64,000 bases of DNA, from positions 186,001 to 250,000 of the forward strand of contig NZ_NFJH01000002.1 in the NCBI RefSeq assembly GCF_002159765.1, in the 5' to 3' direction. Position 1 is the first letter of the stretch. Each line of letters starts with the position of its first letter. Positions 1-64,000 of the stretch are shown here, piece by piece. The notes beneath the pieces were generated by a model. It was not told where the DNA came from, searched no databases, and saw nothing but the letters and a program-made list of their open reading frames with translations. Both the position numbers and the translations under genes were made by a program. The DNA is from Collinsella sp. An268 (lineage in GTDB: Bacteria; Actinomycetota; Coriobacteriia; Coriobacteriales; Coriobacteriaceae).

Positions 1-732
1 GGGGTACGTGCGCCCGTCGAGACCGATGTAGCCGCGCAGCACGGCGTGCGCGAGCGGGTTGCCGGGCGTCTCGACCTCCCAGTTGCGGTAGATGAAGGAC
101 TGCTCCGCCTGGGCGGCGTAGATGGAGTTCAGCATGACGCTCGTCGAGCCGGCCGTCGGGTTCTTCATGCCCACGGGCACGGTCACGCCCGAGGCGACGA
201 GGCGGTGCTCCTGGTTCTCGACGGAGCGCGCGCCCACCGCGACGTAGGACAGCAGGTCGATCAGGTACTGGAAGTTGGTGGGGTAGAGCATCTCGTCGGC
301 GGTGAACATGCCCGTCTCCTCGATGACGCGCAGGTGCATCCGACGGATGGCCTTCACGCCCTCGAGCAGGTCGTCAGGCGCCTCGGGGTCGGGGTTGTGG
401 AGGAGCCCCTTGTAGCCCGTGCCCTTGGTGCGGGGCTTGTTGGTGTAGACGCGCGGGATGATGACGATCTTCTCGCTGACCTCTTGGGCGATGGCGGCGA
501 GGCGCTCCATGTAGGCGAGGACCGAGTCCTCGCGGTCCGCCGAGCAGGGGCCGATGATGAGGAGCTTGCGCGGGTCCTCGCCCGTAAAGATGCGGGCGAC
601 CTCCGCGTCGAAGGCGGCCTTCTTCTCGACCAGGTCGGGGGAAAGCGGCATCTCCTCGCGGATGTCCTTGGGGATGGGCAGCAGGCGCTTGAACTTCATC
701 GGCATGACGGGTCCTTCGGTCGGGATTCTCAT
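1..732 (-). CDS. 3-deoxy-7-phosphoheptulonate (DAHP) synthase, partial
   Basis: Class I (AroG/AroF-like, type I-alpha) DAHP synthase, which condenses phosphoenolpyruvate and erythrose 4-phosphate in the first step of the shikimate pathway in the cytoplasm. The visible N-terminal 244 codons contain GPCS at residues 61-64 (the Cys is the metal ligand in this family), RVYTNKPRT near 94-102 and the SVENQEHR segment typical of the phosphoenolpyruvate/metal site. The start is the ATG at 732; the gene runs off the left edge without a stop. About 100 C-terminal residues of the usual ~340-350 are missing. It is the last gene before the edge of a minus-strand series. The family is clear; the paralogue (which amino acid feeds back on it) is not. 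Confidence 0.93.
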   Translation of the reverse strand, partial: MRIPTEGPVMPMKFKRLLPIPKDIREEMPLSPDLVEKKAAFDAEVARIFTGEDPRKLLIIGPCSADREDSVLAYMERLAAIAQEVSEKIVIIPRVYTNKPRTKGTGYKGLLHNPDPEAPDDLLEGVKAIRRMHLRVIEETGMFTADEMLYPTNFQYLIDLLSYVAVGARSVENQEHRLVASGVTVPVGMKNPTAGSTSVMLNSIYAAQAEQSFIYRNWEVETPGNPLAHAVLRGYIGLDGRTYP

Positions 733-749
733 GTTGGGGAGATGCTACC

Positions 750-785
750 AAAAGGCGCCCGCGGCCCGCGGGCGGGCGCGGGCGC
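750..785 (-). terminator. candidate intrinsic terminator between deacetylase and DAHP synthase genes
   Basis: Read on the minus strand, GCGCCCGC (785-778) can pair with GCGGGCGC (762-755), followed by TTTT (753-750). It would end the deacetylase transcript just upstream of the DAHP synthase start. The surrounding sequence is extremely GC-rich and the U-tract is short, so this is only moderately supported. Confidence 0.45.
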
Positions 786-837
786 GTAACCGATTTGTGA
801 CAGAGGGGCGGACCCGCGCCCGCCCCGGCTGCGGCGG

Positions 838-2097
838 CTACTCGCTCACGAGGCTCACAAAGCCGTCGAGGGTGTACTCGCCCGAGATGCGCACGCGGGG
901 GAGCGACCGCAGGTCGTCGCCCGGCGTGGCCCAGCGGTTCTCCGTGGTGAAGGCACAGAGGATCCCGGCGTCGTCCACCGCGGCGCGCGCGTCGTCGGTC
1001 ACGTCGCCATACGGGTAGGCGAGGGCCTCGTGCGTGCCGAGGACGGCCTGCGCCTGCTTGAGGTCGTCGACGATCTCGGCGCGGCTGAGGGCGCTCACGA
1101 TGCCGCCGTGGCCGATGGTGCCGCCGGCGCGGTGCATGTTGTAGCTGTGCGACTGGAACGTCACGTACGGGCTCGCGTGCGCGACGACGCGCTCGCCGGC
1201 ATCGGGCTCGCTCGCGATGATGAACGACGTCGCGGGGACCTGGTACTCCTCCAGAAGCTCGATGCCGCGGGAGAGGAAGCCCGCCTCGCCGTCGTCGAAC
1301 GTGAGCACGATGCTCTTGGCCGGGAGGCTGTGCGTGCCCGCGAGGTAGGCGCGGACTTCCTCGTAGGAGGGGAAGTAGAACTCGTTCTCGGTGAGGTAGG
1401 CGAGCTGCTCGGCGAGCTTGGTGTCGAGCAGGTAGTTGCCGTTGAGGTTCTCGGGAGGGGCGTCCGCCGTGTAGACGTAGTGGTACATGAGCACGGGGAC
1501 GCCCGTCTGCATGGTCTCCATGGTGTCGACCACGTGCACGCAGCGCTCGGCGGTGGCCGTGCCGCCGTCAGGGTCCGCCACGGTGTAGGTGACGGTGTAG
1601 TCGCCCGCCTTGGTTGTGTCCACCTCGCCCGCGGCGGTCACCTCGCTGTTCAGGATGCCGTGGACGGGGTCGGTCGCGTGCGCGCCGGCCTCGAGGTACT
1701 CCTCGCCGGTGAGCACGTAGGTGTCCGCATCGCCGTTCAGGCCGATGACGATATCGCTCTTCGCCGCGGCGGCGGAATCCGCTATCACCGCGGGGTCCGT
1801 CGGGGCGGGCGCGTCATGTCCGGCGCCCGTCACCGCGCCGATGAGGGCTCCCGCCAAGGTGACGACGCCCCAGAGCGCGATGCCGATGACGGCGAGGGCG
1901 GCGAGCCCCCACAGCCAGGGCACCTGGCGTCGCCGGAGCGCTGCCGGGTGCCGGGGCGGGCGCGCGGTGCGCGTGCGCGGTGTGCGTGCCGGCTGCCGCA
2001 CGGCCCGGCCGCGCGGCTCGACGCGCCGCGGATGGGGGCGCTGCCCCGCCCCCGCGTATCGATTCGATCCCGTCCTCGGCCGTCGCTCTTGATGCAT
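838..2097 (-). CDS. membrane-anchored polysaccharide deacetylase with Ig-like domain
   Basis: Predicted cell-surface carbohydrate esterase of the NodB/CE4 family (419 aa), likely acting on peptidoglycan or another cell-wall glycan. Order of parts: an Arg/Pro-rich cytoplasmic tail (1-60), one membrane segment (about 61-90), a beta-sandwich resembling bacterial Ig-like repeats (about 115-192), then the NodB domain (200-419). Catalytic motifs are visible: LTFDDG at 265-270 (base and metal Asp), HSYNMH at 317-322 (H-x4-H metal site) and YPYG near 361-364. The start ATG at 2097 has a GAGGGGAAG ribosome site. Substrate is not determined by sequence. Confidence 0.88.
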   Translation of the reverse strand: MHQERRPRTGSNRYAGAGQRPHPRRVEPRGRAVRQPARTPRTRTARPPRHPAALRRRQVPWLWGLAALAVIGIALWGVVTLAGALIGAVTGAGHDAPAPTDPAVIADSAAAAKSDIVIGLNGDADTYVLTGEEYLEAGAHATDPVHGILNSEVTAAGEVDTTKAGDYTVTYTVADPDGGTATAERCVHVVDTMETMQTGVPVLMYHYVYTADAPPENLNGNYLLDTKLAEQLAYLTENEFYFPSYEEVRAYLAGTHSLPAKSIVLTFDDGEAGFLSRGIELLEEYQVPATSFIIASEPDAGERVVAHASPYVTFQSHSYNMHRAGGTIGHGGIVSALSRAEIVDDLKQAQAVLGTHEALAYPYGDVTDDARAAVDDAGILCAFTTENRWATPGDDLRSLPRVRISGEYTLDGFVSLVSE

Positions 2098-2157
2098 GAC
2101 GCTTCCCCTCGTCTCGCTTCCGTGCCCGCCGCGTCTTCGCGGAGGTGTCCATGCTGC

Positions 2158-3129
2158 CTATTTGGCAAACATGTTCTTAAGATTGAATTCGGCCTGCACG
2201 GTCCGGAGCATCAGGTCCGTGTCGTCGAGGCCGAGGTGGCGCTCCGCCTCGCCGGCGTCGAGCGTGCCGCGGCGGCGCGCCCAGTTCTCTAGGCTCGCGG
2301 GTGCGGACTCGCGCGGCAGCGATTGGACCTCGTTATCGAGTTTGCGGCAGATGTCGCGCGAGTCGACGACCACGATCTTGCCCGCGCGCCTGGCCTCGGC
2401 GTACCCATCGAGGTGCAGCTTGAACCACGAGTCCTCGAACGCGGCGTTGTGCGCCATGATGGGGTAGCGCTTCATGAGCTTCAGGAGCTTGGCCTGCAGC
2501 TTCTTGTCCTCGCGGAAGGGCGTCCTGCCCTCGATGTCCGCCCACTGGATGTGGTGGATGTGCTCGAGCGGCACGCCGGTCTCCTTGTACGGGTCCTCGG
2601 GGATGCCGAAGTACGCGGCCTCGCCGTCGCGCGGGACCGCGTCGCTGGTGAGGTCCATGAGCTCCCAGCCGGCGTTTAAGATGTAGCCGCGCTCGGGGGC
2701 GGTGCCGGTCGTCTCGATGTCGATGCCGAGGACGGTGCCCTTGATGGGCTTGCGCACGTAGGCGACGGCGTAGGCGTTGCGGTCGCCGCGCACCTCGCGC
2801 GCCACGGCCGATGCGGCGCGCTTCTGCAGGGCGCCGATGCCCGCGCACAGGTCCTCGTCGGTGAGGCCGCGGGCAAGGAAGCTGCTCGAGAGGTTGCGCA
2901 GGCGCGTCTCGCCGATGGCGTCGCAGACGGCGCGGTTGCGGTCCCCGAGCTCGCGCACGAGGTCGTAGGAGAACGGCTCCTCGGCAGCGCCGCGCCATTC
3001 GGTGTCGAGCGTCTTCATGGCGTCCTCGCCCTTCAGGCGCTCCGCCTCCATCACCTCGTAGCCGCTGCCAAAGATGAGTTCGGGAAAGTAATACGAGTTG
3101 GCGTAATCGAGTGCTTCCTGGACCTTCAC
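2158..3129 (-). CDS. DEDDh-type 3'-5' exonuclease
   Basis: Exonuclease of the RNase T/DNA polymerase III epsilon fold (323 aa). The nuclease domain lies in the C-terminal 190 residues: GIDIETTG at 135-142 (Exo I, the Asp and Glu), HNAAFED at 227-233 (Exo II), and HLGLDDTD at 298-305 (Exo III, H and D). The N-terminal ~125 residues are unlike the catalytic core and may bind a partner or nucleic acid. GTG start at 3129 is preceded by GAGGAGACCCC, which decides the start. The gene stands alone, 60 bp upstream of the deacetylase on the same strand. Whether it acts on DNA or RNA cannot be told. Confidence 0.85.
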   Translation of the reverse strand: MKVQEALDYANSYYFPELIFGSGYEVMEAERLKGEDAMKTLDTEWRGAAEEPFSYDLVRELGDRNRAVCDAIGETRLRNLSSSFLARGLTDEDLCAGIGALQKRAASAVAREVRGDRNAYAVAYVRKPIKGTVLGIDIETTGTAPERGYILNAGWELMDLTSDAVPRDGEAAYFGIPEDPYKETGVPLEHIHHIQWADIEGRTPFREDKKLQAKLLKLMKRYPIMAHNAAFEDSWFKLHLDGYAEARRAGKIVVVDSRDICRKLDNEVQSLPRESAPASLENWARRRGTLDAGEAERHLGLDDTDLMLRTVQAEFNLKNMFAK

Positions 3130-3302
3130 GGGGTCTCCTCTCGGTTCTGCGCCTGTGTGCGGCGCGTGCGTATGTTTGCTATATGAAACTCCTGTAGTAC
3201 CATACCGTGACCGGCCCCTGTTCGCACCCGCCGGGGTAGGAAGGGTATGAACCTTTCACAACGCACCATGATAGAAGATTGCGCGCGAGGAGAATGAGCG
3301 TA

Positions 3303-4388
3303 ATGGATTTGTTCTGGCATGTCATCGAGCACAGCGTGGAGGACACGCTGCCGCTCGTCCCGTTTCTGTTCCTGACCTATCTGGCCCTCGAGCTGCTCGA
3401 GCACGCCGCCGGCACGCGCGCCGGGGCGCTCGTCCGCAGCGCCGGCGCCGCCGGTCCCGTGGTGGGCGCCCTGTTGGGCATCGTGCCCCAGTGCGGCTTC
3501 TCGGCCATGGGCGCGACGCTCTACGCTGGGCGCGTCATCACGCTCGGCACGCTCATCGCGGTCTTTCTCTCCACATCGGACGAGATGCTGCCGCTGCTCG
3601 TCGCCGAGCAGGTGGACGCGGGCCTTGTCGCCACGGTCCTTCTGACCAAGGCGGCCGTCGCGGCCGTGGTGGGCCTTGCGGCCGACGCCTGCGTGCGGGC
3701 GCTGCGCAACAACCCGCGGGCGCATGCCCTCGTGCGCCGCGGCGTGCACGGTGCGGCCGTGTCCGCCGCCCCCGACCTTATCGACGAGCTCGCCGAGGCG
3801 GGCGAGGGCACGGCGCACATCCATCGTCTCTGCGAGCGCGACCATTGCGGCTGCGACGATGACGGGGAGCCGGACGTCGGGCGCGCCGCGGTGGAGGGCC
3901 CGGCCCATCCCGAGGCCGACGGGCGCGCCGCCGCGCCGGGCGGGCAGGCTGCAGGCGGGCACGCGCACCGCAATCGTCATCACCATCATGCAGGGCCCCT
4001 CGCCATCGTTCGGAGCGCGCTCTCGCACACGGTGCAGGTGACGCTCTTCATCTTTCTCGTCACGCTCGCCTTGGTCGCGGTGCTCGAGGGTGCGGGCGAG
4101 GAGGCGCTCGCGGGCTTCCTCGCGGGCAACGAGACGCTCGCCGTCTTCGCCTCGGCCCTCGTCGGCCTCATTCCCAACTGCGCGGCGAGCGTGGTCGTGA
4201 CGCAGCTCTATCTCGAGGGCGTCCTCTCGTTCAGCGCGATGATCGCCGGGACGCTCGTGGGCGCGGGCACGGGTTTTCTCGTGCTCTTCCGCACCAACCG
4301 GAGCCTGCGCGAGAACCTCGTCATCCTCGCGCTCCTCTACCTCGTCGGCGCCGTCGCGGGGCTTGCCCTCATGGCGCTGGGCCTGTAG
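3303..4388 (+). CDS. polytopic permease, putative manganese/arsenic-type transporter (ArsP_2-like)
   Basis: Integral membrane protein of about 361 aa with two hydrophobic halves, each carrying a G-(I/L)-(V/I)-P-x-C motif (GIVPQCGFSAMG in the first, GLIPNCAASVVV in the second), the internal duplication seen in the family annotated 'putative manganese transporter' or arsenic efflux ArsP_2. Between the halves is a soluble loop very rich in His, Cys and Asp (HIHRLC, DHCGCDDD, HAHRNRHHHH), a plausible metal-binding loop. I chose ATG 3303 because GAGGAG ends 10 bases upstream; a TTG at 3279 and an ATG at 3294 are also in frame. Substrate is an inference. Confidence 0.75.
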   Translation: MDLFWHVIEHSVEDTLPLVPFLFLTYLALELLEHAAGTRAGALVRSAGAAGPVVGALLGIVPQCGFSAMGATLYAGRVITLGTLIAVFLSTSDEMLPLLVAEQVDAGLVATVLLTKAAVAAVVGLAADACVRALRNNPRAHALVRRGVHGAAVSAAPDLIDELAEAGEGTAHIHRLCERDHCGCDDDGEPDVGRAAVEGPAHPEADGRAAAPGGQAAGGHAHRNRHHHHAGPLAIVRSALSHTVQVTLFIFLVTLALVAVLEGAGEEALAGFLAGNETLAVFASALVGLIPNCAASVVVTQLYLEGVLSFSAMIAGTLVGAGTGFLVLFRTNRSLRENLVILALLYLVGAVAGLALMALGL

Positions 4389-4626
4389 GGCGTCTGCGCG
4401 CAATGCGTCCGCACGCGTTGGATCCGGTCCAGCTTACCGTTTGCGACATGCGCGTTTGCGCACGTCGTCGCCTAAAACCTCATATCTGTCGCCCTGAATG
4501 ACCCACGGCTCGTCCCGCGCAACCTTTACGCAAGCGGTGCGAGCCGTGACGCTCCTTTTACGCAGTCGTGACATGCGAGCCTCACCATGGCGAGTGTTTG
4601 AACGTGTGAAAGGAGATTCGAGACCC

Positions 4627-5430
4627 ATGCTGAACGACTGCTCCATGACGCAGGTTGCGGCTGGCATCGCAGGCTGCCTTGGAATCGAGCCGCCTGTCGA
4701 CGCCGAGCGCGCCTATCCGCTTGTGGGCGATCTCATGCGCGCTCGCGGCGTCGAGCGCGTCGAGCGCGCGCTGCTCTTCTGCCCCGACGCGGTGGCACTG
4801 TGGCTCTACCAGCGCTACACCTCCTGGTACGCGCCCGTGCTCGCCGAGGCGCCCGTGGCGCTGCCCGTGCGCACCATGCTTCCCTCCGTCACCCCGGTCT
4901 GCTTCGGCACCATGTTCACGGGCGTGACCCCGTACGTGCACGGTATCGAGTGCTACGACAAGCACATTCTCGCCCAGGACTCGCTCTTCGACGCGCTTGT
5001 GCGCGCCGGTAAGCGCGTGGCCCTCGTGGCGGTCGCCGACTCGAGCTTCGACATCCTCTTCTCCGACCGTGCGATCGACCGGTTCATCCTGCCCTACGAC
5101 GGAGATGTCAACGCAAAGGCGCGCGAGCTCATCGAGGCCGACGAGCACGATGTCGTCGTGGTCTACAACCAGGAGTTCGACGATGTGATGCACGCCACCT
5201 ACCCCGAGTCCAAGCGCGCCCTCGAGGCGCTCGAGCACCACATCACCGCTTTCGGCGAGCTCGCCGGACTCGCCCGCACTGCGTGGGCCCATCACGACCG
5301 CATGGTGGCGTGGCTGCCCGACCACGGTGTCCACATCGCCGACAACGGCCACGGCCAGCACGGCTCTGACCGTGAGGATGATCTCAACACCCTGCACTTC
5401 TACGGGTTTGCCCCGGCGGCCCGGGCCTAG
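4627..5430 (+). CDS. alkaline-phosphatase-superfamily enzyme (phosphodiesterase/pyrophosphatase-like)
   Basis: 267-aa protein with the type I phosphodiesterase/nucleotide pyrophosphatase pattern: an early Asp (LLFCPDA), the PSVTPVCFGTMFTGVTP segment with the Thr/Ser nucleophile region and the PYVHGI continuation, then FDDVMH and PDHG plus GHGQHG, which supply the Asp and His metal ligands of this superfamily. No signal peptide is visible, so it should be cytoplasmic. Start ATG 4627 follows GAAAGGAGA; upstream in-frame starts lack a site. It lies 28 bp before the ATPase gene of an ABC importer and is probably its first operon member, suggesting that the imported solute carries a phosphate ester. 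Exact substrate unknown. Confidence 0.75.
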   Translation: MLNDCSMTQVAAGIAGCLGIEPPVDAERAYPLVGDLMRARGVERVERALLFCPDAVALWLYQRYTSWYAPVLAEAPVALPVRTMLPSVTPVCFGTMFTGVTPYVHGIECYDKHILAQDSLFDALVRAGKRVALVAVADSSFDILFSDRAIDRFILPYDGDVNAKARELIEADEHDVVVVYNQEFDDVMHATYPESKRALEALEHHITAFGELAGLARTAWAHHDRMVAWLPDHGVHIADNGHGQHGSDREDDLNTLHFYGFAPAARA

Positions 5431-5458
5431 ACGCCAAGCACGCACAGAGGAGATGGTT

Positions 5459-6634
5459 ATGGCAAAGATCGTATGCAAGGACCTCAAGAAGAGCTATGAC
5501 GGCAAGACCGAGGTGCTTGCCGGCATCAATCTCGAGATTCAGGAAGGCGAGTTCTTCATCCTCGTCGGCCCCTCGGGTTGCGGCAAGTCGACGCTTCTGC
5601 GCATCATCGCCGGCCTCGAGGGCGTGAGCGCCGGCGAGCTCATCATGGACGGTCAGCTCGCCAACGAGATGCTCCCCAAGGACCGCAACCTCACCATGGT
5701 GTTCCAGAGCTACGCGCTCTATCCGCACCTGTCGGTCCGCGACAACATCCTCTTCGGCCTCGACGTCAAGAAGGTCGCCAAGGACGAGCAGGAGCGCCGT
5801 CTCGCCGAGGCCGCTGAGCTCCTGGGCCTCACCGACTACCTCGACCGCAAGCCGCGCGCTCTCTCCGGCGGCCAGCGCCAGCGCGTCGCGCTCGCCCGCA
5901 GCGTCTGCAGCCAGGCGCCGCTGTGCCTCATGGACGAGCCGCTTTCCAACCTCGACGCCAAGCTCCGCGCCTCCATGCGCGTCGAGATTCGCCGTCTGCA
6001 GCAGCGCCTCGGGCTCACCGTGGTCTACGTCACGCACGACCAGGTCGAGGCCATGACCATGGGCGACCGCATCGCGGTGCTCTCCAACGGGCGCATTCAG
6101 CAGCTCGGTACCCCGCTCGAGCTCTACAATCACCCCGCCAACGAGTTTGTGGCGACCTTCATCGGCACGCCGCAGATGAACATGGCTATCGCCGAGGTCC
6201 AGCCCGAGGGGCTCGTCCTCAACGACGACGTGGTGGTGCCGCTTTCCGCCGAGGACCGCGCCAAGCACCCCGCCGGTACTCGCTGGAAGGTGGGCTTCCG
6301 TCCCGAGCAGGTCTACCCGGCCACGGCCACGAGCGTGCACCAGGTCGACGTTTCCGTGGTGAGCTCCGAGATGATGGGCAACGAGACCCTCATCTTCTTC
6401 AACGTGGGCACGAAGCTCTTCACCGCGCGCTGGCAGGGCCAGCACCGCGTGGAGATAGGCGCTACGCTCCGCGTGAGCCTCGACCCGCGGTACGCACACT
6501 TCTTTGACGTCAACACCGGGGCGCTCGTGCATGCGGCCGAGGATCTCGACGAGCAGGGTGCGCGCAGCACCTCCGTGGTGGATGAGTCGCTCGCCGCCCG
6601 TATGGAGGCGGCGCCGGCCGCCCCGATGGCGTAA
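5459..6634 (+). CDS. ABC importer ATP-binding protein (MalK/UgpC/MsmK type)
   Basis: 391-aa ATPase energising a carbohydrate-type (CUT1) importer. Walker A GPSGCGKST at 37-45, Q-loop Q83, signature LSGGQ at 135-139, Walker B LCLMDE at 155-160, H-loop His193; the C-terminal ~150 residues form the TOBE-type regulatory domain usual in the MalK/UgpC group. ATG 5459 is chosen because GAGGAG ends six bases upstream; an ATG six bases earlier is possible. Followed 13 bp later by the first permease. Members of this group can serve several importers, so the ATPase alone does not fix the substrate. Confidence 0.93.
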   Translation: MAKIVCKDLKKSYDGKTEVLAGINLEIQEGEFFILVGPSGCGKSTLLRIIAGLEGVSAGELIMDGQLANEMLPKDRNLTMVFQSYALYPHLSVRDNILFGLDVKKVAKDEQERRLAEAAELLGLTDYLDRKPRALSGGQRQRVALARSVCSQAPLCLMDEPLSNLDAKLRASMRVEIRRLQQRLGLTVVYVTHDQVEAMTMGDRIAVLSNGRIQQLGTPLELYNHPANEFVATFIGTPQMNMAIAEVQPEGLVLNDDVVVPLSAEDRAKHPAGTRWKVGFRPEQVYPATATSVHQVDVSVVSSEMMGNETLIFFNVGTKLFTARWQGQHRVEIGATLRVSLDPRYAHFFDVNTGALVHAAEDLDEQGARSTSVVDESLAARMEAAPAAPMA

Positions 6635-6647
6635 GGGGGTGGCGCAC

Positions 6648-7601
6648 ATGGCTTTGCGTTCCAAGCGCTCCCTGGCGGGCGCGGAGGCTGCCGGCGCCGC
6701 TGCGGTTGCGGTGCCCCCCAAGGAGGCGCCCGGCGGCAAGCGCTCGCTCGCCGGTTGGGTCTACCTGCTGCCGTCGATCGCCATCTTCGCGATCTTTGTC
6801 ATCTACCCGTTCGCCCGCACGATCATCACGAGCTTCTTCGCCACCACTCCGGCGGGCGGGCTGACCCAGTTCATCGGGTTGTCGAACTTCATCACGCTCT
6901 TCACCGACCCGCTCTACACCCAGGCGATCGCCAACACACTCATCTACGTGGTGCTCACGGTGCCCCTGACCATTGTGATCGCCCTGCTCCTCGCGGTTCT
7001 CACCGCGCAGGACCTGCCGGGCATGGGCATCTTCCGCACGATCTTCTCGGCCACCATGGGTATCTCCGTCGCCGCGGCCGCGGTTTTCTGGAACCTTCTG
7101 TTCAACGCCAACTCCGGCGTGCTCAACCGCATCATCGAGTTCTTTGGCGGTGAGGGCGTGGGCTGGCTCATCGACCAGAACTTCGCGCTCGTGTCGGTCT
7201 CGATCATCTCGATCTGGATGAACCTCGGCATGGCCTACCTGATCCTGCTCGGGGCGATCAAGAGCATCGACGGTTCGTATTACGAGAGCGTCGAGATCGT
7301 GGGCGGCGGGTTCTGGTATCGCCTCCGCCGGGTCACGGTGCCGCTTATCTCGCCGTCGCTGTTCTTCGTGCTGACCATCACCGTCATCGGGGCGTTCCAG
7401 TCCTTCGGCCTTATCGACATGCTCACGCAAGGCGGACCCAACAACGCCACGGTGCTGCTCATCTACCGTCTCTACCGCGATGCGTTCGTGAACTTCCGCA
7501 TCGGGTCGGCGTCCGCCCAGGGCGTGATCCTCTTTGTGGTGATCTTTGTTATCTCCTACATCCAGACCAAGCTTACCGAGGACAAGGTGACCTACCAATG
7601 A
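6648..7601 (+). CDS. ABC importer permease 1 (MalF/UgpA type)
   Basis: 317-aa inner-membrane permease with about six transmembrane segments. The cytoplasmic coupling motif near E-x-x-x-x-G (VEIVGGGFWYRLRRVTVPLISPSL) is of the EAA type of sugar permeases. A poorly conserved, Ala-rich N-terminal tail (first ~35 residues) precedes the first membrane helix. Start ATG 6648 follows a GGGGGTGG ribosome site. Its TGA overlaps the ATG of the next permease (ATGA), so the two are translationally coupled. Confidence 0.92.
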   Translation: MALRSKRSLAGAEAAGAAAVAVPPKEAPGGKRSLAGWVYLLPSIAIFAIFVIYPFARTIITSFFATTPAGGLTQFIGLSNFITLFTDPLYTQAIANTLIYVVLTVPLTIVIALLLAVLTAQDLPGMGIFRTIFSATMGISVAAAAVFWNLLFNANSGVLNRIIEFFGGEGVGWLIDQNFALVSVSIISIWMNLGMAYLILLGAIKSIDGSYYESVEIVGGGFWYRLRRVTVPLISPSLFFVLTITVIGAFQSFGLIDMLTQGGPNNATVLLIYRLYRDAFVNFRIGSASAQGVILFVVIFVISYIQTKLTEDKVTYQ

Positions 7602-8464
7602 TGCCCTTCTCCAAGAAATCGTCCGGTCGTGTGGCGGGCTCCGGTCTGCGCACGAGTAAGTCCGGGCTCGTTGCGACCTACGCGGTCTTGACCATCGCTG
7701 CCGTGGCGATTGGCTTTCCCATCCTGTTTTCCATCTCGCTGTCGTTCACCCCGCTCGAGGACATCATCAACGGCGTTTTTATCCCCACGTCGCTGTTTCT
7801 CGACAACTACGTGAACGCCTTCGAGGCGCAGCCCTTCGCGCAGTTCATCGTCAACTCCGTGGTCGTGGGCGTGGCCGGCACGGCGCTGCAGATCCTCTTC
7901 TCCATGCTCGCTGCCTATGCGCTCGTGTTCATCCCCTTTGGCGGTAAGCGCATCATCTTCCTTATCATCATGGCGACGATGATGATTCCCGCCGAGGTCC
8001 TCGTGGTCACGAACTTCCAGACCATCCGCGCCATGGGCCTCATCGACACCTACGCCGGCCTCATCCTGCCCGGCGTGGCCACCACGTTTGGCATCTTCCT
8101 CTACCGGCAGAACATGATGCAGATTCCCTCCGAGCTCAAGGAGGCAGCGGACGTGGCGGGGCTTTCCCGCTTCCAGTTCTTCGTCCGCGTGGTGGTGCCC
8201 ATGGTCATGAACACCACGGTGACGCTTGCAATCTACTTCTTCCTGGTGACGTGGAACGCCTACCTGTGGCCGCTCGTCTCCACCACCAACAACACGGCGC
8301 GTACGGTGCAGATTGGCCTGCGTACCTTAAACAGCTCCGAGGGTCTCTCCGACTTTGGCATGATGGCTGCCGGCGCCGTGATCACGTCCATCCCCACGCT
8401 CCTGCTCATCTTCTTTGGCCAGAAGCGCCTGCAGGAGGGCATGACCAAGGGCGCGCTCAAGTAG
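7598..8464 (+). CDS. ABC importer permease 2 (MalG/UgpE type)
   Basis: 288-aa partner permease with six predicted membrane helices. The EAA loop reads KEAADVAGLSRFQFFVRVVVPMV (written here in two overlapping parts: KEAADVAGLSRF and FQFFVRVVVPMV), matching the CUT1 permease consensus. It starts by a four-base overlap with the upstream permease gene. It ends 198 bp before the binding-protein gene, with a GC-rich stem-loop between them. Confidence 0.92.
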   Translation: MMPFSKKSSGRVAGSGLRTSKSGLVATYAVLTIAAVAIGFPILFSISLSFTPLEDIINGVFIPTSLFLDNYVNAFEAQPFAQFIVNSVVVGVAGTALQILFSMLAAYALVFIPFGGKRIIFLIIMATMMIPAEVLVVTNFQTIRAMGLIDTYAGLILPGVATTFGIFLYRQNMMQIPSELKEAADVAGLSRFQFFVRVVVPMVMNTTVTLAIYFFLVTWNAYLWPLVSTTNNTARTVQIGLRTLNSSEGLSDFGMMAAGAVITSIPTLLLIFFGQKRLQEGMTKGALK

Positions 8465-8543
8465 CGCCTGTCCGCTCCGCTCCGCGCAGCTCGTTACCAC
8501 GCGTCGCGCGGCTCGTTGCCCCGTGCCTTGCGGCTCTTCGTTG

Positions 8544-8588
8544 GCTGCGCGCGGTACCCGCTATCGGGTGTGCGCAGCGCCCCGTTTT
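8544..8588 (+). terminator. imperfect stem-loop with short T-run between permease and binding-protein genes
   Basis: GCTGCGC (8544-8550) pairs with GCGCAGC (8572-8578) and CCCG with CGGG inside; TTTT follows at 8585-8588. It may be a partial terminator or an mRNA-stability hairpin that lets the solute-binding protein be made at a different level from the membrane parts. Function is an inference. Confidence 0.4.
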
Positions 8589-8662
8589 GCTACCCGGTGC
8601 GTATACGCACGGTAGATAGTCCGGTTTAGACCCCAATTGTTGGTAACACGAAAGGAAACCCC

Positions 8663-9997
8663 ATGATTCAGCAGAACCTTACCCGCCGCTCGTTTCTGAC
8701 CCTCGCCGGCCTCGGCATTGCCGGCACCGCCCTTGCCGGTTGCTCCGGTGGCGGTGGCGCCGCCGCCGAGACCACCGAGGACGGCAAGACCGTAATCCTC
8801 TTCTGGAACTCCATGGACGGTAGCCGCGGCGACGCCCTTCAGAAGGTCGTCGACGGCTTCAACGCGCAGTCTGACGAGTTCGAGGTGCGCTCCGAGTACC
8901 AGGGCAGCTACGACGAGTCCACCGGTAGCTTCTTCAACATGGCAAACGGCGCGGGCGCACCGGCGATTGTGCAGATCGGCGAGCAGAATCTCCAGGCCAT
9001 GATCGACTCCGGGCTCGTTGCCAATGTCTCCGAGCTCATTTCCGCCCAGAGCTTTGACGATTCCGACCTCCTCGAGCAGGCCGTGAACTTCTACACCTAC
9101 GACGGTGCGATGTACGCCATGCCGTTCAACTGCTCCTGCCCGGTCGTCTACTACAACCAGGACGTTCTCGACGCTGCCGGCGTGACCGAGCTGCCGACCA
9201 CGTTCGAGGGTCTCACCGCTGCGGCCGAGGCCATTGCCGCATCGAGTGACGTCACGCCCGTCGGCCTCTACGCGTACGGCTATGCCCTCGACCAGATGGT
9301 CACCAACATGGGCGGCTACGTGGTCAACAACGAGAACGGTCGCAAGGAGCGCTGCACCGAGGTCGCCTACCGCGATCAGATGGCGGTGATCTTCAACTGG
9401 GTCAAGTCCCTGAACGACGCCGGGCAGTTCAGCCCGTTTAGCTCGGGCGACGACGCCATCAGCGGCTTCTCGCAGCAGCAGTGCGCCATCTACATCGACA
9501 CCTCTGCCTCCGCGCGCCAGATCATCGACGCTTGCTCGTTCAACGTGAGCATCGGCTTTCTGCCGGTCGAGGAGGGGGCTGAGGCCATGGGCATCTACGC
9601 GGGTGGCGGCGCCCTCTGCATCGCCGACGGCCTTTCCGAGGACGTTGCACGCGGCGTGATGGAGTTCTGCGCCTACGCGACCTCACCGGACGTCCAGGCA
9701 ACCTGGGCGGGCGACACCGGCTACTTCCCGATTTCCAACGGTGCCTACGAGACCGAGACCCTCTCGGCGGTGTATGGCGAGTACCCGCAGCTTCAGGTTT
9801 CCGCCGAGCAGCTGCGTAGCTCTAAGGTGAACAACATCACCGCGGGTCCGCTTTGCTCGCAGCTTCCGCAGCTGCGTACCGACCTTCAGACGGCGCTGCA
9901 GTCCGTCTTCAACGGCGGCGATGTGGACGAGGCGCTCGATACCGCGGTGCAGTCCACCAACACCGCCATCGAGAGCGCCAACCAGGGCGTGGCGTAA
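8663..9997 (+). CDS. ABC importer solute-binding lipoprotein
   Basis: 444-aa extracytoplasmic binding protein of the family 1 (UgpB/MalE-like) type. The N-terminus has a twin-arginine motif TRRSFL (7-12) and a lipobox LAGC with Cys27 as the lipid-modified residue, so it is probably exported by Tat and anchored in the outer leaflet of the membrane. A GGGG linker follows the Cys. Start ATG 8663 has GAAAGGAAA upstream. Last gene of the importer cluster; a perfect terminator hairpin follows at 10127. The ligand is unknown; linkage to a phosphatase-superfamily gene hints at a phosphorylated solute such as a glycerophosphodiester. Confidence 0.9.
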   Translation: MIQQNLTRRSFLTLAGLGIAGTALAGCSGGGGAAAETTEDGKTVILFWNSMDGSRGDALQKVVDGFNAQSDEFEVRSEYQGSYDESTGSFFNMANGAGAPAIVQIGEQNLQAMIDSGLVANVSELISAQSFDDSDLLEQAVNFYTYDGAMYAMPFNCSCPVVYYNQDVLDAAGVTELPTTFEGLTAAAEAIAASSDVTPVGLYAYGYALDQMVTNMGGYVVNNENGRKERCTEVAYRDQMAVIFNWVKSLNDAGQFSPFSSGDDAISGFSQQQCAIYIDTSASARQIIDACSFNVSIGFLPVEEGAEAMGIYAGGGALCIADGLSEDVARGVMEFCAYATSPDVQATWAGDTGYFPISNGAYETETLSAVYGEYPQLQVSAEQLRSSKVNNITAGPLCSQLPQLRTDLQTALQSVFNGGDVDEALDTAVQSTNTAIESANQGVA

Positions 9998-10126
9998 GCT
10001 CGGTGGCGCCTGTGCGCAGGTTAGCTTACCGCGCAGCATGGCTTGTGGGCGCATGGCACGCGTGATCTTCTAGCTCGCATACGGGTGTGAGCCTAGTGGC
10101 GTTCGGGTGCTCGAATACCTTTTGCG

Positions 10127-10154
10127 GGGCCGGTCCTAGGACCGGCCCTATTTT
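10127..10154 (+). terminator. rho-independent terminator of the ABC importer operon
   Basis: GGGCCGGTCCT (10127-10137) is followed immediately by AGGACCGGCCC (10138-10148), a 22-base perfect palindrome, then TATTTT (10149-10154). It sits about 130 bp after the binding-protein stop. Confidence 0.88.
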
Positions 10155-10233
10155 GCTTGAGACGCCAAGCGAAGCGTTGCGCTCGCCTGCGTTCGAACGC
10201 GCCACGCGCTTTGTGACGCCGGCGCCGCGCGTC

Positions 10234-10514
10234 TTGCAAGAATTGAGGTAGTGAACCCTTGCCGCGGTTTTTGCAAGAATTGAGGTAGTGAACCCGGGTG
10301 GTGAACCCGAGAAAAAGCCGGGTAAGGAACCGCTGGTAGAGGTCCTGCAGAAATCGAGGTAGTGAACCCGGTGCTGGGAAGGGCACCGAATCGCGTCTTT
10401 TCGGGTTCACTACCTCAATTCTTGCAGGAAACAACGGCGGGGATGCGGTCGGGTTCATTACCGCACGTTTTGCATGAAACCCAGGGGCGGGTTCACTACC
10501 GCGTTTTTTGCCTG
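10234..10514. repeat. cluster of six ~25-bp repeats, three direct then three inverted
   Basis: The unit ends in GGTAGTGAACCC preceded by a TGCA core and an A/T-rich centre. Plus-strand copies: 10234-10258, 10271-10295, 10344-10369. Reverse-complement copies (GGGTTCAC/TTACC...): 10403-10428, 10451-10476, 10489-10514. A partial copy (GGTGGTGAACCC) lies at 10296-10307. The most conserved part is TAGTGAACCC; the centre varies (AATTGAG, AATCGAG, ACGTGCG, AACGCG). Spacing is irregular (about 12-50 bp), unlike a CRISPR. No gene is seen in this ~470-bp interval. Each inverted pair could fold. Function unknown. Confidence 0.85.
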
Positions 10515-10524
10515 GGATACAACA

Positions 10525-10555
10525 AGTGGGCCCGAGATCGCATCTCGGGCCCACT
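10525..10555. terminator. perfect 14-bp hairpin between convergent genes
   Basis: AGTGGGCCCGAGAT (10525-10538), loop CGC, ATCTCGGGCCCACT (10542-10555). There is no clear T-run on either side. Its place between the importer operon (plus) and the DUF1015 gene (minus) suggests a bidirectional terminator or 3'-end stabiliser. Confidence 0.6.
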
Positions 10556-10627
10556 GCTTCGCCTCTAGCTTGATGTGGTTTGTCGTGCAACCGCGCAGCT
10601 CAGCGCGCAATCGTACAGCCTGGTGGC

Positions 10628-11884
10628 TCAGCGCGCGATGCGGTGGATGAAGAGGCCGCTACGTAGCTTAGGCTCAAACCAGGTCGATTTGGGCGGCATC
10701 AAAAGGTCGGCGTCCGCTACGGCGAGGAGCTGGTCGATCGTCGTGGCACACAGGGAGAACGCGACGCCGTCTGCGCCTGCGCGGCGCTCAAGCTCGGCGG
10801 TGCCGCGGATGCCGCCGACAAAGGAGATGCGGGCGTCCTCGCGCGGGTCGCCGATGCCGAGGATGGGGCCGAGCACGCGGTCCTGCAGAACCGACACGTC
10901 CAGAGACTCGACCGGTCCCGCCTGCGCAACGGCAGAGGCGAGTTCGGGCGTGAACGAGAGACGGTACCAAGATCCTGCCGTGAAGAGGCCCATCACGCCA
11001 ACCTCGGTGGATTCGACCGGCTCGGACGATGGCTCAACGGTAAAACCAGCCTCGTGGATGCGGGCGATGAGCTCGTCTACGCTCAGGCCGGCGCGGTCGG
11101 ACACAACACGGTTGTAGGGGAGGATCGTGAGCTCGCTTGCCGGGAAGAGGACGGACAGGAAGTAGTTGAAGGGCTCCTTGCCGGTGTAGGTGTCCGCCTC
11201 CTGCGCAGCGGCGCGCATCTCGTGCGCCACGCGCATGGCGGAGGCGGTGCGGTGGTGCCCGTCGGCGATATACGCGCAGGGTACGCGGGCGAACATCTCG
11301 CGTATGGCCTCAACGCTCTCGGGGCGGCGCACCTCCCAGACGCGTTGGCGCACGCCCTCCTCATCGGTGAAGTCGTACAGTGCTTGACCGGTCTTCACCT
11401 GCGCGAGGATAAACGAGAGCACCGGTTCGTCGCGGTAGGTGAGAAAAATGGGGCCGGTCTGGCAACCAAGCGCGCGGATATGCTCGATACGGTCGCGCTC
11501 CTTCTCGGCGCGCGTGTTCTCGTGCTTCTTGATGATGCCCCGGTCGTATTCGTCGACCGAGCAGATGGCGACGACGCCCGTCTGTGTGCGGCCGTTTTGC
11601 GTGAGCTCGTAGAGGTAGTAGCTCATCGACGGGTCCGCCTGGTAGATGCCCTCATCGATGCGCTCGTGCAAAAGCTCGGCGCCGCGGGCGTAGACCTCGG
11701 GTGCGTACATATCCGCGTCGGGGGCGAACTGTGTCTCGGGACGGTCGATGGCAAGAAACGACAACGGGTGGTCCGCCACGTAGGCGGCAGCCTCGGCGCG
11801 GTCGAAGACGTCGTAGGGGAGCGCGGCCACCTCGGCTGCCCGCTCGGGTACCGGGCGGATGCAGGGGAACGGCAAAACCTTCAT
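10628..11884 (-). CDS. DUF1015 family protein
   Basis: 418-aa soluble protein of the DUF1015 family, whose activity is not established. Family marks: the N-terminal PYDVF segment (about residues 24-28), YIADGHHR in the middle (the DGHHR block is the most conserved in the family), and the C-terminal LMPPKSTWFEPK motif. Start ATG 11884 has AAAGGATC upstream; a longer in-frame opening to 12016 lacks support. It is third in line after serC and serA on the same strand, a neighbourhood often seen for this family and suggestive of a link to serine or phosphoserine metabolism. Confidence 0.88.
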   Translation of the reverse strand: MKVLPFPCIRPVPERAAEVAALPYDVFDRAEAAAYVADHPLSFLAIDRPETQFAPDADMYAPEVYARGAELLHERIDEGIYQADPSMSYYLYELTQNGRTQTGVVAICSVDEYDRGIIKKHENTRAEKERDRIEHIRALGCQTGPIFLTYRDEPVLSFILAQVKTGQALYDFTDEEGVRQRVWEVRRPESVEAIREMFARVPCAYIADGHHRTASAMRVAHEMRAAAQEADTYTGKEPFNYFLSVLFPASELTILPYNRVVSDRAGLSVDELIARIHEAGFTVEPSSEPVESTEVGVMGLFTAGSWYRLSFTPELASAVAQAGPVESLDVSVLQDRVLGPILGIGDPREDARISFVGGIRGTAELERRAGADGVAFSLCATTIDQLLAVADADLLMPPKSTWFEPKLRSGLFIHRIAR

Positions 11885-12073
11885 GGTGATCCTTTCAGCA
11901 TTGTGGAGCCGGTGCAGGGTGCACCCGGACCATGTATGCCCTATTGTACCGTCCGCACAGGTGGTGCCGGCGGTCTTGTGTCCCTTGCCGCAATCCCTTA
12001 CGCGGCGATGACCCACCCCTGCCCGTCGCTTTGCGCGCGGAGCAGCTACTTGCGCGGCGCCTTACGCGTTGCC

Positions 12074-13237
12074 TTACTTGATTACGCGCACGCGGTAGAT
12101 GGCAGGAATCTGTTTCAGGGCCTCGATGGTGGAGGAATCGAGGTGCTCGTCGGTATCGAACATGGTGTAGGCGTTCTCGCCGGCGCTCTCGTTCACCATA
12201 CGCTGCACGTTGGCGTTGTCCTTCGCGAGGATGGCCGTGATCTGGCCGATCATGTTGGGGACGTTGGCGTGCAGGCACGCGATGCGGCTCGCGGCGCGCG
12301 CCTTGCCCATGGAGCAGGCGGGGTAGTTGACCGAGTGGGCGATGTTGCCGTTCTCGAGGTAGTCCTTGAGCTCCGAGATCGCCATGTCGGCGCAGAGCGC
12401 CTCGGCCTCGCCCGTGCCGGCGCCCGAGTGCGTGGTGATGAACGTGTTGGGCATGAGCACGGTCTTGGGAGTGGCGAAGTCGGTGGCGAACCAGGAGAGC
12501 GTGCCCTCGTGGAGGGCGGTGTCGACGGCGTCCTCGTCTACGATGGTCTCGCGCGCGAAGTTGATGAGGATGGCGCCGGGGGCGAGGAGCGCGAGCTGCT
12601 CGGGCCCGATCATCCCTATGGTGTCGGCCTTGCTCGGCACGTGGAGGGTGAGGTAGTCGCACCCGCGGCACAGATCCTCGAGCGTGCCGACGCGCTGCAC
12701 GTCGCGCGAGAGCTCCCAAGCGTGCTCGACGGAGATGAAGGGGTCGTAGCCGTACACCTCCATGCCGAGCGTGACGCAGGCGTTGGCCACCTTGGAGCCC
12801 ACGTTACCGAGGCCGATGACGCCCACGCGCTTGCCGGCGAGCTCGCGGCCGACGAACGCCTTCTTGGCGCGCTCGGCCTCGACCATGATGTCGGGGTCGG
12901 CCTCGTGCGTGCGCACCCACTGCATGGACTGCACGATGCCGCGGCTCGAGAGGATCATCATGCAGATGACCATCTCCTTGACGGCGTTGGCGTTGGCGCC
13001 CGGCGAGTTGAACACCACGACGCCCTGGCGCGCGTATTCCTCCACGGGGATGTTGTTGACGCCCGCGCCGCAGCGCGCGATGGCGCGGATGCCCGCGGGG
13101 AGGGTGACGCCGTGCAGGTCGGTCGAGCGCATGAGGATGGCGTCGGCCTCGTCGATGTCGTCGACGAAGTCATAGCCGTCGCCAAAGGTGACGTCCCCGT
13201 CCTTGGTGATGTCGTCGATGGTCTTGATATGGCGCAT
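12074..13237 (-). CDS. serA: D-3-phosphoglycerate dehydrogenase
   Basis: 387-aa NAD-dependent dehydrogenase making 3-phosphohydroxypyruvate, the first step of serine synthesis. An N-terminal substrate-binding part (RCGAGVNNIP), the Rossmann motif GVIGLGNVGSKVA, the FARETIVDE segment with the catalytic Arg, a catalytic His region (THSGAGTGEAE), and a C-terminal ACT domain (VPNMIGQITAILAKDNANV) that in related enzymes senses serine. Start ATG 13237 has TTAGGAGC upstream. Nine bp after serC, so co-transcribed. Confidence 0.94.
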   Translation of the reverse strand: MRHIKTIDDITKDGDVTFGDGYDFVDDIDEADAILMRSTDLHGVTLPAGIRAIARCGAGVNNIPVEEYARQGVVVFNSPGANANAVKEMVICMMILSSRGIVQSMQWVRTHEADPDIMVEAERAKKAFVGRELAGKRVGVIGLGNVGSKVANACVTLGMEVYGYDPFISVEHAWELSRDVQRVGTLEDLCRGCDYLTLHVPSKADTIGMIGPEQLALLAPGAILINFARETIVDEDAVDTALHEGTLSWFATDFATPKTVLMPNTFITTHSGAGTGEAEALCADMAISELKDYLENGNIAHSVNYPACSMGKARAASRIACLHANVPNMIGQITAILAKDNANVQRMVNESAGENAYTMFDTDEHLDSSTIEALKQIPAIYRVRVIK

Positions 13238-13246
13238 GGGTTGCTC

Positions 13247-14341
13247 CTAACGGTGGGCGTCTTCGAATTCGCGCATGTAGGCGGCGAGGGCCTGGACGGC
13301 CTCGAGCGTGACGGCGTTGTAGATGCTCGCCCGCATGCCGCCCGTCGAGCGATGGGCGCGCACGCCCTCGATGCCGCGCGCGCGGGCGCCGGCGATGAAC
13401 TCCTCGTCGAGCTCCTTTGTCGCGCAGCGGAACGTGACGTTGGCGATCGAGCGCGAGGCGGGCTCGGCATGGGGGATGAAGACGCGGCTGCTGTCGAGGA
13501 GGCCGTAGAGGACGGCCGCCTTCTTGCGGTTTTGCGCCGCGAGCGCCGCGAGACCGCCCTCGTCCTCGGCCCAGCGCAAGATCTTGCCGGTGAGGTAGAT
13601 GCCGAAGGTGTTGGGCGTGTTCATCATCGAGCGCGCGTCCGCCTGGCGCCGGTAGCTCATATATGAGGGGCAGGCGGCGAGGGCGGGGCCGTCGCCGATG
13701 AGGTCCTCGCGCACGATGACGACGGTGGTGCCGGCCGCGCCGGCGTTCTTCTGCGCGCCCGCGTAGATGAGCCCGTAGCGCGCGACGTCGATCGGCTCCA
13801 TGAGAAAGCAGCTCGACACGTCGGCCACGAGCGGCACGTCGCCCACCTCGGGCAGCTCGTGGAACTGCGTGCCGTAGATGGTGTTGTTCTGGCAGAGGTA
13901 GACGTAGTCGAGGTCGCCCTCGGCGGCGCGCGCGGCGACAGGCGCGAGGTCGGGGATGCGGTCGTGGCCGGTCTTCTCGCTCGAGGCGAGGACCTCGACC
14001 TCGCCGTACTTCGCGGCCTCCTCGGCGGCGAGGCACGAGAACAGGCCCGTCACGAGGTAGCCGGCGCGGCCCCGGCGCATGAGGTTCAGGGGGATGCCGG
14101 CGAACTGGAGCGTCGCGCCGCCCTGCAAGAAGAGCACGCGGTAGGTGTCGGGGATGGCCATGATGCGCCGGAGCGTCGCCTCGGCGTCCTCGATGACCTG
14201 CGAGAACGCGGGCGTGCGATGGCTCATCTCCAAGATGGACATACCGGTGCCGCCATATTCCAGAAGCTCGCTCTGGACCTCGGACAAGACGCGCTCGGGC
14301 AGGGCCGAGGGACCGGCGGAGAAGTTGTAGACGCGGGACAT
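13247..14341 (-). CDS. serC: phosphoserine aminotransferase
   Basis: 364-aa PLP enzyme converting 3-phosphohydroxypyruvate and glutamate to phosphoserine. N-terminal NFSAGPSALPE is the family signature; the PLP lysine is in YAGAQKNAGAAG; RSTGGMRASIYNA is the conserved C-terminal substrate-binding segment. ATG 14341 is preceded by AAAGGAG. First gene of the serC-serA-DUF1015 operon; a dedicated phosphoserine phosphatase is not adjacent. Confidence 0.94.
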   Translation of the reverse strand: MSRVYNFSAGPSALPERVLSEVQSELLEYGGTGMSILEMSHRTPAFSQVIEDAEATLRRIMAIPDTYRVLFLQGGATLQFAGIPLNLMRRGRAGYLVTGLFSCLAAEEAAKYGEVEVLASSEKTGHDRIPDLAPVAARAAEGDLDYVYLCQNNTIYGTQFHELPEVGDVPLVADVSSCFLMEPIDVARYGLIYAGAQKNAGAAGTTVVIVREDLIGDGPALAACPSYMSYRRQADARSMMNTPNTFGIYLTGKILRWAEDEGGLAALAAQNRKKAAVLYGLLDSSRVFIPHAEPASRSIANVTFRCATKELDEEFIAGARARGIEGVRAHRSTGGMRASIYNAVTLEAVQALAAYMREFEDAHR

Positions 14342-14543
14342 GTATCGTGCTCCTTTGCGGTTGAGCGCTGCTGCGGGCAGCCGTGCGCGGCGTGGCGACG
14401 GGCCCGTGCGGACAGATGACCGTAGCCTAGCATAGTACGGCAGGCGGCCGCGCGCGGGCGCGAGGCGGCCTTCGGCGGCGGGCGGGTTAACGTGCAGGAA
14501 ACGTTTTGCCCACCGGACGCGCCCGGGCGCCCGGCGCCCCGCC

Positions 14544-14549
14544 TATAAT
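14544..14549 (+). promoter_or_regulatory. -10 element upstream of the PPP phosphatase gene
   Basis: TATAAT at 14544-14549 lies 22 bp before the ATG at 14572, with GAGGAGG between. No good -35 hexamer is visible in the GC-rich upstream sequence. The resulting leader would be very short. Confidence 0.5.
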
Positions 14550-14571
14550 GGGGGAGACGTGAGGAGGACCT

Positions 14572-15411
14572 ATGGCGACCTACGTTACCTCAGATGCGCA
14601 CGGCCACGTGCGCGCCCTCGACCGCGCCCTCGAGCTCGCCGCGCCCGGGTCGGAGGACACCGTCTTCGTGCTGGGCGACATGGTGGACCGCGGACCTGAC
14701 CCGGTGGGGGTCATCCGCCTGGTGCGGAGCCTGCCGGGCGCACAGGTCCTGATGGGCAACCACGAGCGCATGATGCTCGACGTGCTGGCCGAGACGGGTG
14801 GGTTCGACGACTTCATCTGGGGGCTCAACGGCGGCGCCACCACGGCGCGGGGGTTCGACCGCCTGCCGCCGGAGGAGCTCGGCGAGCTGATCGACTGGAT
14901 CGCCCATCTGCCGCTCTTTGCCGTCGTCGAGACCGACGAGCGGCCCTGGATCCTCGTGCACGCCGGCATCGACGCGCTCGAGGCCCGCGGGTACCTCGCC
15001 ACGGCGGGCGTCGCCGTGAGCGATGAGGAGGGCGCCGCCGCGGCGACGGCCGACGACCTGCGCGCCATGATGGCGAGCCAGGACCCGGAGACGCTCCTGT
15101 GGACGCGCGCGGAGTTCTGGAGCGTTCCGACGGGTCTTGTGGGGGCGGACGGCCGGGGCCCTGTGGTGGTTGCCGGGCACACGCCCTCGATCTACCTCGA
15201 GCACTTCGCCGATGCGCCGGCATGCCCGGGTGTCAACGAGGACGGTCTGGGCCAGATGGTGCCCGTGGGCGCGTGCACGGCGACGGGCGGCGTGGCAGAC
15301 CGCATCGACATCGACTGCTCGGCTGCGGCGGGTGCGGGCCAGGGGCGCGTGGGCGTGCGCCGGCTCGAGGACGGGGCCGTGTTCTACGCGGCGATCGAGC
15401 CGGGCGAGTAG
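14572..15411 (+). CDS. PPP-family metallophosphatase
   Basis: 279-aa calcineurin-like phosphoesterase of the PPP (serine/threonine phosphatase or ApaH-like) group. Metal-site motifs: SDAHGH near the N-terminus (D-x-H), GDMVDRGPDP (GDxVDRG), GNHERM (GNHE), then LVHAG and VVAGHTPS with the later His ligands. A GAGGAGG site precedes the ATG. Monocistronic between the divergent serC operon and a convergent membrane-protein gene. The natural substrate (phosphoprotein or dinucleoside polyphosphate) cannot be decided. Confidence 0.88.
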   Translation: MATYVTSDAHGHVRALDRALELAAPGSEDTVFVLGDMVDRGPDPVGVIRLVRSLPGAQVLMGNHERMMLDVLAETGGFDDFIWGLNGGATTARGFDRLPPEELGELIDWIAHLPLFAVVETDERPWILVHAGIDALEARGYLATAGVAVSDEEGAAAATADDLRAMMASQDPETLLWTRAEFWSVPTGLVGADGRGPVVVAGHTPSIYLEHFADAPACPGVNEDGLGQMVPVGACTATGGVADRIDIDCSAAAGAGQGRVGVRRLEDGAVFYAAIEPGE

Positions 15412-15455
15412 CCAGGACCTGCTGCGCGCCCCGCGGCGGCACCGCCCGCCCGACC

Positions 15456-15483
15456 GGCGCCCGACCCTCTCCGGCCGGGCGCC
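15456..15483. terminator. candidate bidirectional hairpin between convergent genes
   Basis: GGCGCCCG (15456-15463) pairs with CGGGCGCC (15476-15483), separating the phosphatase gene and the convergent flippase-like gene. No U-tract; the right arm touches the flippase stop codon. Confidence 0.4.
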
Positions 15484-16955
15484 TACCGGTCCCTAAACGG
15501 GTTGCGCTCTCGGGCGATCGTCCGCTGGATGCGCCCGTACTCGAGGGCGATGAGGACAAAGAGCACCGCCATGGTCGCGAGATAGCTCCAGACCGCCCCG
15601 GCGAGTCCTAGGAGGTTCACGAGGACGAGCGAGAGGACGAGCGCCGCGGCGGTCGCGATCAGGTAGAGGCGGATGACGCCGTCCTGCCGGCGCAGGATCG
15701 CGATGACGGCGTAGAGGAAGTCGATGCCCGCCGTGATGCCCCCGGCGACGATCATGAGGAACGAGAGCAGGGCGAAGCGGCCGAAGTCGACGCCGTAGAG
15801 GATGCTCATGAGGGGCAGGCCGACGGCGTGCATGACGAGCGCCATGACGGCCGTGATCGCGGCGATGACCGCCATGACGGCGACAATGATGAGGTTGAAG
15901 CGGCGCCGCTTGCGCGGATTCGCCCAGATGCTCGCGAGCCGGAGCAGCTGCGGCTTGTAGAGCGCGCCCACGGTGAGCAGGATGCCCTGCGCCGGGAAGT
16001 AGAGCGCGTTGAAGTAGAGCTGGTTCTCGTAGGCGAGGGCGCCCTCCATCACGAACTTTGGGACGCTCTCGATGAGGTTGAAGAGGAAGAGCGCGCAGAA
16101 CAGCGGGAAGCACTGGCGGAAGATGAGGCCGACCTCCGAAGCCGCGACCGGGCGCGACTTATCGGTCTCGAGCAGGGCGAGCGGCGCGGTGAGCAGCCCC
16201 AGGCTCGCGACGGCGGCGACGGCCATCACGACCGAGGCGACCGCGAGGCTGCGCGTGACGAGAAGCGCGAGGGCGAAGGCGGCGACGGCGCCCACCGAGC
16301 GGACCGTCTGCGAGATGCCGGCGAGGTAGAGCTTGTCGGCCTGCTGGAGGCGGCCCTCGTAGACGTCGGCGATGCCGTCGACGATCTTGTAGATGAAGAC
16401 GCCCGCGCAGATGATCGCCATCTGGGCGTCGTAGCCGCGCACGGCGACGTAGAGCACGCCCGCGACGGCGGCGATGAGCGCGATGGCGGCGCGGTGCGCC
16501 TGGTAGGAGGCGAACGAGCAGGCCTCGTCGAGGTCGGAGACCTGGAAGGTGCGGACGCCGTAGTACACGGCGATCATGAGGAGCGTGCCCACGATGAACG
16601 CCATGGAGAACATGCCCGCCTCCTCGACGCCGGCGAGCTGCGTGGCGACGACGGTGAGGGCGGGAAACGTGAGGCCCCAGCTGGAGGTGCCGAGCGTGTT
16701 CCACATGTAGTCGCGGCGCCCGAGGTGCGAGGCGTAGCGCTCCTCCTGCTCGCTGAGTGACCCTTCGAAGACGGCCTCGAGAAGGCGCGTCCACCAATCG
16801 TTGACGACGCGGGCGATAAACGGCTCGTCGCCGGTGCGGCTGCGCCGCCGGCGCGTGCGCGCGGGTTCATCGGTTGGGTGCGCGTCGGCCTGCACCCGCG
16901 GTGCAGGTCTCGGCGTGGGCTTGCGGTTCTCGCCTAGTCGGGGCAGGATGGGCAC
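15483..16955 (-). CDS. polysaccharide flippase-like (MOP superfamily) membrane protein
   Basis: About 490 aa with 12 or more membrane helices, resembling Wzx/RfbX-type flippases that move lipid-linked sugars across the membrane. A basic, Pro/Arg-rich N-terminal tail and a short amphipathic stretch precede the first helix. No sugar-transferase genes lie beside it. I chose the GTG at 16955 because AGAGGGAG sits five bases upstream; the ATG at 16970 is in frame but has no ribosome site. Substrate unknown; membership is judged from topology and from resemblance to annotated lipopolysaccharide-biosynthesis membrane proteins. Confidence 0.75.
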   Translation of the reverse strand: MPILPRLGENRKPTPRPAPRVQADAHPTDEPARTRRRRSRTGDEPFIARVVNDWWTRLLEAVFEGSLSEQEERYASHLGRRDYMWNTLGTSSWGLTFPALTVVATQLAGVEEAGMFSMAFIVGTLLMIAVYYGVRTFQVSDLDEACSFASYQAHRAAIALIAAVAGVLYVAVRGYDAQMAIICAGVFIYKIVDGIADVYEGRLQQADKLYLAGISQTVRSVGAVAAFALALLVTRSLAVASVVMAVAAVASLGLLTAPLALLETDKSRPVAASEVGLIFRQCFPLFCALFLFNLIESVPKFVMEGALAYENQLYFNALYFPAQGILLTVGALYKPQLLRLASIWANPRKRRRFNLIIVAVMAVIAAITAVMALVMHAVGLPLMSILYGVDFGRFALLSFLMIVAGGITAGIDFLYAVIAILRRQDGVIRLYLIATAAALVLSLVLVNLLGLAGAVWSYLATMAVLFVLIALEYGRIQRTIARERNPFRDR

Positions 16956-17304
16956 GGCGCTCCCTCTCATCGTCAGCGGTCAATCGTCGAATTATACCGT
17001 GCGCGCCCCGCAGGAGGGCTGAAGCGCGGGGCCGCGCCCCGCATCTCGACGGGTCCCGTGCCCGGGCCCGGCGCGCTCGCTGCAGACTGAAATCTTTTGA
17101 ACCTGTTTGTCACAATCGGGCGCGGCCAAGCGTCTTCATGATGAGGGCCCAAAGAGAAAGCCGACAGGTCGGATGGGAGTGGGAGAGAGCCAAGCGTACG
17201 TCCTCACGGTACAGCCCTAAGCGGATTCGGACGTAGCCGCGCTGGCGGCGCGGAAGATTCAGGCGAGCGTTCCTGTCGGTGGGCACCGCGGGGGCGCAAC
17301 TCGC
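16956..17304. other. intergenic region, no gene recognised
   Basis: About 350 bp between the divergent end of the flippase gene and the MGMT stop. It contains an A/T-richer patch (near 17085-17120) that could hold a promoter and a G/A-rich stretch (17150-17200), but I recognise no known RNA, riboswitch or coding sequence. Confidence 0.5.
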
Positions 17305-17625
17305 CTAGAGCCCGGCCGGCCAGCGACAGCACGTGAGGTCGACTTTGCCGTTGGCGCGGAAGCGCACGCCCTCCGCCTCGAGCAGCGCGCGCTGCGCACC
17401 CTCGCCGCCAAAGGCGAAACCGGCGCAGAGGCTCCCGTCGGCAAAGACGACGCGATGGCACGGGACGACGCCCGGGCGCGGGTTGGCGTGCAGGGCAAAG
17501 CCCACGTACCGTGCGCGCCGCGGAGCGCCCACGAGCCGTGCGATCTGACCGTAGGTGGCGACCATCCCCGGGGGAATTTGCTCCACCGCCCCGTAGACGC
17601 TCTCAAAGAATGCACCGCGCTCCAT
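17305..17625 (-). CDS. small MGMT-family DNA repair protein
   Basis: 106-aa protein equal to the DNA-binding/active-site domain of O6-methylguanine-DNA methyltransferases, without the N-terminal domain. The helix-turn-helix segment (GMVATYGQIARLVG) and the PCHRVV active-site motif with Cys are present; alkyltransferase-like proteins usually have Trp in place of that Cys. So it could be catalytic or a lesion-binding protein feeding nucleotide excision repair. ATG 17625 has GGGAGG upstream; the longer frame to 18054 is antisense to the lactate permease. Confidence 0.85.
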   Translation of the reverse strand: MERGAFFESVYGAVEQIPPGMVATYGQIARLVGAPRRARYVGFALHANPRPGVVPCHRVVFADGSLCAGFAFGGEGAQRALLEAEGVRFRANGKVDLTCCRWPAGL

Positions 17626-17821
17626 CGTTCCTCCCGTCCTCAACCGTCGCAGTTCCCGCCAGGATGCGGCCGCAGGCTCCTTCTGGCGACCGCACTCGGC
17701 GGCGCCTTTTGCCCGCACCCGACGGCGCGGCTGCCGATTAGGCGCCATGGTAGCAGACGGCGCGCGCCCTTGCGGTATCCTTCTAAGGCGTGTTGATCGC
17801 TGTTCTGGTTGGGAGAACCTG

Positions 17822-19465
17822 ATGGATGTTCTGTCCTTCGTGCTGGCCCTCGTGCCGATCCTCTGGCTTGTGGTGGTGCTGCTCGTGTTCCGCTGGCCCG
17901 CGTGGCGCGCCGCCGCGGGCTCGCTTGTTTTGAGCTGCGTGCTTGCGGCGCTGTGGTGGCATCTCGGCGCCCTCGAGGTGGCGACGGCCGTGGCCGAGGG
18001 CTTCCTCATGGCGCTCTGGCCCATCGTCATCGTCATCATCGCCGCCGTCTTCACCTACAACCTCTGCGTGCGGACGGGTGCGATGGACGTCATCGGTCGC
18101 ATGATCACCTCGGTCTCGGCCGACCGGCGCATCCTGGCGCTGCTCATCGCTTGGTGTTTCGGCGGCTTTATGGAGGGGATGGCCGGTTTCGGCACCGCCG
18201 TCGCCATCCCGGCGGGCATGCTCGCCGCCCTCGGCTATCCGCCGCTCTCCGCGGTGCTCATGTGCCTTCTCGCCAACGGCGTGCCGACACCGTACGGGTC
18301 GATCGGCATCCCCACGGTCTCTCTGGCCGACCTGGTGGGGCTCGATGCCGCCGACCTCGCTTTCACGCAGATGGTGCAGCTGGCGCCCTTCTTCATCGTG
18401 GCGCCCGTCCTCATCGTGCTCGTCGCCGGGAAGGACGTGCCGGGCTCCGGCGTCGCCCAGCGCCTGCGCGGCGTGATCGGCGTGGCGCTCGCCGCCGGGG
18501 TATCGTTCACCGTGCCGGCGCTCGCCGTCGCCGCGCTGGTGGGCCCCGAGCTCACCGTGGTGGTGGGGAGCATTTGCTCCCTCGGCGTCACGGCGGCGCT
18601 CGGGCGCGCTGTCGAGCGGCGCGGCGCGCTCGACGAGGCGTACCGACTGGGAACGGGTGAGAGCGCTCAGGCGGGCCCCTCGGCCGGCGCCCCGGAGAGC
18701 GCCCCGACGGGCTCTCAGACCTCGTCTCCCGTCGACGCCCCCGCCGCGCCCCTCACCCTCGGCGCCGCCCTGCGCGCCTGGTCGTGTTTCATCCTCATCT
18801 TCTTGTTGCTGCTGGGCACCTCGAAGCTCGTCGCGCCCGTCAACGCCGCCCTCGCGCCGCTCTCGACAACGCTCACGGTCTACAGCGGCCCTAATCCCGG
18901 ATCGCTGAGCTTCAGCTGGGTCAACACCCCGGGCGTCCTCATCATGGTGGCCGCCCTCGTGGGCGGCGCCATCCAGGGGGCGACGCCGCGCGTGATGGGG
19001 GAGGTCCTCGTCGCCACCGTCAAGCAGATGCTGCCCACGGTTGCCACGATGCTCGCCGTGCTCGGTTGCGCCAAGGTCATGGGATACGCCGGCATGATCT
19101 CGTCTATATCCGCCTTCTGCATCGCGGTGGCGGGCGGGCTCTACCCGCTTCTCGCCCCGTGGATCGGGGCGGTGGGGACGTTCGTCACCGGCTCCGGCAC
19201 GAGCTCGGGGATGCTCTTCGGTCAGGTGCAGGCGCAGGCGGCCGAGGCGCTCGGTGCCGACCCCGTGTGGACGGTGGGCCTCAATTCGCTCGGCGTCGCG
19301 GCGGGCAAGATGCTCTCGCCCCAAACGCTTGCCATCGGGCTCGCCGCCGTGCGCGTGCGCGGCAAGGACGCCGAGCTCCTGCGCGCGGTGGCCCCCTACG
19401 CGCTCGGCTTCCTCGTCGTGATGTCTATCATCGGCATGGCGGGAAGCGCCCTGCCCCTCTGGTAG
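17822..19465 (+). CDS. lctP: L-lactate permease family transporter
   Basis: 547-aa polytopic transporter of the LctP family (lactate or glycolate symport). Many hydrophobic helices; family blocks include FGGFMEGMAGFGTAVAIPAG (residues about 115-135) and VGTFVTGSGTSSGMLFG near the C-terminus. A soluble, Ala/Pro/Ser-rich loop of ~35 residues (SAQAGPSAGAPESAPTG...) splits the protein in the middle and looks poorly conserved. Start ATG 17822; no strong ribosome site (TGGGAGAACCTG). Monocistronic. Confidence 0.88.
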   Translation: MDVLSFVLALVPILWLVVVLLVFRWPAWRAAAGSLVLSCVLAALWWHLGALEVATAVAEGFLMALWPIVIVIIAAVFTYNLCVRTGAMDVIGRMITSVSADRRILALLIAWCFGGFMEGMAGFGTAVAIPAGMLAALGYPPLSAVLMCLLANGVPTPYGSIGIPTVSLADLVGLDAADLAFTQMVQLAPFFIVAPVLIVLVAGKDVPGSGVAQRLRGVIGVALAAGVSFTVPALAVAALVGPELTVVVGSICSLGVTAALGRAVERRGALDEAYRLGTGESAQAGPSAGAPESAPTGSQTSSPVDAPAAPLTLGAALRAWSCFILIFLLLLGTSKLVAPVNAALAPLSTTLTVYSGPNPGSLSFSWVNTPGVLIMVAALVGGAIQGATPRVMGEVLVATVKQMLPTVATMLAVLGCAKVMGYAGMISSISAFCIAVAGGLYPLLAPWIGAVGTFVTGSGTSSGMLFGQVQAQAAEALGADPVWTVGLNSLGVAAGKMLSPQTLAIGLAAVRVRGKDAELLRAVAPYALGFLVVMSIIGMAGSALPLW

Positions 19466-19652
19466 GCGACGCTGTATAACAGTAAGCCGTGGGTAACTTA
19501 TGGAGGACCCGTGGAGGGTTCGGGCGGGGAACGGCGATGTCACATAGTTTGCTATAGTTAACTCAACGACGGAGCAGGTACCAGGCGATGAAATAACCTC
19601 TTCGTCGAAGCGGATCGCATCCCTCCCCTCTGTGCGATCAACGGTGTTTGCG
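19466..19652. other. intergenic region between lctP and HAD gene
   Basis: Together with the hairpin at 19653-19689 and the short stretch up to 19770 this is about 300 bp without a gene. I see no recognisable RNA or promoter pair; TTTGCTATAGTT near 19548 is A/T-rich but lacks a clear partner element. Confidence 0.4.
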
Positions 19653-19689
19653 GCAGGGCCCGCCATCTGAATGAGATGGCGGGCCCTGC
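19653..19689. terminator. perfect 16-bp hairpin between convergent genes
   Basis: GCAGGGCCCGCCATCT (19653-19668), loop GAATG, AGATGGCGGGCCCTGC (19674-19689). No T-run. Placement between lctP (plus) and a HAD gene (minus) suggests a bidirectional transcription end, like the hairpin at 10525. Confidence 0.6.
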
Positions 19690-19770
19690 GCAGTTCTGGC
19701 AGTTGTGGGACGGGGCGGCTTCAGGCAGCATGCGCGCGGGCGCGGGGGAGCGCAAGCAGAGGCGCGCAAG

Positions 19771-20613
19771 CTATGCCGCTCGATGCTCCGGCTCGATAAA
19801 GCGCGCGACAACCTCGGCGAGCGCGCCCGCCTCGCAATCGGTGTCGAGGATGACGTCGCAGGCGGATCGGATGTCGTCGGTGGCGTTGGCGACGCCCACA
19901 CCGAGCCCCGCCGTGCGGATGAGGGCGAGGTCGTTGGCCGAGTCCCCCATGCCGATGGTGTCTGCCACATCGATTCTGAGGTGCGCCGCGAGGTGCGCGA
20001 GGCCCGTGCCCTTGTCGATGCCCGCCGGCATGCACTCGGCATAGCGGTTGGACGAGAACGTGATGTCGATGGGGAGGTCGGGCATCGCCGCGGCGGCCTC
20101 GGAGGCAAGGCGCTTCACCTGGGCGAAGTCGGGATCCATGTAGAGGATCTTGACGATGGGCTCGCCGTCCGCAAAGCCGAGGTCCCGCCAGCCGTCGTCG
20201 ACAAACTCCACGCCGGCGACGCCCTCGATCGCCCGGCGCTCCGCCTCGGGGGCGAACTGGATGAGGATGCGGCCGCTCGGCGTATAGGCGTGCACGCACT
20301 GGCGGCGCTCGAGCGCGAAGCCGTAGAGGGCGTCGGCGGTGGGCTGGTCGAGCGTGGTGGAGATGAGCGGGCGGGCGTCGCCCCAGCGGTTGATGAAGGC
20401 GCCGTTGTACGAGATCACGTAGCCGCCCTCAAAGAGCGCAGGGTCCACGTCCGCAAAGCTCGCTACGATGGAGGGGTAGGGGCGCCCCGAGCACGGGACG
20501 AAGGGGACGCCGAGCTCCTTCAGACGCTCGAGCGCGGCGACGTTCTCTGCCGGCAGGCGATGGCCGGCGCCGAGCATGGTCTCGTCCATATCGCTGGCGA
20601 TCAGGCGGTACAT
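19771..20613 (-). CDS. HAD-superfamily Cof-type phosphatase
   Basis: 280-aa hydrolase of the Cof/HAD-IIB group, acting on phosphorylated metabolites or cofactors. Motif I SDMDETML (nucleophile and acid Asp), motif II CSGRPY, the Cof-type cap in the middle, the motif III Lys in the GIDKGTGL segment, and motif IV GMGDSANDLALI. ATG 20613 is preferred over a GTG six bases upstream because AAAGGAG is seven bases away. Lies 33 bp after trpS on the same strand. Substrate unknown. Confidence 0.88.
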   Translation of the reverse strand: MYRLIASDMDETMLGAGHRLPAENVAALERLKELGVPFVPCSGRPYPSIVASFADVDPALFEGGYVISYNGAFINRWGDARPLISTTLDQPTADALYGFALERRQCVHAYTPSGRILIQFAPEAERRAIEGVAGVEFVDDGWRDLGFADGEPIVKILYMDPDFAQVKRLASEAAAAMPDLPIDITFSSNRYAECMPAGIDKGTGLAHLAAHLRIDVADTIGMGDSANDLALIRTAGLGVGVANATDDIRSACDVILDTDCEAGALAEVVARFIEPEHRAA

Positions 20614-20646
20614 GGCCACTCCTTTCCAAAGCGCCCGGCGGCGCCG

Positions 20647-21696
20647 CTAGTAGACCATCCCCATGGCCTCGCGCACCTCGTCGAGCGTGCGCTCCGCAAT
20701 CTCGTTGGCGCGGCGGTTGCCTTCGGCGAGGACGTCCCTCACATAGGAGAGGTCGCCCTCAAACTGGTGGCGGCGCTCGCGGATGGGGGCGAAGTAGCTG
20801 TTGACGGCTTCGGTCACGTACGCCTTGAGGGCGCCGGAGCCGCCCATGCCGATCTCGGCGGCGATGTCCTCGGGCGCGCGGCCGGTGCAGATGGCGGCGG
20901 TCGAGAGCAGGCCGGAGACGCCGGGGCGCTTCTCGGGGTCGAAGGTGATCATGCGCTCGGAGTCGGTCTGGCTCTTCTTGATGCGCTTCGCCGTCTCCTC
21001 GGCGGTCATCGAGATCGAGATGGCGTTGCCGTAGGACTTGCTCATCTTGCGTCCGTCGAGGCCGGGCAGAAGCGGGGTCTCGGAGAGCAGGGCGTCCACC
21101 TCGGGGAAGACCTTGCCGTAGCGGTTGTTGAAGCGCCGCGCGATGAGGCGCGTGAGCTCGATGTGCGGCAGCTGGTCGCGACCTACGGGCACGATGTTGC
21201 CCTTGCAGAACAGGATGTCGCACGCCTGGTGCACCGGATAGGTGAGCAGAAGGCCGGTGAGCTCGTGGCCCGAGGCCTCCATCTCCGCCTTGACGGTGGG
21301 GTTGCGGGCGAGCTCCGCCTCGGAGACGAGCGAGAGGAACGGCAGCATGAGCTGGTTGCACGCAGGGACCGCGGAGTGCGCGTAGATCATGGTCTTGTCC
21401 GGGTCGATGCCGCAGGCCAGGTAGTCCATGATCATGTTGTAGACGTTGTCCTGGATGTGCTCGGTGGTGTCGCGGTCGGTGATGACCTGGTAGTCGGCGA
21501 TGAGGACGGCCGTGTTGACGCCCTTGTTCTGCAGCTCCACGCGACGCTTGAGTGTGCCGAAGTAGTGGCCGAGGTGAAGCCTGCCGGTGGGGCGGTCGCC
21601 CGTGAGCATGCGATAGGCGCCGGGGTTCTTCTCGAGGTCGGCCGCGATCTGCTCGCTGCGCTTCTGCGCGGTCTCGTAGCTGCGTTCGTTGGGCAT
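20647..21696 (-). CDS. trpS: tryptophanyl-tRNA synthetase
   Basis: 349-aa class Ic synthetase charging tRNA-Trp. TGDRPTGRLHLGHYFG carries the HIGH-type motif (HLGH); GRKMSKSYGNAI carries KMSKS. Length is normal. ATG 21696 has TTAGGAGAG upstream. No T-box leader is recognised in the 97 bp before it. Confidence 0.95.
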   Translation of the reverse strand: MPNERSYETAQKRSEQIAADLEKNPGAYRMLTGDRPTGRLHLGHYFGTLKRRVELQNKGVNTAVLIADYQVITDRDTTEHIQDNVYNMIMDYLACGIDPDKTMIYAHSAVPACNQLMLPFLSLVSEAELARNPTVKAEMEASGHELTGLLLTYPVHQACDILFCKGNIVPVGRDQLPHIELTRLIARRFNNRYGKVFPEVDALLSETPLLPGLDGRKMSKSYGNAISISMTAEETAKRIKKSQTDSERMITFDPEKRPGVSGLLSTAAICTGRAPEDIAAEIGMGGSGALKAYVTEAVNSYFAPIRERRHQFEGDLSYVRDVLAEGNRRANEIAERTLDEVREAMGMVY

Positions 21697-21793
21697 GGGT
21701 CTCTCCTAACTCGGGTGCTGATGGGGGTAGCGCGGGAAGGACCCGCAAGGCGGCGCGGGGAGCGGGGCTCCCCCGGTCCGCGGGCGCGGAGTC

Positions 21794-23038
21794 TTAAGGC
21801 CGATCGTGGTCGTGCAGATGGTCCTGAAGCCGTTGGAGCTCCTCGCGGACCTCCTCGTGGCGCTCGGTGCGGGCGCGCTCGGCCGCCGCGGCTTCCTCCA
21901 CAAACGCGGGGTCGTCCGGCGTGACGAGCTCGTCTTTGTGCGTCTTGGGATTGTAATGGTGGCGGAGCACCGGTTCAAACAGGTGCAGGCGCATGGCAAA
22001 GAAGGCTGAGCATACGAGGAGCACGATGAAGATGACGATGCGCGCCTCGATGGGCACCTGGTTGATGAGGGTGGCGCCGAGGGCGAGCAGGATGCACCAC
22101 GCGTAGATGAGAAGCACCGCCTGGCGCTGGTCGTATCCCTCTTGGATGAGGCGGTGGTGGATGTGGCCCTTATCGGCCTGGCCGATGCTCACGTGCGCGC
22201 GCTTGCGGCGGACGATGGCGGAGAGCGTGTCCAAGATGGGCACGCCGGCGACGATGAGCGGGATGAGGAGCGACGTGAGCGCCGCGGTGCGGCTGACCGA
22301 GAGGAGCGAGATCATGCCGAGGGCGAAACCCAGAAGGAGCGAGCCGGCGTCGCCCAGAAAAATGCTCGCCGGATGGAAGTTGTAGCGCAAGAAGGCGACG
22401 CACGAGCCGAAGAGCGCGATGGAGAGCGCCGCCGCGTCGCCGCGGCCGGAGAGCACGGCGAAGCCGAACATCGCGAGGGCGGCGATAGCGGAGATGCCCG
22501 TCGCCAGGCCGTCGAGCCCGTCGATTAGGTTGATGATGTTAGCGAAGGCGACGAGGTAGACGACCGTGATGGGGTAGGCGAGCCAGCCGAGGTCGATGTA
22601 GTCCCCGGGAACGAACGGGTTGACGATGCTGCCGATGGTGAGGCCGCCGGCGGCCGCGACGATGGCGGCGACGACCTGCCCGGCGAGCTTGGCGCGCGGT
22701 CTGAGCGATACGACGTCGTCGATGGCGCCCGTCGCGGTGATGATGCAGACCGAGAGCGCGAGGACCGGGTAGTTGACGGTGAGGCTCGGGTGCGGGACGA
22801 GGGCGGACGGCCAGCCCCAGTACCAGGTGCCGAATACCTGCAGCGCGCAGGCGACGACGAGCCCCGCGAACACCGCAAGGCCCCCCATGCGCGGCACGGG
22901 CTCGGTGTTGATGCGCCGCTTGGAGGGGTAGTCGACCGCGTCGAGGCGGATGGCGAGGCCCTTGACAGCGGGTACGAGCAGAAGCGTCGTCAATGCCGCC
23001 GCGGCCGCGAGGCATATGTAGGGAACGAGCGAATCCAT
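21794..23038 (-). CDS. undecaprenyl-phosphate sugar-1-phosphate transferase (TagO/WecA-like)
   Basis: About 414-aa polyprenyl-phosphate N-acetylhexosamine-1-phosphate transferase starting cell-wall glycopolymer synthesis at the membrane. Around ten membrane helices. Catalytic motifs: GAIDDVVSLRP (DD), NLIDGLDGLATG (NxxNxxDGxDGL-like), FLGDAGSLLLGF, and the cytosolic HIHHRL His motif. A hydrophilic, acidic C-terminal tail (about 45 residues) follows the last helix. Start at ATG 23038 is chosen by family alignment; an in-frame ATG at 23122 exists and neither has a good ribosome site. Confidence 0.86.
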   Translation of the reverse strand: MDSLVPYICLAAAAALTTLLLVPAVKGLAIRLDAVDYPSKRRINTEPVPRMGGLAVFAGLVVACALQVFGTWYWGWPSALVPHPSLTVNYPVLALSVCIITATGAIDDVVSLRPRAKLAGQVVAAIVAAAGGLTIGSIVNPFVPGDYIDLGWLAYPITVVYLVAFANIINLIDGLDGLATGISAIAALAMFGFAVLSGRGDAAALSIALFGSCVAFLRYNFHPASIFLGDAGSLLLGFALGMISLLSVSRTAALTSLLIPLIVAGVPILDTLSAIVRRKRAHVSIGQADKGHIHHRLIQEGYDQRQAVLLIYAWCILLALGATLINQVPIEARIVIFIVLLVCSAFFAMRLHLFEPVLRHHYNPKTHKDELVTPDDPAFVEEAAAAERARTERHEEVREELQRLQDHLHDHDRP

Positions 23039-23314
23039 AGGGGCAAAACCGCCGGGAGTCGGGGACGAATATGCTGCGACGGCGCCCCTCCGGCGGGGGA
23101 GCGGTGCCGAATCACACTCCATGATACTCGAAGCGGGCGTGCGGGTGAGGTGCGGCGCCGATCGACCACGCAGCTATCAGAATTGCGCGGCCAAATGTGC
23201 CCCAAAAGCAACAATATAGGCTTTTACGTGGAGAAATGTGTTGTTCAGACGAACACTCCCATCATCTGACACAGGTTTTGATAAGTCAAGACTGGTATTA
23301 CAAATTGCGTCGCG

Positions 23315-23320
23315 TATGAT
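23315..23320 (+). promoter_or_regulatory. possible -10 element of the 6S-like RNA
   Basis: TATGAT at 23315-23320 would place a start of transcription near 23327, just before the closing stem of the RNA at 23330. The -35 region (CTGGTA at 23292-23297, 17-bp spacing) is weak. Confidence 0.4.
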
Positions 23321-23329
23321 GAAGATGTT

Positions 23330-23487
23330 CCGCTCCCCGCGGAGCAACTGGGTGAACCGTCGCGTTTTACTAGGGAGCCCACACAGTCGCGTTAGTACAG
23401 GTATCCTTCGTTGTTAAGGACGCTGGAAGAGGCGATGAGGGCGCCCACCTTGCAGAGGTGGGTTCATTATGGCAAAGCGGGGAGCGG
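23330..23487 (+). ncRNA. ssrS: 6S RNA candidate
   Basis: Candidate regulator of RNA polymerase holoenzyme. An 11-bp closing stem pairs CCGCTCCCCGC (23330-23340) with GCGGGGAGCGG (23477-23487). Inside, TGAACC (23353-23358) can pair with GGTTCA (23461-23466), and the 3' side has GGCGCCCACCTTG...AGGTGGGTTCA, a hairpin-plus-GGTTCA arrangement that I recall as the conserved 3' part of bacterial 6S RNAs. Length (~160 nt) fits. A strong terminator follows. No ORF fits this stretch. Identification is by eye; a covariance search would settle it. Confidence 0.72.
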
Positions 23488-23503
23488 TCATCTTGTGCGT
23501 ATG

Positions 23504-23533
23504 GCGGCTCCCGCGTTGCGGGGCCGCTTTTTT
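23504..23533 (+). terminator. rho-independent terminator of the 6S-like RNA
   Basis: GCGGCTCCCGC (23504-23514), loop GTT, GCGGGGCCGC (23518-23527), then TTTTTT (23528-23533). It is oriented on the plus strand and ends 4 bp before the treR stop codon, so it serves the RNA and not treR. Confidence 0.82.
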
Positions 23534-23537
23534 GTCG

Positions 23538-24260
23538 CTACACGGCGCTGCGCACGGCGGTGTCGTGGAAGCAGAACATCTCGGGATGATGGCGCGACTC
23601 GGTGTACTCGAACATGATGCCCTGGCCGTCGAAGGTCTGGCTCGTCATCACCGCCACGTAGTCGGCGCCGCCCAGATCGAGCATGTCCCGGTCGTGGTCG
23701 GTCGCACGCTCCACGGTGATGGTGCGCTTGCTGGTGGCGACGGTGAGCCCGCGCTCGTCTTCGAGGAAGGCGTAGATGGAGTCCTCGGCGATCTTGGGCG
23801 TGAGGCCCTCGACGCTTGAGGCGAGAAAATAGCTGCGGTCGAGAATGAGGGGGCGGCCGTCGAGGATGCGCTTGCGCTCGACGGTCACGAGCTCGGCGCC
23901 CTCGGGGTGCCCGGTGCGGTGCGCGAGCGCCCCGTCGGCGACGAGGGTGGAGAAATCGGTCACCTCGGTTCGGGCGTGCAGGCGGTTGTGCGCTGACGTC
24001 TCCCTAAATGACTGGATGCCGCCGACCTCGAAGGTCGCCCGCTCGCGCGCCTGCCAGATGACGCGCACGCCCTTGCCGTGGACGGGCTGGACGTAGCCCT
24101 TCTCCTTCAACAGGGCGAGGGCGCGCCGCAGCGTGTTGTGCGAGCAGGAGAACGCCTGGGTGAGCGCGCTCTCGGAGGGGAGCAGGCTCTGGTACGGATA
24201 GGTGCCGTCCTCGATGTGCTCGCGGAGGGTGCGGTAGATGGTGTCGTAGCGCGCTTTCAT
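23538..24260 (-). CDS. treR: trehalose operon repressor, GntR/UTRA family
   Basis: 240-aa GntR-type regulator: winged helix-turn-helix in residues 1-70 (LLPSESALTQAFSCSHNTLRRAL) and a UTRA effector domain after about residue 80. In known TreR proteins trehalose 6-phosphate releases the repressor. ATG 24260 has AAAGGAGAG upstream. Divergent from the trehalose PTS gene; three matching inverted repeats lie between, one overlapping the likely treR promoter, which suggests autoregulation. Confidence 0.9.
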   Translation of the reverse strand: MKARYDTIYRTLREHIEDGTYPYQSLLPSESALTQAFSCSHNTLRRALALLKEKGYVQPVHGKGVRVIWQARERATFEVGGIQSFRETSAHNRLHARTEVTDFSTLVADGALAHRTGHPEGAELVTVERKRILDGRPLILDRSYFLASSVEGLTPKIAEDSIYAFLEDERGLTVATSKRTITVERATDHDRDMLDLGGADYVAVMTSQTFDGQGIMFEYTESRHHPEMFCFHDTAVRSAV

Positions 24261-24322
24261 GGCGGTTCTCTCCTTTGGGTGCATGGCCGCACCAACTATA
24301 GCTCAGATACGCGAGTGGAGGA

Positions 24323-24342
24323 CAACTCATCTGAATAAGTAT
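24323..24342. promoter_or_regulatory. TreR operator site 1
   Basis: CAACTCATCTGAATAAGTAT is an imperfect copy of the two better inverted repeats downstream. It overlaps a possible -35 (TTGTCC on the minus strand) of treR whose -10 would be TATAGT (24300-24295), consistent with autoregulation. Confidence 0.6.
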
Positions 24343-24391
24343 GCCGTTTGCCGGCGCGCGGGGACCGTTCGCCGGAATGCGAAGGTTCTCG

Positions 24392-24411
24392 CAACTCATT
24401 CAAATGAGTTG
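24392..24411. promoter_or_regulatory. TreR operator site 2
   Basis: CAACTCATTCAAATGAGTTG, a perfect inverted repeat (nine-base arms, two-base centre; flanking G/C extends it to 10). It is in the treR-treP intergenic region. Confidence 0.75.
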
Positions 24412-24425
24412 CGGCATACTGTAGT

Positions 24426-24445
24426 CAACTTATTCAGATAAGTTG
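24426..24445. promoter_or_regulatory. TreR operator site 3
   Basis: CAACTTATTCAGATAAGTTG, an inverted repeat of the same consensus as site 2, 14 bp after it and 43 bp before the trehalose PTS start. Sites 2 and 3 would block the PTS promoter. Confidence 0.75.
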
Positions 24446-24488
24446 CATCCCACGGGATGCGGGGTACGGCTACAAAGGAGGTAGCTCG

Positions 24489-25952
24489 ATGGCGAAGTAC
24501 ACGGAGGACGCGGCGCGTCTGCTCGACCTCGTCGGCGGGAAGGAGAACATCTCAGCGGTGACGCACTGCATGACGCGCATGCGGTTCGTGCTGGTGGACG
24601 AGGGCAAGGCCGACGTCTCGGCAATCGAGGCGCTGCCCGCGGCGAAGGGCACGTTCACCCAGGCGGGGCAGTTCCAGGTCATCATCGGCAACGACGTCGC
24701 CGACTTCTACCAGGAGTTCAGCAAGGTATCGGGTATCGAGGGCGTTTCCAAGGAGGCGGCCAAGGCGGCGGCCGGCGCCAACCAGAACCCGCTGCAGCGC
24801 GCCATGGGCGTGCTCGGCGAGATCTTCGCCCCGCTCATCCCCGCGCTCATCTGCGGCGGTCTGATCCTCGGCTTCCGCAACATCATCGGCGAGGTCAACT
24901 TCTTCAACGATGCGGGCGCCTTCGACCTCGAGCACGGCACGCTCTCGATCGCGGACATCTCCACGTTCTGGATGGGCATGTACAACTTCCTGTGGGTCAT
25001 CGGCGAGGCCGTCTTCCACATGCTGCCCGTGGGGATCTGCTGGTCGGTAACCCGCAAGATGGGGACCACGCCCATCTTGGGCATCATCCTCGGCTTGACG
25101 CTCGTGTCGCCGCAGCTGCTCAACGGCTTCTCGGTGGCGGGCGCCGATGCCGAGACCATCGCCGCGCACACCTACGACTTCGGGTTCTTCTCCTTTGTGG
25201 GGACCGGCTACCAGGGGCAGGTCATCGCCGCGCTCATGGCCGCCTTCGTCCTGGTGGCGCTCGAGAAGTTCTTCACCAAGGTCACGCCTGAGGTCGTGCG
25301 CATGATCGTCGTGCCGTTCATGTCGCTCGTGCCCGCCGTGTTCATCGCGCACCTCGTGGTGGGCCCCATCGGCTGGGCCATCGGCAACGGCATCGCCGAC
25401 GTCGTCAACTGGGGCCTCTCGTCCAACGTGCGCGTCCTCTTCGCGGCCGTGTTCGGTGCGCTCTACGCCCCGCTCGTCATGACCGGCCTGCACCATATGA
25501 CCAACGCCATCGACACTCAGCTCGTCAACAGCCTCGGCTACACCACGCTCTGGCCCATGATCGCGCTCTCCAACATCGCGCAGGGCTCCGCCGTGCTCGC
25601 CATGATCGTGCTCCAGAAGAACAACGAGCGCGCCCAGCAGGTCAACATCCCCGCTTGCGTGTCGTGCTACCTCGGCGTGACCGAGCCGGCGCTCTTCGGC
25701 GTCAACCTCAAGTACAAATTCCCGCTCCTCTGCGGTATGGCGGGATCGGCGCTCGCGGCCATGGTGTGCACGGGCTTCTCGGTCAAGGCGCTCTCCATCG
25801 GCGTCGGCGGCGTGCCCGGCATCCTCTCCATCATGTTCGAGTACTGGGGCCTCTTCGCGCTCTGCATGGCCATCGCCATCGTGGTGCCGTTTGCCCTCAC
25901 GCTCGTGGTGGGCGGCCGCCGGCTTGCGGCTGAGGAGCGCGGGCTCGCCTAG
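24489..25952 (+). CDS. treP: PTS trehalose-specific EIIBC component
   Basis: 487-aa membrane protein importing trehalose as trehalose 6-phosphate. EIIB domain at the N-terminus with the phosphorylated Cys27 in AVTHCMTRMRF; EIIC domain from about residue 105 with ~10 membrane helices and the TGLHHMTNAID and GVTEPALFGVNL motifs of the glucose-superfamily PTS. There is no EIIA domain, so a separate EIIA (often the glucose one) must supply the phosphate. AAAGGAGG lies before the ATG. Confidence 0.93.
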   Translation: MAKYTEDAARLLDLVGGKENISAVTHCMTRMRFVLVDEGKADVSAIEALPAAKGTFTQAGQFQVIIGNDVADFYQEFSKVSGIEGVSKEAAKAAAGANQNPLQRAMGVLGEIFAPLIPALICGGLILGFRNIIGEVNFFNDAGAFDLEHGTLSIADISTFWMGMYNFLWVIGEAVFHMLPVGICWSVTRKMGTTPILGIILGLTLVSPQLLNGFSVAGADAETIAAHTYDFGFFSFVGTGYQGQVIAALMAAFVLVALEKFFTKVTPEVVRMIVVPFMSLVPAVFIAHLVVGPIGWAIGNGIADVVNWGLSSNVRVLFAAVFGALYAPLVMTGLHHMTNAIDTQLVNSLGYTTLWPMIALSNIAQGSAVLAMIVLQKNNERAQQVNIPACVSCYLGVTEPALFGVNLKYKFPLLCGMAGSALAAMVCTGFSVKALSIGVGGVPGILSIMFEYWGLFALCMAIAIVVPFALTLVVGGRRLAAEERGLA

Positions 25953-26021
25953 CGGCGGCGCCCCGGCGCGGACCCGGCGCCCATCGAAGCGCGCGGCGGG
26001 TGCCGGGCCCGGCCTCGAAGG

Positions 26022-26062
26022 GCGCGCCGCCCCGATCATAGATTCTTGGCGGGGCGGCGCGC
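26022..26062 (+). other. 12-bp GC-rich stem-loop between treP and treC
   Basis: GCGCGCCGCCCC (26022-26033) pairs with GGGGCGGCGCGC (26051-26062) around a 17-base loop. There is no T-run, so it is more likely an mRNA stability or processing hairpin within the tre transcript than a terminator. Confidence 0.55.
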
Positions 26063-26104
26063 GACACAGGATGCTGAAACGACCGACACGAGAGGAGGGC
26101 GACC

Positions 26105-27841
26105 ATGGGCGCCCATGAGAGGGACCTCGGCAAGACCGTGGTCTACCAGATCTACATCAAGAGCTTCTGCGATAGCGACGGCGACGGCACAGGCGATCTG
26201 CGCGGCATCACCTCCAAGCTCGATTACCTCGCCTACCTGGGGGTCGATTACGTGTGGATCACCCCGTTCTTCCCGTCGCCGCAGCGCGACAACGGCTACG
26301 ACATCTCCGATTACTGCGCGGTCGACCCGGTCTTCGGCACGATGGACGATTTTGACGAGCTGGTGGCCGAGGCCCGCCGTCGCGGGATCGGCATCATGCT
26401 CGACATGGTGCTCTGCCATACCTCGAGCGAGCATGTCTGGTTCCAGCGCGCCCTCGCGGGCGACGAGCGGTACCGGAGCTACTATATCCTGCGCGACGGC
26501 AGGGGCTCGACCGGCCCCGGCGACCCCGGCGAGCCGCCGACCAACTGGCAGAGCGCCTTTGGCGGCAGCATGTGGGAGTGGGAGCCGCGCCTTGGCAAGT
26601 GGTACCTCCACATGCACGACGTGACCCAGCCGGACCTCAACTGGGACAACCCCGAGGTCCGCGCCGAGCTCGCGCAGGTGGTGCGCTTCTGGCGCGACCG
26701 CGGGGTGGCGGGCTTCCGCTTCGACGTGGTGAGCCTCATCTCCAAGCCGGAGGTGTTCGAGGACGCCGGTCCCGAAGGCGGGCGCTCGCTCATCGCGGAC
26801 GGCCCGCATGTGCACGAGTACCTGCAGGAGCTGGTGCGCGAGGCGGGTATCGACGGGATGCTCACGGTGGGCGAGATGGCGGCGACCACGCTCGAGAACT
26901 GCGTGCGCTACACCAACCCCGCAAGCCATGAGCTCGGCATGGTCTTCAGCTTCCATCACCTGAAGGTCGATTACCTGAACGGCAAGAAGTGGGCGCTCCA
27001 GGACCCCGACATCGCCCGTCTACGCGAGCTCTTCGCCACCTGGCAGGAGCGCATGCAGGAGGGGCACGGCTGGAGCGCGCTCTTCTGGAACAACCACGAT
27101 CAGCCGCGCGCCGTCACGCGCTTCGGCGGGCGTGAGGGCGTGGGCGAGGCCGGCGGCAGCTGGGAGCTCGCGGCCAAGATGCTCGGCGTCTGCGCGCATC
27201 TCATGCAGGGCACGCCCTATATCTTCCAGGGCGAGGAGATCGGCATGGTAAACGCCGGGTACGCCTCGATCGACGACTATCGCGACGTCGAGAGCCATAA
27301 CGCGTATCGCGCGCTGGTGGAGGCGGGGTCGACGCCCGCCGAGGCGCTGCACGTGGTGGGCGAGCGCTCGCGCGACAACGGGCGGACGCCCATGCAGTGG
27401 ACGGATGCGCCGGGGGCCGGCTTTACGGCGGGCGAGCCCTGGCTCGCGATTCCGGCCTCGTCGGTGCTGGTGAACGTGGCCGCCGAGAAGGGCCGCCCGG
27501 GCTCGATCCTCGAGTTCTATCGCGAGCTCGTGCGCCTGCGCCATGAGCTCGGGGTGATCGCCGATGGCCGCGTCCGCTTTATCGACCCCGGTGTGGGGGC
27601 GCCCCGCGCGATCATGTTCGAGCGCTGGCTCGAGAGTGAGGCGGCGCGCGAGGCCGCCGAGGCGGGCGCCCCGGTGCGCCTCCTTACGGTGTGTTCGTTT
27701 GATGAGGGGGCATCTTCGGTGGACCTGCCGGACGCCTGGTGCTCGGCCGAGCAGCTCATCGGCAACTACGGCGACGTGCGGCAATGTGGAGGGACGCTTG
27801 CGCTCAGGCCCTTCGAGGCGCAGGTTCTCTGGACGCGCTGA
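26105..27841 (+). CDS. treC: trehalose-6-phosphate hydrolase, GH13
   Basis: 578-aa cytoplasmic alpha-glucosidase-family enzyme splitting trehalose 6-phosphate into glucose and glucose 6-phosphate. (beta/alpha)8 barrel marks: VVYQIYIKSF, DNGYDISDY, catalytic Asp207 in GFRFDVV, acid/base Glu257 in TVGEMA, and Asp332 in NNHDQPR. GAGAGGAGG precedes the ATG. Position after the trehalose EIIBC fixes the likely substrate; oligo-1,6-glucosidase is the main alternative for the fold alone. Confidence 0.9.
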   Translation: MGAHERDLGKTVVYQIYIKSFCDSDGDGTGDLRGITSKLDYLAYLGVDYVWITPFFPSPQRDNGYDISDYCAVDPVFGTMDDFDELVAEARRRGIGIMLDMVLCHTSSEHVWFQRALAGDERYRSYYILRDGRGSTGPGDPGEPPTNWQSAFGGSMWEWEPRLGKWYLHMHDVTQPDLNWDNPEVRAELAQVVRFWRDRGVAGFRFDVVSLISKPEVFEDAGPEGGRSLIADGPHVHEYLQELVREAGIDGMLTVGEMAATTLENCVRYTNPASHELGMVFSFHHLKVDYLNGKKWALQDPDIARLRELFATWQERMQEGHGWSALFWNNHDQPRAVTRFGGREGVGEAGGSWELAAKMLGVCAHLMQGTPYIFQGEEIGMVNAGYASIDDYRDVESHNAYRALVEAGSTPAEALHVVGERSRDNGRTPMQWTDAPGAGFTAGEPWLAIPASSVLVNVAAEKGRPGSILEFYRELVRLRHELGVIADGRVRFIDPGVGAPRAIMFERWLESEAAREAAEAGAPVRLLTVCSFDEGASSVDLPDAWCSAEQLIGNYGDVRQCGGTLALRPFEAQVLWTR

Positions 27842-27850
27842 TTTTTGTTG

Positions 27851-27878
27851 TTGACAGCCGCGTGGGACTTGCTAGAAT
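27851..27878 (+). promoter_or_regulatory. promoter of tRNA-Ala
   Basis: -35 TTGACA (27851-27856), 16-bp spacer, -10 TAGAAT (27873-27878). Near-consensus, and the tRNA begins 12 bp later. Confidence 0.85.
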
Positions 27879-27890
27879 TAATCCTCGCTT

Positions 27891-27966
27891 GGGGACGTAG
27901 CTCAGCTGGGAGAGCGCTGCCGTCGCATGGCAGAGGCCGAGGGTTCGATTCCCTTCGTCTCCACCA
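27891..27966 (+). tRNA. tRNA-Ala (anticodon CGC)
   Basis: 76 nt including encoded CCA. Acceptor GGGGACG pairs with CGTCTCC and includes the G3-U70 wobble that identifies alanine tRNAs. Anticodon stem CTGCC/GGCAG with loop GTCGCAT gives CGC, reading GCG. T-arm GAGGG-TTCGATT-CCCTT. Confidence 0.97.
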
Positions 27967-27979
27967 CAAGCCTGTATTC

Positions 27980-28008
27980 GAGCCCCTGCGCAAGCGGGGG
28001 CTCGTTTT
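27980..28008 (+). terminator. terminator after tRNA-Ala
   Basis: GAGCCCCTGC, loop, GCGGGGGCTC (27980-28003) followed by GTTTT (to 28008). Confidence 0.82.
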
Positions 28009-28091
28009 GTATGTCGCGCGATCGGTTTGGCCGCGTACGGGTGGGCTCCTTTCCGTCCACCGCGCGTCCGGTGCGAAAAGGGGAGTGCCAC

Positions 28092-28694
28092 ATGGTTGTG
28101 ACCGTCGCCGCTGAGCGGGACCTGCCCGCCGTAGAGCGTCTGTACCGAGCGGTGATCGAGGAGATGCACGGCGCGCCGCATGATGTGTGGTGGGAGTTTG
28201 GCGTGCATCCTACCCGCGAGGGGCTGCGCGCCTCCGCCTCGCGCGGCGAGCTCATCGTTGCGCGCGATGGCGCGTCCGCCACCGTAGGCGACGGGGAGGT
28301 GCCCCCGCAGGAGGCGTCGCTTCTCGGCGCCTGCGTGGTGGACGGCGCGCAGGACGCGGGTTATCGCACGGCCGCATGGCCCCTATCTGTTCCAGACCAC
28401 GAGGTCGCCGTGCTGCACCTGCTCGCGGTCGCGCCCGAGGGGCGCGGGCGGGGCGTCGCGCGCCGCTTGGTCGCCGCGGCGGCGCGGGCGGCGCGCGCCC
28501 GGGGCGCCCGGGTGCTGAGGCTCGATGTGTTCGACAACAACGCGCCTGCGATCGCGCTCTACCGGTCCTGCGGCTTTACCGATCTGGGCGCGCGGGCGTT
28601 TGCCTACGACGAGGGCTTCACGCACGGGGCGCACCTCATGGAGCTCGACCTGGGGCTGCCGGGCGCCCTCGACCGGATGGAGACGACACGATGA
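28092..28694 (+). CDS. GNAT-family N-acetyltransferase
   Basis: 200-aa acetyl-CoA-dependent acetyltransferase. The CoA pyrophosphate loop is APEGRGRGVARRL (motif A, Q/RxxGxG/A), followed by DVFDNNAPAIALYRSCGF (motif B, the usual N-xxA-xxLYxxxGF). ATG 28092 has GGGGAG upstream. Its stop overlaps the ATG of the radical SAM gene (ATGA), so the pair is coupled. Acceptor substrate unknown. Confidence 0.88.
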   Translation: MVVTVAAERDLPAVERLYRAVIEEMHGAPHDVWWEFGVHPTREGLRASASRGELIVARDGASATVGDGEVPPQEASLLGACVVDGAQDAGYRTAAWPLSVPDHEVAVLHLLAVAPEGRGRGVARRLVAAAARAARARGARVLRLDVFDNNAPAIALYRSCGFTDLGARAFAYDEGFTHGAHLMELDLGLPGALDRMETTR

Positions 28695-29632
28695 GCGCCC
28701 TGCTCGGCGGGTGCGCGCCCGCCGCCTGCGAGCTCTGCCCGCGCCGTTGCCGGGCCGACCGCGCCCAGGGGGCGCGCGGCATCTGCGGCGCGGACGGCAC
28801 GCTCAAGATCGCCCGCGCGGCGCTCCATTTTTGGGAGGAGCCGCCCATCTCGGGCGAGGCGGGGTCCGGCACCGTCTTCTTCAGCGGCTGCCCGCTCAAA
28901 TGCGTCTACTGCCAGAACCACGAGATCTCGACCGGCAATTTCGGCCTCGAGGTCGCACCCGAGCGCCTCGTCGAGATCATGCTCGAGCTCGAGGACCAGG
29001 GTGCGCTCAACATCAACCTCGTCACGGCGACGCATTACGCGCACCTGCTGCCCGCTGCCCTCGCCGCGGCGCGGGAGCGCGGCCTTACGGTCCCCATCGT
29101 CTACAACACGAGCGGCTACGAGCTGGTCGAGGCGGTGCGCGAGCTCGGCGATTTGGTTGACATCTGGCTGACCGACTTCAAGTACGCCGATCCCGCGCTG
29201 GGCAGGGCGCTCAGCCATGTGGACGATTACCCCGCCGTCGCCGCCCGGGCGCTCGCGCAGATGACAGCCGAGCTCGCGCGCCGGGGAGGAGCTGCGGAGC
29301 GGCGGGACGGCACGTGGACGCGCGGCATCATCGTGCGCCACCTGGTGCTGCCGGGGCACGCGGACGACTCGTGCCGCGTGCTCGACCTCATCTGGCAGAC
29401 GGTGGGAGATGTGCCCATCTCGGTCATGAACCAGTACACGCCCAACGCCGCCATGCGCGCCGCCGGCGGAGACCTCGCCCGCGCCGTGACGGACGACGAG
29501 TACGAGCTCGTGCTCGACCATGCCGACGACCTCGGCTTCACGCAGCTCTTCTGGCAGGAGGGCGGCGCGGTGGACGAGAGCTTTACCCCGGCGTTCGATA
29601 CGACGGGCGTGCTCGAGCGCGCCGACCGGTAG
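28691..29632 (+). CDS. PflX-like radical SAM protein
   Basis: 313-aa protein of the pyruvate-formate-lyase-activase-like family (PflX group). The radical SAM cluster motif is CPLKCVYC (Cys67, 71, 74). Five more Cys (8, 13, 16, 20, 32) in the N-terminal segment could hold an extra cluster. The rest keeps family blocks such as NINLVTATHY, YNTSGYE, DIWLTDFKYAD and RHLVLPGH. No glycyl-radical enzyme is beside it, so its target is unknown. Translation is coupled to the GNAT gene by a 4-bp overlap. Confidence 0.87.
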   Translation: MSALLGGCAPAACELCPRRCRADRAQGARGICGADGTLKIARAALHFWEEPPISGEAGSGTVFFSGCPLKCVYCQNHEISTGNFGLEVAPERLVEIMLELEDQGALNINLVTATHYAHLLPAALAAARERGLTVPIVYNTSGYELVEAVRELGDLVDIWLTDFKYADPALGRALSHVDDYPAVAARALAQMTAELARRGGAAERRDGTWTRGIIVRHLVLPGHADDSCRVLDLIWQTVGDVPISVMNQYTPNAAMRAAGGDLARAVTDDEYELVLDHADDLGFTQLFWQEGGAVDESFTPAFDTTGVLERADR

Positions 29633-29857
29633 CGGCGTCCCGCGGCGCGCAGCCCTGCGCGGGGCTGTCGCCGTAGGCATCCTCGGGGCTGCTGCCGAGG
29701 CGCCGGGGCGCCGGGGCGCCCGGGTGCGCCCGGTTGCGCCCGCGCCTGCACCCGCGCGCGTTACGAATCTGTGTGCGCAACCTAACCTCGGGGTATACTG
29801 GGGGGCGTAAATTTCGCGCCGCCCGCGCTGCGGCGCCACGTGAGGGAAGGGGTCTCC

Positions 29858-30268
29858 ATGGCCGAACAGGATGCGCGCCCGCTGACCGACGAGGAGCGCG
29901 CCGAACTCGAGGCGCTGCGCGCCGAGAAGGCCCGTCGCGAGCGCGCCGAGCTTGAGGCGCTGCGCGCGGAGGAGGCTGCCGCGGTGCCGCCGGCGCCCGC
30001 ACCTGCCCCGCAGCCCGCGTCGGCTGCCCGCCAGGCCCCGGCGGCGCCCGCTCCGGCGCCCCGCGCCGCCGCCCCGGATAAACCCGTCGTTGCCGAGGAC
30101 CCCGCCGAGCGGACGTTCGGCCAGCGCATGGTGCTCTCGGACACCGAGGACGAGGACGGCCTCCCGTCGATGCCGCCCGCCCAGAAGATCGTCATCGGCG
30201 TCTGCCTCGTCCTCGCCGTCGTGGTCATCATCTACGTGACCATGACCAACAACGGCATGATCGGATAG
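29858..30268 (+). CDS. small tail-anchored membrane protein, function unknown
   Basis: 136 aa. N-terminal charged helix likely coiled coil (LTDEERAELEALRAEKARR with a repeat of ELEALRAE), then an Ala/Pro-rich spacer, and one C-terminal membrane helix (about 111-131, KIVIGVCLVLAVVVIIYVTM). ATG 29858 has GGAAGGGG upstream; a GTG at 29840 is less likely. Possible -10 TATACT lies near 29794. I do not recognise a family. Confidence 0.65.
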   Translation: MAEQDARPLTDEERAELEALRAEKARRERAELEALRAEEAAAVPPAPAPAPQPASAARQAPAAPAPAPRAAAPDKPVVAEDPAERTFGQRMVLSDTEDEDGLPSMPPAQKIVIGVCLVLAVVVIIYVTMTNNGMIG

Positions 30269-30304
30269 CGCCCCGCGCGCCGTCCGAGGAAAGGAAGCGT
30301 TCCC

Positions 30305-31819
30305 ATGGCACTCACCGATACCGCCCGCCCCACCGACGTGGCGCTTCTGACCGACCTCTACGAGCTCACCATGGCCCAGGGACTGTGGGAGAACGGCAAG
30401 CTCGACGAGGAGGACTGCTTCACCGCGTTCTACCGCGACAACCCCTTTGGCGGCGTCTTCGCGGTGATGTGCGGGACCTCGGACTTGGCGGACCTGGTGG
30501 AGAACCTGCGCTTCACCGACGAGGACATCGCCTACCTCGGCTCGCTCGACGCCCCCGCGGGCGGCGCCCTCTTCAAGCCGGGTTTTCTGGAGTACCTGCG
30601 CGGATTTCGCGCGCACCTCGACATCGACGCGGTGCCCGAGGGCGAGATCGTTTTCCCCCGCGAGCCCATGGTGCGCGTCATGGGGCCGGCGCTCGAGTGC
30701 CAGCTCCTGGAGACGGCGCTGCTCAACACCATCAACTTCCAGACGCTCGTGGCCACCAAGACCGCGCGCGTGGTGCAGGCGGCCCAGGGGCGCCCCGTGG
30801 CGGAGTTCGGCCTGCGCCGCGCCCAGGGGCCTGACGGCGGCATGGCCGTCGCCCGCGCGAGCTACGTGGCGGGCTGCGCCTCGACGTCCAACGTCCTCGC
30901 CGGGCGCCGCTACGGCATCCCCGTCTTCGGCACGCACGCGCACAGTTGGGTCATGAGCTTTGATTCCGAGCTCGAGGCGTTCCGCGCCTTCGCGCGTACG
31001 GCGCCCAACAACTGCACGCTGCTCATCGACACGTACGACGTGCGCGAGGGCGTGGAGAACGCCATCACCGTCGCGCACGAGATGGAGGAGCGCGGCGAGC
31101 GGCTCGCGGCCATCCGCATCGACTCGGGCGACCTCGCCAAGCTCTCCGCCTACGTGCGCGGGCGCTTCGACGAGGAGGGGCTCGACTACGTCAAGATCTC
31201 GGTCTCCAACGACCTCGACGAGTACACCATCCAGTCGCTCATCAACCAGGGCGCGCCCATCGACTCGTTTGGCGTGGGCACCAAGCTCGCCACCTGCTAC
31301 GACCAGCCGGCGCTCGGCGGCGTCTACAAGCTCGCCGCGCGCCGCCCTACGGGCGCGCACGCGTGGACGCCCGTCGTGAAGCTCTCCGAGCAGCCCTACA
31401 AGCGCACCATCCCCGGTATCCAGCAGGTGCGCCGCTATGTGGACGACGCCGGCAGCCCCGTGTGCGACATGATCGTCGACGAGGCGTATCTGGAGGGTGA
31501 GGGCGCCGACCGCGGCTCCACGCTGGTGGCGGTGAACGACGCCGCGCTCGTGACGAGCGTCGCCGGTATGGATTACCGCGAGATCCTCGTGACCGTGGTG
31601 CGCGACGGCCGTGCCGTGGCGCCGCGCGAGCCGCTCGAGGTCGCGCGCGCCCGCTGTCAGGCGGCGCTCGAAGCGCTCGACCCTGTGTACAAGCGCTTCC
31701 TCTACCCGCAGTCCTACGTGGTGGGTATGGAGTCCGGCCTCGCCCGCGTGCGCGACGAGCTCGTGCGCACCCGCATGGCCGAGACCAAGACGGCGCTGCC
31801 CTGGAAGGCGCGCCGCTAA
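30305..31819 (+). CDS. pncB: nicotinate phosphoribosyltransferase
   Basis: 504-aa enzyme making nicotinate mononucleotide from nicotinate, PRPP and ATP in NAD salvage. Family blocks: LLTDLYELTMAQGLW at the N-terminus, EFGLRRAQG (the segment with the phosphorylatable-His region following), FGTHAHSWVMSF, and IRIDSGDLAKLS. ATG 30305 is preceded by GAGGAAAGGAAG. Followed 52 bp later by proB. Confidence 0.94.
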   Translation: MALTDTARPTDVALLTDLYELTMAQGLWENGKLDEEDCFTAFYRDNPFGGVFAVMCGTSDLADLVENLRFTDEDIAYLGSLDAPAGGALFKPGFLEYLRGFRAHLDIDAVPEGEIVFPREPMVRVMGPALECQLLETALLNTINFQTLVATKTARVVQAAQGRPVAEFGLRRAQGPDGGMAVARASYVAGCASTSNVLAGRRYGIPVFGTHAHSWVMSFDSELEAFRAFARTAPNNCTLLIDTYDVREGVENAITVAHEMEERGERLAAIRIDSGDLAKLSAYVRGRFDEEGLDYVKISVSNDLDEYTIQSLINQGAPIDSFGVGTKLATCYDQPALGGVYKLAARRPTGAHAWTPVVKLSEQPYKRTIPGIQQVRRYVDDAGSPVCDMIVDEAYLEGEGADRGSTLVAVNDAALVTSVAGMDYREILVTVVRDGRAVAPREPLEVARARCQAALEALDPVYKRFLYPQSYVVGMESGLARVRDELVRTRMAETKTALPWKARR

Positions 31820-31871
31820 GCTGCTTGAGCGAGGGGCGTCCGGCGAGCCCGGCGCCCTGCAAGGAGGATTC

Positions 31872-33017
31872 ATGTCCCGAGACCGCACGACCCCATCGGG
31901 CCGCCCGCGCATCATGGTGGTGAAAATCGGCTCGTCGACGCTCGTGCGCGGGACGGACGGGCCCGACCGCGCCTTTATCGACGCCCTCGCCACACAGGCG
32001 CGCGACCTCGCCCGGCGCGGCTGGGCGCTCGTGGTCGTGAGCTCCGGCGCCATCGCCTGCGGCGCGCCCATCTTGGGGTTTGACCGGCGGCCCGCCGACA
32101 TGCCGAGCCTGCAGGCCTGCGCCTCGGTGGGGCAGTGCGCGCTCTCGGCCGTGTACGACGAGGCGTTTCGCGCGCACGGCCTGCTCACCTCGCTCGTGCT
32201 CCTCACGCGGTCCGACACGGCGAGCCGCACCTCCTACCTGCACGCGCGCGATACGCTCACGCGCTTGGTGGAGCTCGGCGTGGTGCCCGTCGTCAACGAG
32301 AACGACACCGTGGTGGTGGACGAGATCCGCTTCGGCGACAACGATACGCTCGCGGCGCTCGTCTCATGCCTCGTCTCCGCCGACCTCTGCGTCACCCTTT
32401 CCGATATCGACGGCCTGTACACGGCGAACCCCGCGCTCGACCCCACGGCGCACCTCATTCCCGAGGTCACGCGCATCGACGCGTCCATTGTGGGCGCGGC
32501 GGGCGACTCGGCCACGGCCGTGGGCACGGGCGGCATGATCACCAAGGTGCGCGCGAGCCGCATCCTTATGACCGCGGGCATCACCAGCGTGATCGCGAGC
32601 GGGGCTGAGGAGCGCCCCTTGGTGCGCCTGGCGGACGGCGAGTCCGTGGGCACGCGCTTCGTGCCGCCGGCGAGCCGGCTCGACATCGCGCCCCGCAAGC
32701 TCTGGATCGCCCTCGGCGATGCGGCGCACGGCCGCCTGACCATAGACGCCGGAGCCGTGCGCGCGCTCGTGCAGCATGGGTCGTCGCTGCTGCCGGTGGG
32801 CATCATCGCGGTGGCGGGCGATTTCGAGGCGGGGGCGGTGCTCGATATCGCAGATCCCACGGGGTTCGTCGTCGCGCGCGGCCTTGCCGGCGCGTCGTCG
32901 GACGAGCTCGCGCTCGCCTGCGGCCGGCGTCAAGAGGAGCTCGCGCAGAACCGCCTGCTCAGCACGCTTGCCGACCATCCGGCGGTCCATCGCGACAATA
33001 TGATCGTGTTCGCGTAG
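31872..33017 (+). CDS. proB: glutamate 5-kinase
   Basis: 381 aa. Amino acid kinase domain with VVKIGSSTLV at the N-terminus, SSGAIACG, ENDTVV and GTGGMITKV motifs, and a C-terminal PUA domain (from about residue 280). It makes glutamyl 5-phosphate, the first step of proline synthesis. AAGGAGG precedes ATG 31872. Proline feedback sites are expected from the family. proA lies 1.6 kb downstream, after a gene on the other strand. Confidence 0.94.
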   Translation: MSRDRTTPSGRPRIMVVKIGSSTLVRGTDGPDRAFIDALATQARDLARRGWALVVVSSGAIACGAPILGFDRRPADMPSLQACASVGQCALSAVYDEAFRAHGLLTSLVLLTRSDTASRTSYLHARDTLTRLVELGVVPVVNENDTVVVDEIRFGDNDTLAALVSCLVSADLCVTLSDIDGLYTANPALDPTAHLIPEVTRIDASIVGAAGDSATAVGTGGMITKVRASRILMTAGITSVIASGAEERPLVRLADGESVGTRFVPPASRLDIAPRKLWIALGDAAHGRLTIDAGAVRALVQHGSSLLPVGIIAVAGDFEAGAVLDIADPTGFVVARGLAGASSDELALACGRRQEELAQNRLLSTLADHPAVHRDNMIVFA

Positions 33018-33059
33018 CGCGCGAGCAGAGCGCTGCCTCGCGTGCCGGGCGCCCCCCGG

Positions 33060-34493
33060 CTATGCGCCGAGCGCCCGCGCGAGCGCGCCGCGCCCCAGGG
33101 CCTCCTCGAACAGATGGCGGAACACGGTGTCACCATGGAGCCCGTCGTGCTCGAACTCGTTGGTGACCCAGGCGTGGCTCGCGCCCACGCGGCTGAGCGT
33201 ATCGAGCTGGAGCCCGGCGTCCACGTACATGTCGTCGAAGTACACGGCGGCCTCGAGGGGCACCTCGTTGGCGGCGAGGCGCACGGGGTCGTAGACGCGG
33301 TCGAACTCCGTGTCGGCCATCAGGAGCTCCATGGCGCGGGCGAAGGGCTTGAGCTCGGGCATCTCGGCAAACATCCAGGGGAAGCACGCCTCGCCGGTAA
33401 AGGTGAGCGGACGCGCGTCGACATCGAACTCGGGGCGGCCCGCGCGCTCGCGCTCGGCCGCCCAGCCGATGGGCGGCGTCGTGCCGTCGGCGTAGATGAA
33501 TTCCTGCAGGGTCCAGTAGAGCGGGTTCGCGCGCGTGGTGGTGCGGTCGAGGACCCCCATGAGGAAGCCGTCGGAAAGCGCGGCCCCAAGGTGGTCTGCC
33601 GGCACGTCGCCGCAGCCGTCCTCAAACGCGTGGTCGAAGAGCCAATGCATGCGCTCGAAGCTCGGCTTCATGCCAAAGTCGCTCCCCAGAAGCTGCAGGC
33701 GCGCCACAGTGAGCGGGCTGCCGTCCGGGAGCGCGACGTCGCCCGCCGCGACGCGGTCCGCCACGGCGGCGACGCGCGCCGCGTCCTCGGGATAGCGCGC
33801 ATAGTACTGCCGGGTCTTCTCCGCCATCCGCGGGAACGTGCGCGCGTACACCTCCGCCGCGCTCGCGGGGACGTGCGGGATGCCGCCGGCGGTAAACGAG
33901 GCGCTGATGCCGGTGGGGTAGCTCGAGAGGTAGGCGAGCGTGAGGAACCCGCCGTAGCTCTGCCCGAGCGTCACCCACGGGCGCCCCTCAAAGGCGGTGA
34001 GGCGCAGGTACTCGAAGTCGCGCACGATCGAGGGGGCGAGAAAGCGCTTGAGGAAGTCGGCCTGCGCCCGGGCCGGGTCGGCGCCCGCCGCCTGCGCCCT
34101 CATGCCGAGCTCGGCGATGGTGCGGCCCGAGACGCGGCTCGAGCGCCCGGTGCCGCGCTGATCGGGGAGCACGACGCGGAAGTGCTTGATGGCCTCGGCG
34201 ATCCAGCCGTCCGCGGCGGGCGACGTCGGGCGCGGCCCCTCGCCGCCGGGGCCGCCCTGCAAGAAGACGAGGAGCGGCAGGTCGTCGTGCGCGTGCTCGG
34301 GCGCGGCGAGCACGCGGTAGAAGAGCCTGAGCGATTCCGGCGCGCCCGGGATGGGATCGGGAAAGGCGCCGGCGCGCATGGTGAGGCCCATCGCGAGGAG
34401 CGCCGGCTCGAGGCCGCGCCAATCGAGCGGCACGTCGATGGCGTGGTCCTCCACATACAGGCCGGGTACGTAATAGCTTGCGAGCTGTGCCAT
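33060..34493 (-). CDS. alpha/beta hydrolase, proline iminopeptidase-like (S33)
   Basis: 477-aa serine hydrolase. QGGPGGEG gives the oxyanion loop, DQRGTGRS the conserved strand-loop, GQSYGG the nucleophile Ser, and EFEHDGLHG a C-terminal His. This matches peptidase family S33, which removes N-terminal residues, often proline, from peptides. ATG 34493 has AAGGAG upstream. It sits on the opposite strand between proB and proA, so a link to proline supply is plausible but unproven. No signal peptide. Confidence 0.84.
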   Translation of the reverse strand: MAQLASYYVPGLYVEDHAIDVPLDWRGLEPALLAMGLTMRAGAFPDPIPGAPESLRLFYRVLAAPEHAHDDLPLLVFLQGGPGGEGPRPTSPAADGWIAEAIKHFRVVLPDQRGTGRSSRVSGRTIAELGMRAQAAGADPARAQADFLKRFLAPSIVRDFEYLRLTAFEGRPWVTLGQSYGGFLTLAYLSSYPTGISASFTAGGIPHVPASAAEVYARTFPRMAEKTRQYYARYPEDAARVAAVADRVAAGDVALPDGSPLTVARLQLLGSDFGMKPSFERMHWLFDHAFEDGCGDVPADHLGAALSDGFLMGVLDRTTTRANPLYWTLQEFIYADGTTPPIGWAAERERAGRPEFDVDARPLTFTGEACFPWMFAEMPELKPFARAMELLMADTEFDRVYDPVRLAANEVPLEAAVYFDDMYVDAGLQLDTLSRVGASHAWVTNEFEHDGLHGDTVFRHLFEEALGRGALARALGA

Positions 34494-34621
34494 GGTGCTC
34501 CTTATCGCCGCGCGGCGCGGACGGGTCGCGCCGCCATCGTTTCCATCTAGCTCATGATACCCGCCGCGTCGGGAATCGGGTACCATGCCCTCATACCCAA
34601 CCCGATGACTGCGAGGTACCG

Positions 34622-35911
34622 ATGGATGGCATGACCGTGGAGACCTATGTGGCCGATCTCGCCCGCGCGGCGAAGGAGGCGTCGCGCCCCTTGGGGTTTG
34701 CGAGCGACGAGACCCGTACGGCGGCGGTGCGCGCCATGGCGGACGCGCTGCGCGAGCGCGCCCGTGAGATTCTCGCGGCGAACGATGCCGATATGGCCGC
34801 CGCGCGCGAGGCGGGCACGAGCGAAGGGCTGCTCGACCGCCTGCTGCTCACCCCGGAGCGCATCGAGGGGATGGCGGCGGGCCTCGAGGCGCTCGCCGCC
34901 CTGCCCGACCCGGTCGGCCGCGTGCTCGAGCACCGCACGATCGACTGCGGCCTCGACCTCACCCGCGTGAGCGTGCCCTTGGGGCTCGTCGCCATGGTCT
35001 ACGAGGCGCGCCCCAACGTAACGGCCGACGCCGCCGGCATCTGCATCCGCACGGGCAACGCCTGCATCCTGCGCGGCGGCTCGCTCGCCCAGCGCTCGTG
35101 CGTGGCCATCGCCCACGTGCTCGCCGACGCCGTCGCGTCCTGCGGCCTGCCGCGCGCCGCCGTCTCCATCATCGAGACGACCGACCGTGCCGCGACAGGT
35201 GCGCTCATGGGCCTTCGCGGGGTCGTGGATGTGCTCATCCCGCGTGGCGGCGCCGGCCTCATCGAGCGCTGCGTGCGCGAGGCGGCCGTTCCCGTCATCG
35301 AGACCGGAACCGGCAACTGCCACATCTACGTGCATGAGAGCGCCGACTTCGCCAAGGCGCGCGCCATCGTGGTGAACGCCAAGACCCAGCGCGTGGGCGT
35401 GTGCAACGCCTGCGAGTCCCTGCTGGTGGACGAGGCGGTGGCGGAGCGCTTCCTGGCCGAGATGCTGCCCGTTCTGAAAGACCGCGGCGTCCTCGTGCAC
35501 GGAGATGGGGTGACGTGCGCCGCATCTCGGGCGGCGGGCCTCGCGGAGGGCGTCGATTTCGTGCCCGCCACCGAGGAGGACTGGGGCCGCGAGTACCTTG
35601 CGCTCGAGATCTCGGTCAAGGTCGTTACGGGAATCGACGAGGCGATTGCCCACATCAACCGTTTCGGGACGCATCATTCCGAGGCCATCGTCGCTGAGGA
35701 CACTGCTGCCTGCGAGCGTTTCCTTGCCGCCGTGGATGCGAGCTCGGTGTACGCGAACGCGAGCACGCGGTTCACGGACGGCGGCGAGTTCGGCCTCGGG
35801 GCGGAGATAGGCATCTCCACGCAGAAGCTGCATGCCCGCGGCCCCTTCGCCGCGGAGGCGCTCACCACCTACAAATACGAGATTCGCGGCACGGGGCAGG
35901 TGCGGCCGTAG
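34622..35911 (+). CDS. proA: glutamate-5-semialdehyde dehydrogenase
   Basis: 429-aa NADPH-dependent gamma-glutamyl phosphate reductase, second step of proline synthesis. Catalytic Cys is in QRVGVCNACES; GTGNCHIYVH and FGLGAEIGISTQKLHARGP are family blocks. ATG 34622 follows GAGGTACCG. Transcribed separately from proB because the intervening gene is on the minus strand. Confidence 0.95.
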   Translation: MDGMTVETYVADLARAAKEASRPLGFASDETRTAAVRAMADALRERAREILAANDADMAAAREAGTSEGLLDRLLLTPERIEGMAAGLEALAALPDPVGRVLEHRTIDCGLDLTRVSVPLGLVAMVYEARPNVTADAAGICIRTGNACILRGGSLAQRSCVAIAHVLADAVASCGLPRAAVSIIETTDRAATGALMGLRGVVDVLIPRGGAGLIERCVREAAVPVIETGTGNCHIYVHESADFAKARAIVVNAKTQRVGVCNACESLLVDEAVAERFLAEMLPVLKDRGVLVHGDGVTCAASRAAGLAEGVDFVPATEEDWGREYLALEISVKVVTGIDEAIAHINRFGTHHSEAIVAEDTAACERFLAAVDASSVYANASTRFTDGGEFGLGAEIGISTQKLHARGPFAAEALTTYKYEIRGTGQVRP

Positions 35912-35962
35912 GCGCGGGCGCGCCCGTGCGCCCGATTTTGCCCCGCTGGAAGGGTTCGTACA

Positions 35963-36113
35963 GGGGGTTATTCATTCTAGTGTCTACTTTACGGAGGGTC
36001 TGGAAAGTAGACGTGAAAGCGCGCAACGCTGTGACCTGTGCTTTCTCCGATGTCCTTCCTCGTCTCTACTTCGCAGCGCCCCTCTAAACCGTGCACTAGA
36101 ATGAATAACCCCC
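35963..36113. repeat. 151-bp foldback element with perfect 20-bp terminal inverted repeats
   Basis: Left end GGGGGTTATTCATTCTAGTG (35963-35982), right end CACTAGAATGAATAACCCCC (36094-36113), exact reverse complements. Inside, GTCTACTTT (35982-35990) can pair with AAAGTAGAC (36004-36012). No ORF of note. MITE-like in form. I could not see a clear target-site duplication. The right end stops 4 bp before the stop codon of the next (minus-strand) gene. Confidence 0.8.
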
Positions 36114-36117
36114 CTTC

Positions 36118-37302
36118 CTACCATCCCGAGCGCCGGATCGCGGGATTTCCGTGAATTCCGGGGATGGAGAAGAGGGCGGCGTGCAACTGCGCGCGCCGCT
36201 GCACAAAGGCGCGGGCTCGCGGCTGGTGCCTGAGGGAGAGCGCCTCCGCCCAGCTGGTGAGGATCGTATCGAGTTTGTCGAGGTCGGCAGCCTGGTCGTA
36301 ATTTATTTCACGGACAATGTAGCCCATTGCCTCGAGTGCGGCCCTGCGCGCCGATGTTCTCGCAAAAGCCTCCCTGCCCTCATGGTATTCCTGCCCGTTT
36401 ATCTCCAGCAGGCAATTGCGATCCGCCCAAAGCTGGTCTGCGACAAGGTGGTCGCCCTCCAAAACGGTGCGGCCCCGCTCCGTAAGGGGAACCACCCTGT
36501 TGAGGTCGGGGATCTCCCATCCTTCGCCCCCCAGCTCCGCCGGGAGAAACTCCAGCAGGCACATGGTCGTCTCCAGGGGCGAGCCGGACCCGTCGAGGAC
36601 AAACGGTGCAAGCGCGCGGGCTTTGGTGATGCCGCGCACGGCAGGGATCTGCATGAGCTCCGCGGCAAGCGCCTCGGAGGAGATGAGCGGGGGACGTTTC
36701 CAGAGGGAGTTCTCCGCTTTGCGGCGGTCCGTGCAGGGACCCCACAGGGAATCGCGCGCATCCTCCTCATAGGGGATGCGGGCCCCCGTTGCGTCGCAAT
36801 AGGCCGCGGGCGTCATCGGCGTCCCCGTGGCAACGAGGCGCTCCGCACAGCGGGCCCGTTCCGTAGGGCAAAAGAGGGTGTAGAGGCCGCACATCTCATA
36901 CATGAGGTGCATGGTGTGGGCCGCTGAGACGCGTTGCGCCAGGTGCGCCAGCGCGAGCGCGGGCGAGGAGACGAAAAGACCGTTTCCCAAGTCGACGGCG
37001 AACGGCCCGATGCTGTCCGGGCAGCTCTTCGTGATGGTGACGATAGGGTCGGTGCCCCTGCGCTGAGTCTCGTCGGTGACGACCGTGATGGGAAGCGGTA
37101 TGCCCTTGAGGTCGGTGAGGATGCGTTCGCGGAGCGCTCGGATGACGGCGCCGTCGTTGCGCCGTGCGCAGCGCAGCCGCCGCTGGATGTCGCGCGGCGG
37201 CATCATCTCTGGGCCGAGCATCTCCGGTGCGAGCTCGAGGTCGCGGATAGCGGGCGGCGTCCGCCAGTAGGCGAGGGCCGATTCGGCGATGATGATGACC
37301 AT
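36118..37302 (-). CDS. hypothetical protein with C-terminal nuclease-like (PD-(D/E)XK/DUF559-type) domain
   Basis: 394 aa, no family recognised for the N-terminal ~250 residues. The C-terminal ~110 residues read like the Vsr/DUF559 nuclease fold: ADQLWADRNCLLEINGQEYH supplies the Asp and the E-x-G-x-x-Y-H pattern, followed by SARRAALEAMGYIVREI. Strict catalytic residues need modelling. ATG 37302 has GAGGAGC upstream. Stop is 4 bp from the foldback element. Monocistronic. A defence, regulatory or remnant role cannot be chosen from sequence. Confidence 0.65.
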   Translation of the reverse strand: MVIIIAESALAYWRTPPAIRDLELAPEMLGPEMMPPRDIQRRLRCARRNDGAVIRALRERILTDLKGIPLPITVVTDETQRRGTDPIVTITKSCPDSIGPFAVDLGNGLFVSSPALALAHLAQRVSAAHTMHLMYEMCGLYTLFCPTERARCAERLVATGTPMTPAAYCDATGARIPYEEDARDSLWGPCTDRRKAENSLWKRPPLISSEALAAELMQIPAVRGITKARALAPFVLDGSGSPLETTMCLLEFLPAELGGEGWEIPDLNRVVPLTERGRTVLEGDHLVADQLWADRNCLLEINGQEYHEGREAFARTSARRAALEAMGYIVREINYDQAADLDKLDTILTSWAEALSLRHQPRARAFVQRRAQLHAALFSIPGIHGNPAIRRSGW

Positions 37303-37521
37303 GGCAGCTCCTCTCATCAGCTGGTGCTGATTCAGGCATACCATGGCCGTCTAACCGACCGCGCACCTGGTTCCACGCGCGTCTGAGCGCGCGGGTACGT
37401 CGATGTGGCGAATCGCTGACCGAGACGCCGCAGTAGGCTATATCCCTTGGTACTTGCCGGCATGAGCGCTGGGCAGCAGGGCACCTCCGCGCCGATCGGC
37501 GTCCGTTCGGATGCGCCGCAT

Positions 37522-37551
37522 AAAAAATGCCGTCGCAATGCGACGGCATTT
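37522..37551 (-). terminator. rho-independent terminator of the HD-domain gene
   Basis: On the minus strand AAATGCCGTCG (37551-37541), loop of five, CGACGGCATTT (37535-37525), continuing into TTT (to 37522). It lies about 25 bp beyond the HD gene stop. Confidence 0.85.
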
Positions 37552-37574
37552 CGGTTCCCTCATGACGCTTGCCC

Positions 37575-38180
37575 CTAGGCCTCCTGCCCAAACGTGTCGC
37601 GGTCGGGCGCGAAGGACTGCATCGCCTCGATCGTGCGCCCGAAGAGCGTGTCGAGCTCCCAGCCGAGCATCTCGGCGCCGTGGCGGATCGTGTCGCGGTT
37701 GACGCCGGCGGCGAAGCGCTTGTCCTTGAACTTCTTCTTGAGCGACTTCACGTTGAAATCCATGACGCTCTTGGAGGGGCGCATCACCACGGCGGCGCCG
37801 ATGAGCCCGGTGAGCTCCTCGCAGGCAAAGAGGATCTTCTCCATCTCGAGCTCGGGGCGGGGAAGCTCCGGGTTGAAGTCCGAGCAATGGCTCTGGACCG
37901 CGCGGATGAGCTCGGGCGAGCCGCCCGCGGCCTCGATCAGGGGCGCCGCGTCGACGCAGTGGCGCTCGGGGGTTTCTGCGCACTCCTCCCAATCGAGGTC
38001 GTGCAGCAGGCCGACGATGCCCCAGAACTCGGCGTTCTCGGGATCGAGCTCGCGCGCGAAGTAGCGCATGACGCCCTCGACGGTCTCGGCGTGCTCGATA
38101 TGGAACGGCTCGTGGTTGTGAGCGAGAAGGAGCGCATAGGCCTCGTCGCGCGTCATGCCCGCTGAAAGTATCTCTGCCAT
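37575..38180 (-). CDS. HD-domain metal-dependent phosphohydrolase
   Basis: 201 aa. Conserved His in HIEHAETV, the HD doublet in LLHDLDWEE, and a later His/Asp (SHCSDFN) give the H...HD...D pattern of HD-superfamily hydrolases. ATG 38180 has GGGAGGACCC upstream; TATAAT on the minus strand (38242-38237) is a possible -10. Substrate unknown; nucleotide or phosphate-ester hydrolysis is typical of the family. Confidence 0.84.
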   Translation of the reverse strand: MAEILSAGMTRDEAYALLLAHNHEPFHIEHAETVEGVMRYFARELDPENAEFWGIVGLLHDLDWEECAETPERHCVDAAPLIEAAGGSPELIRAVQSHCSDFNPELPRPELEMEKILFACEELTGLIGAAVVMRPSKSVMDFNVKSLKKKFKDKRFAAGVNRDTIRHGAEMLGWELDTLFGRTIEAMQSFAPDRDTFGQEA

Positions 38181-38245
38181 GGGTCCTCCCGGTGATGGGG
38201 CGGGTGCGGTGCCCGCATCGATGCGTTTTCTGCCCGATTATAGAA

Positions 38246-38282
38246 CCGCCCGGTTTCGAACGCGTTGCGCGAAACCGGGCGG
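38246..38282 (-). terminator. hairpin after argS
   Basis: CCGCCCGGTTTCG (38246-38258) pairs with CGAAACCGGGCGG (38270-38282). It lies 26 bp past the argS stop; on the minus strand it is followed by TTCTAT, a weak U-tract, and it overlaps the promoter region of the HD gene. Confidence 0.65.
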
Positions 38283-38307
38283 GTCGGAGTCGGGGCGGAA
38301 GCGCGGC

Positions 38308-40149
38308 CTACATGACCTCGGGCGCGGAGACGCCCACGAGGTCGAGCACGAGCGCGAGCACGATGCGCACGGCGTCGCACGCCGCCAGGCGCGCCCGGGA
38401 GAGCGCGGCGTCTACAGGACGGCCCTCGCTCGGCAGCACCTGGCAGTCGTGGTAGAACGCATGGTAGGCGCCGGCGAGCTCCTCGGCGTAATGCGTGAGG
38501 CGGAAGGGGGCGCGGTCGCGCGCGCAGCTCGCGATGAGCTCCTCGAGCTCGGAGAGCTTGCGGGCGAGCGCGAGCTCGGTGGGGTCGGTGAGCAGCGCGA
38601 AGTCGACCTCGTCGCCGATGGCCCTCCGCGCGACCTCGTCCATGCCGAGCGCGTCGGCCTCCTCGGCGCTGAGCCCGGCGGCGCGGCGCAGGATCGAGCA
38701 GATGCGCGCATGGGCGTACTGCACGTAGTAGACGGGGTTAGCGTTGCTCTTCTCCTTCACGGCATCGATGTCGAAATCGATCATCTGGTTGCTCGAGCGG
38801 GAGATGAGCGTGTAGCGTGCGGCGTCTGCCCCCACCTCGTCCAGCAGCTCGCGGAACGTGACCATGGTGCCGCGGCGCTTGGACATGCGCACGGGCTTGC
38901 CCGAGCGCAGCAGGTTGACGAGCTGGCCGAGCAGCACCTCGAAGCGGCCGGGGTAGCCGAGGGCGTCGCAGACGCAGCGCACGCGGTTGATGTAGCCGTG
39001 GTGGTCGGCGCCCCAGATGTCGATGACGTGGTCGACGCGCTGGAACTTGTTCCAGTGGTAGGCGACGTCGGACGCGAAGTAGGTGTACTCGCCGTTGGCC
39101 TTCACGAGTACGCGGTCCTTGTCGTCGCCGAGGTCGGTCGAGCGGAACCATAGGGCGTCGTCCTTACGGTAGAGGTAGCCCATCTCGTCCAGCTTCTTGA
39201 AGGCGCGGTCGACGGCGGTGTCGCCGTGATCGTCCGGCACGTAGAGCTCGCGCTCGGAGAACCACACGTCGAAGGTGCAGTGGGCGTCCTCGCAGGTGGT
39301 GCGGATGTCATCGAGCATGCGCCGGTAGCCGTTCTCGCGGAAGGCGGCGATGCGCTCGCCGTCGGCGACGTCGACCCAGCGCTCGCCGTCGACCTCGACG
39401 ATGTGCGCGGCCTCGTCGATGATGTAGCCGCCGCCGTAGGCGTTGCCGCCGAGCGCCTCCATAAAGGCGTTCTGGAACGGATGCTCCTCGGGGCGCGCGC
39501 CCTCCTCGTCGTCCACAAAGGCGACGCGGTCCGCCTCGAGCGCGGCGTGCGCCTCGGCAAGGCTCATGCCGCGCTCGCGCATGAGCGAGACGAGCTGCAG
39601 GTAGCGGACGGAGAGCGAGCCGCCGAAGACGTCCATCTGGCTGCCGTGGTCGTTGATGTAGTACTCGCGCTCCACGTCGTAGCCGGCGTGCTCCATCACG
39701 CGGCAGAGCGAGTCGCCGATCGCCACCCAGCGCCCATGGCCCACGTGCATGGGGCCGACGGGGTTGGCGGATACGAACTCGACCTGCACCTTCTGGCCGC
39801 CGCCCACGTTGGAGCGGGCGAAGTCGGCGCCCTCGGCGCGCACCGTGCCAAAGACGGCGTTCTTGGCGGCGGGGGAGAGGTAGAAGTTGATGAAGCCGGG
39901 GCCGGCGACCTCGACCTTCTCGACGGCGCCGCCGAGCTCGAGGTGGCGGCAGATGGCCTCGGCGATGGCGCGCGGCGCCTGATGGGCGAGCTTGGCGGAG
40001 CGCAGCGCCACCGTGGACGTCCATTCGCCGTGGCTCGTGTCCGCCGGGCGCTCGATGCCGCAGTCGGCGACGTCGAAGGCGGGCAGCTCGCCCGCCTCCT
40101 GGGCATGGGCGAGCGCGCTTTGCACGAGCTCCTCGATATTCTCGGGCAT
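38308..40149 (-). CDS. argS: arginyl-tRNA synthetase
   Basis: 613-aa class I synthetase. N-terminal Add-1 tRNA-binding region, the HIGH-type motif PMHVGHGRW, KMSKS-like RMSKRRGTM, and a C-terminal DALR anticodon domain (VQYAHARICSILRR...). ATG 40149 follows GAGGAGAATCC; the longer opening to 40215 lacks a ribosome site. Divergent from carD. Confidence 0.95.
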   Translation of the reverse strand: MPENIEELVQSALAHAQEAGELPAFDVADCGIERPADTSHGEWTSTVALRSAKLAHQAPRAIAEAICRHLELGGAVEKVEVAGPGFINFYLSPAAKNAVFGTVRAEGADFARSNVGGGQKVQVEFVSANPVGPMHVGHGRWVAIGDSLCRVMEHAGYDVEREYYINDHGSQMDVFGGSLSVRYLQLVSLMRERGMSLAEAHAALEADRVAFVDDEEGARPEEHPFQNAFMEALGGNAYGGGYIIDEAAHIVEVDGERWVDVADGERIAAFRENGYRRMLDDIRTTCEDAHCTFDVWFSERELYVPDDHGDTAVDRAFKKLDEMGYLYRKDDALWFRSTDLGDDKDRVLVKANGEYTYFASDVAYHWNKFQRVDHVIDIWGADHHGYINRVRCVCDALGYPGRFEVLLGQLVNLLRSGKPVRMSKRRGTMVTFRELLDEVGADAARYTLISRSSNQMIDFDIDAVKEKSNANPVYYVQYAHARICSILRRAAGLSAEEADALGMDEVARRAIGDEVDFALLTDPTELALARKLSELEELIASCARDRAPFRLTHYAEELAGAYHAFYHDCQVLPSEGRPVDAALSRARLAACDAVRIVLALVLDLVGVSAPEVM

Positions 40150-40404
40150 GGATTCTCCTCCTATACCGAACCGCAGGTGTATCCGCAGCTTACGGCCTAT
40201 AACCATACATGGCAAAACACTCTAGCACATAACGGTCGGGCTCACGCATGTTCCACGCGCCCCCGGCTCGCCAGACACGCCCCCGGCGCGCCAGCGAACG
40301 GGCGCCCGACATCTTAAAAATGTGTTCATAATATGTAGCAATTCAGAAAAAGAGCACGTAAACGTGATATTCTATAACAAATGAGCTTATGAGACGGAGG
40401 AAGC

Positions 40405-40905
40405 ATGTTTGAAATCGGAGAGCACGTTATTCATCCCGGGCAGGGCGTCTGCACCGTCATGGGTATCGACGAGGACGGCGCCGCGCCCATGATCGTTCTG
40501 GAGTGCCGGCAGGGTCACGCCAAGACCCGGATGCTCTATCCGGTCGCGCAATCCGACCGTCTGCACGCAACCGTCTCGCGCGAGGAGGCGGAGCGCTTCA
40601 TCGAGGGGTACTCGGACATGGAGTGCGACCCGTTCACCGAGCGCAACAGCTCTCTCGAGGAGACGCACTTCAAGCAGCTCATCAAGCACGGCATGCCGGA
40701 CACCATGCGCGTCGCCAAGACCATGCGCCATCGCATCCGCGACGCCGAGCGCCGCTCCAAGAAGCCGAGTAGCTACTATGCGCGCGTCCTCAAGGAGGCC
40801 CACCGCCGCTCCGTGGAGGAGCTCGCCGTCGCCCTCGATTGCACCGAGGACGACATCGAGGCCCGCTTTGCGCAGATGATGCAGGTGGAGCCGAGCGAGA
40901 ACTAG
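40405..40905 (+). CDS. CarD/CdnL-family transcriptional regulator
   Basis: 166 aa. N-terminal RNA-polymerase-interacting domain (FEIGEHVIHPGQGVCTV) similar to the Mfd RID, and a helical C-terminal DNA-contacting domain. In actinobacteria CarD stabilises open promoter complexes, especially at rRNA promoters. GACGGAGGAAGC precedes the ATG. An A/T-rich leader (near 40355-40380, with TATTCT/TATAAC) probably holds the promoter. Followed by rho. Confidence 0.9.
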   Translation: MFEIGEHVIHPGQGVCTVMGIDEDGAAPMIVLECRQGHAKTRMLYPVAQSDRLHATVSREEAERFIEGYSDMECDPFTERNSSLEETHFKQLIKHGMPDTMRVAKTMRHRIRDAERRSKKPSSYYARVLKEAHRRSVEELAVALDCTEDDIEARFAQMMQVEPSEN

Positions 40906-40930
40906 CAGCTCGGCCGCGTCGAACTTGTGC

Positions 40931-40970
40931 TACAATCACGCCAGTGCTCGGGGCATCCCCGTTTTGGGGG
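40931..40970 (+). promoter_or_regulatory. rho promoter and attenuator-like leader hairpin
   Basis: TGC-TACAAT (40928-40936) is an extended -10. Downstream, CGGGG-CAT-CCCCG-TTTT (40949-40965) forms a small terminator-like hairpin, and GGGGG (40966-40970) could pair instead with the CCCC at 40957-40960. This gives two mutually exclusive folds in the ~230-nt rho leader. Autogenous control of rho by early termination is known in other bacteria. Confidence 0.5.
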
Positions 40971-41174
40971 AGCAATAGTGCGCCGCCCGTATCTCTCATT
41001 TCTCATGCATATCAGATGTTGGCGGTGTAAGGGCCAGCTGCCGTATTGAGGCGGCGCGCGGCCGCGGTCCCCGAGAAGCGCTATAGCTGGGAATTCCGAC
41101 GCCCGCACGCGGTGCGAAGAGGCGTCGTTGGCGTGTGTCGGCCGGGCCGACCGAGAGAAAGTTGAGCTGAAATC

Positions 41175-43535
41175 GTGGCAGAAGAGAACGCATCCCCTCA
41201 GGCTGCAGTTGAGAGCGCCTCTCCGTCGGGGGAGGTGACGCCCGTCGCCCCCGCGGCCCCTGCGCCCGAGGCGGCGTCCGGCGGCGCCGCCGGCGCGGAG
41301 ACGCCGGCGGAGGAGAAGCCCCGCACCCGTCGCCGCGCGCGCAAGACGGCTGAGGGCGCTGCGACCGCCGAAGGTGCCGAGCCCCCGGCCTCCGAGGCGC
41401 CCAAGCCCAAGCGGGGCCGCCGCCGCGCCGCCGCGGCCGAGGATGCGCCTGCCGCCCCAGAGGCCGCCGCGCCCGCCGCGGCGCCCGTGAGCGACGAGGT
41501 GGCGCAGGCCCGTGCCTTGGCCCAGGTGTCGCAGGCGCAGGTCGCGCGCAGGCAGCGCCGGGCGCAGGCGAAGGCGGCGGACGTGATCGCCGCCCCGGAG
41601 GGTGGGGCCCCCGCGCCCGCCGAGGACGCGTCGCCCGCAGCCGCTGCGGGCGCGGTCCCGCTCGTGGACCCGGCGCTCCGCCCGCACCGTCGCGGCCGCA
41701 AGCCCAAGGCCTATGTCGAGGCCGAGCGGGCCGCAGCCGCCGCACTCGCCGCCGCCGAGGCGGCAGCGGCCGCGCCGCAGGGCACCGACGCCGCACCGGC
41801 CGCGTCCGCGCCCGCGTCCGAGGACGCGCCCGCCGGCGAGGCGGCAGCGGCGGATGTGAAGCCCGGGCGCGCCCGCCGCGCCAAGGCCGCCAAGGCGACC
41901 ACGGCGTCGCGCGGCGCCAAGGGGGCGCGCGGCTCCCATGAGGGCGAGGCGGCTCCGACCCCGGAGGACGCCGCGGCTCCGGCCGCCGCTGAGGGCGGGC
42001 AGGCCGCTTCCGCTCCCGAGGCGTCTTCCCACGACGCGGGGACGGGCGCCGGCACCGACAAGCCGGCCAAGCGCGAGCGCGCCGCCGAGGGCGTCGAGGG
42101 CACCGGCCGCACGCGCGGCGCCCGCCGCACGCACGCCGCCGAGGACCGCGCCCACGCCGCGGGCGCGGGCGACCGCCGCGACAACGCAGGCGACCGCCGC
42201 GACAAGCGCCAGCGCGACCGCAAGCAGCGCAACAACCGCTACAACGTGCCCACCGAGCCCACGCTCTCGCGCGAGGACCTCGCGGCCATGAAGGTCGCCG
42301 AGCTCCGCGAGAAGGCCCGCGAGCTCGAGCTCGACCCCACGGGCAAGAAGAAGCCCGAGCTCGTGGAGGAGGTCTACCTCGCCGCCGCCCGCGCCGAGGG
42401 CTTCCGCGACGTCGAGGGCATCCTGGAGATCGCCAACGAGGGCTTCGGGCACCTGCGCGTGCACGGCTACATGCAGAGCCGCGACGACGCCTTCGTCCCC
42501 GCTAACCTCATCCGCGCCGCGCGCCTGCGCCCCGGCGACCACATCGTCGGCTCCGTGCGCCCGTCCCGCGCGAACGACAAGTACCCCGCGCTCGCCAAGA
42601 TCCAGACCGTCAACGGGCGCGACCCCGAGGAGCTGCGCGTGCGGCCCAAGTTCAGCGACCTCACGCCCATCTACCCCAACGAGCCCCTCAAGATGGAGCA
42701 CGGCAAGGACTCCATCACCGGCCGCGCCATCGATATCGTGGCGCCCGTCGGCAAGGGCCAGCGCGGCCTCATCGTCTCGCCGCCCAAGGCCGGCAAGACC
42801 ACCATACTCAAGAAGATCTGCCAGGCCATCACCATCAACAACCCCGAGGTGCACGTCATCTGCCTTTTGGTGGACGAGCGCCCCGAGGAGGTCACCGACA
42901 TGCAGCGCTCCATCAAGGGCGAGGTCGTGGCGTCGACCTTCGACATGCCGGCCGACAACCACACCCGTGTGGCCGAGCTCGTGATCGAGCGTGCCAAGCG
43001 CATCGTCGAGATGGGCGGCGACGTGGTCGTGGTGCTCGACTCCATCACCCGCCTCGCGCGAGCCTACAACCTCGCGGCGCCGGCGTCGGGCCGCATCCTC
43101 TCCGGTGGAGTGGACTCGGCGGCGCTTTATCCGCCCAAGCGCTTCCTGGGCGCCGCGCGCAACATCGAGAACGGCGGCTCGCTCACCATCCTCGCCTCGG
43201 CGCTCGTCGACACCGGCTCCAAGATGGACGAGGTCATCTTCGAGGAGTTCAAGGGCACGGGCAACATGGAGCTCAAGCTCGACCGCGACCTCGCCGACCG
43301 CCGCATCTTCCCGGCGATCGACCCGGTCGCCTCGGGCACGCGCAACGAGGACCTGCTGATTGACGAGCAGATGCGCCCCTTCGTGTGGGGCATTCGCCGC
43401 GTGCTCGCGAGCATGAACAACACCGAGCGCGCCGCCTCGGCCTTCATCAAGGGCCTGCGCGGCACCAGCTCCAACAGCGAGTTCCTCATCCGCTCGGCAA
43501 AGCGCGCACAGGAGCACGGCGACCTCATGCCCTAG
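41175..43535 (+). CDS. rho: transcription termination factor Rho with long N-terminal extension
   Basis: 786 aa, nearly twice the E. coli size. Residues 1 to ~355 are a low-complexity Ala/Pro/Glu/Arg/Lys-rich stretch with RGRR- and RGAKGARG-type basic patches, likely disordered. The normal Rho follows: Rho_N (LSREDLAAMKVAELREKA), the CSD RNA-binding domain, Walker A PPKAGKTT near 536-543, Walker B VVVLDSI, and the R-loop segment with SGRILSGGVD. GTG start at 41175 has only a weak ribosome site. A terminator follows at 43577. Confidence 0.94.
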   Translation: MAEENASPQAAVESASPSGEVTPVAPAAPAPEAASGGAAGAETPAEEKPRTRRRARKTAEGAATAEGAEPPASEAPKPKRGRRRAAAAEDAPAAPEAAAPAAAPVSDEVAQARALAQVSQAQVARRQRRAQAKAADVIAAPEGGAPAPAEDASPAAAAGAVPLVDPALRPHRRGRKPKAYVEAERAAAAALAAAEAAAAAPQGTDAAPAASAPASEDAPAGEAAAADVKPGRARRAKAAKATTASRGAKGARGSHEGEAAPTPEDAAAPAAAEGGQAASAPEASSHDAGTGAGTDKPAKRERAAEGVEGTGRTRGARRTHAAEDRAHAAGAGDRRDNAGDRRDKRQRDRKQRNNRYNVPTEPTLSREDLAAMKVAELREKARELELDPTGKKKPELVEEVYLAAARAEGFRDVEGILEIANEGFGHLRVHGYMQSRDDAFVPANLIRAARLRPGDHIVGSVRPSRANDKYPALAKIQTVNGRDPEELRVRPKFSDLTPIYPNEPLKMEHGKDSITGRAIDIVAPVGKGQRGLIVSPPKAGKTTILKKICQAITINNPEVHVICLLVDERPEEVTDMQRSIKGEVVASTFDMPADNHTRVAELVIERAKRIVEMGGDVVVVLDSITRLARAYNLAAPASGRILSGGVDSAALYPPKRFLGAARNIENGGSLTILASALVDTGSKMDEVIFEEFKGTGNMELKLDRDLADRRIFPAIDPVASGTRNEDLLIDEQMRPFVWGIRRVLASMNNTERAASAFIKGLRGTSSNSEFLIRSAKRAQEHGDLMP

Positions 43536-43576
43536 GGCACGGTTCCCGGCGATACGCACAGAGCGTCTGCCATCGC

Positions 43577-43609
43577 GGCGACGGGCCCGGCGGGGTCCGT
43601 CGCCGTTTT
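43577..43609 (+). terminator. terminator of rho
   Basis: GGCGACGG (43577-43584) pairs with CCGTCGCC (43597-43604), then GTTTT (to 43609). It ends just before the convergent SDR stop. Confidence 0.82.
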
Positions 43610-43610
43610 G

Positions 43611-44393
43611 CTAGGCGAGGATGCCGAGGGCGCGCTCGAGCGCGATGAGCGAGCGGTAGGGGATAAGGCGGCTCGCGGCGTAGTAGAGCCGCATCTCGGG
43701 TGCGGATATGGCGAGGTCGCGCCCTTGGGCGGCCGCCTTGAGCGCATGGCGCGCGACGCGCTCGACCTTCTCGAAGCCGAGGGCGCGCGTGATCCGCGAC
43801 GCCGCCTCGACATCGCCCGGGGCGTCGAAAAAGCCCGTGCGCATGGGTTTGGGGCAGACGGCCGTGACCGTGATGCCCGTCCCCTCGAGCTCCACTGCCA
43901 GCGCGCGCGAGAAATCGAGCACGAAGCGCTTGGCCGCCGCGTAGACCGCGAGCTCGGGCTGCGGGGCGAAGGCGGCCACGCTCGAGATGTTGAGGATGCG
44001 CGAGCCGGGCGCCAGATAGGGGAGCGCGCGGTACGTGAGCTCGATAGGCGCGCGCATGAGGACGGCGACCATGTCGGATGCCGAGGTCTTGCTCTGCCCC
44101 GCAAAGGGGCCGAAGGCACCGCTGCCCGCGCCGTTGATGAGGAGGGCGACCTCGGCGTCGGGGCTCTCGGCCAGCGCCGCCTCGATCAGGTCGAACGACT
44201 CGAGGTCGCCGAGGTCGAGGCAGAAGGCGCGCACCGGCGTCTGGGTGATGCGCACGAGCGCCTCGAGCTTCTCCGCATGGCGGGCGATGGCCCAGATCTC
44301 GTCGACGGGGCCTGCCGCGCCGGTATCGATCTGCCGGACAAATTCCCTTCCCAAGCCGGACGATGCGCCGGTGACGATGGCGATGCGGGACAT
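43611..44393 (-). CDS. short-chain dehydrogenase/reductase
   Basis: 260-aa classical SDR. Cofactor loop TGASSGLGREF, INGAGSG, catalytic Ser in NISSVAAF, YAAAK (Tyr and Lys), then PKPMRTGFF. ATG 44393 has GGAAGGAGAGG upstream. Monocistronic. Substrate not predictable. Confidence 0.88.
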   Translation of the reverse strand: MSRIAIVTGASSGLGREFVRQIDTGAAGPVDEIWAIARHAEKLEALVRITQTPVRAFCLDLGDLESFDLIEAALAESPDAEVALLINGAGSGAFGPFAGQSKTSASDMVAVLMRAPIELTYRALPYLAPGSRILNISSVAAFAPQPELAVYAAAKRFVLDFSRALAVELEGTGITVTAVCPKPMRTGFFDAPGDVEAASRITRALGFEKVERVARHALKAAAQGRDLAISAPEMRLYYAASRLIPYRSLIALERALGILA

Positions 44394-44745
44394 GAGCCTC
44401 TCCTTCCTCCATGCGGGGACCGCTGGCGGTGCGCTTTGGCTAAAGTGTTCCCGCATCCGCCGCATTCATGCGCGTCGGACCCGCGCGATCCGCCGGGCCC
44501 GCGCCGCGTGCCTTCGCCGTCTGTTTAGCCCGGCGCCGTTTACCGCGCTATTGCGGCCCCTGAGCTTGCATTTGCCACGGCGCTCTCGCATAATGGGAGC
44601 ATCGCGACGGAACACGCAGATGAAATGAACCACATCCGTTGCGCGGGCCCTGCGCCCGCCCTTCATCACCCGTTTCTTGCGCGATGCCTCATAGGGTTCG
44701 TCTCGCATGCGCCAAGGCGGCGGGACGGGGATTGAAGGAGTTGCC
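44394..44745 (+). promoter_or_regulatory. intergenic region with promoter for the unknown membrane protein operon
   Basis: About 350 bp without a gene. A good promoter is visible: -35 TTGCAT (44566-44571), 17-bp spacer, -10 CATAAT (44589-44594). The transcript would have a leader of about 145 nt before ATG 44746. No known riboswitch is recognised in it. Confidence 0.65.
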
Positions 44746-45969
44746 ATGGCTTCTCAATATGGACGCCCGCGAGCGATCGCCGCCGGTCTTGCCTGCGGTG
44801 CGAGCGTGGCGGTTCCCGCCCTCGCGTATGCGGCGACGCTGCCGTTCGAGGAGGTGCACGCCCTCGTCGCGTCGTGCGCGCTGCCGGTCGCGGCGGGCGC
44901 GCTCGCGGGGACGGGCGTCACGGCGCTCGCGACCCATATCGCGCTCGGACGCGCCGCGCGCATCGAGGCCGAGGGCCGCGCCGCATCTCAGGCCTCCTTC
45001 GAGGAGGCGCCCTCGTTCCTGCGGGATGAGGGTGCAGACGCCGCCTCCGAGCGGTTCTTCGGCGGCCGGCGAGCCCCCAAGGGCGTTCCCGTCATCGCGC
45101 GCGCCCAGGGCGCGCCGAGCGAGGCCGAGGCGTGGGCGGAGATCGACTCGCTGCTCGACGACTCCTCGCCCATCAGCTGCGACCCGCGCTACTCGAAGGA
45201 CATCTACCAGATCGCGCTCGAGGAGCTCCGCCAGGGTGCGACGCATGCGGGCGCGACGCATGCGGGCGCGGCGGCCGGTGCTGCCGCTACTGCCACGGCA
45301 GCCGCCTCGACGGCTCCCGCAACCGCCTCGTCCGAGACGACGGCGACCGTCGGCGTCTCTCCCGATACCGCCGCCACCACCGCGTCGCTCGCGGCGTCTG
45401 AGGAGGAGGGCGCGCAGGTGGTCGACACCGGGTTCGATGGCGATACCGATGCCGCCCGCCTGGCGGCGCTCGCCTCGCTCGATACGTACGAGGGTGAGTC
45501 GCTCGTGGCGGCCTCTGCCGGCGTGAGCGCCTCGCGCGAGCCGCTCTCGGTCATCGCCGCGCCCCAGCAGGCGGCACCCGCCGTCTCCGCGGCGACGTCG
45601 GCGCCGGTTGCCGGGGATGTGCCCTCCGAGCCCGTCGCCATGCGCGACTACTCCGGCCATGAGGATATGTGGGCGGCCGCCCTCGCGATTCTCGACGAGC
45701 TCGAGGCGGAGCCCGAGCCCGCGTACCGCGGCAAGCACATGCGCCCGGCCTCCCTCACCCAGCCCACGGCCGTCCCCCCGAGCCCCGAGCGCGCCGCCGC
45801 CGTCGACGAGGGCGCCCGCGCCACCGAGCGCCACAGCCATGTCAACGCGCTCATCGAGGAGGAGTTCGAGCACGTGCCCTCTAAGAGCGTGCGCCGCACG
45901 AGCCGCGAGTATCTGAGCGTCATCCAGGGCGGCACGGCTTCGCTGCCCCGTATGCGGGCGGAGGCCTAA
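44746..45969 (+). CDS. unknown membrane protein with long Ala-rich cytoplasmic or extracytoplasmic region
   Basis: 407 aa, no family recognised. Two N-terminal hydrophobic segments (about 10-35 and 40-70), then an acidic region with short helices (EAEAWAEIDSLLDD; SKDIYQIALEELR; HEDMWAAALAILDELE) separated by Ala/Thr-rich linkers, including a tandem GATHAGATHAGA from a 15-bp direct repeat near 45238-45270. C-terminus contains HVNALIEEEFEHVPSKSVRRTSREYL, a conserved-looking tail. GAAGGAG precedes the ATG. VanZ-like gene follows after 6 bp, so the two form an operon. Confidence 0.75.
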   Translation: MASQYGRPRAIAAGLACGASVAVPALAYAATLPFEEVHALVASCALPVAAGALAGTGVTALATHIALGRAARIEAEGRAASQASFEEAPSFLRDEGADAASERFFGGRRAPKGVPVIARAQGAPSEAEAWAEIDSLLDDSSPISCDPRYSKDIYQIALEELRQGATHAGATHAGAAAGAAATATAAASTAPATASSETTATVGVSPDTAATTASLAASEEEGAQVVDTGFDGDTDAARLAALASLDTYEGESLVAASAGVSASREPLSVIAAPQQAAPAVSAATSAPVAGDVPSEPVAMRDYSGHEDMWAAALAILDELEAEPEPAYRGKHMRPASLTQPTAVPPSPERAAAVDEGARATERHSHVNALIEEEFEHVPSKSVRRTSREYLSVIQGGTASLPRMRAEA

Positions 45970-45975
45970 GCGACC

Positions 45976-46455
45976 GTGCGCTCGCTATCGAAGCGGTGGC
46001 TCGCCCTCACCGTCATCATCATCTGCCTCATATGGGGTAACTCGCTCGTGCCCGCATCGGGGAGCAACGGGCTCAGCCTGTCGGTGCTCGATGCGGTGCG
46101 CGATGCCCTGGCCTCGCTGGGCCTTCCGGTGGGATGGGTTACCAACTTCGTTGTTCGCAAGACGGCGCACTTCTGCGAGTACCTCGCCCTCGGCTTCTGC
46201 GCCAGCCACGCGCTCGATGCGGAGCGGCGCCCCACGCGCGGGAGGCTTGCCAGCTGCGCCCTGCTGCTCGTGCTCGTGCCCTCCATCGACGAGACGATCC
46301 AGCTCTTCGTGCCGGGCCGTTCCGGTCAGGTGACCGATGTCTTGCTCGACTGCTGCGGCGCTGCGACGGGCGTCGCTCTGTCGTACCTGGTGAGCCATCT
46401 GGTGCGCACGTGGCGCGCCCATCATGCCGATGCAGGGGATGGAGACGCCCGCTAG
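45976..46455 (+). CDS. VanZ-family membrane protein
   Basis: 159 aa with four membrane helices. Family marks: RKTAHFCEYLALG and DETIQLFVPGRSGQVTDVLLD. VanZ proteins are linked in some bacteria to glycopeptide tolerance or phosphatidylglycerol-type traits, but the family role is not settled. GTG start at 45976, with GGAGG in the end of the previous gene. Same operon as the unknown membrane protein. Confidence 0.87.
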   Translation: MRSLSKRWLALTVIIICLIWGNSLVPASGSNGLSLSVLDAVRDALASLGLPVGWVTNFVVRKTAHFCEYLALGFCASHALDAERRPTRGRLASCALLLVLVPSIDETIQLFVPGRSGQVTDVLLDCCGAATGVALSYLVSHLVRTWRAHHADAGDGDAR

Positions 46456-46506
46456 CTGGGCAAATGCTGTCAAACACCCCTTTTCAAAATTTTTCGAAAT
46501 TGGGGG

Positions 46507-46535
46507 TTGCGCCGGCGGGGATTCCTTGCCATAAT
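46507..46535 (+). promoter_or_regulatory. promoter of the tRNA-His/tRNA-Lys pair
   Basis: TTGCGC (46507-46512), 17-bp spacer, CATAAT (46530-46535), 28 bp before the first tRNA. Confidence 0.7.
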
Positions 46536-46562
46536 AGCTAAGCGCACTGCGCACGGAGACAT

Positions 46563-46640
46563 GGTGGGTGTAGCCCAGTTGGCTAGAGCGACGGGTTGTG
46601 GTCCCGTAGGTCCAGGGTTCGAGTCCCTGTACCCACCCCA
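46563..46640 (+). tRNA. tRNA-His (anticodon GTG)
   Basis: Acceptor GTGGGTG pairs with TACCCAC; an extra G at position -1 faces C73, the histidine identity pair. Anticodon stem ACGGG/CCCGT with loop TTGTGGT gives GTG. CCA is encoded. Confidence 0.96.
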
Positions 46641-46657
46641 TCAGTTTCCAGACATAC

Positions 46658-46733
46658 GGACCGGTAGCTCAGCTGGTAGAGCAGGGGACTCTTAATCCCA
46701 AGGTCCAGGGTTCGAACCCCTGCCGGTCCACCA
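46658..46733 (+). tRNA. tRNA-Lys (anticodon CTT)
   Basis: 76 nt with encoded CCA. Acceptor GGACCGG/CCGGTCC; anticodon loop CTCTTAA gives CTT, reading AAG. Base pair 27-43 is a G/A mismatch. 17 bp after tRNA-His. Confidence 0.96.
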
Positions 46734-46744
46734 CTTAATTTCAG

Positions 46745-46763
46745 AGCCCCGTATGGGGCTTTA
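46745..46763 (+). terminator. terminator after the tRNA pair
   Basis: AGCCCC (46745-46750), loop GTAT, GGGGCT (46755-46760), then TT with ATT following. Small but well placed. Confidence 0.7.
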
Positions 46764-46830
46764 TTCATATCCATCCGAAGTTGCAGGCGAAGGTTCCCGC
46801 TGGGAGCGGGCCGGCGTCGCCCGGGGCGCC

Positions 46831-48591
46831 CTAAGGCGTATGCAGTCGGACGATGCAGGCGCGGGCGTACCGCGGGCCGGGTGCGGGCGCGTCGGCGCGA
46901 TAATGGGCGCCGCGGCTCTCGGGACGCTCGTACATCGCGGTGAGCATCGCGCGGGCGAGAAGCAGCTGCGCCCGCAGGCGCGCCCCACGGCAGATGTCAT
47001 CTGCTGCTCCGCCGGCGAGGCAGTTGTCCACGGCGTCTGCGGGCGCCCCGGATTGCGCGCGCCCGCTCGCGCGCTCGGCGAGGCGCGCCATGGTGGCGAG
47101 CCCCTCTGAGAGCCCTTCTGCGGTGCGGGGAAGCATGGCGTGGGTCTGCATGGCCTCGCGAAGCTCGGTCGTCATAGCGGCGCTCTCAGAGGCGCTCAGA
47201 CGTACGCGCGCGAGCCGATGTACGGTCTCGCTCGCCATATCCGCACTGTCGCGGCCAACGCCTGTCAGGGCCTGCGCCTCGGCTGCGGCGGCGCGGCCCG
47301 CGCGGCGTCCGAACACGAGCCCGTTCGCGCTCGAGAGCCCGCCGATGCGGTCCGCCCCGTGCATGCCGCCCGTGGCCTCGCCGGCGGCGAAAAGCCCGGG
47401 CGTGCCGGTGCGCCCGTCGGTGTCGATGCGGATGCCGCCGTTGGAGGCGTGCGCGTACAGGGCGATGCGGAGCTCCTCGGTGGGCGGGATGCCCTGCTCG
47501 TCGGCGAGCCAGGCGCAAAACGTCCGCACGAACTCGGGGACGCCCTCCCGGGGGAACCGGTAGCGCACGCGCATGCCCCGAGCGCCCTCGCACGCGATGG
47601 CGAGATCGACCGCGCGCGATGCCAGCCGCGCGGTAAAGGGGCCGTAGGCGCTGCGCTCGGCGAGGGTCTCGGCGGGCAGGGCGGGGTCGGTCCTTGCGAA
47701 ACGGAACGACTTCTCATTGAAGACGAGGCCGCGCTTGGGGGCGATGAGGCCGGGCATCATCTGCATGAATTCGATGTTGGTGAGGGCGCAGCCGTGGAGA
47801 AGCGCGATGCCTCCCGCAGAGCCCGTCACATCGGCGGCGGTGAGGCGCCGGGCGAAGAGCCCGCTCGTGCCGCCCGTGGCGATGACGGTGGCGCGGGAGG
47901 GGAGGGCGACGAGGCGATGGGCCTCCCGGTCGTGGAAGATGCCTCCTCTTACGCGCGGTGCAGCCCGGCGGGCGCCAGCGCCGGGCCCGTCGGACTGCAG
48001 GCCCGTGCCGCGGGGTCGCACCGCGCAGGCGGGCTCGACGCGCAGGCGCGGCAACGCGTCTGCAGCCTCCGAAGCTCCCCCGGCGTCCTCGGTGAGGAGG
48101 TCGATGAGCTCCCAGCCGTCGTGCACGTCGATCCCGCGGCGCGCGATCTCGCGCCGGCAGACGTCGGTCATGCTCTCGCGCGTGATGCCGCGCCACAGGC
48201 GCGTCGTATGGTCGAAGCACGGGATGAAGGCAGCCTCGGCGGCGCTCTGGGCGCTGCTGGGCCGCTTGAGGGTGACGCCGAGCTCCTCGAGCCATGCTAT
48301 GGCCGGCCGTATGCCCGCGACGAGGGTGGCGACGAGCGCCGGGTCCGCCACGCCCTGACCGACCGCTTCGATGGTCCCGGCGAGGTCCGCCTCATCGTCC
48401 GCATCTCGGGGGCCCACGAGGCCGAGGCCCCAGGTGCCCGGGTAGAAGCTGGACCCGCTGAAGAGGGGGCCTTGGCAGGCGAGGCAGACGCGGGCGCCCG
48501 CCCGGGCGGCCTCGAGCGCGGCGGTGACCCCGGCGATGCCGGAGCCGATGACGAGGACGTCGTAGGTCTCGAGGGTCGCGACGGGTGCCAT
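46831..48591 (-). CDS. FAD-dependent L-aspartate oxidase/fumarate reductase-like flavoprotein
   Basis: 586 aa. N-terminal FAD-binding GSGIAGVTAALEAARAG, active-site region around FYPGTWG and HASNGGIRID, and the NadB-like FAAGEATGGMHGADRIGGLSSAN block. A Gly/Arg-rich insertion (about residues 240-275) interrupts the capping part. nadA and nadC are not adjacent, so NAD synthesis is not assured; other anaerobic members oxidise or reduce different acids. ATG 48591 has AAAGGACC upstream. Monocistronic. Confidence 0.82.
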   Translation of the reverse strand: MAPVATLETYDVLVIGSGIAGVTAALEAARAGARVCLACQGPLFSGSSFYPGTWGLGLVGPRDADDEADLAGTIEAVGQGVADPALVATLVAGIRPAIAWLEELGVTLKRPSSAQSAAEAAFIPCFDHTTRLWRGITRESMTDVCRREIARRGIDVHDGWELIDLLTEDAGGASEAADALPRLRVEPACAVRPRGTGLQSDGPGAGARRAAPRVRGGIFHDREAHRLVALPSRATVIATGGTSGLFARRLTAADVTGSAGGIALLHGCALTNIEFMQMMPGLIAPKRGLVFNEKSFRFARTDPALPAETLAERSAYGPFTARLASRAVDLAIACEGARGMRVRYRFPREGVPEFVRTFCAWLADEQGIPPTEELRIALYAHASNGGIRIDTDGRTGTPGLFAAGEATGGMHGADRIGGLSSANGLVFGRRAGRAAAAEAQALTGVGRDSADMASETVHRLARVRLSASESAAMTTELREAMQTHAMLPRTAEGLSEGLATMARLAERASGRAQSGAPADAVDNCLAGGAADDICRGARLRAQLLLARAMLTAMYERPESRGAHYRADAPAPGPRYARACIVRLHTP

Positions 48592-48691
48592 GCGGGTCCT
48601 TTCAACGGGGACGGGGTGCGCGGGGCCGGGTTTGGGGCGCGGGTCGAAGTGACGGAGCGCGCAAGGGGCTCGGGCAAAAGGGTAGCGCAAC

Positions 48692-48726
48692 AAAAACGCC
48701 GCCGCGCGGTTTCCCGTGCGGCGGCG
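48692..48726 (-). terminator. terminator of the GGGtGRT operon
   Basis: On the minus strand CGCCGCCGC (48726-48718) pairs with GCGGCGGCG (48705-48697), followed by TTTTT (48696-48692). It ends the two-gene transcript. Confidence 0.85.
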
Positions 48727-48801
48727 CGGTGTTTCGAGATCGCCCGGGCGCCTCAAGGCAGGCTCAAGACGGCAGGGTGCCCGAACTCCAAAGACGCGTG
48801 C

Positions 48802-49806
48802 TTACGCGTTGAGCGCAGCGTTGATGGCAACGGCGCAAGCGACGGTCGCACCGACCATGGGGTTGTTGCCCATGCCGATGAGGCCCATCATGTCGACGTG
48901 CGCAGGCACCGAGGATGAGCCGGCGAACTGGGCGTCGGAGTGCATGCGGCCCATGGTGTCGGTCATGCCGTAGGAGGCGGGGCCGGCAGCCATGTTGTCC
49001 GGATGCAGGGTACGGCCGGTGCCGCCACCGGAGGCCACGGAGAAGTACTTCTTGCCCTCGGCCAGGCGCTCCTTCTTGTAGGTGCCCGCCACGGGGTGCT
49101 GGAAGCGCGTGGGGTTGGTGGAGTTACCGGTGATCGAGATGTCGACGTTCTCGTGCCACATGATGGCAACGCCCTCGCGGACGTCGTCGGCGCCGTAGCA
49201 GTTGACCTCGGCGCGCGGACCGTCGGAGTAGGGGATGGTCTCGACGACCTTGAGCTCGCCCGTGAAGTAGTCGAACTGGGTCTTCACGTAGGTGAAGCCG
49301 TTGATGCGGGCGATGATCTGGGCGGCGTCCTTGCCCAGACCGTTCAGGATGACGCGGAGCGGCTTCTTGCGCGCCTTGTTGGCGTTCATCGCGATGCCGA
49401 TGGCGCCCTCGGCGGCAGCGAAGGACTCGTGGCCGGCGAGGAAGGCGAAGCACTCGGTGTCGTCACCGAGGAGCATGGCGCCCAGGTTGCCGTGGCCGAG
49501 ACCGACCTTGCGGTCCTCGGCAACGGAGCCGGGCACGCAGAAGGCCTGGAGGCCCTCGCCGATGATAGCGGCGGCCTCAGAGGCGGTCTTGGCACCGCGC
49601 TTGATGGCGAGAGCGCAGCCGAGGGTGTAGGCCCACTTGGCGTTCTCAAAGGCGATGGACTGGACGTCGGCGACGATCTCGCGGGGGTTGACGCCCTTGT
49701 CGAGGCAGATCTGCTCGGCCTCCTCGAGGGAGGAGATGCCGTTCTCAGCGAGGCACGCGTTGATCTTGTCGATACGGCGCTCGTAACCTTCGAAGCTTAC
49801 AGCCAT
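48802..49806 (-). CDS. GGGtGRT protein
   Basis: 334-aa soluble protein of the family named for its GGGTGRT motif, here at residues 260-266. Also seen: HENVDISITGNSTNPTRFQHP region (about 218-237), and a C-terminal block GLIGMGNNPMVGATVACAVA (308-327). The family is known only as widespread in gut anaerobes; no activity is established to my knowledge. AAAGGGAGGG precedes ATG 49806. 18 bp after the NifU-like gene, so the two share a transcript. Cys at 18, 34, 64, 90, 119, 203, 324 could matter. Confidence 0.86.
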   Translation of the reverse strand: MAVSFEGYERRIDKINACLAENGISSLEEAEQICLDKGVNPREIVADVQSIAFENAKWAYTLGCALAIKRGAKTASEAAAIIGEGLQAFCVPGSVAEDRKVGLGHGNLGAMLLGDDTECFAFLAGHESFAAAEGAIGIAMNANKARKKPLRVILNGLGKDAAQIIARINGFTYVKTQFDYFTGELKVVETIPYSDGPRAEVNCYGADDVREGVAIMWHENVDISITGNSTNPTRFQHPVAGTYKKERLAEGKKYFSVASGGGTGRTLHPDNMAAGPASYGMTDTMGRMHSDAQFAGSSSVPAHVDMMGLIGMGNNPMVGATVACAVAINAALNA

Positions 49807-49824
49807 TATTCTTTCCCTCCCTTT

Positions 49825-50559
49825 CTACTCGTGAACCGGGAACACGGACTCGACGGTGTGGGTCTCCTCGTCGGTGCGCGGGTCGATGTACTTGGCAGCG
49901 GCCTCCCACTGACCATAGTGGCCCATGGCGCCGGCGATGGCGTCCTCGGGGGTGGCGCCCTTCTTGAGGGCGTCGGTGAACTTGCCGAGGTTCAGGAACT
50001 CGAACGCGATGATCTCGTTCTTGTCGTTGAGCGCCATGCGGGTGACGTAGCCCTGGGCGAGCTCGAGGTAACGGGCGCCCTTGAGCTTGGTGCCGAACAT
50101 GGTGCCGATCTGCGAGCGCAGGCCCTTGCCGAGGTCGTCGAGGGAGGAGCCGACGGGCAGGCCGCCCTCGGAGAACGCGGTCTGGCTGCGGCCGTAGACG
50201 ATCTGCAGGAAGATCTCACGCATGGCGACGTTGATGGCGTCGCAGACGAGGTCGGTGTTGAGCGCCTCGAGGATGGTCTTGCCGGGAAGGATCTCGGAGG
50301 CCATGGCCGCGGAGTGGGTCATACCCGAGCAGCCGAGGGTCTCGACGAGGCACTCCTCGATGATGCCGTCCTTAACGTTGAGCGTGAGCTTGCAGGCACC
50401 CTGCTGGGGGGCGCACCAGCCCACACCGTGCGTGAGGCCGGAGATGTCGGAAATCTCCTTGGCCTGAACCCACTTGCCCTCCTCGGGGATGGGCGCGGGG
50501 CCGTGGTATGCGCCCTTGGCGACAGGGCACATGTTCTCCACTTCTGCTGTGTACTGCAT
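49825..50559 (-). CDS. NifU/IscU-like Fe-S scaffold protein, GGGtGRT-associated type
   Basis: 244 aa. The first ~130 residues follow the IscU fold pattern (GACKLTLNVKDGIIEECLVETLGC then HSAAMASEIL), with Cys at 49, 56, 70, 77, 106 and 11. The canonical C-x-D and terminal Cys of IscU are not aligned in the usual way, so ligand geometry may differ. A C-terminal ~110-residue part is not in ordinary IscU/SufU. The genome also has a normal SufU (52831-53250), so this is a specialised paralogue. ATG 50559 has AGAGGAGAGG upstream; first gene of the pair. Minus-strand TACAAT (50637-50632) is a possible -10. Confidence 0.82.
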   Translation of the reverse strand: MQYTAEVENMCPVAKGAYHGPAPIPEEGKWVQAKEISDISGLTHGVGWCAPQQGACKLTLNVKDGIIEECLVETLGCSGMTHSAAMASEILPGKTILEALNTDLVCDAINVAMREIFLQIVYGRSQTAFSEGGLPVGSSLDDLGKGLRSQIGTMFGTKLKGARYLELAQGYVTRMALNDKNEIIAFEFLNLGKFTDALKKGATPEDAIAGAMGHYGQWEAAAKYIDPRTDEETHTVESVFPVHE

Positions 50560-50766
50560 GCCTCTCCTCTCTTTCGGTTTCTCAGCGACGAGCCATGGCG
50601 AAATGGCCAGCCGAACCTGACATGCACCCTTATTGTAGCGCGAATCGCCCGCCGTTCTGCTTGTAGACCGGTCATTTTTCAAAGGCCGCAACAGGGGGCG
50701 GCCGACCGCCTTGCGCTGGGATGCCCTCAGCTGCGAAACGCCGGGGCACCCAAAGTGCGGAATAGC

Positions 50767-50809
50767 GATACCACAATCATGGTATCATAACCATATCGAT
50801 TCTATGGTT
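50767..50809. promoter_or_regulatory. two inverted repeats, likely operator of the toxin-antitoxin module
   Basis: GATACCA-N6-TGGTATC (50767-50786) and AACCATA-N7-TATGGTT (50789-50809). They lie 23-65 bp before the antitoxin ATG and resemble autoregulation sites of Phd/YefM systems. Confidence 0.65.
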
Positions 50810-50831
50810 TGCCGATGCGCGGGAGGACGAT

Positions 50832-51101
50832 ATGCCGGTTTGCGTACCGATGAAGGAACTGAAAAACACGGCGGAGTTCACTAAAACCGTTCAGAGCGCT
50901 GTGGCTCCGGTTTTCGTTACCAAGAACGGGCAGGAGGAATTTGTCTCCATGTCTCTCGAGGTGTACGAGGCGCTCCGCTTGGAGGGAGTTCGGATGCGGC
51001 TCTATGAGGAAGTTGAGCGCGCTGAGGACGATATCGCTGCGGGCAGGGTGACCGATGCAGCCTCTTCCAACGCTGCGCTGAGGAGACGCTATGGCCTGTG
51101 A
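50832..51101 (+). CDS. Phd/YefM-family antitoxin
   Basis: 89 aa. N-terminal DNA-binding/dimer part (VCVPMKELKNTAEFTKTVQSA, VFVTKNGQEEFVSMSLEVYEAL) followed by a helical toxin-binding tail rich in Glu/Asp. GGGAGGACGAT precedes the ATG. It overlaps the toxin gene by 11 bp, the usual antitoxin-first order. Confidence 0.87.
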   Translation: MPVCVPMKELKNTAEFTKTVQSAVAPVFVTKNGQEEFVSMSLEVYEALRLEGVRMRLYEEVERAEDDIAAGRVTDAASSNAALRRRYGL

Positions 51102-51396
51102 GGTCCTGCTCTCCGATACGGCGCGCCATCAGCGTGACGCGATTATTCTGTTCCTTACGGAGGACGCGCGCGCGACGCAACGTGCCTCAGCGTTCATCGA
51201 CGAACTCGACGAAGTGATTGCGCGCCTCGCTGCCTATCCAGAATTCTACCCGCTGGCGCGCGATGAAAAGCTTGCTCGCAACGGATACCGAAAGGCGAAC
51301 GTAGCTGGCTACATCGTGCTGCACAGGCATGTGGATAACCGCGTATATATCACCAACATCTTCCATGAACGTCAGGATTACGCGCGGCTGGTATAG
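51091..51396 (+). CDS. RelE/ParE-family toxin
   Basis: 101 aa. Family pattern: SDTARHQRDAIILFL N-terminal helix, IARLAAYPEFYPLARDE, YRKANVAGYIVLHRHVDN and the C-terminal VYITNIFHERQDYARL (family end with basic and Tyr residues). In RelE-like toxins this end cleaves ribosome-bound mRNA; ParE-like ones hit gyrase, and I cannot decide which. GAGGAGACGCT precedes ATG 51091. Intact. Confidence 0.88.
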   Translation: MACEVLLSDTARHQRDAIILFLTEDARATQRASAFIDELDEVIARLAAYPEFYPLARDEKLARNGYRKANVAGYIVLHRHVDNRVYITNIFHERQDYARLV

Positions 51397-51449
51397 GCTA
51401 TCGCGGGCGGTGTGCGCCGCCCGGCTCATGAGGCGCCGCTCGATGAGGG

Positions 51450-52763
51450 CTATTCCGAGGATTCGTCCTCTTCTCGCGCCCGCTTCGGCTTGTAGGCGAT
51501 GCCCTGCGGGCGCTCGAGGCCCGACCGGTCGCGCCTGAGGATGCGCCCGAAGTTGGCGCGCCAGCGCACCGCGCGGCGGTAGATGCTCTCGCCGGATGCC
51601 GAGCGCATGCCCATGCAGGGCGCGGCGATGAGGACGGGCAGCAGGTACTCGATGCCGCGCCAGATGACGAGGCCGGCGGAGAGGTGCCAGCCGAACATGC
51701 CGCCGAAGAGGTAGCTGAAGCCCACCTCGGCACCGCCGGCGCCGCCGGGGAGCGGGATGGCGTTGACCAGGAGTTCGACCATGGAGCCCGATGCGAGGCA
51801 GATGACGAGGTCCGCCTCGAGGCCGAAGGCCCTGAGAACGAAGTAGGGGAGCGCGTACATGCAGCCGAGCTGCACCAAGGTGATGAGCTCGGCGGCGATG
51901 AGGACGCGCGGGTGCGCGGCGCCGTTGCGGAAGGCGCGGGCGAACGTGTCCACCTGCGTGCTGACGAGACCGCGGAAGCGCTCGCAGCGCTCCTCGCTCA
52001 CGAGGTGGAGGGCGCGCCCCGCGCGCAGCGCCGCGTGGGCGATCGCCATGATGGGGCGCGGGAGCAGGCAGATGAGGATCGCGACCGACACCTGCACGAA
52101 CTTGACCGCGAACATGAAGATGCCGATGAGGGTGACATCGAGCCCCAGGATGCGCACGTCGGCGAAGGTCTCGAGGAAGTACCCGCCGCAGAGCACGAGC
52201 ATGATGGCGGCGAAGATGCCCTCGCCCGCCTCGTAGAGCGTGAAGCGCATGGACTGCAGCGCCGTCGCCTCGGCGGGGGAGAGCCCAGCGCGCGTCAGGC
52301 GGTAGATCTGCGAGGGGATGACGCCGGCGCCGCCGGGGGTGAGGCGCATGAAGAAGACGCCGGAGGCCTCGACGCTCATGAGGTCCCGGTAGCCCACGGG
52401 TGAGTCGTGGTCGAGGGCGGCGAGCACCGCGAAGGCGAGGACGCCGAAGACGTAGTAGAAGAGGAAGCAGACGACGCCGGCGGCGATCCAGGCGAGGTCG
52501 ACCCCGACAAGGGCGCGTACAAAGTCGTCGGCCTGGCCGCTCACGACGAGGTAGACGACGTAGGCAACGGCGACGATGCCGAGGATGACGAAGGTGAAGC
52601 GCACCTGCTTCAAGGAGGATCGGTCCGCGCTGCGGTCGCGCGTCGACCACGCGTCGCCGACGTAGAGCTTGGGCGCGCCGGCCCTAGGAGCCCGCGCGGA
52701 GCCGCTCTTGGCGGCGCGATCCTTAGCGGGATGCAGGTTGTCTCGGTCGGGTCGTTTGGTCAC
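51450..52763 (-). CDS. flippase-like membrane protein (lysylphosphatidylglycerol synthase TM family)
   Basis: 437 aa with about eight helices. Family blocks: MRLTPGGAGVIPSQIYRL, and NAIPLPGGAGGAEVGFSYLFG. Such membrane domains (UPF0104/YbhN, MprF-like) move lipids across the bilayer. A hydrophilic N-terminal tail (~45 residues) and basic C-terminal tail; no synthase domain. GTG start at 52763 after AGGAAG. It lies 67 bp downstream of sufU on the same strand but is functionally unrelated. Confidence 0.83.
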   Translation of the reverse strand: MTKRPDRDNLHPAKDRAAKSGSARAPRAGAPKLYVGDAWSTRDRSADRSSLKQVRFTFVILGIVAVAYVVYLVVSGQADDFVRALVGVDLAWIAAGVVCFLFYYVFGVLAFAVLAALDHDSPVGYRDLMSVEASGVFFMRLTPGGAGVIPSQIYRLTRAGLSPAEATALQSMRFTLYEAGEGIFAAIMLVLCGGYFLETFADVRILGLDVTLIGIFMFAVKFVQVSVAILICLLPRPIMAIAHAALRAGRALHLVSEERCERFRGLVSTQVDTFARAFRNGAAHPRVLIAAELITLVQLGCMYALPYFVLRAFGLEADLVICLASGSMVELLVNAIPLPGGAGGAEVGFSYLFGGMFGWHLSAGLVIWRGIEYLLPVLIAAPCMGMRSASGESIYRRAVRWRANFGRILRRDRSGLERPQGIAYKPKRAREEDESSE

Positions 52764-52830
52764 GGTTGCTTCCTGTCGCCAAGGGTGTTCTCGCCAGTGT
52801 ACCCAGAATCGGCGGTGCCGCGACGCGCCC

Positions 52831-53250
52831 TTAGGAGAGGATGCCGTCGAGCGTGCGCCAGGCGAGCTCGGCGCACTTCACGCGGGCGGGCATATGGGAG
52901 ATGTCCTTCAGCTGCCCCGCCTCGTCGAGGTCGTCCATCTCGTCTGCGGTGAGCTCCTCGCCGCGGATCATCTTGAGGAAGAGGCCCGAGAGGCGGCGCG
53001 CCTCCTCGACGGTCTCGCCGGTGACGAGCTCGGCCATGATGTCGGCGGACGCTTGGCTGATGGCGCAGCCGTGGCCGGTGAAGCTCGCCTCCTCGATGAC
53101 GCCGTCCTCCACGCGCAGCTGGAGCGTGAGCTCGTCGCCGCAGCTGGGGTTGATGCCGTCGTGCGAGTGGGTGGGGGCGTCCATCTCATACTTGTAGTCC
53201 GGATGGGTGCTGTGCTCCATGAAGGTGGTCGAGCTGTAGATGTTGGCCAT
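52831..53250 (-). CDS. sufU: Fe-S assembly scaffold/sulfur acceptor SufU
   Basis: 139 aa. Zinc-site ligands of SufU are present: Cys37 and Asp39 (NPSCGDE), Cys62 (GHGCAIS) and Cys126. The ~18-residue insertion between the second and third Cys (GLFLKMIRGEELTADE) is typical of SufU versus IscU. It accepts sulfur from SufS. ATG 53250 has GAAGGAGC upstream; separated from sufS by the foldback element. Confidence 0.92.
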   Translation of the reverse strand: MANIYSSTTFMEHSTHPDYKYEMDAPTHSHDGINPSCGDELTLQLRVEDGVIEEASFTGHGCAISQASADIMAELVTGETVEEARRLSGLFLKMIRGEELTADEMDDLDEAGQLKDISHMPARVKCAELAWRTLDGILS

Positions 53251-53278
53251 GGCGGTGCTCCTTCGGCGTATGTGGCGT

Positions 53279-53375
53279 ATTTGGGGACGGGGTCGTTTTG
53301 ACGCATGGGGGGCAGATGGGCACGGGGCATCCCCGCCCCGTGCCCAAGTGGGGCATTTTGACCCCGTCCCCAAAT
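53279..53375. repeat. 97-bp foldback element within the suf operon
   Basis: Outer arms ATTTGGGGACGGGGTC (53279-53294) and GACCCCGTCCCCAAAT (53360-53375) are perfect reverse complements. An inner hairpin GGGCACGGGGC (53318-53328)/GCCCCGTGCCC (53335-53345) lies inside. No ORF. It sits between sufS and sufU on the same transcript. Confidence 0.78.
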
Positions 53376-53404
53376 GACTCATTCAGATGACTCGGGGGTG
53401 CCCC

Positions 53405-54748
53405 TTAGGCGTGGAAGGTCTTCCAGACGGCGCCGAGGCCGTCGACGAGGCGGTCCACGTCGGACTGGTCGTTGTAGAAAGCGAGGCTGGCGCGGCAGCA
53501 GGCGAGGTTCTCGCAGCCGAGCCACGCGAGCAGCGGCTGCGCGCAGTGGTGGCCGGCACGGATGCAGACGCCCTGCATGTCGAGGATGCTCGCCACGTCG
53601 TGCGGGTGGATGCCCCGGACGTTGAAGCTGATGACGCCGTGGTGGCGGTCCCAGTAGATGGAGCCGAGGATGTCCACGTACGGCAGCTCGACCATGCGGC
53701 TCATGGCGTAGTGGACGAGCGCCTTCTCGCGCGTGAGGACGTTCTCGTAGCCCACCAGCTCGGTCAGGTAGCTGAGGGCGACGCCCGTGGCGTAGATGCC
53801 GGCGGCGTCCTGCGTGCCCGCCTCGAACTTCTCGGGCACGGGGGCCCAGCGGGCGTCCTGCTCCGTCACGGAGTCGATCATCTCGCCGCCGGTGAGGAAG
53901 GGCTCGGAGCGGTCGAGGAGCTCAGATTTGCCCCAGAGCACGCCGACGCCCATGGGCCCGAGCGCCTTGTGGGCGGAGAACGCGAGGAAGTCCGCCCCGA
54001 GCTCGCGCACATCGACGGGCATGTGGGGGACGGACTGCGCCGCGTCGACGACCATGTAGCCGCCGTGGGCGTGCACCGCCCGGGCGAGCTTCTCGATGGG
54101 GACGCGGCAGCCGAAGACGTTCGACACCTGCGTGGCGGCGACAATCCTGGTGCGCGGGCCGATCTTCGCGGCGATCTCCTCGTCCGTGAGCTCGCCCGTC
54201 TTGGTGGGGTAGAGGTAGACGAGGGTGGCGCCGGCGGCGCGGCACGCCTGCTGCCAGGGGATGAGGTTGGAGTGGTGCTCCATGATGGTGATGGCGACCT
54301 CGTCGCCCGGACGGAGCACCGTGGGCGCGAACGCCTTCGCCACGAGGTTGAGCGACTCGCTCGTGTTGCGGGTGAAGACGATCTCGTGCGCGCGGGGCCG
54401 CCCGCCCTCGTCCACGGCCCCGATGAGCGCGGCGACGCGGTCGCGGACCCGGGCGATGGCCTCGGTCGCCTCGACCGAGAGCTCGTAGAGGCCGCGCAGG
54501 GGGTTGGCGTTCATGGTCTCGTAGAAGCGGCGCTGGGCGTCGAGCGCGCACGCGGGGCGCTGCGCCGTGGCGGCACTGTCGAGAAACGCGAGGTCCGGAC
54601 GGCCGGCGAGCAGCGGAAAGTCAGCCTTGTAGGGGTTGGCGGCGATGTCGGTCGCCGGCCAGGCGCGGGACGCCTCGTCGGACGCGTCGAGCACGGGCGC
54701 GCCCGGCGCGGTGCAGGTGTCGCAGGTTACGTGCTCGGTATCGATCAT
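53405..54748 (-). CDS. sufS: cysteine desulfurase SufS
   Basis: 447-aa PLP enzyme. Pyridoxal Lys in FSAHKALGPMG; EHHSNLIPW, and the persulfide Cys in ACCRASLAFYN near the C-terminus. An N-terminal extension of ~45 residues contains CDTC and may be regulatory or unstructured. Stop and sufD ATG: sufD stop overlaps the sufS start (4 bp, ATGA), so the genes are coupled. Confidence 0.93.
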   Translation of the reverse strand: MIDTEHVTCDTCTAPGAPVLDASDEASRAWPATDIAANPYKADFPLLAGRPDLAFLDSAATAQRPACALDAQRRFYETMNANPLRGLYELSVEATEAIARVRDRVAALIGAVDEGGRPRAHEIVFTRNTSESLNLVAKAFAPTVLRPGDEVAITIMEHHSNLIPWQQACRAAGATLVYLYPTKTGELTDEEIAAKIGPRTRIVAATQVSNVFGCRVPIEKLARAVHAHGGYMVVDAAQSVPHMPVDVRELGADFLAFSAHKALGPMGVGVLWGKSELLDRSEPFLTGGEMIDSVTEQDARWAPVPEKFEAGTQDAAGIYATGVALSYLTELVGYENVLTREKALVHYAMSRMVELPYVDILGSIYWDRHHGVISFNVRGIHPHDVASILDMQGVCIRAGHHCAQPLLAWLGCENLACCRASLAFYNDQSDVDRLVDGLGAVWKTFHA

Positions 54749-56028
54749 ACGAGCTCCTCCTCAAAATGGTCGACCATGCGCCCCGCCAGACGGCAGACGG
54801 CGGCGCGCGCGTCGTCGGTGGGTGCGGTGAGCGCGGCGTCCTCGAGCTTGGCGCGCAGGAACAGCGCCTCGGCCTCGGCGGGCGAGATGCCACGGCACGT
54901 GAGGTAGAAGAGCTGGTCGGGGCGGACGTGCCCGATGGTGGCGCCGTGGTTGCCCGCCACGTCGTCCTCGTCGCAGAGGATGGTGGGGACGGTCTTGTTG
55001 TCCACGCCCTCGCTGGCGAGAAGCACGGTCTCGCGCTCGGTTCCCTCGGAGCCCTTGCAGCCGTGCACGAGGTCGATGGTCCCGCGGAGGACCTTCTTCG
55101 AGGTGCCGGCGAGGACGCCGTTGGCGAGGATGTTGGAGATGGTCTTGCGCCCGCGGTGGCGGACGGTGTAGGCGAAGTCGCGCCGCTCGGCGCCGGCGGC
55201 GAGGTAGCTCGTATCGATGTCGACGCGCGCGGTGTCGCACCTCAGGTCGCAGGCCATGCCGGTGTAGGTGGCGCCGCCCCCGAGCACCACGTGGCGCACG
55301 GTCACGCGGGCGCCCTCGTCGAGCACGTAGCCCTCGTCGTCGATGACGACGGTGCCGGGCAGCGCCGTCACGTACACGGTGACCGTCACCCGGGCGCGGG
55401 CCCCGGCAAAGACGCGCAGCGCCGAGCCGATGAGCGCCGGCGCGTCCTCGGCGCCGAAGTCGTCCGTGCCGTCGAGGACGACGTCGAGGGCGAGGGTGGA
55501 GTCGGGCGCGGCGACCACGTCGAGGCTCGCGGCCGAGGCGCGGCCCGCCTCGGCGGGGACGCTCACCTGGGCGCGCCCGCTCTCGCCCGCCTCGGTGCCC
55601 AGAAGCACGGTCTCGCCGGCGAGGAAGTTGAGGTAGGCGCGCGCATCGCGGCCCACGCCGGTCTCGAAGGCGGCGGCCACGTCGCCTTCGACCTCCTCGC
55701 GGCAGGCGCGCTCCTGATAGCGGGAGAGCGCCGGGATGTCGAGGTCGCCGAGGTCGCCCGATGCGTCCGTACGGGTGCCTCCCAGCGCGGCGGCGCGCAC
55801 GCAGGCGCGACCGTCCGCCTCGGCGCCGGCGCCGAGGCGGTCCTGCAGCTCGGCCACGGCGACCTCAAAGGCGCGCGCGTGGTCGAAGAGCGCCTGCGGG
55901 GCGTCGATATCGGCTGCGCCCGCGCGCTCGAGGTCGGCGGGAATCTCGATGGTGGTGTCGTTCATCTTGAGCCAGCTCCAGGTTGGGGCGGGCATCGCGC
56001 TTGCGTGGCGTATGGTGAGAGCGTCCAT
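54745..56028 (-). CDS. sufD: Fe-S cluster assembly protein SufD
   Basis: 427 aa, beta-helix family of SufB/SufD. The C-terminal half (NHGATIGHVRPDQLFYLTCRGISPAEAE) matches the SufBCD C-terminal domain; the N-terminal half is more divergent. SufD partners SufB and SufC as a scaffold. ATG 56028 has AAAGGAG upstream with a long spacing. In the sufC-B-D-S-U order. Confidence 0.9.
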   Translation of the reverse strand: MDALTIRHASAMPAPTWSWLKMNDTTIEIPADLERAGAADIDAPQALFDHARAFEVAVAELQDRLGAGAEADGRACVRAAALGGTRTDASGDLGDLDIPALSRYQERACREEVEGDVAAAFETGVGRDARAYLNFLAGETVLLGTEAGESGRAQVSVPAEAGRASAASLDVVAAPDSTLALDVVLDGTDDFGAEDAPALIGSALRVFAGARARVTVTVYVTALPGTVVIDDEGYVLDEGARVTVRHVVLGGGATYTGMACDLRCDTARVDIDTSYLAAGAERRDFAYTVRHRGRKTISNILANGVLAGTSKKVLRGTIDLVHGCKGSEGTERETVLLASEGVDNKTVPTILCDEDDVAGNHGATIGHVRPDQLFYLTCRGISPAEAEALFLRAKLEDAALTAPTDDARAAVCRLAGRMVDHFEEELV

Positions 56029-56089
56029 CAGCGTGCGCTCCTTTCGTAAGAGGCGGCGGGAGCCGGCAGGGCGGCGGGTTTGGCGCGCA

Positions 56090-57502
56090 TCAGCCGATCG
56101 CCCCTTCCATCTCGAGCTTGATGAGGTTGTTCATCTCGACGGCGTACTCGAGCGGCAGCTCCTTGGCGACGGGGTTCGCAAAGCCGTTCACGATCATGGC
56201 TCGCGCCTCCTCCTCGGAGATGCCGCGGCTCATGAGATAGAAGACCTTGTCGTCGCCGATGCGCCCGATGGTCGCCTCGTGGCCGATGTCGACGTTTTTG
56301 GCGCGCACGTCCATCGCGGGGATGGTGTCGGAGCGGCTCTGGTCGTCGAGCATGAGCGACTGGCACGAGACCGTGGCCTGCGCGCCCTCGGCGGCGGGCG
56401 TCACCACGATGGACGAGCGGAACGTCTGGATGCCTCCGCCCTTGGAAATGCCCTTGGTCTCCACGGTCGCGCGCGTATCAGGCGCCGCCATGACCACCTT
56501 GGTTCCGGTGTCGAGGTTCTGGCCCGCGCCGGCAAACGTGATGCCCGTGAAGCTCGAGCGGCTGCGGGCGCCCGTAAGCACGCTCATGGGGTAGAGGTAG
56601 CCCACGTGGCTGCCAAACGAGCCGGAGATCCATTCGATCTCGCCGTCCTCCTCGACGCGTGCGCGTTTGGTGTTCAGGTTGTACATGTTCTTCGACCAGT
56701 TCTCGATGGTCGAGTAACGCAGGTGCGCGCGCTTGCCCACAAAGAGCTCCACGGCGCCCGCGTGCAGGTTGGCGACGTTGTACTTGGGCGCGGAGCAGCC
56801 CTCGATGAAGTGCAGGTCGGCGTCGTCCTCCACGATGATGAGCGTGTGCTCGAACTGCCCGGCGCCGCGCGCGTTCAGGCGGAAGTAGCTCTGCAGGGGG
56901 AAGTCGAGCTTCACGCCGGCGGGCACGTACACAAACGAGCCGCCGCTCCACACCGCACCGTGCAGCGCGGCGAACTTGTGGTCCGTTGGCGGGATGAGCG
57001 TCATGAACTTCTCGCGGATGAGCGCCTCCCATGTGGGCTCGTGGAGCGCCTCCTCGATGCCCGAGTAGACGATGCCCATCTTGGCGGCGGTGTCCTGCAT
57101 GTTGTGGTAGACGAGCTCGGAGTCGTACTGCGCGCCCACGCCGGCGAGGTAGCTCCGCTCGGCCTCGGGGATGCCCAGGCGCTCAAAGGTGTTCTTGATG
57201 TCGTCGGGCACGTCCTCCCAGGTGGCGGACTGGTCGGTGTTGGGCTTCACGTACGTGGCGATGTGGTCCATGTCGAGCCCGTCGATGGCGGGGCCCCACG
57301 TGGGGTCGGGGAAGCTCAGGTAGGTCTCGAGGGACTTGAGGCGGAAGTCGAGCATCCAGGCGGGCTCGTCCTTGCGCGCGGAGATCTCGCGCACGATGTC
57401 GGGCGTGAGGCCCTCTGCGAGGCGCTCGAAGCCCTCCTCGGAGTCCTTGAAGTCGTAGAGGCTGCGGTCGATGTCCGCGACCTCGGTGCGCTGTTTTGGC
57501 AT
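56090..57502 (-). CDS. sufB: Fe-S cluster assembly protein SufB
   Basis: 470 aa, close to the family length. GAVWSGGSFVYVPAGVK, the GCSAPKYNVANLHAG block and GHEATIGRIGDDKVFYLMSRGIS are SufB hallmarks. It is the cluster-building scaffold of SufBCD. ATG 57502 is preceded by TAAGGAGC. The sufC-sufB gap is 9 bp. Confidence 0.95.
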   Translation of the reverse strand: MPKQRTEVADIDRSLYDFKDSEEGFERLAEGLTPDIVREISARKDEPAWMLDFRLKSLETYLSFPDPTWGPAIDGLDMDHIATYVKPNTDQSATWEDVPDDIKNTFERLGIPEAERSYLAGVGAQYDSELVYHNMQDTAAKMGIVYSGIEEALHEPTWEALIREKFMTLIPPTDHKFAALHGAVWSGGSFVYVPAGVKLDFPLQSYFRLNARGAGQFEHTLIIVEDDADLHFIEGCSAPKYNVANLHAGAVELFVGKRAHLRYSTIENWSKNMYNLNTKRARVEEDGEIEWISGSFGSHVGYLYPMSVLTGARSRSSFTGITFAGAGQNLDTGTKVVMAAPDTRATVETKGISKGGGIQTFRSSIVVTPAAEGAQATVSCQSLMLDDQSRSDTIPAMDVRAKNVDIGHEATIGRIGDDKVFYLMSRGISEEEARAMIVNGFANPVAKELPLEYAVEMNNLIKLEMEGAIG

Positions 57503-57511
57503 GGGTGCTCC

Positions 57512-58345
57512 TTAGCGCTCGATGACGGGCGAGAGGTCTTCGGCGGTGAGCCCTGCGGTCGCAGCCGCAGCGGCGTCACCGGGCTCGGCACCCTCGGCTG
57601 CCCGCTCGAACGACTCGAAGCCGTTCTCGTCGATCCAACCGATGAGGTCGGCCGTGTCCTCACGCACCACGCGCCCGTCGACCATCACGTGGACGCGGTC
57701 GACATCGAGGTGCTCCAGGATGCGCGTGTTATGGGTGATGATGATGAGCGAGCCCTCGCACGTCTGGCGGTAGAGCTCCATGCCGCGCGAGACCACGCTG
57801 AGCGCGTCGACGTCGAGGCCGGAGTCGGTCTCGTCGAGGATGGCGAGCTTGGGCTGGAGCAGCAGCAGCTGGAGCATCTCGACCTTCTTCTTCTCGCCTC
57901 CCGAGAAGCCCACCCCGAGCTCGCGGTTGAGGTAGGCGGGGTCCATGTCGAGCTCGGCGCAGAGCTCCTTCACGCGGCGGCGGAACTCCTTGCCCTTGAG
58001 GGCGCGGTCGGGGCGCGCGGCGAGGGTGGCGCGCAAAAAGCTCGACAGCGGCACGCCGGGGATCTCGACGGGCGCCTGGAACGAGAGGAAGAGCCCGGCG
58101 CGCGAGCGCTTGTCGGGCGAAAGGTCGGTTACGTCCTCGCCGTCGAACATGATGGTGCCCGCCGTCTGCGTGTAGACGGGGTCGCCCATGATGACGTGGC
58201 CGAGGGTGGATTTGCCGGCGCCGTTGGGGCCCATGAGAACATGGGTCTCGCCGGCGGCGACGGAGAGGTCGACGTGGTGGAGGATCTCCTTCTCGTCGAC
58301 GGCGGCGGCAAGGCCGGTGACGGAAAGCAGGGGCGTGGTGGGCAT
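57512..58345 (-). CDS. sufC: Fe-S cluster assembly ATPase SufC
   Basis: 277-aa ABC-type ATPase. Walker A GPNGAGKST, signature FSGGEKKKVEM, Walker B LAILDETDSGLD. It drives SufBD conformational change. ATG 58345 has AAAGGCC upstream; a longer frame to 58363 exists. C-terminal tail (~25 residues, Ala/Glu-rich) is beyond the usual end. First gene of the suf operon, divergent from iscR. Confidence 0.94.
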   Translation of the reverse strand: MPTTPLLSVTGLAAAVDEKEILHHVDLSVAAGETHVLMGPNGAGKSTLGHVIMGDPVYTQTAGTIMFDGEDVTDLSPDKRSRAGLFLSFQAPVEIPGVPLSSFLRATLAARPDRALKGKEFRRRVKELCAELDMDPAYLNRELGVGFSGGEKKKVEMLQLLLLQPKLAILDETDSGLDVDALSVVSRGMELYRQTCEGSLIIITHNTRILEHLDVDRVHVMVDGRVVREDTADLIGWIDENGFESFERAAEGAEPGDAAAAATAGLTAEDLSPVIER

Positions 58346-58508
58346 GGTGGGCCTTTCTCGCAAACGGGTCTCGGCGGCGGGCGCGGGGCGCGACCCGCGC
58401 AGGGGCGGCTCTCGCCCGGGCGCGGGTCGCGCACCTCAAGTCGGGCGACCGCTAAACCCTATCAATTCTCTCGGAATAAGAATACGGTGAACCCGTGCCC
58501 CGTCAAGG

Positions 58509-58514
58509 TATAAT
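58509..58514 (+). promoter_or_regulatory. -10 element and possible Rrf2-type site before iscR
   Basis: TATAAT at 58509-58514, followed by CCGACTAATTCACTAGAATAT, which partly resembles the type-1 IscR consensus (GACT-N5-AGTC core with A/T flanks). If real it would allow the repressor to bind its own promoter and, on the other strand, influence sufC. Weak -35. Confidence 0.5.
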
Positions 58515-58590
58515 CCGACTAATTCACTAGAATATACCGGTGCGGCGCTCCGCCGCGTTGTCCGGTGCCTGCGAATCGAAAGGGGCGCGC

Positions 58591-59037
58591 ATGCTTATCT
58601 CGTCCAAAGGGCGCTATGCGCTCCGCCTCATGATCTACATCGCGGCCTTCGGGCGCGAGGACGGCCACAAGGTGGCCCTGCGCGAGGTCGCGGCGGGGGA
58701 GGACATCTCCCTTAAATACTTGGAGCAGCTCGTGCGCCCGCTCATGCAGGCGGGGTATTTGAAGAGCGTGCGCGGCAAGGGCGGAGGGTACGTGCTCGCG
58801 CGTCCCGCGGACGAGATCCGCGCCGGCGACATCCTGCGGGTTGCCGAGGGCACGACGGCGCCCGTGGCGTGCGAGGGAATCGACGGCGCCTGCTACCGCG
58901 CGGGCCTGTGCTCGACGGTCAAGTTCTGGCAAGGGCTGGACGACGTGATCGAGCGCTACGTCGACGGCGTGACGCTCGCCGACCTCGCCCGCGTGCCGGA
59001 GATCAAGCTCGACGTCGACCTCACGGGTGTTGCGTAG
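58591..59037 (+). CDS. iscR: Rrf2-family Fe-S regulator (IscR-like)
   Basis: 148 aa. N-terminal winged helix (SSKGRYALRLMIYIA, ISLKYLEQLVRPLMQAGYLKSVRGKGGGY) and three Cys at 94, 101 and 107 with spacing C-x6-C-x5-C, as in [2Fe-2S] IscR. ATG 58591 has AAAGGGG upstream. Divergent from sufCBDSU, so it is the likely regulator of Fe-S assembly. Confidence 0.9.
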   Translation: MLISSKGRYALRLMIYIAAFGREDGHKVALREVAAGEDISLKYLEQLVRPLMQAGYLKSVRGKGGGYVLARPADEIRAGDILRVAEGTTAPVACEGIDGACYRAGLCSTVKFWQGLDDVIERYVDGVTLADLARVPEIKLDVDLTGVA

Positions 59038-59211
59038 GCGTCGTATGCTCGCCCGCGTCAAACATCCCGACGCTGACGCTCAAGATACGTGCTGAACTGC
59101 GGCGCCGTAACAGCCGCTCCGCTGCGTTCAGTCGCGTAGACGGGGCCCGTCGTGGGCATTCAAGCTTAACTTCAACCTTAATTGACTTATCTGAAGACCT
59201 CGGGGATTCGC

Positions 59212-59240
59212 TTGACCAAAATTGGCGGCCCCCGGATACT
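59212..59240 (+). promoter_or_regulatory. promoter of the LPXTG protein gene
   Basis: TTGACC (59212-59217), 17-bp spacer, GATACT (59235-59240), with a leader of ~72 nt and GAGGAGG before the ATG at 59319. Confidence 0.65.
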
Positions 59241-59318
59241 CGTTGGAACCTCTGCGCGCCTCGCGCACCCGTACCCGAACCGCACCTGCCCCAAGAGGGC
59301 CGGAGACGAGGAGGATTC

Positions 59319-61040
59319 ATGCGTATCCCGCACTATGCTGTGCTCGCCGGACTGGTCGGCGCGCTCGCCCTGGGCAGCGTCGCCGCCCCCGTGACCGCGC
59401 ACGCCGAGGAGGCGGTGCCCGCCGCCGTAGACGCGGCGCCGGCGGCTACGGAAGGCGACGGCACGACGGATGACTTCGCGCCCGAGAGCGCGGGCGTGTC
59501 GGTTCCCACCGATTACGATAAGGCCGACTTCTACGAGGCTGCCCCGCTGGCGAACACCCTCGCCACCGCACGTGTGGCGCGCACCGGCGTGACGGGCGCC
59601 ACCGACGAGATGAAGTATTTCACGCTCTACGAGAGCGGCCAGAACTACGACCAGGGCTTCTCGCGCTGGGACGGCTACCATGCGATGGGCTACTACCAGT
59701 TCGACCGTCGCTATTCGCTCGTGGCGCTCATGCGCTACTGCTACAACTACGACCCGGTGACGTTCGCGATGTTCAAGCCGCTCATCGACCGCGGCGCCGA
59801 GCTCTCGAACGCGAGCACGGTGATCTTCGACACGGCGACGGGCCGCCTGACCGAGATCGGCCAGCTGGCGGAGGACGCCTGGCATGCGGCCTATGCGGCG
59901 GACCCGGCGACTTTCGCCGCCCTGCAGGACAGCTATGCCATCAGCAACTACTACATGCCGACCGAGAACTGGCTGAGAAGCGCTCTCGGGATCGACATCT
60001 CCGGCCGTGCCGACTGCGTGAAGGGCCTTGTCTGGAGTATGTCGAACCTGTTTGGCACGGGCGGGGTCAAGACCTACCTGCGGGCTGCGAACCTGTCGAA
60101 CGACATGAGCGACCGAGCGTTTGTAAACGCCCTTGTGGATTCGCTGCCGTCGACGCTTGCAGCGAACAACCCCAACACGCAGTACCATCAGAGCTGGATC
60201 AACCGCTACGAGAAGGAGCGCGCGACCTGCCTCGCCTATATCGCCGAGGACGAGGCGCAGGCCTCGCAGCCTGGTACCGATGAGCCCGCGGGCGACGTTG
60301 ACGGTGGCGGTGCGGGCGATAACCAGGGCACAGGCGGCGTCGAGACCCCGGGTGACGGCTCGACCGACGTGCCGGCCGGCGACCAGGGCGACGGCTCGCA
60401 TGACGAGGGCGGCTCTGCCGACGGCGACGCATCCAGCGATTCCTCGGCGCCCGCAGGCGGCGAAGGGTCTGACGACACCCCGGGTGATGCCTCAGGCGAC
60501 GCCTCCGATGGCACCGGCTCTGCCGACGATTCGGCTGCAGACGGCGCCGTGGATAACGATTCGGATGACGCCGCCGACAGCGATGACGGCGTGACGGACG
60601 TGACGCCCGCCCCCATCCAGCCGGCGCCGCCCGCTTCCAATAACGCGGCCGGCAATACGACGTCGCCCGATGGCGGTGCGCAGACCGACGGCTCGTCTTC
60701 CAACGATGCGACGAGCGGCACCGGGTTAGATGACGGCACCGCGAATAACACGACCACGGGCAACGGCGAAGACAACGCTTCGAAGACGGATAACGCACCC
60801 AAGACGGAGCAGCCGTCCGATAATGGCGGCAAGACGAGCACGTCGACTAGTGCGAATGCGTCGACCAACGCTAACGCGTCGACCAAGGCGAACGCCGACG
60901 CCAAGCGCCTCCCCAAGACCGGTGACGCTGCCGGCTTGATGGCCATGGTTGCGGCGGGCACGGCGATGCTCGGCGGCGCATCGCTCCTGGCGGCCAAGCG
61001 CTTCTCCGGCAGCGCTGACAAGGACGCTTCCGACAACTAA
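59319..61040 (+). CDS. LPXTG-anchored surface protein with lysozyme-like N-terminal domain
   Basis: 573 aa. Signal peptide (1-29), then a domain of ~220 residues with YFTLYESGQNYDQGFSRWDG and GYHAMGYYQFDRRYSLVAL, which looks like the E-SG and GYxQF marks of lysozyme/transglycosylase folds (inference). Residues ~310-525 are a Gly/Asp/Ser/Thr-rich low-complexity spacer. LPKTG sortase signal near 531-535, a membrane helix and a basic tail close it. GAGGAGG precedes the ATG. Likely wall-anchored and exposed. Confidence 0.87.
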   Translation: MRIPHYAVLAGLVGALALGSVAAPVTAHAEEAVPAAVDAAPAATEGDGTTDDFAPESAGVSVPTDYDKADFYEAAPLANTLATARVARTGVTGATDEMKYFTLYESGQNYDQGFSRWDGYHAMGYYQFDRRYSLVALMRYCYNYDPVTFAMFKPLIDRGAELSNASTVIFDTATGRLTEIGQLAEDAWHAAYAADPATFAALQDSYAISNYYMPTENWLRSALGIDISGRADCVKGLVWSMSNLFGTGGVKTYLRAANLSNDMSDRAFVNALVDSLPSTLAANNPNTQYHQSWINRYEKERATCLAYIAEDEAQASQPGTDEPAGDVDGGGAGDNQGTGGVETPGDGSTDVPAGDQGDGSHDEGGSADGDASSDSSAPAGGEGSDDTPGDASGDASDGTGSADDSAADGAVDNDSDDAADSDDGVTDVTPAPIQPAPPASNNAAGNTTSPDGGAQTDGSSSNDATSGTGLDDGTANNTTTGNGEDNASKTDNAPKTEQPSDNGGKTSTSTSANASTNANASTKANADAKRLPKTGDAAGLMAMVAAGTAMLGGASLLAAKRFSGSADKDASDN

Positions 61041-61440
61041 GCCGCATTCATATACCATTGCGTCGATGGTGCAACAACGCTTGCGAGCGGGTCCCCATGG
61101 GGCCCGCTCGTTCTTTATATGTGTCGCGCGCCTGCTCGCGGTTCTGACACTTCGAACTGACGATACGTGCTCATTTTGCGCAGCATATGCCAAGTAAGTT
61201 GCGCCGAAAGGCACCGGCCTATCGGCGGTACGGGCCTGAGAACAGCGCGGTTAGACATGTCTTGATTGATGTCAGACAGAGCTTGGGTCTGCGTGTATAC
61301 CGGTCAGAGGTTGGTGAGACCCCCTCGTTACTATGCTCTGTAAGTTTACGAACGCTGGTGAGGAGGTGTATTCATTACTGAAGATATAAATACAACATCA
61401 AAACAATATCTATCAGAGATGTACTCGTAGTGAGGATGAT
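61041..61440 (+). other. intergenic region with terminator hairpin, no gene recognised
   Basis: About 400 bp. GAGCGGG (61085-61091)...CCCGCTC (61103-61109) forms a terminator-like hairpin for the LPXTG gene. Beyond it the sequence becomes more A/T-rich and no ORF over about 65 codons has coding character. I recognise no RNA. Confidence 0.5.
61085..61116 (+). terminator. terminator of the LPXTG protein gene
   Basis: GAGCGGGTCCCC (61085-61096) pairs with GGGGCCCGCTC (61099-61109), followed by GTTCTTT (61110-61116). Confidence 0.75.
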
Positions 61441-61443
61441 ATG

Positions 61444-61710
61444 ATGGATTACGAATGGGATTGGAGAAAAAGCCGTGAAAACGAGGCTAAGCACGGGGTC
61501 TCGTTTATGTATGTAATAGATATTTGGCTTAACTGGGTGCTAACCATGCCTTCGAGGAGAAAGGGCGAGAACCGAAAACTATCAATTGGGGTAATTGCCG
61601 GGGAGTATTGAACCGTCATATGGGGTCGAAGGGGGAGTCGCGTCGCATCATTTCAGCGCGTCGCTCCACGATTAAGGAGATGGCACTTTATGACAGAAAC
61701 AACATCTGAC
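61444..61710 (+). pseudogene. BrnT-family toxin, frameshifted
   Basis: Reading from ATG 61444, the protein starts DYEWDWRKSRENEAKHGVSF, a clear BrnT opening, but stops at 61611 after 55 codons. The frame that follows (about 61605-61710) encodes ESRRIISARRSTIKEMALYD, the BrnT C-terminal RIISAR motif, in a different frame (frame shift of one base near 61595-61605). Its end overlaps the BrnA start at 61690, the normal BrnT-BrnA layout. So the toxin is broken or needs frameshifting. Confidence 0.8.
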
Positions 61711-61947
61711 ACACTGATCGAGCGTTTTGACGCTGGTGAGGATGTTCTTGATTACTTTGATGAGAGCGCAGCGGAGAGGGAAAAGCCCGATCCAAATGAG
61801 ACCCGTCAGATCAGCCTCACGCTTCCCAGCTGGCTCATCGAGGCGTATGACGCTGAGGCTCGCCGACGGGGCATCGCCCGGAAGGCCGTGATAAACACGG
61901 CGCTCGTCGAATGGGCCGACAACCTTCGCGCCCGTCTGTCTGCATGA
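61690..61947 (+). CDS. BrnA-type ribbon-helix-helix antitoxin
   Basis: 85 aa. Acidic N-terminal tail (ERFDAGEDVLDYFDE) that would block a BrnT toxin, then the RHH domain RQISLTLPSWLIEAYDAEARRRGIARKAV. AAGGAGAT precedes the ATG. Intact, unlike its toxin, and may still repress its own promoter. Confidence 0.82.
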   Translation: MTETTSDTLIERFDAGEDVLDYFDESAAEREKPDPNETRQISLTLPSWLIEAYDAEARRRGIARKAVINTALVEWADNLRARLSA

Positions 61948-62125
61948 AAGGGCGATTCGAGTAGTTCGGCATAACGCCGAGAAGTCTTCCTACTTGTTAA
62001 GTGGGTTGAGCAGGATTCGCCGTGGAAAAGCGGGCCATCGCCTTGTGGTTATACTCATCTGAGAGATAGGAGGCCCTATGGCGAGTCCGCAAATGACAGA
62101 AGCCCGCATGCGAGACGCTGAATAG

Positions 62126-62440
62126 GTGCTTTCTGCTGATGAGCTGGATTGCATCCGCAGGGTATGTCTGGATCATCCGTATGTTCGCGAGCTGTACCTG
62201 TTCGGTTCTCGTGCCCGCGGAACGCAGCGGGCCTCGAGCGACTATGATTTCTACGCACGTTTCGATGAGGATCTGATGCAGACCCGCGTCAACCACCTCA
62301 AGCTCATCGATGAGCTTATCAGTGCGTTACGGCAGCGTGTTGACCTCATGCGCGGTGAGGTGTGGTCGTCTCGCGACGAGGGACTCAAGAGCGAGATTGA
62401 GAGAGATGGGGCGCTGGTATATGATCGCGATGCCCAATGA
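62126..62440 (+). CDS. MNT-type nucleotidyltransferase (HEPN/MNT antitoxin)
   Basis: 104 aa, single nucleotidyltransferase domain: LFGSRARGTQRASSDYDF holds G-S and the D-x-D metal site. In HEPN/MNT systems this enzyme silences the HEPN RNase by AMPylation. The start is uncertain: the GTG 62126 is possible, but ATG 62078 (after GGAGG) is in the same frame and meets a TAG at 62123-62125, so the gene may carry a nonsense mutation. The HEPN gene follows directly. Confidence 0.72.
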   Translation: MLSADELDCIRRVCLDHPYVRELYLFGSRARGTQRASSDYDFYARFDEDLMQTRVNHLKLIDELISALRQRVDLMRGEVWSSRDEGLKSEIERDGALVYDRDAQ

Positions 62441-62602
62441 GATGACCTGTCGATTTGGGGTTCGGTGCGCGGCATGCGAAACAGATTGGCTCACGATTAT
62501 TCGCATGTGGATCGCGCCATCGTGTGGGAAACGATTTCCGACGGCATCGAAGAGCTCGATCGCATTGCAAAAGACTACACAGAAACGCGAGGTCTTGAAT
62601 AG
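62441..62602 (+). pseudogene. truncated HEPN toxin (HepT/DUF86-like)
   Basis: In the frame of the MNT gene, just after its stop, are about 53 codons: SIWGSVRGMRNRLAHDYSHVD has the R-x4-H-x-Y RNase motif (RNRLAHDY) of HEPN toxins, followed by AIVWETISDGIEELDRIAKD. The N-terminal ~50 residues of a DUF86 protein are missing and no good start codon exists. Likely a deletion remnant. Confidence 0.78.
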
Positions 62603-63071
62603 CGGGGGCGATTGTATGGATGGAAGAGCGTGATACCTCGGTTCCGAATGCCTTCCAAGCGACCACAGTTGGTTTGCTTGCGTCATTACAGTTGATATGG
62701 CGCTACGAAGATAGGAGAGAGGACCATACGCACGGGTGTTTCCAACAATTCGGAAGTGGCACGTTTGCTGCGACGTCTTCGCATATCCTTTCGGTCCGAT
62801 ACTTTGCTGCGCACTCTATGAGCGTGTCACCGTCGACCGCATCGATTGCAAACCCGCTTGTCATCGGACTATTTGTCTCAATCGAGAGGTCGCTATACTG
62901 TGCGGATAGATTCGACTTTTAACCCCATATGAAGTCGAAACGGAATGTCTCGTCTTCTATTTCCACTACATTCGAATCAACCTCACGCCGCCTCGTTGTC
63001 CACGTTGCCCGATTTCCTTGATAAGGCACTAGATTGAGCCACTAGGCTTGTAGGAAATGATGGGAGGCGCC
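62603..63071 (+). other. low-coding stretch after the HEPN remnant
   Basis: About 470 bp. A 100-codon opening (62620-62922) has no recognisable domain or ribosome site. A segment near 62727-62820 reads like a short charged peptide (VSNNSEVARLLRRLRI) that then stops, perhaps another decayed gene. No RNA recognised. Confidence 0.4.
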
Positions 63072-64000
63072 ATGAGAAAACACCTTAAGTCTATTGTAGC
63101 TCATTCTGTTGCAGCGGCTGCCTTAGCGGCCATATTGTCGCCATTCACCGCGGCTTGGGCGGATGAGGGCCAATTCATCTGGTCCGACAGTGGTGTAGGT
63201 GCGAGTACGATTGCGGGAGAAAGCTTCGAGGTGCCAGAAGTTGAAAGGGCTGATGGTTATAGCGCAGGCGACCCTCTTCAATCCATAGAATCGTCGGTAT
63301 TGTTATCGGATGCGCATCCAGATGGCAATCACGCAGATGACGCGGCGACCGGCGTGGTTTCCGAGCCCATCGGAAATGAAGTAGTCGCTGGGGACACAGG
63401 GGGCTTTCCATCCAACGTGCCGTTAGCCAGTGATTCGGTAGATACTGCAACGTCTGACGGTGCAACACTGCCAGTTGATGGTTCCAGCTTGCTGTCTGTT
63501 GAGGCGCATGTTTCGAATCTTGGTTGGATGCCTTCGGTTGGCGGTGGCGAGGTTGCAGGTACAACGGGGCGTGATCTCGATTTGGAGGCGCTGCGTATTA
63601 TTCTTCTGGACAGCCAGTACGGCGATTCGAGCATCGAGATCCGCGCTCATGTTGAGAATCTGGGCTGGATGGATTGGGTCGGATCCGGCGAACTTGCTGG
63701 AACTACAGGACGAGCATACGCCATAGAGGCGGTGCAAATTCGTCTTACGGGTTTAGCTTCGGAGCAATATGACCTCTGGTACTGTATTCATTCTGCTGAT
63801 GTTGGCTGGCTGGGATGGGCGAAGAACGGAGAAAGCGCTGGCAGCCAAGGCTGGGCCCGTGCTGCCCAGGCGATTGAGGTCATGCTGTTGCCCAAAGGTT
63901 CGCAGGCCCCCTCTCCTCTTGGGAACACGAGTTCCGCTTTCATGACTCCGTTACTGAGATATCGGGCTCATGTACAGGATGTTGGCTGGCAAGGCTATGT
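63072..64000 (+). CDS. ChW-repeat surface protein, partial
   Basis: Secreted protein starting at ATG 63072 (ribosome site GGGAGG) and running off the right edge, 309 codons visible. Signal peptide to about residue 30 (LSPFTAAWA), a Ser/Thr/Asp-rich stretch, then tandem repeats with the clostridial hydrophobic-W pattern: AHVSNLGWMPSVG, AHVENLGWMDWVG, IHSADVGWLGWAK and the cut AHVQDVGWQGY. Each carries GxxAGTTG or a relative. Such repeats serve in cell-surface binding or hydrolase targeting. Function of the whole is unknown. Confidence 0.85.
   Translation, partial: MRKHLKSIVAHSVAAAALAAILSPFTAAWADEGQFIWSDSGVGASTIAGESFEVPEVERADGYSAGDPLQSIESSVLLSDAHPDGNHADDAATGVVSEPIGNEVVAGDTGGFPSNVPLASDSVDTATSDGATLPVDGSSLLSVEAHVSNLGWMPSVGGGEVAGTTGRDLDLEALRIILLDSQYGDSSIEIRAHVENLGWMDWVGSGELAGTTGRAYAIEAVQIRLTGLASEQYDLWYCIHSADVGWLGWAKNGESAGSQGWARAAQAIEVMLLPKGSQAPSPLGNTSSAFMTPLLRYRAHVQDVGWQGY

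What the first reader, a model, noticed from the sequence alone, without database searches (positions are those of the whole stretch)
10234..10514. Six-copy ~25-bp repeat cluster in mirrored orientation
Three plus-oriented and three minus-oriented copies of a TGCA...GGTAGTGAACCC unit fill a gene-free 280 bp. The TAGTGAACCC half is almost invariant while the centre drifts, as expected if one side is bound by a protein or RNA. Spacing is not CRISPR-like. It is bordered by a strong terminator on the left and a perfect hairpin on the right.
Basis: seen in the sequence. Interest (0 to 1): 0.6.

Follow-up and report, generated by a model that had tools for sequence, protein, structure and literature searches.

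The report
Genus-specific mirrored intergenic repeat family
The six mirrored repeats are real and belong to a previously unlabelled family of about 8 to 16 non-coding palindromic repeat clusters per genome in one group of Collinsella-like gut bacteria, whose copies keep overwriting one another and can flip in place; it resembles known bacterial intergenic repeats, and the protein that would act on it is unknown.

Summary
In detail: three plus and three minus copies of TGCA-N8-GGTAGTGAACCC lie at 10235-10512, between the terminators of two convergent genes. It is one copy of a dispersed family. Units sit on a 37-bp grid, mirrored about a centre near 10386, around an asymmetric ~160-bp core (10269-10429). 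A core model finds 8 to 16 loci in each of six of nine species of this genus, and none in 56 genomes of five sister genera. All placements examined are intergenic, with no clear preference for promoters or terminators. RNAalifold gives no covariation. Positions are mostly shared between species, but sequences are exchanged between loci: the window element is 96% identical over 228 bp to one at another locus in G003, and 75% to its positional counterpart. One element is inverted between two species. The window copy lies in a ~5-kb stretch resembling G003. Best reading: a new family of composite intergenic repeats, like BIME or BOX, kept alike by recombination; the acting protein is unknown. The REP-transposase link was tested and not supported.

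The parts
10235..10258 (+). unit +1 TGCAAGAATTGAGGTAGTGAACCC
10272..10295 (+). unit +2, first unit of the conserved core
10297..10309 (+). half unit GGTGGTGAACCCG in tandem with unit +2; the tandem pair is conserved across the family
10308..10332 (+). degenerate unit in the 37-bp register
   Evidence: read from the sequence; inference from spacing
10346..10369 (+). unit +3, inner plus unit
10403..10426 (-). unit -1, inner minus unit, end of the core
10451..10474 (-). unit -2, diverged (4 mismatches)
10489..10512 (-). unit -3, diverged (3 mismatches)
10269..10429 (+). asymmetric conserved core of the repeat family (model R1 match, 134 bits)
10215..10442 (.). stretch 96% identical, without gaps, to an element at a different locus (next to an Mrp-like gene) of genome G003
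10126..10149 (+). terminator-like hairpin of the plus-strand gene 8663-9997
10525..10555 (-). perfect 14-bp hairpin, terminator-like for the minus-strand DUF1015-like gene 10628-11884
7000..12200 (.). stretch mostly 91-99.8% identical to G003 (flanks 73-88%; the repeat itself 72%): probable recombination import that carried the element

Best explanation
The cluster is one member of a genus-specific family of composite, palindromic intergenic repeats (about 160 bp of core plus a variable number of 37-bp outer units). Shown: copies are dispersed, intergenic and mostly at positions shared between species; sequence is exchanged between loci; arm units differ in number between positional counterparts; one element is inverted in place. 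Inferred: the elements are non-coding repeats of the BIME/BOX/MITE kind. They spread earlier in the ancestor of six species. Their turnover now is mainly ectopic recombination (gene conversion, unit gain and loss, inversion) between copies, perhaps started by breaks at the hairpin-forming palindrome and repaired from another copy. Inferred: the conserved TGCA...GGTAGTGAACCC unit was, or still is, the recognition site of a DNA-binding protein, for instance a lost transposase or recombinase; none was identified.
For: Dispersed clusters with the same architecture in G002, G003 and G007 and divergent relatives in G000, G005 and G006; none elsewhere in the family. No placement overlaps a predicted gene. 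A joint alignment of 51 elements shows one asymmetric element behind all subfamilies. Inter-locus exchange: window element 96% over 228 bp to L040 at another locus, 75% to its positional counterpart L042; G000 rpsL-locus element 92% over 262 bp to the G006 element at the DUF1015 locus; tree groupings A_G000+F_G003 0.954, m2_G000+m4_G000 0.994, A_G006+rpsL_G000 0.985 contradict locus identity. Two inverted copies 2.6 kb apart in G003 look identical. In-place inversion G003 vs G002: 212/220 identical in reverse, 131/201 forward. Strong hairpin potential, DNA z -6.9, RNA z -9.0. Inner arms agree slightly more within than between elements (permutation p 0.002, or 0.018 without one outlier).
Against: No autonomous parent element or transposase with these ends was found, and no clean empty site or target duplication could be read, because intergenic DNA diverges too fast. 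The deep conservation of the asymmetric core and the presence of elements upstream of rpsL in three species could instead mean a cellular function. Several genomes are draft assemblies, so exchange or inversion at single loci could partly be assembly error. Repair starting at the palindrome is inferred, not observed.
Confidence: 0.6

Rival explanations
1. REP/BIME or TIR repeat mobilised by the REP-associated tyrosine transposase (RAYT/TIRYT) that these genomes carry.
For: One divergent Y1 transposase of this type occurs in the six species with elements and not in the three without; its best NCBIfam hit is REP-associated tyrosine transposase, though below the cut-off; a GGTAG core motif lies beside an inverted repeat in many copies.
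Against: The transposase occurs in 46 further genomes of the family that lack the element; it is flanked by its own TIRs (TTTGGGGACGGGNTC), which form a separate repeat family in the same six species; no element lies near it; GTAG is not fully conserved (GTGG, CTAG and GTAA variants).
Confidence: 0.1
2. MITE of a DDE-type or other transposase whose autonomous copy is lost or not assembled.
For: Terminal inverted repeats of about 40 bp in the G000/G006 subfamily; dispersed copies; inter-locus copying.
Against: No target-site duplication seen; no element split by a gene; position sharing between species points to little recent insertion.
Confidence: 0.2
3. Functional chromosomal site: an array of operators for a DNA-binding protein (nucleoid, segregation or global regulator) whose motif changes together in all copies of a lineage.
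For: Nearly invariant half-sites on a 37-bp grid; core conserved across six species; elements at the rpsL locus in G000, G003 and G005 with different motifs.
Against: Neighbour genes unrelated and no orientation preference; absent from three species of the genus and from sister genera, so dispensable; motif change is also explained by copying between loci.
Confidence: 0.15
4. Invertible switch (phase variation) controlled by a site-specific recombinase acting on the units.
For: One exact inversion between inverted units.
Against: Only one of eight positional sets is inverted; no promoter-like site in the window cluster; several copies lie between convergent genes; Phage_integrase genes show no matching presence pattern.
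Confidence: 0.07

Closest known systems
Bacterial interspersed mosaic elements (BIMEs) / REPINs
   Same: Composite intergenic palindromic repeats in alternating orientation, dispersed, able to form hairpins (PMC2817692, PMC3116915).
   Different: Unit is a 24-bp non-palindromic motif on a 37-bp grid, not a 20-40 bp palindrome with an invariant GTAG foot; about 10 copies, not hundreds; the transposase of these genomes is not flanked by the element.
BOX elements of streptococci
   Same: Composite repeat with conserved end modules and a variable number of internal units, differing in length between positional counterparts (PMC3049150).
   Different: No sequence relation was looked for or claimed; here the whole array is mirrored and no RNA covariation is seen.
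TIR repeats of TIRYT transposases (TIRtrons)
   Same: A TIRYT-like gene and a dispersed repeat occur in the same genomes (PMC3733652).
   Different: The TIRYT of these genomes has its own TIR, TTTGGGGACGGGNTC, unlike the window repeat.
MITEs
   Same: Short, non-coding, terminal inverted repeats, dispersed.
   Different: No target-site duplication and no parent transposon found.

Membership tests
REP/BIME (GTAG REPs) | GTAG tetranucleotide at the foot of a short palindrome | tested here: not met
   GGTAG in 35 of 51 cores, with GTGG, CTAG and GTAA variants; hairpin covariation only marginal
REP/BIME (GTAG REPs) | associated RAYT gene flanked by the repeats | tested here: not met
   no model R1 match within about 2-3 kb of the RAYT-like gene where the contig allows (the G006 contig ends in the gene); own TIRs instead
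REP/BIME (GTAG REPs) | intergenic, alternating orientation, dispersed | tested here: met
MITE | terminal inverted repeats, no coding capacity | tested here: met
MITE | target-site duplication | tested here: inconclusive
   none visible in aligned flanks, empty sites too diverged
MITE | parent transposon with the same ends | tested here: inconclusive
   no split element among genus-wide matches; draft genomes
CRISPR array | direct repeats with unique spacers and cas genes | tested here: not met
   mirrored orientation, conserved core between units; cas genes not searched for
Structured RNA | covarying base pairs | tested here: not met
   RNAalifold covariation term 0.1; no credible Rfam match
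BOX element | sequence match to boxA/boxB/boxC | not tested
   only the modular layout is compared

The most novel reading that the evidence does not exclude
The clusters are active substrates of an unidentified sequence-specific recombinase or DNA-binding protein that recognises the TGCA...GTAGTGAACCC unit, flips and copies elements between fixed chromosomal sites, and whose specificity has changed together with all copies (TGAACCC in one lineage, TGTACGC in another).
Probability: 0.2. Interest if true: 0.6.

Novelty: new member of a known kind. Interest (0 to 1): 0.35.

Why it matters
It adds an interspersed repeat family to a group of gut Actinobacteria for which one literature search turned up none, and gives a natural case in which repeats at shared positions exchange sequence and invert. 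That makes it usable for strain typing and for asking what homogenises such repeats when the apparent transposase candidate is not supported.

Tried and rejected
CRISPR (mirrored, no spacers); coding repeat (37-bp period is not a multiple of 3); structured RNA (covariation marginal); operator array of one regulon (neighbours unrelated); phage or plasmid origin (no match in viral contigs, plasmids or phages); tyrosine recombinase partner (PF00589 in all nine genomes); RAYT/TIRYT partner. Looking for clean empty sites at loci D and J failed because the intergenic DNA is too diverged. One literature search for Collinsella with intergenic repeat or palindromic found nothing on point.

Full report
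Observation. Six 24-bp units TGCA-N8-GGTAGTGAACCC, three on each strand and mirrored, are present at 10235-10512. The core motif is far above chance in the window. The cluster lies between a terminator-like hairpin of the plus-strand solute-binding-protein gene (8663-9997) and a perfect hairpin that scores as terminator of the minus-strand DUF1015-like gene (10628-11884).

Anatomy. Aligning clusters from related genomes shows units on a 37-bp grid at about 17, 54, 91 and 128 bp on either side of a centre; the two inner units start 57 bp apart in nearly all clusters. Around the centre is an asymmetric core of about 160 bp with a tandem pair GGTAGTGAACCCGGGTAGTGAACCCG at one end.

Distribution. 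Exact pattern scans find the clusters in three named assemblies: Collinsella sp. An307 and two uncultured Collinsella. A sequence-only model of the core, R1, finds further, diverged copies. My count of distinct loci from the rows is G000 16, G003 11, G002 9, G007 8, G005 11, G006 12; G001, G004 and G008 have none. None was found in 56 genomes of five sister genera, with stricter filters. The diverged copies in G000, G005 and G006 share the architecture but carry TGTAC-type as well as TGAACCC motifs. Of 47 placements checked with a codon-usage gene prediction none overlaps a gene; for the 46 with both neighbours the orientation is 29 tandem, 9 convergent, 8 divergent, against 17, 4 and 8 in the window.

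Evolution. Most positions are shared by two or more species. Sequences do not follow the loci. The window element is 96% identical over 228 bp to an element at an Mrp-like locus in G003 and 75% to its positional counterpart. The element upstream of rpsL in G000 is 92% identical over 262 bp to the G006 element at the DUF1015 locus. A tree of 60 elements shows further conflicts with support 0.94-0.99. One element is inverted between G003 and G002, 212 of 220 bases identical in reverse. The stretch 7.0-12.2 kb of the window is mostly 91-99.8% identical to G003 while its surroundings are 73-88%; this suggests that the window copy came in with an imported segment, which would explain why it is of the G003 type in a genome where most copies are of the other type.

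Mechanism. Dispersed intergenic placement, lack of a clear orientation preference and lack of RNA covariation argue against an operator set or a structured RNA. The palindrome can form strong hairpins. Exchange between loci, unit gain and loss and inversion fit recombination between copies; breakage at palindromes is known in E. coli (PMC3315005, PMC4245961), but that it drives the process here is inference.

Transposase test. A REP-transposase-like gene occurs in exactly the six element-bearing species of the genus, which looked decisive. It was then found in 46 family genomes without the element, has its own terminal repeat family (compare TIRYTs in PMC3733652), and has no element nearby. 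The link is therefore not supported, and shared ancestry may explain the co-occurrence; a species tree of the genus was not built.

Limits. One genome per species, several of them drafts; no within-species comparison; loci were matched by flanking DNA similarity and by eye for the diverged copies; gene predictions are my own; the partner protein search was limited to chosen families.

Noticed in passing
L169-L174 (gpmI-secG interval in five species, elsewhere in G005): A TIRYT/RAYT-like Y1 transposase of about 250 aa with TIR TTTGGGGACGGGNTC; that TIR is itself a dispersed repeat, 4 to 38 copies in six species, none in G001, G004, G008.
   Followed up: partly
window 7000-12200: Identity to G003 jumps from 73-88% to mostly 91-99.8%: probable recent recombination import covering the ABC-transporter, solute-binding-protein and DUF1015-like genes.
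   Followed up: partly
L042 3900-10250 versus L181 (G006): In G003 a ~6-kb block (phosphodiesterase, sugar ABC transporter) has an element at each end; in G006 the flanking genes are neighbours with a single element between them.
   Followed up: partly
L085 end and L084 1-2860 (G003): A LytTR-type and a 329-aa gene between rpoC and rpsL are bounded by two inverted elements about 2.6 kb apart that look identical.
   Followed up: partly
L203-L208 (locus J): G002 has the window-type repeat at an intergenic site where G003 and G000 (and, more diverged, G007) carry a TTTGGGGACGGG-type repeat instead.
   Followed up: no
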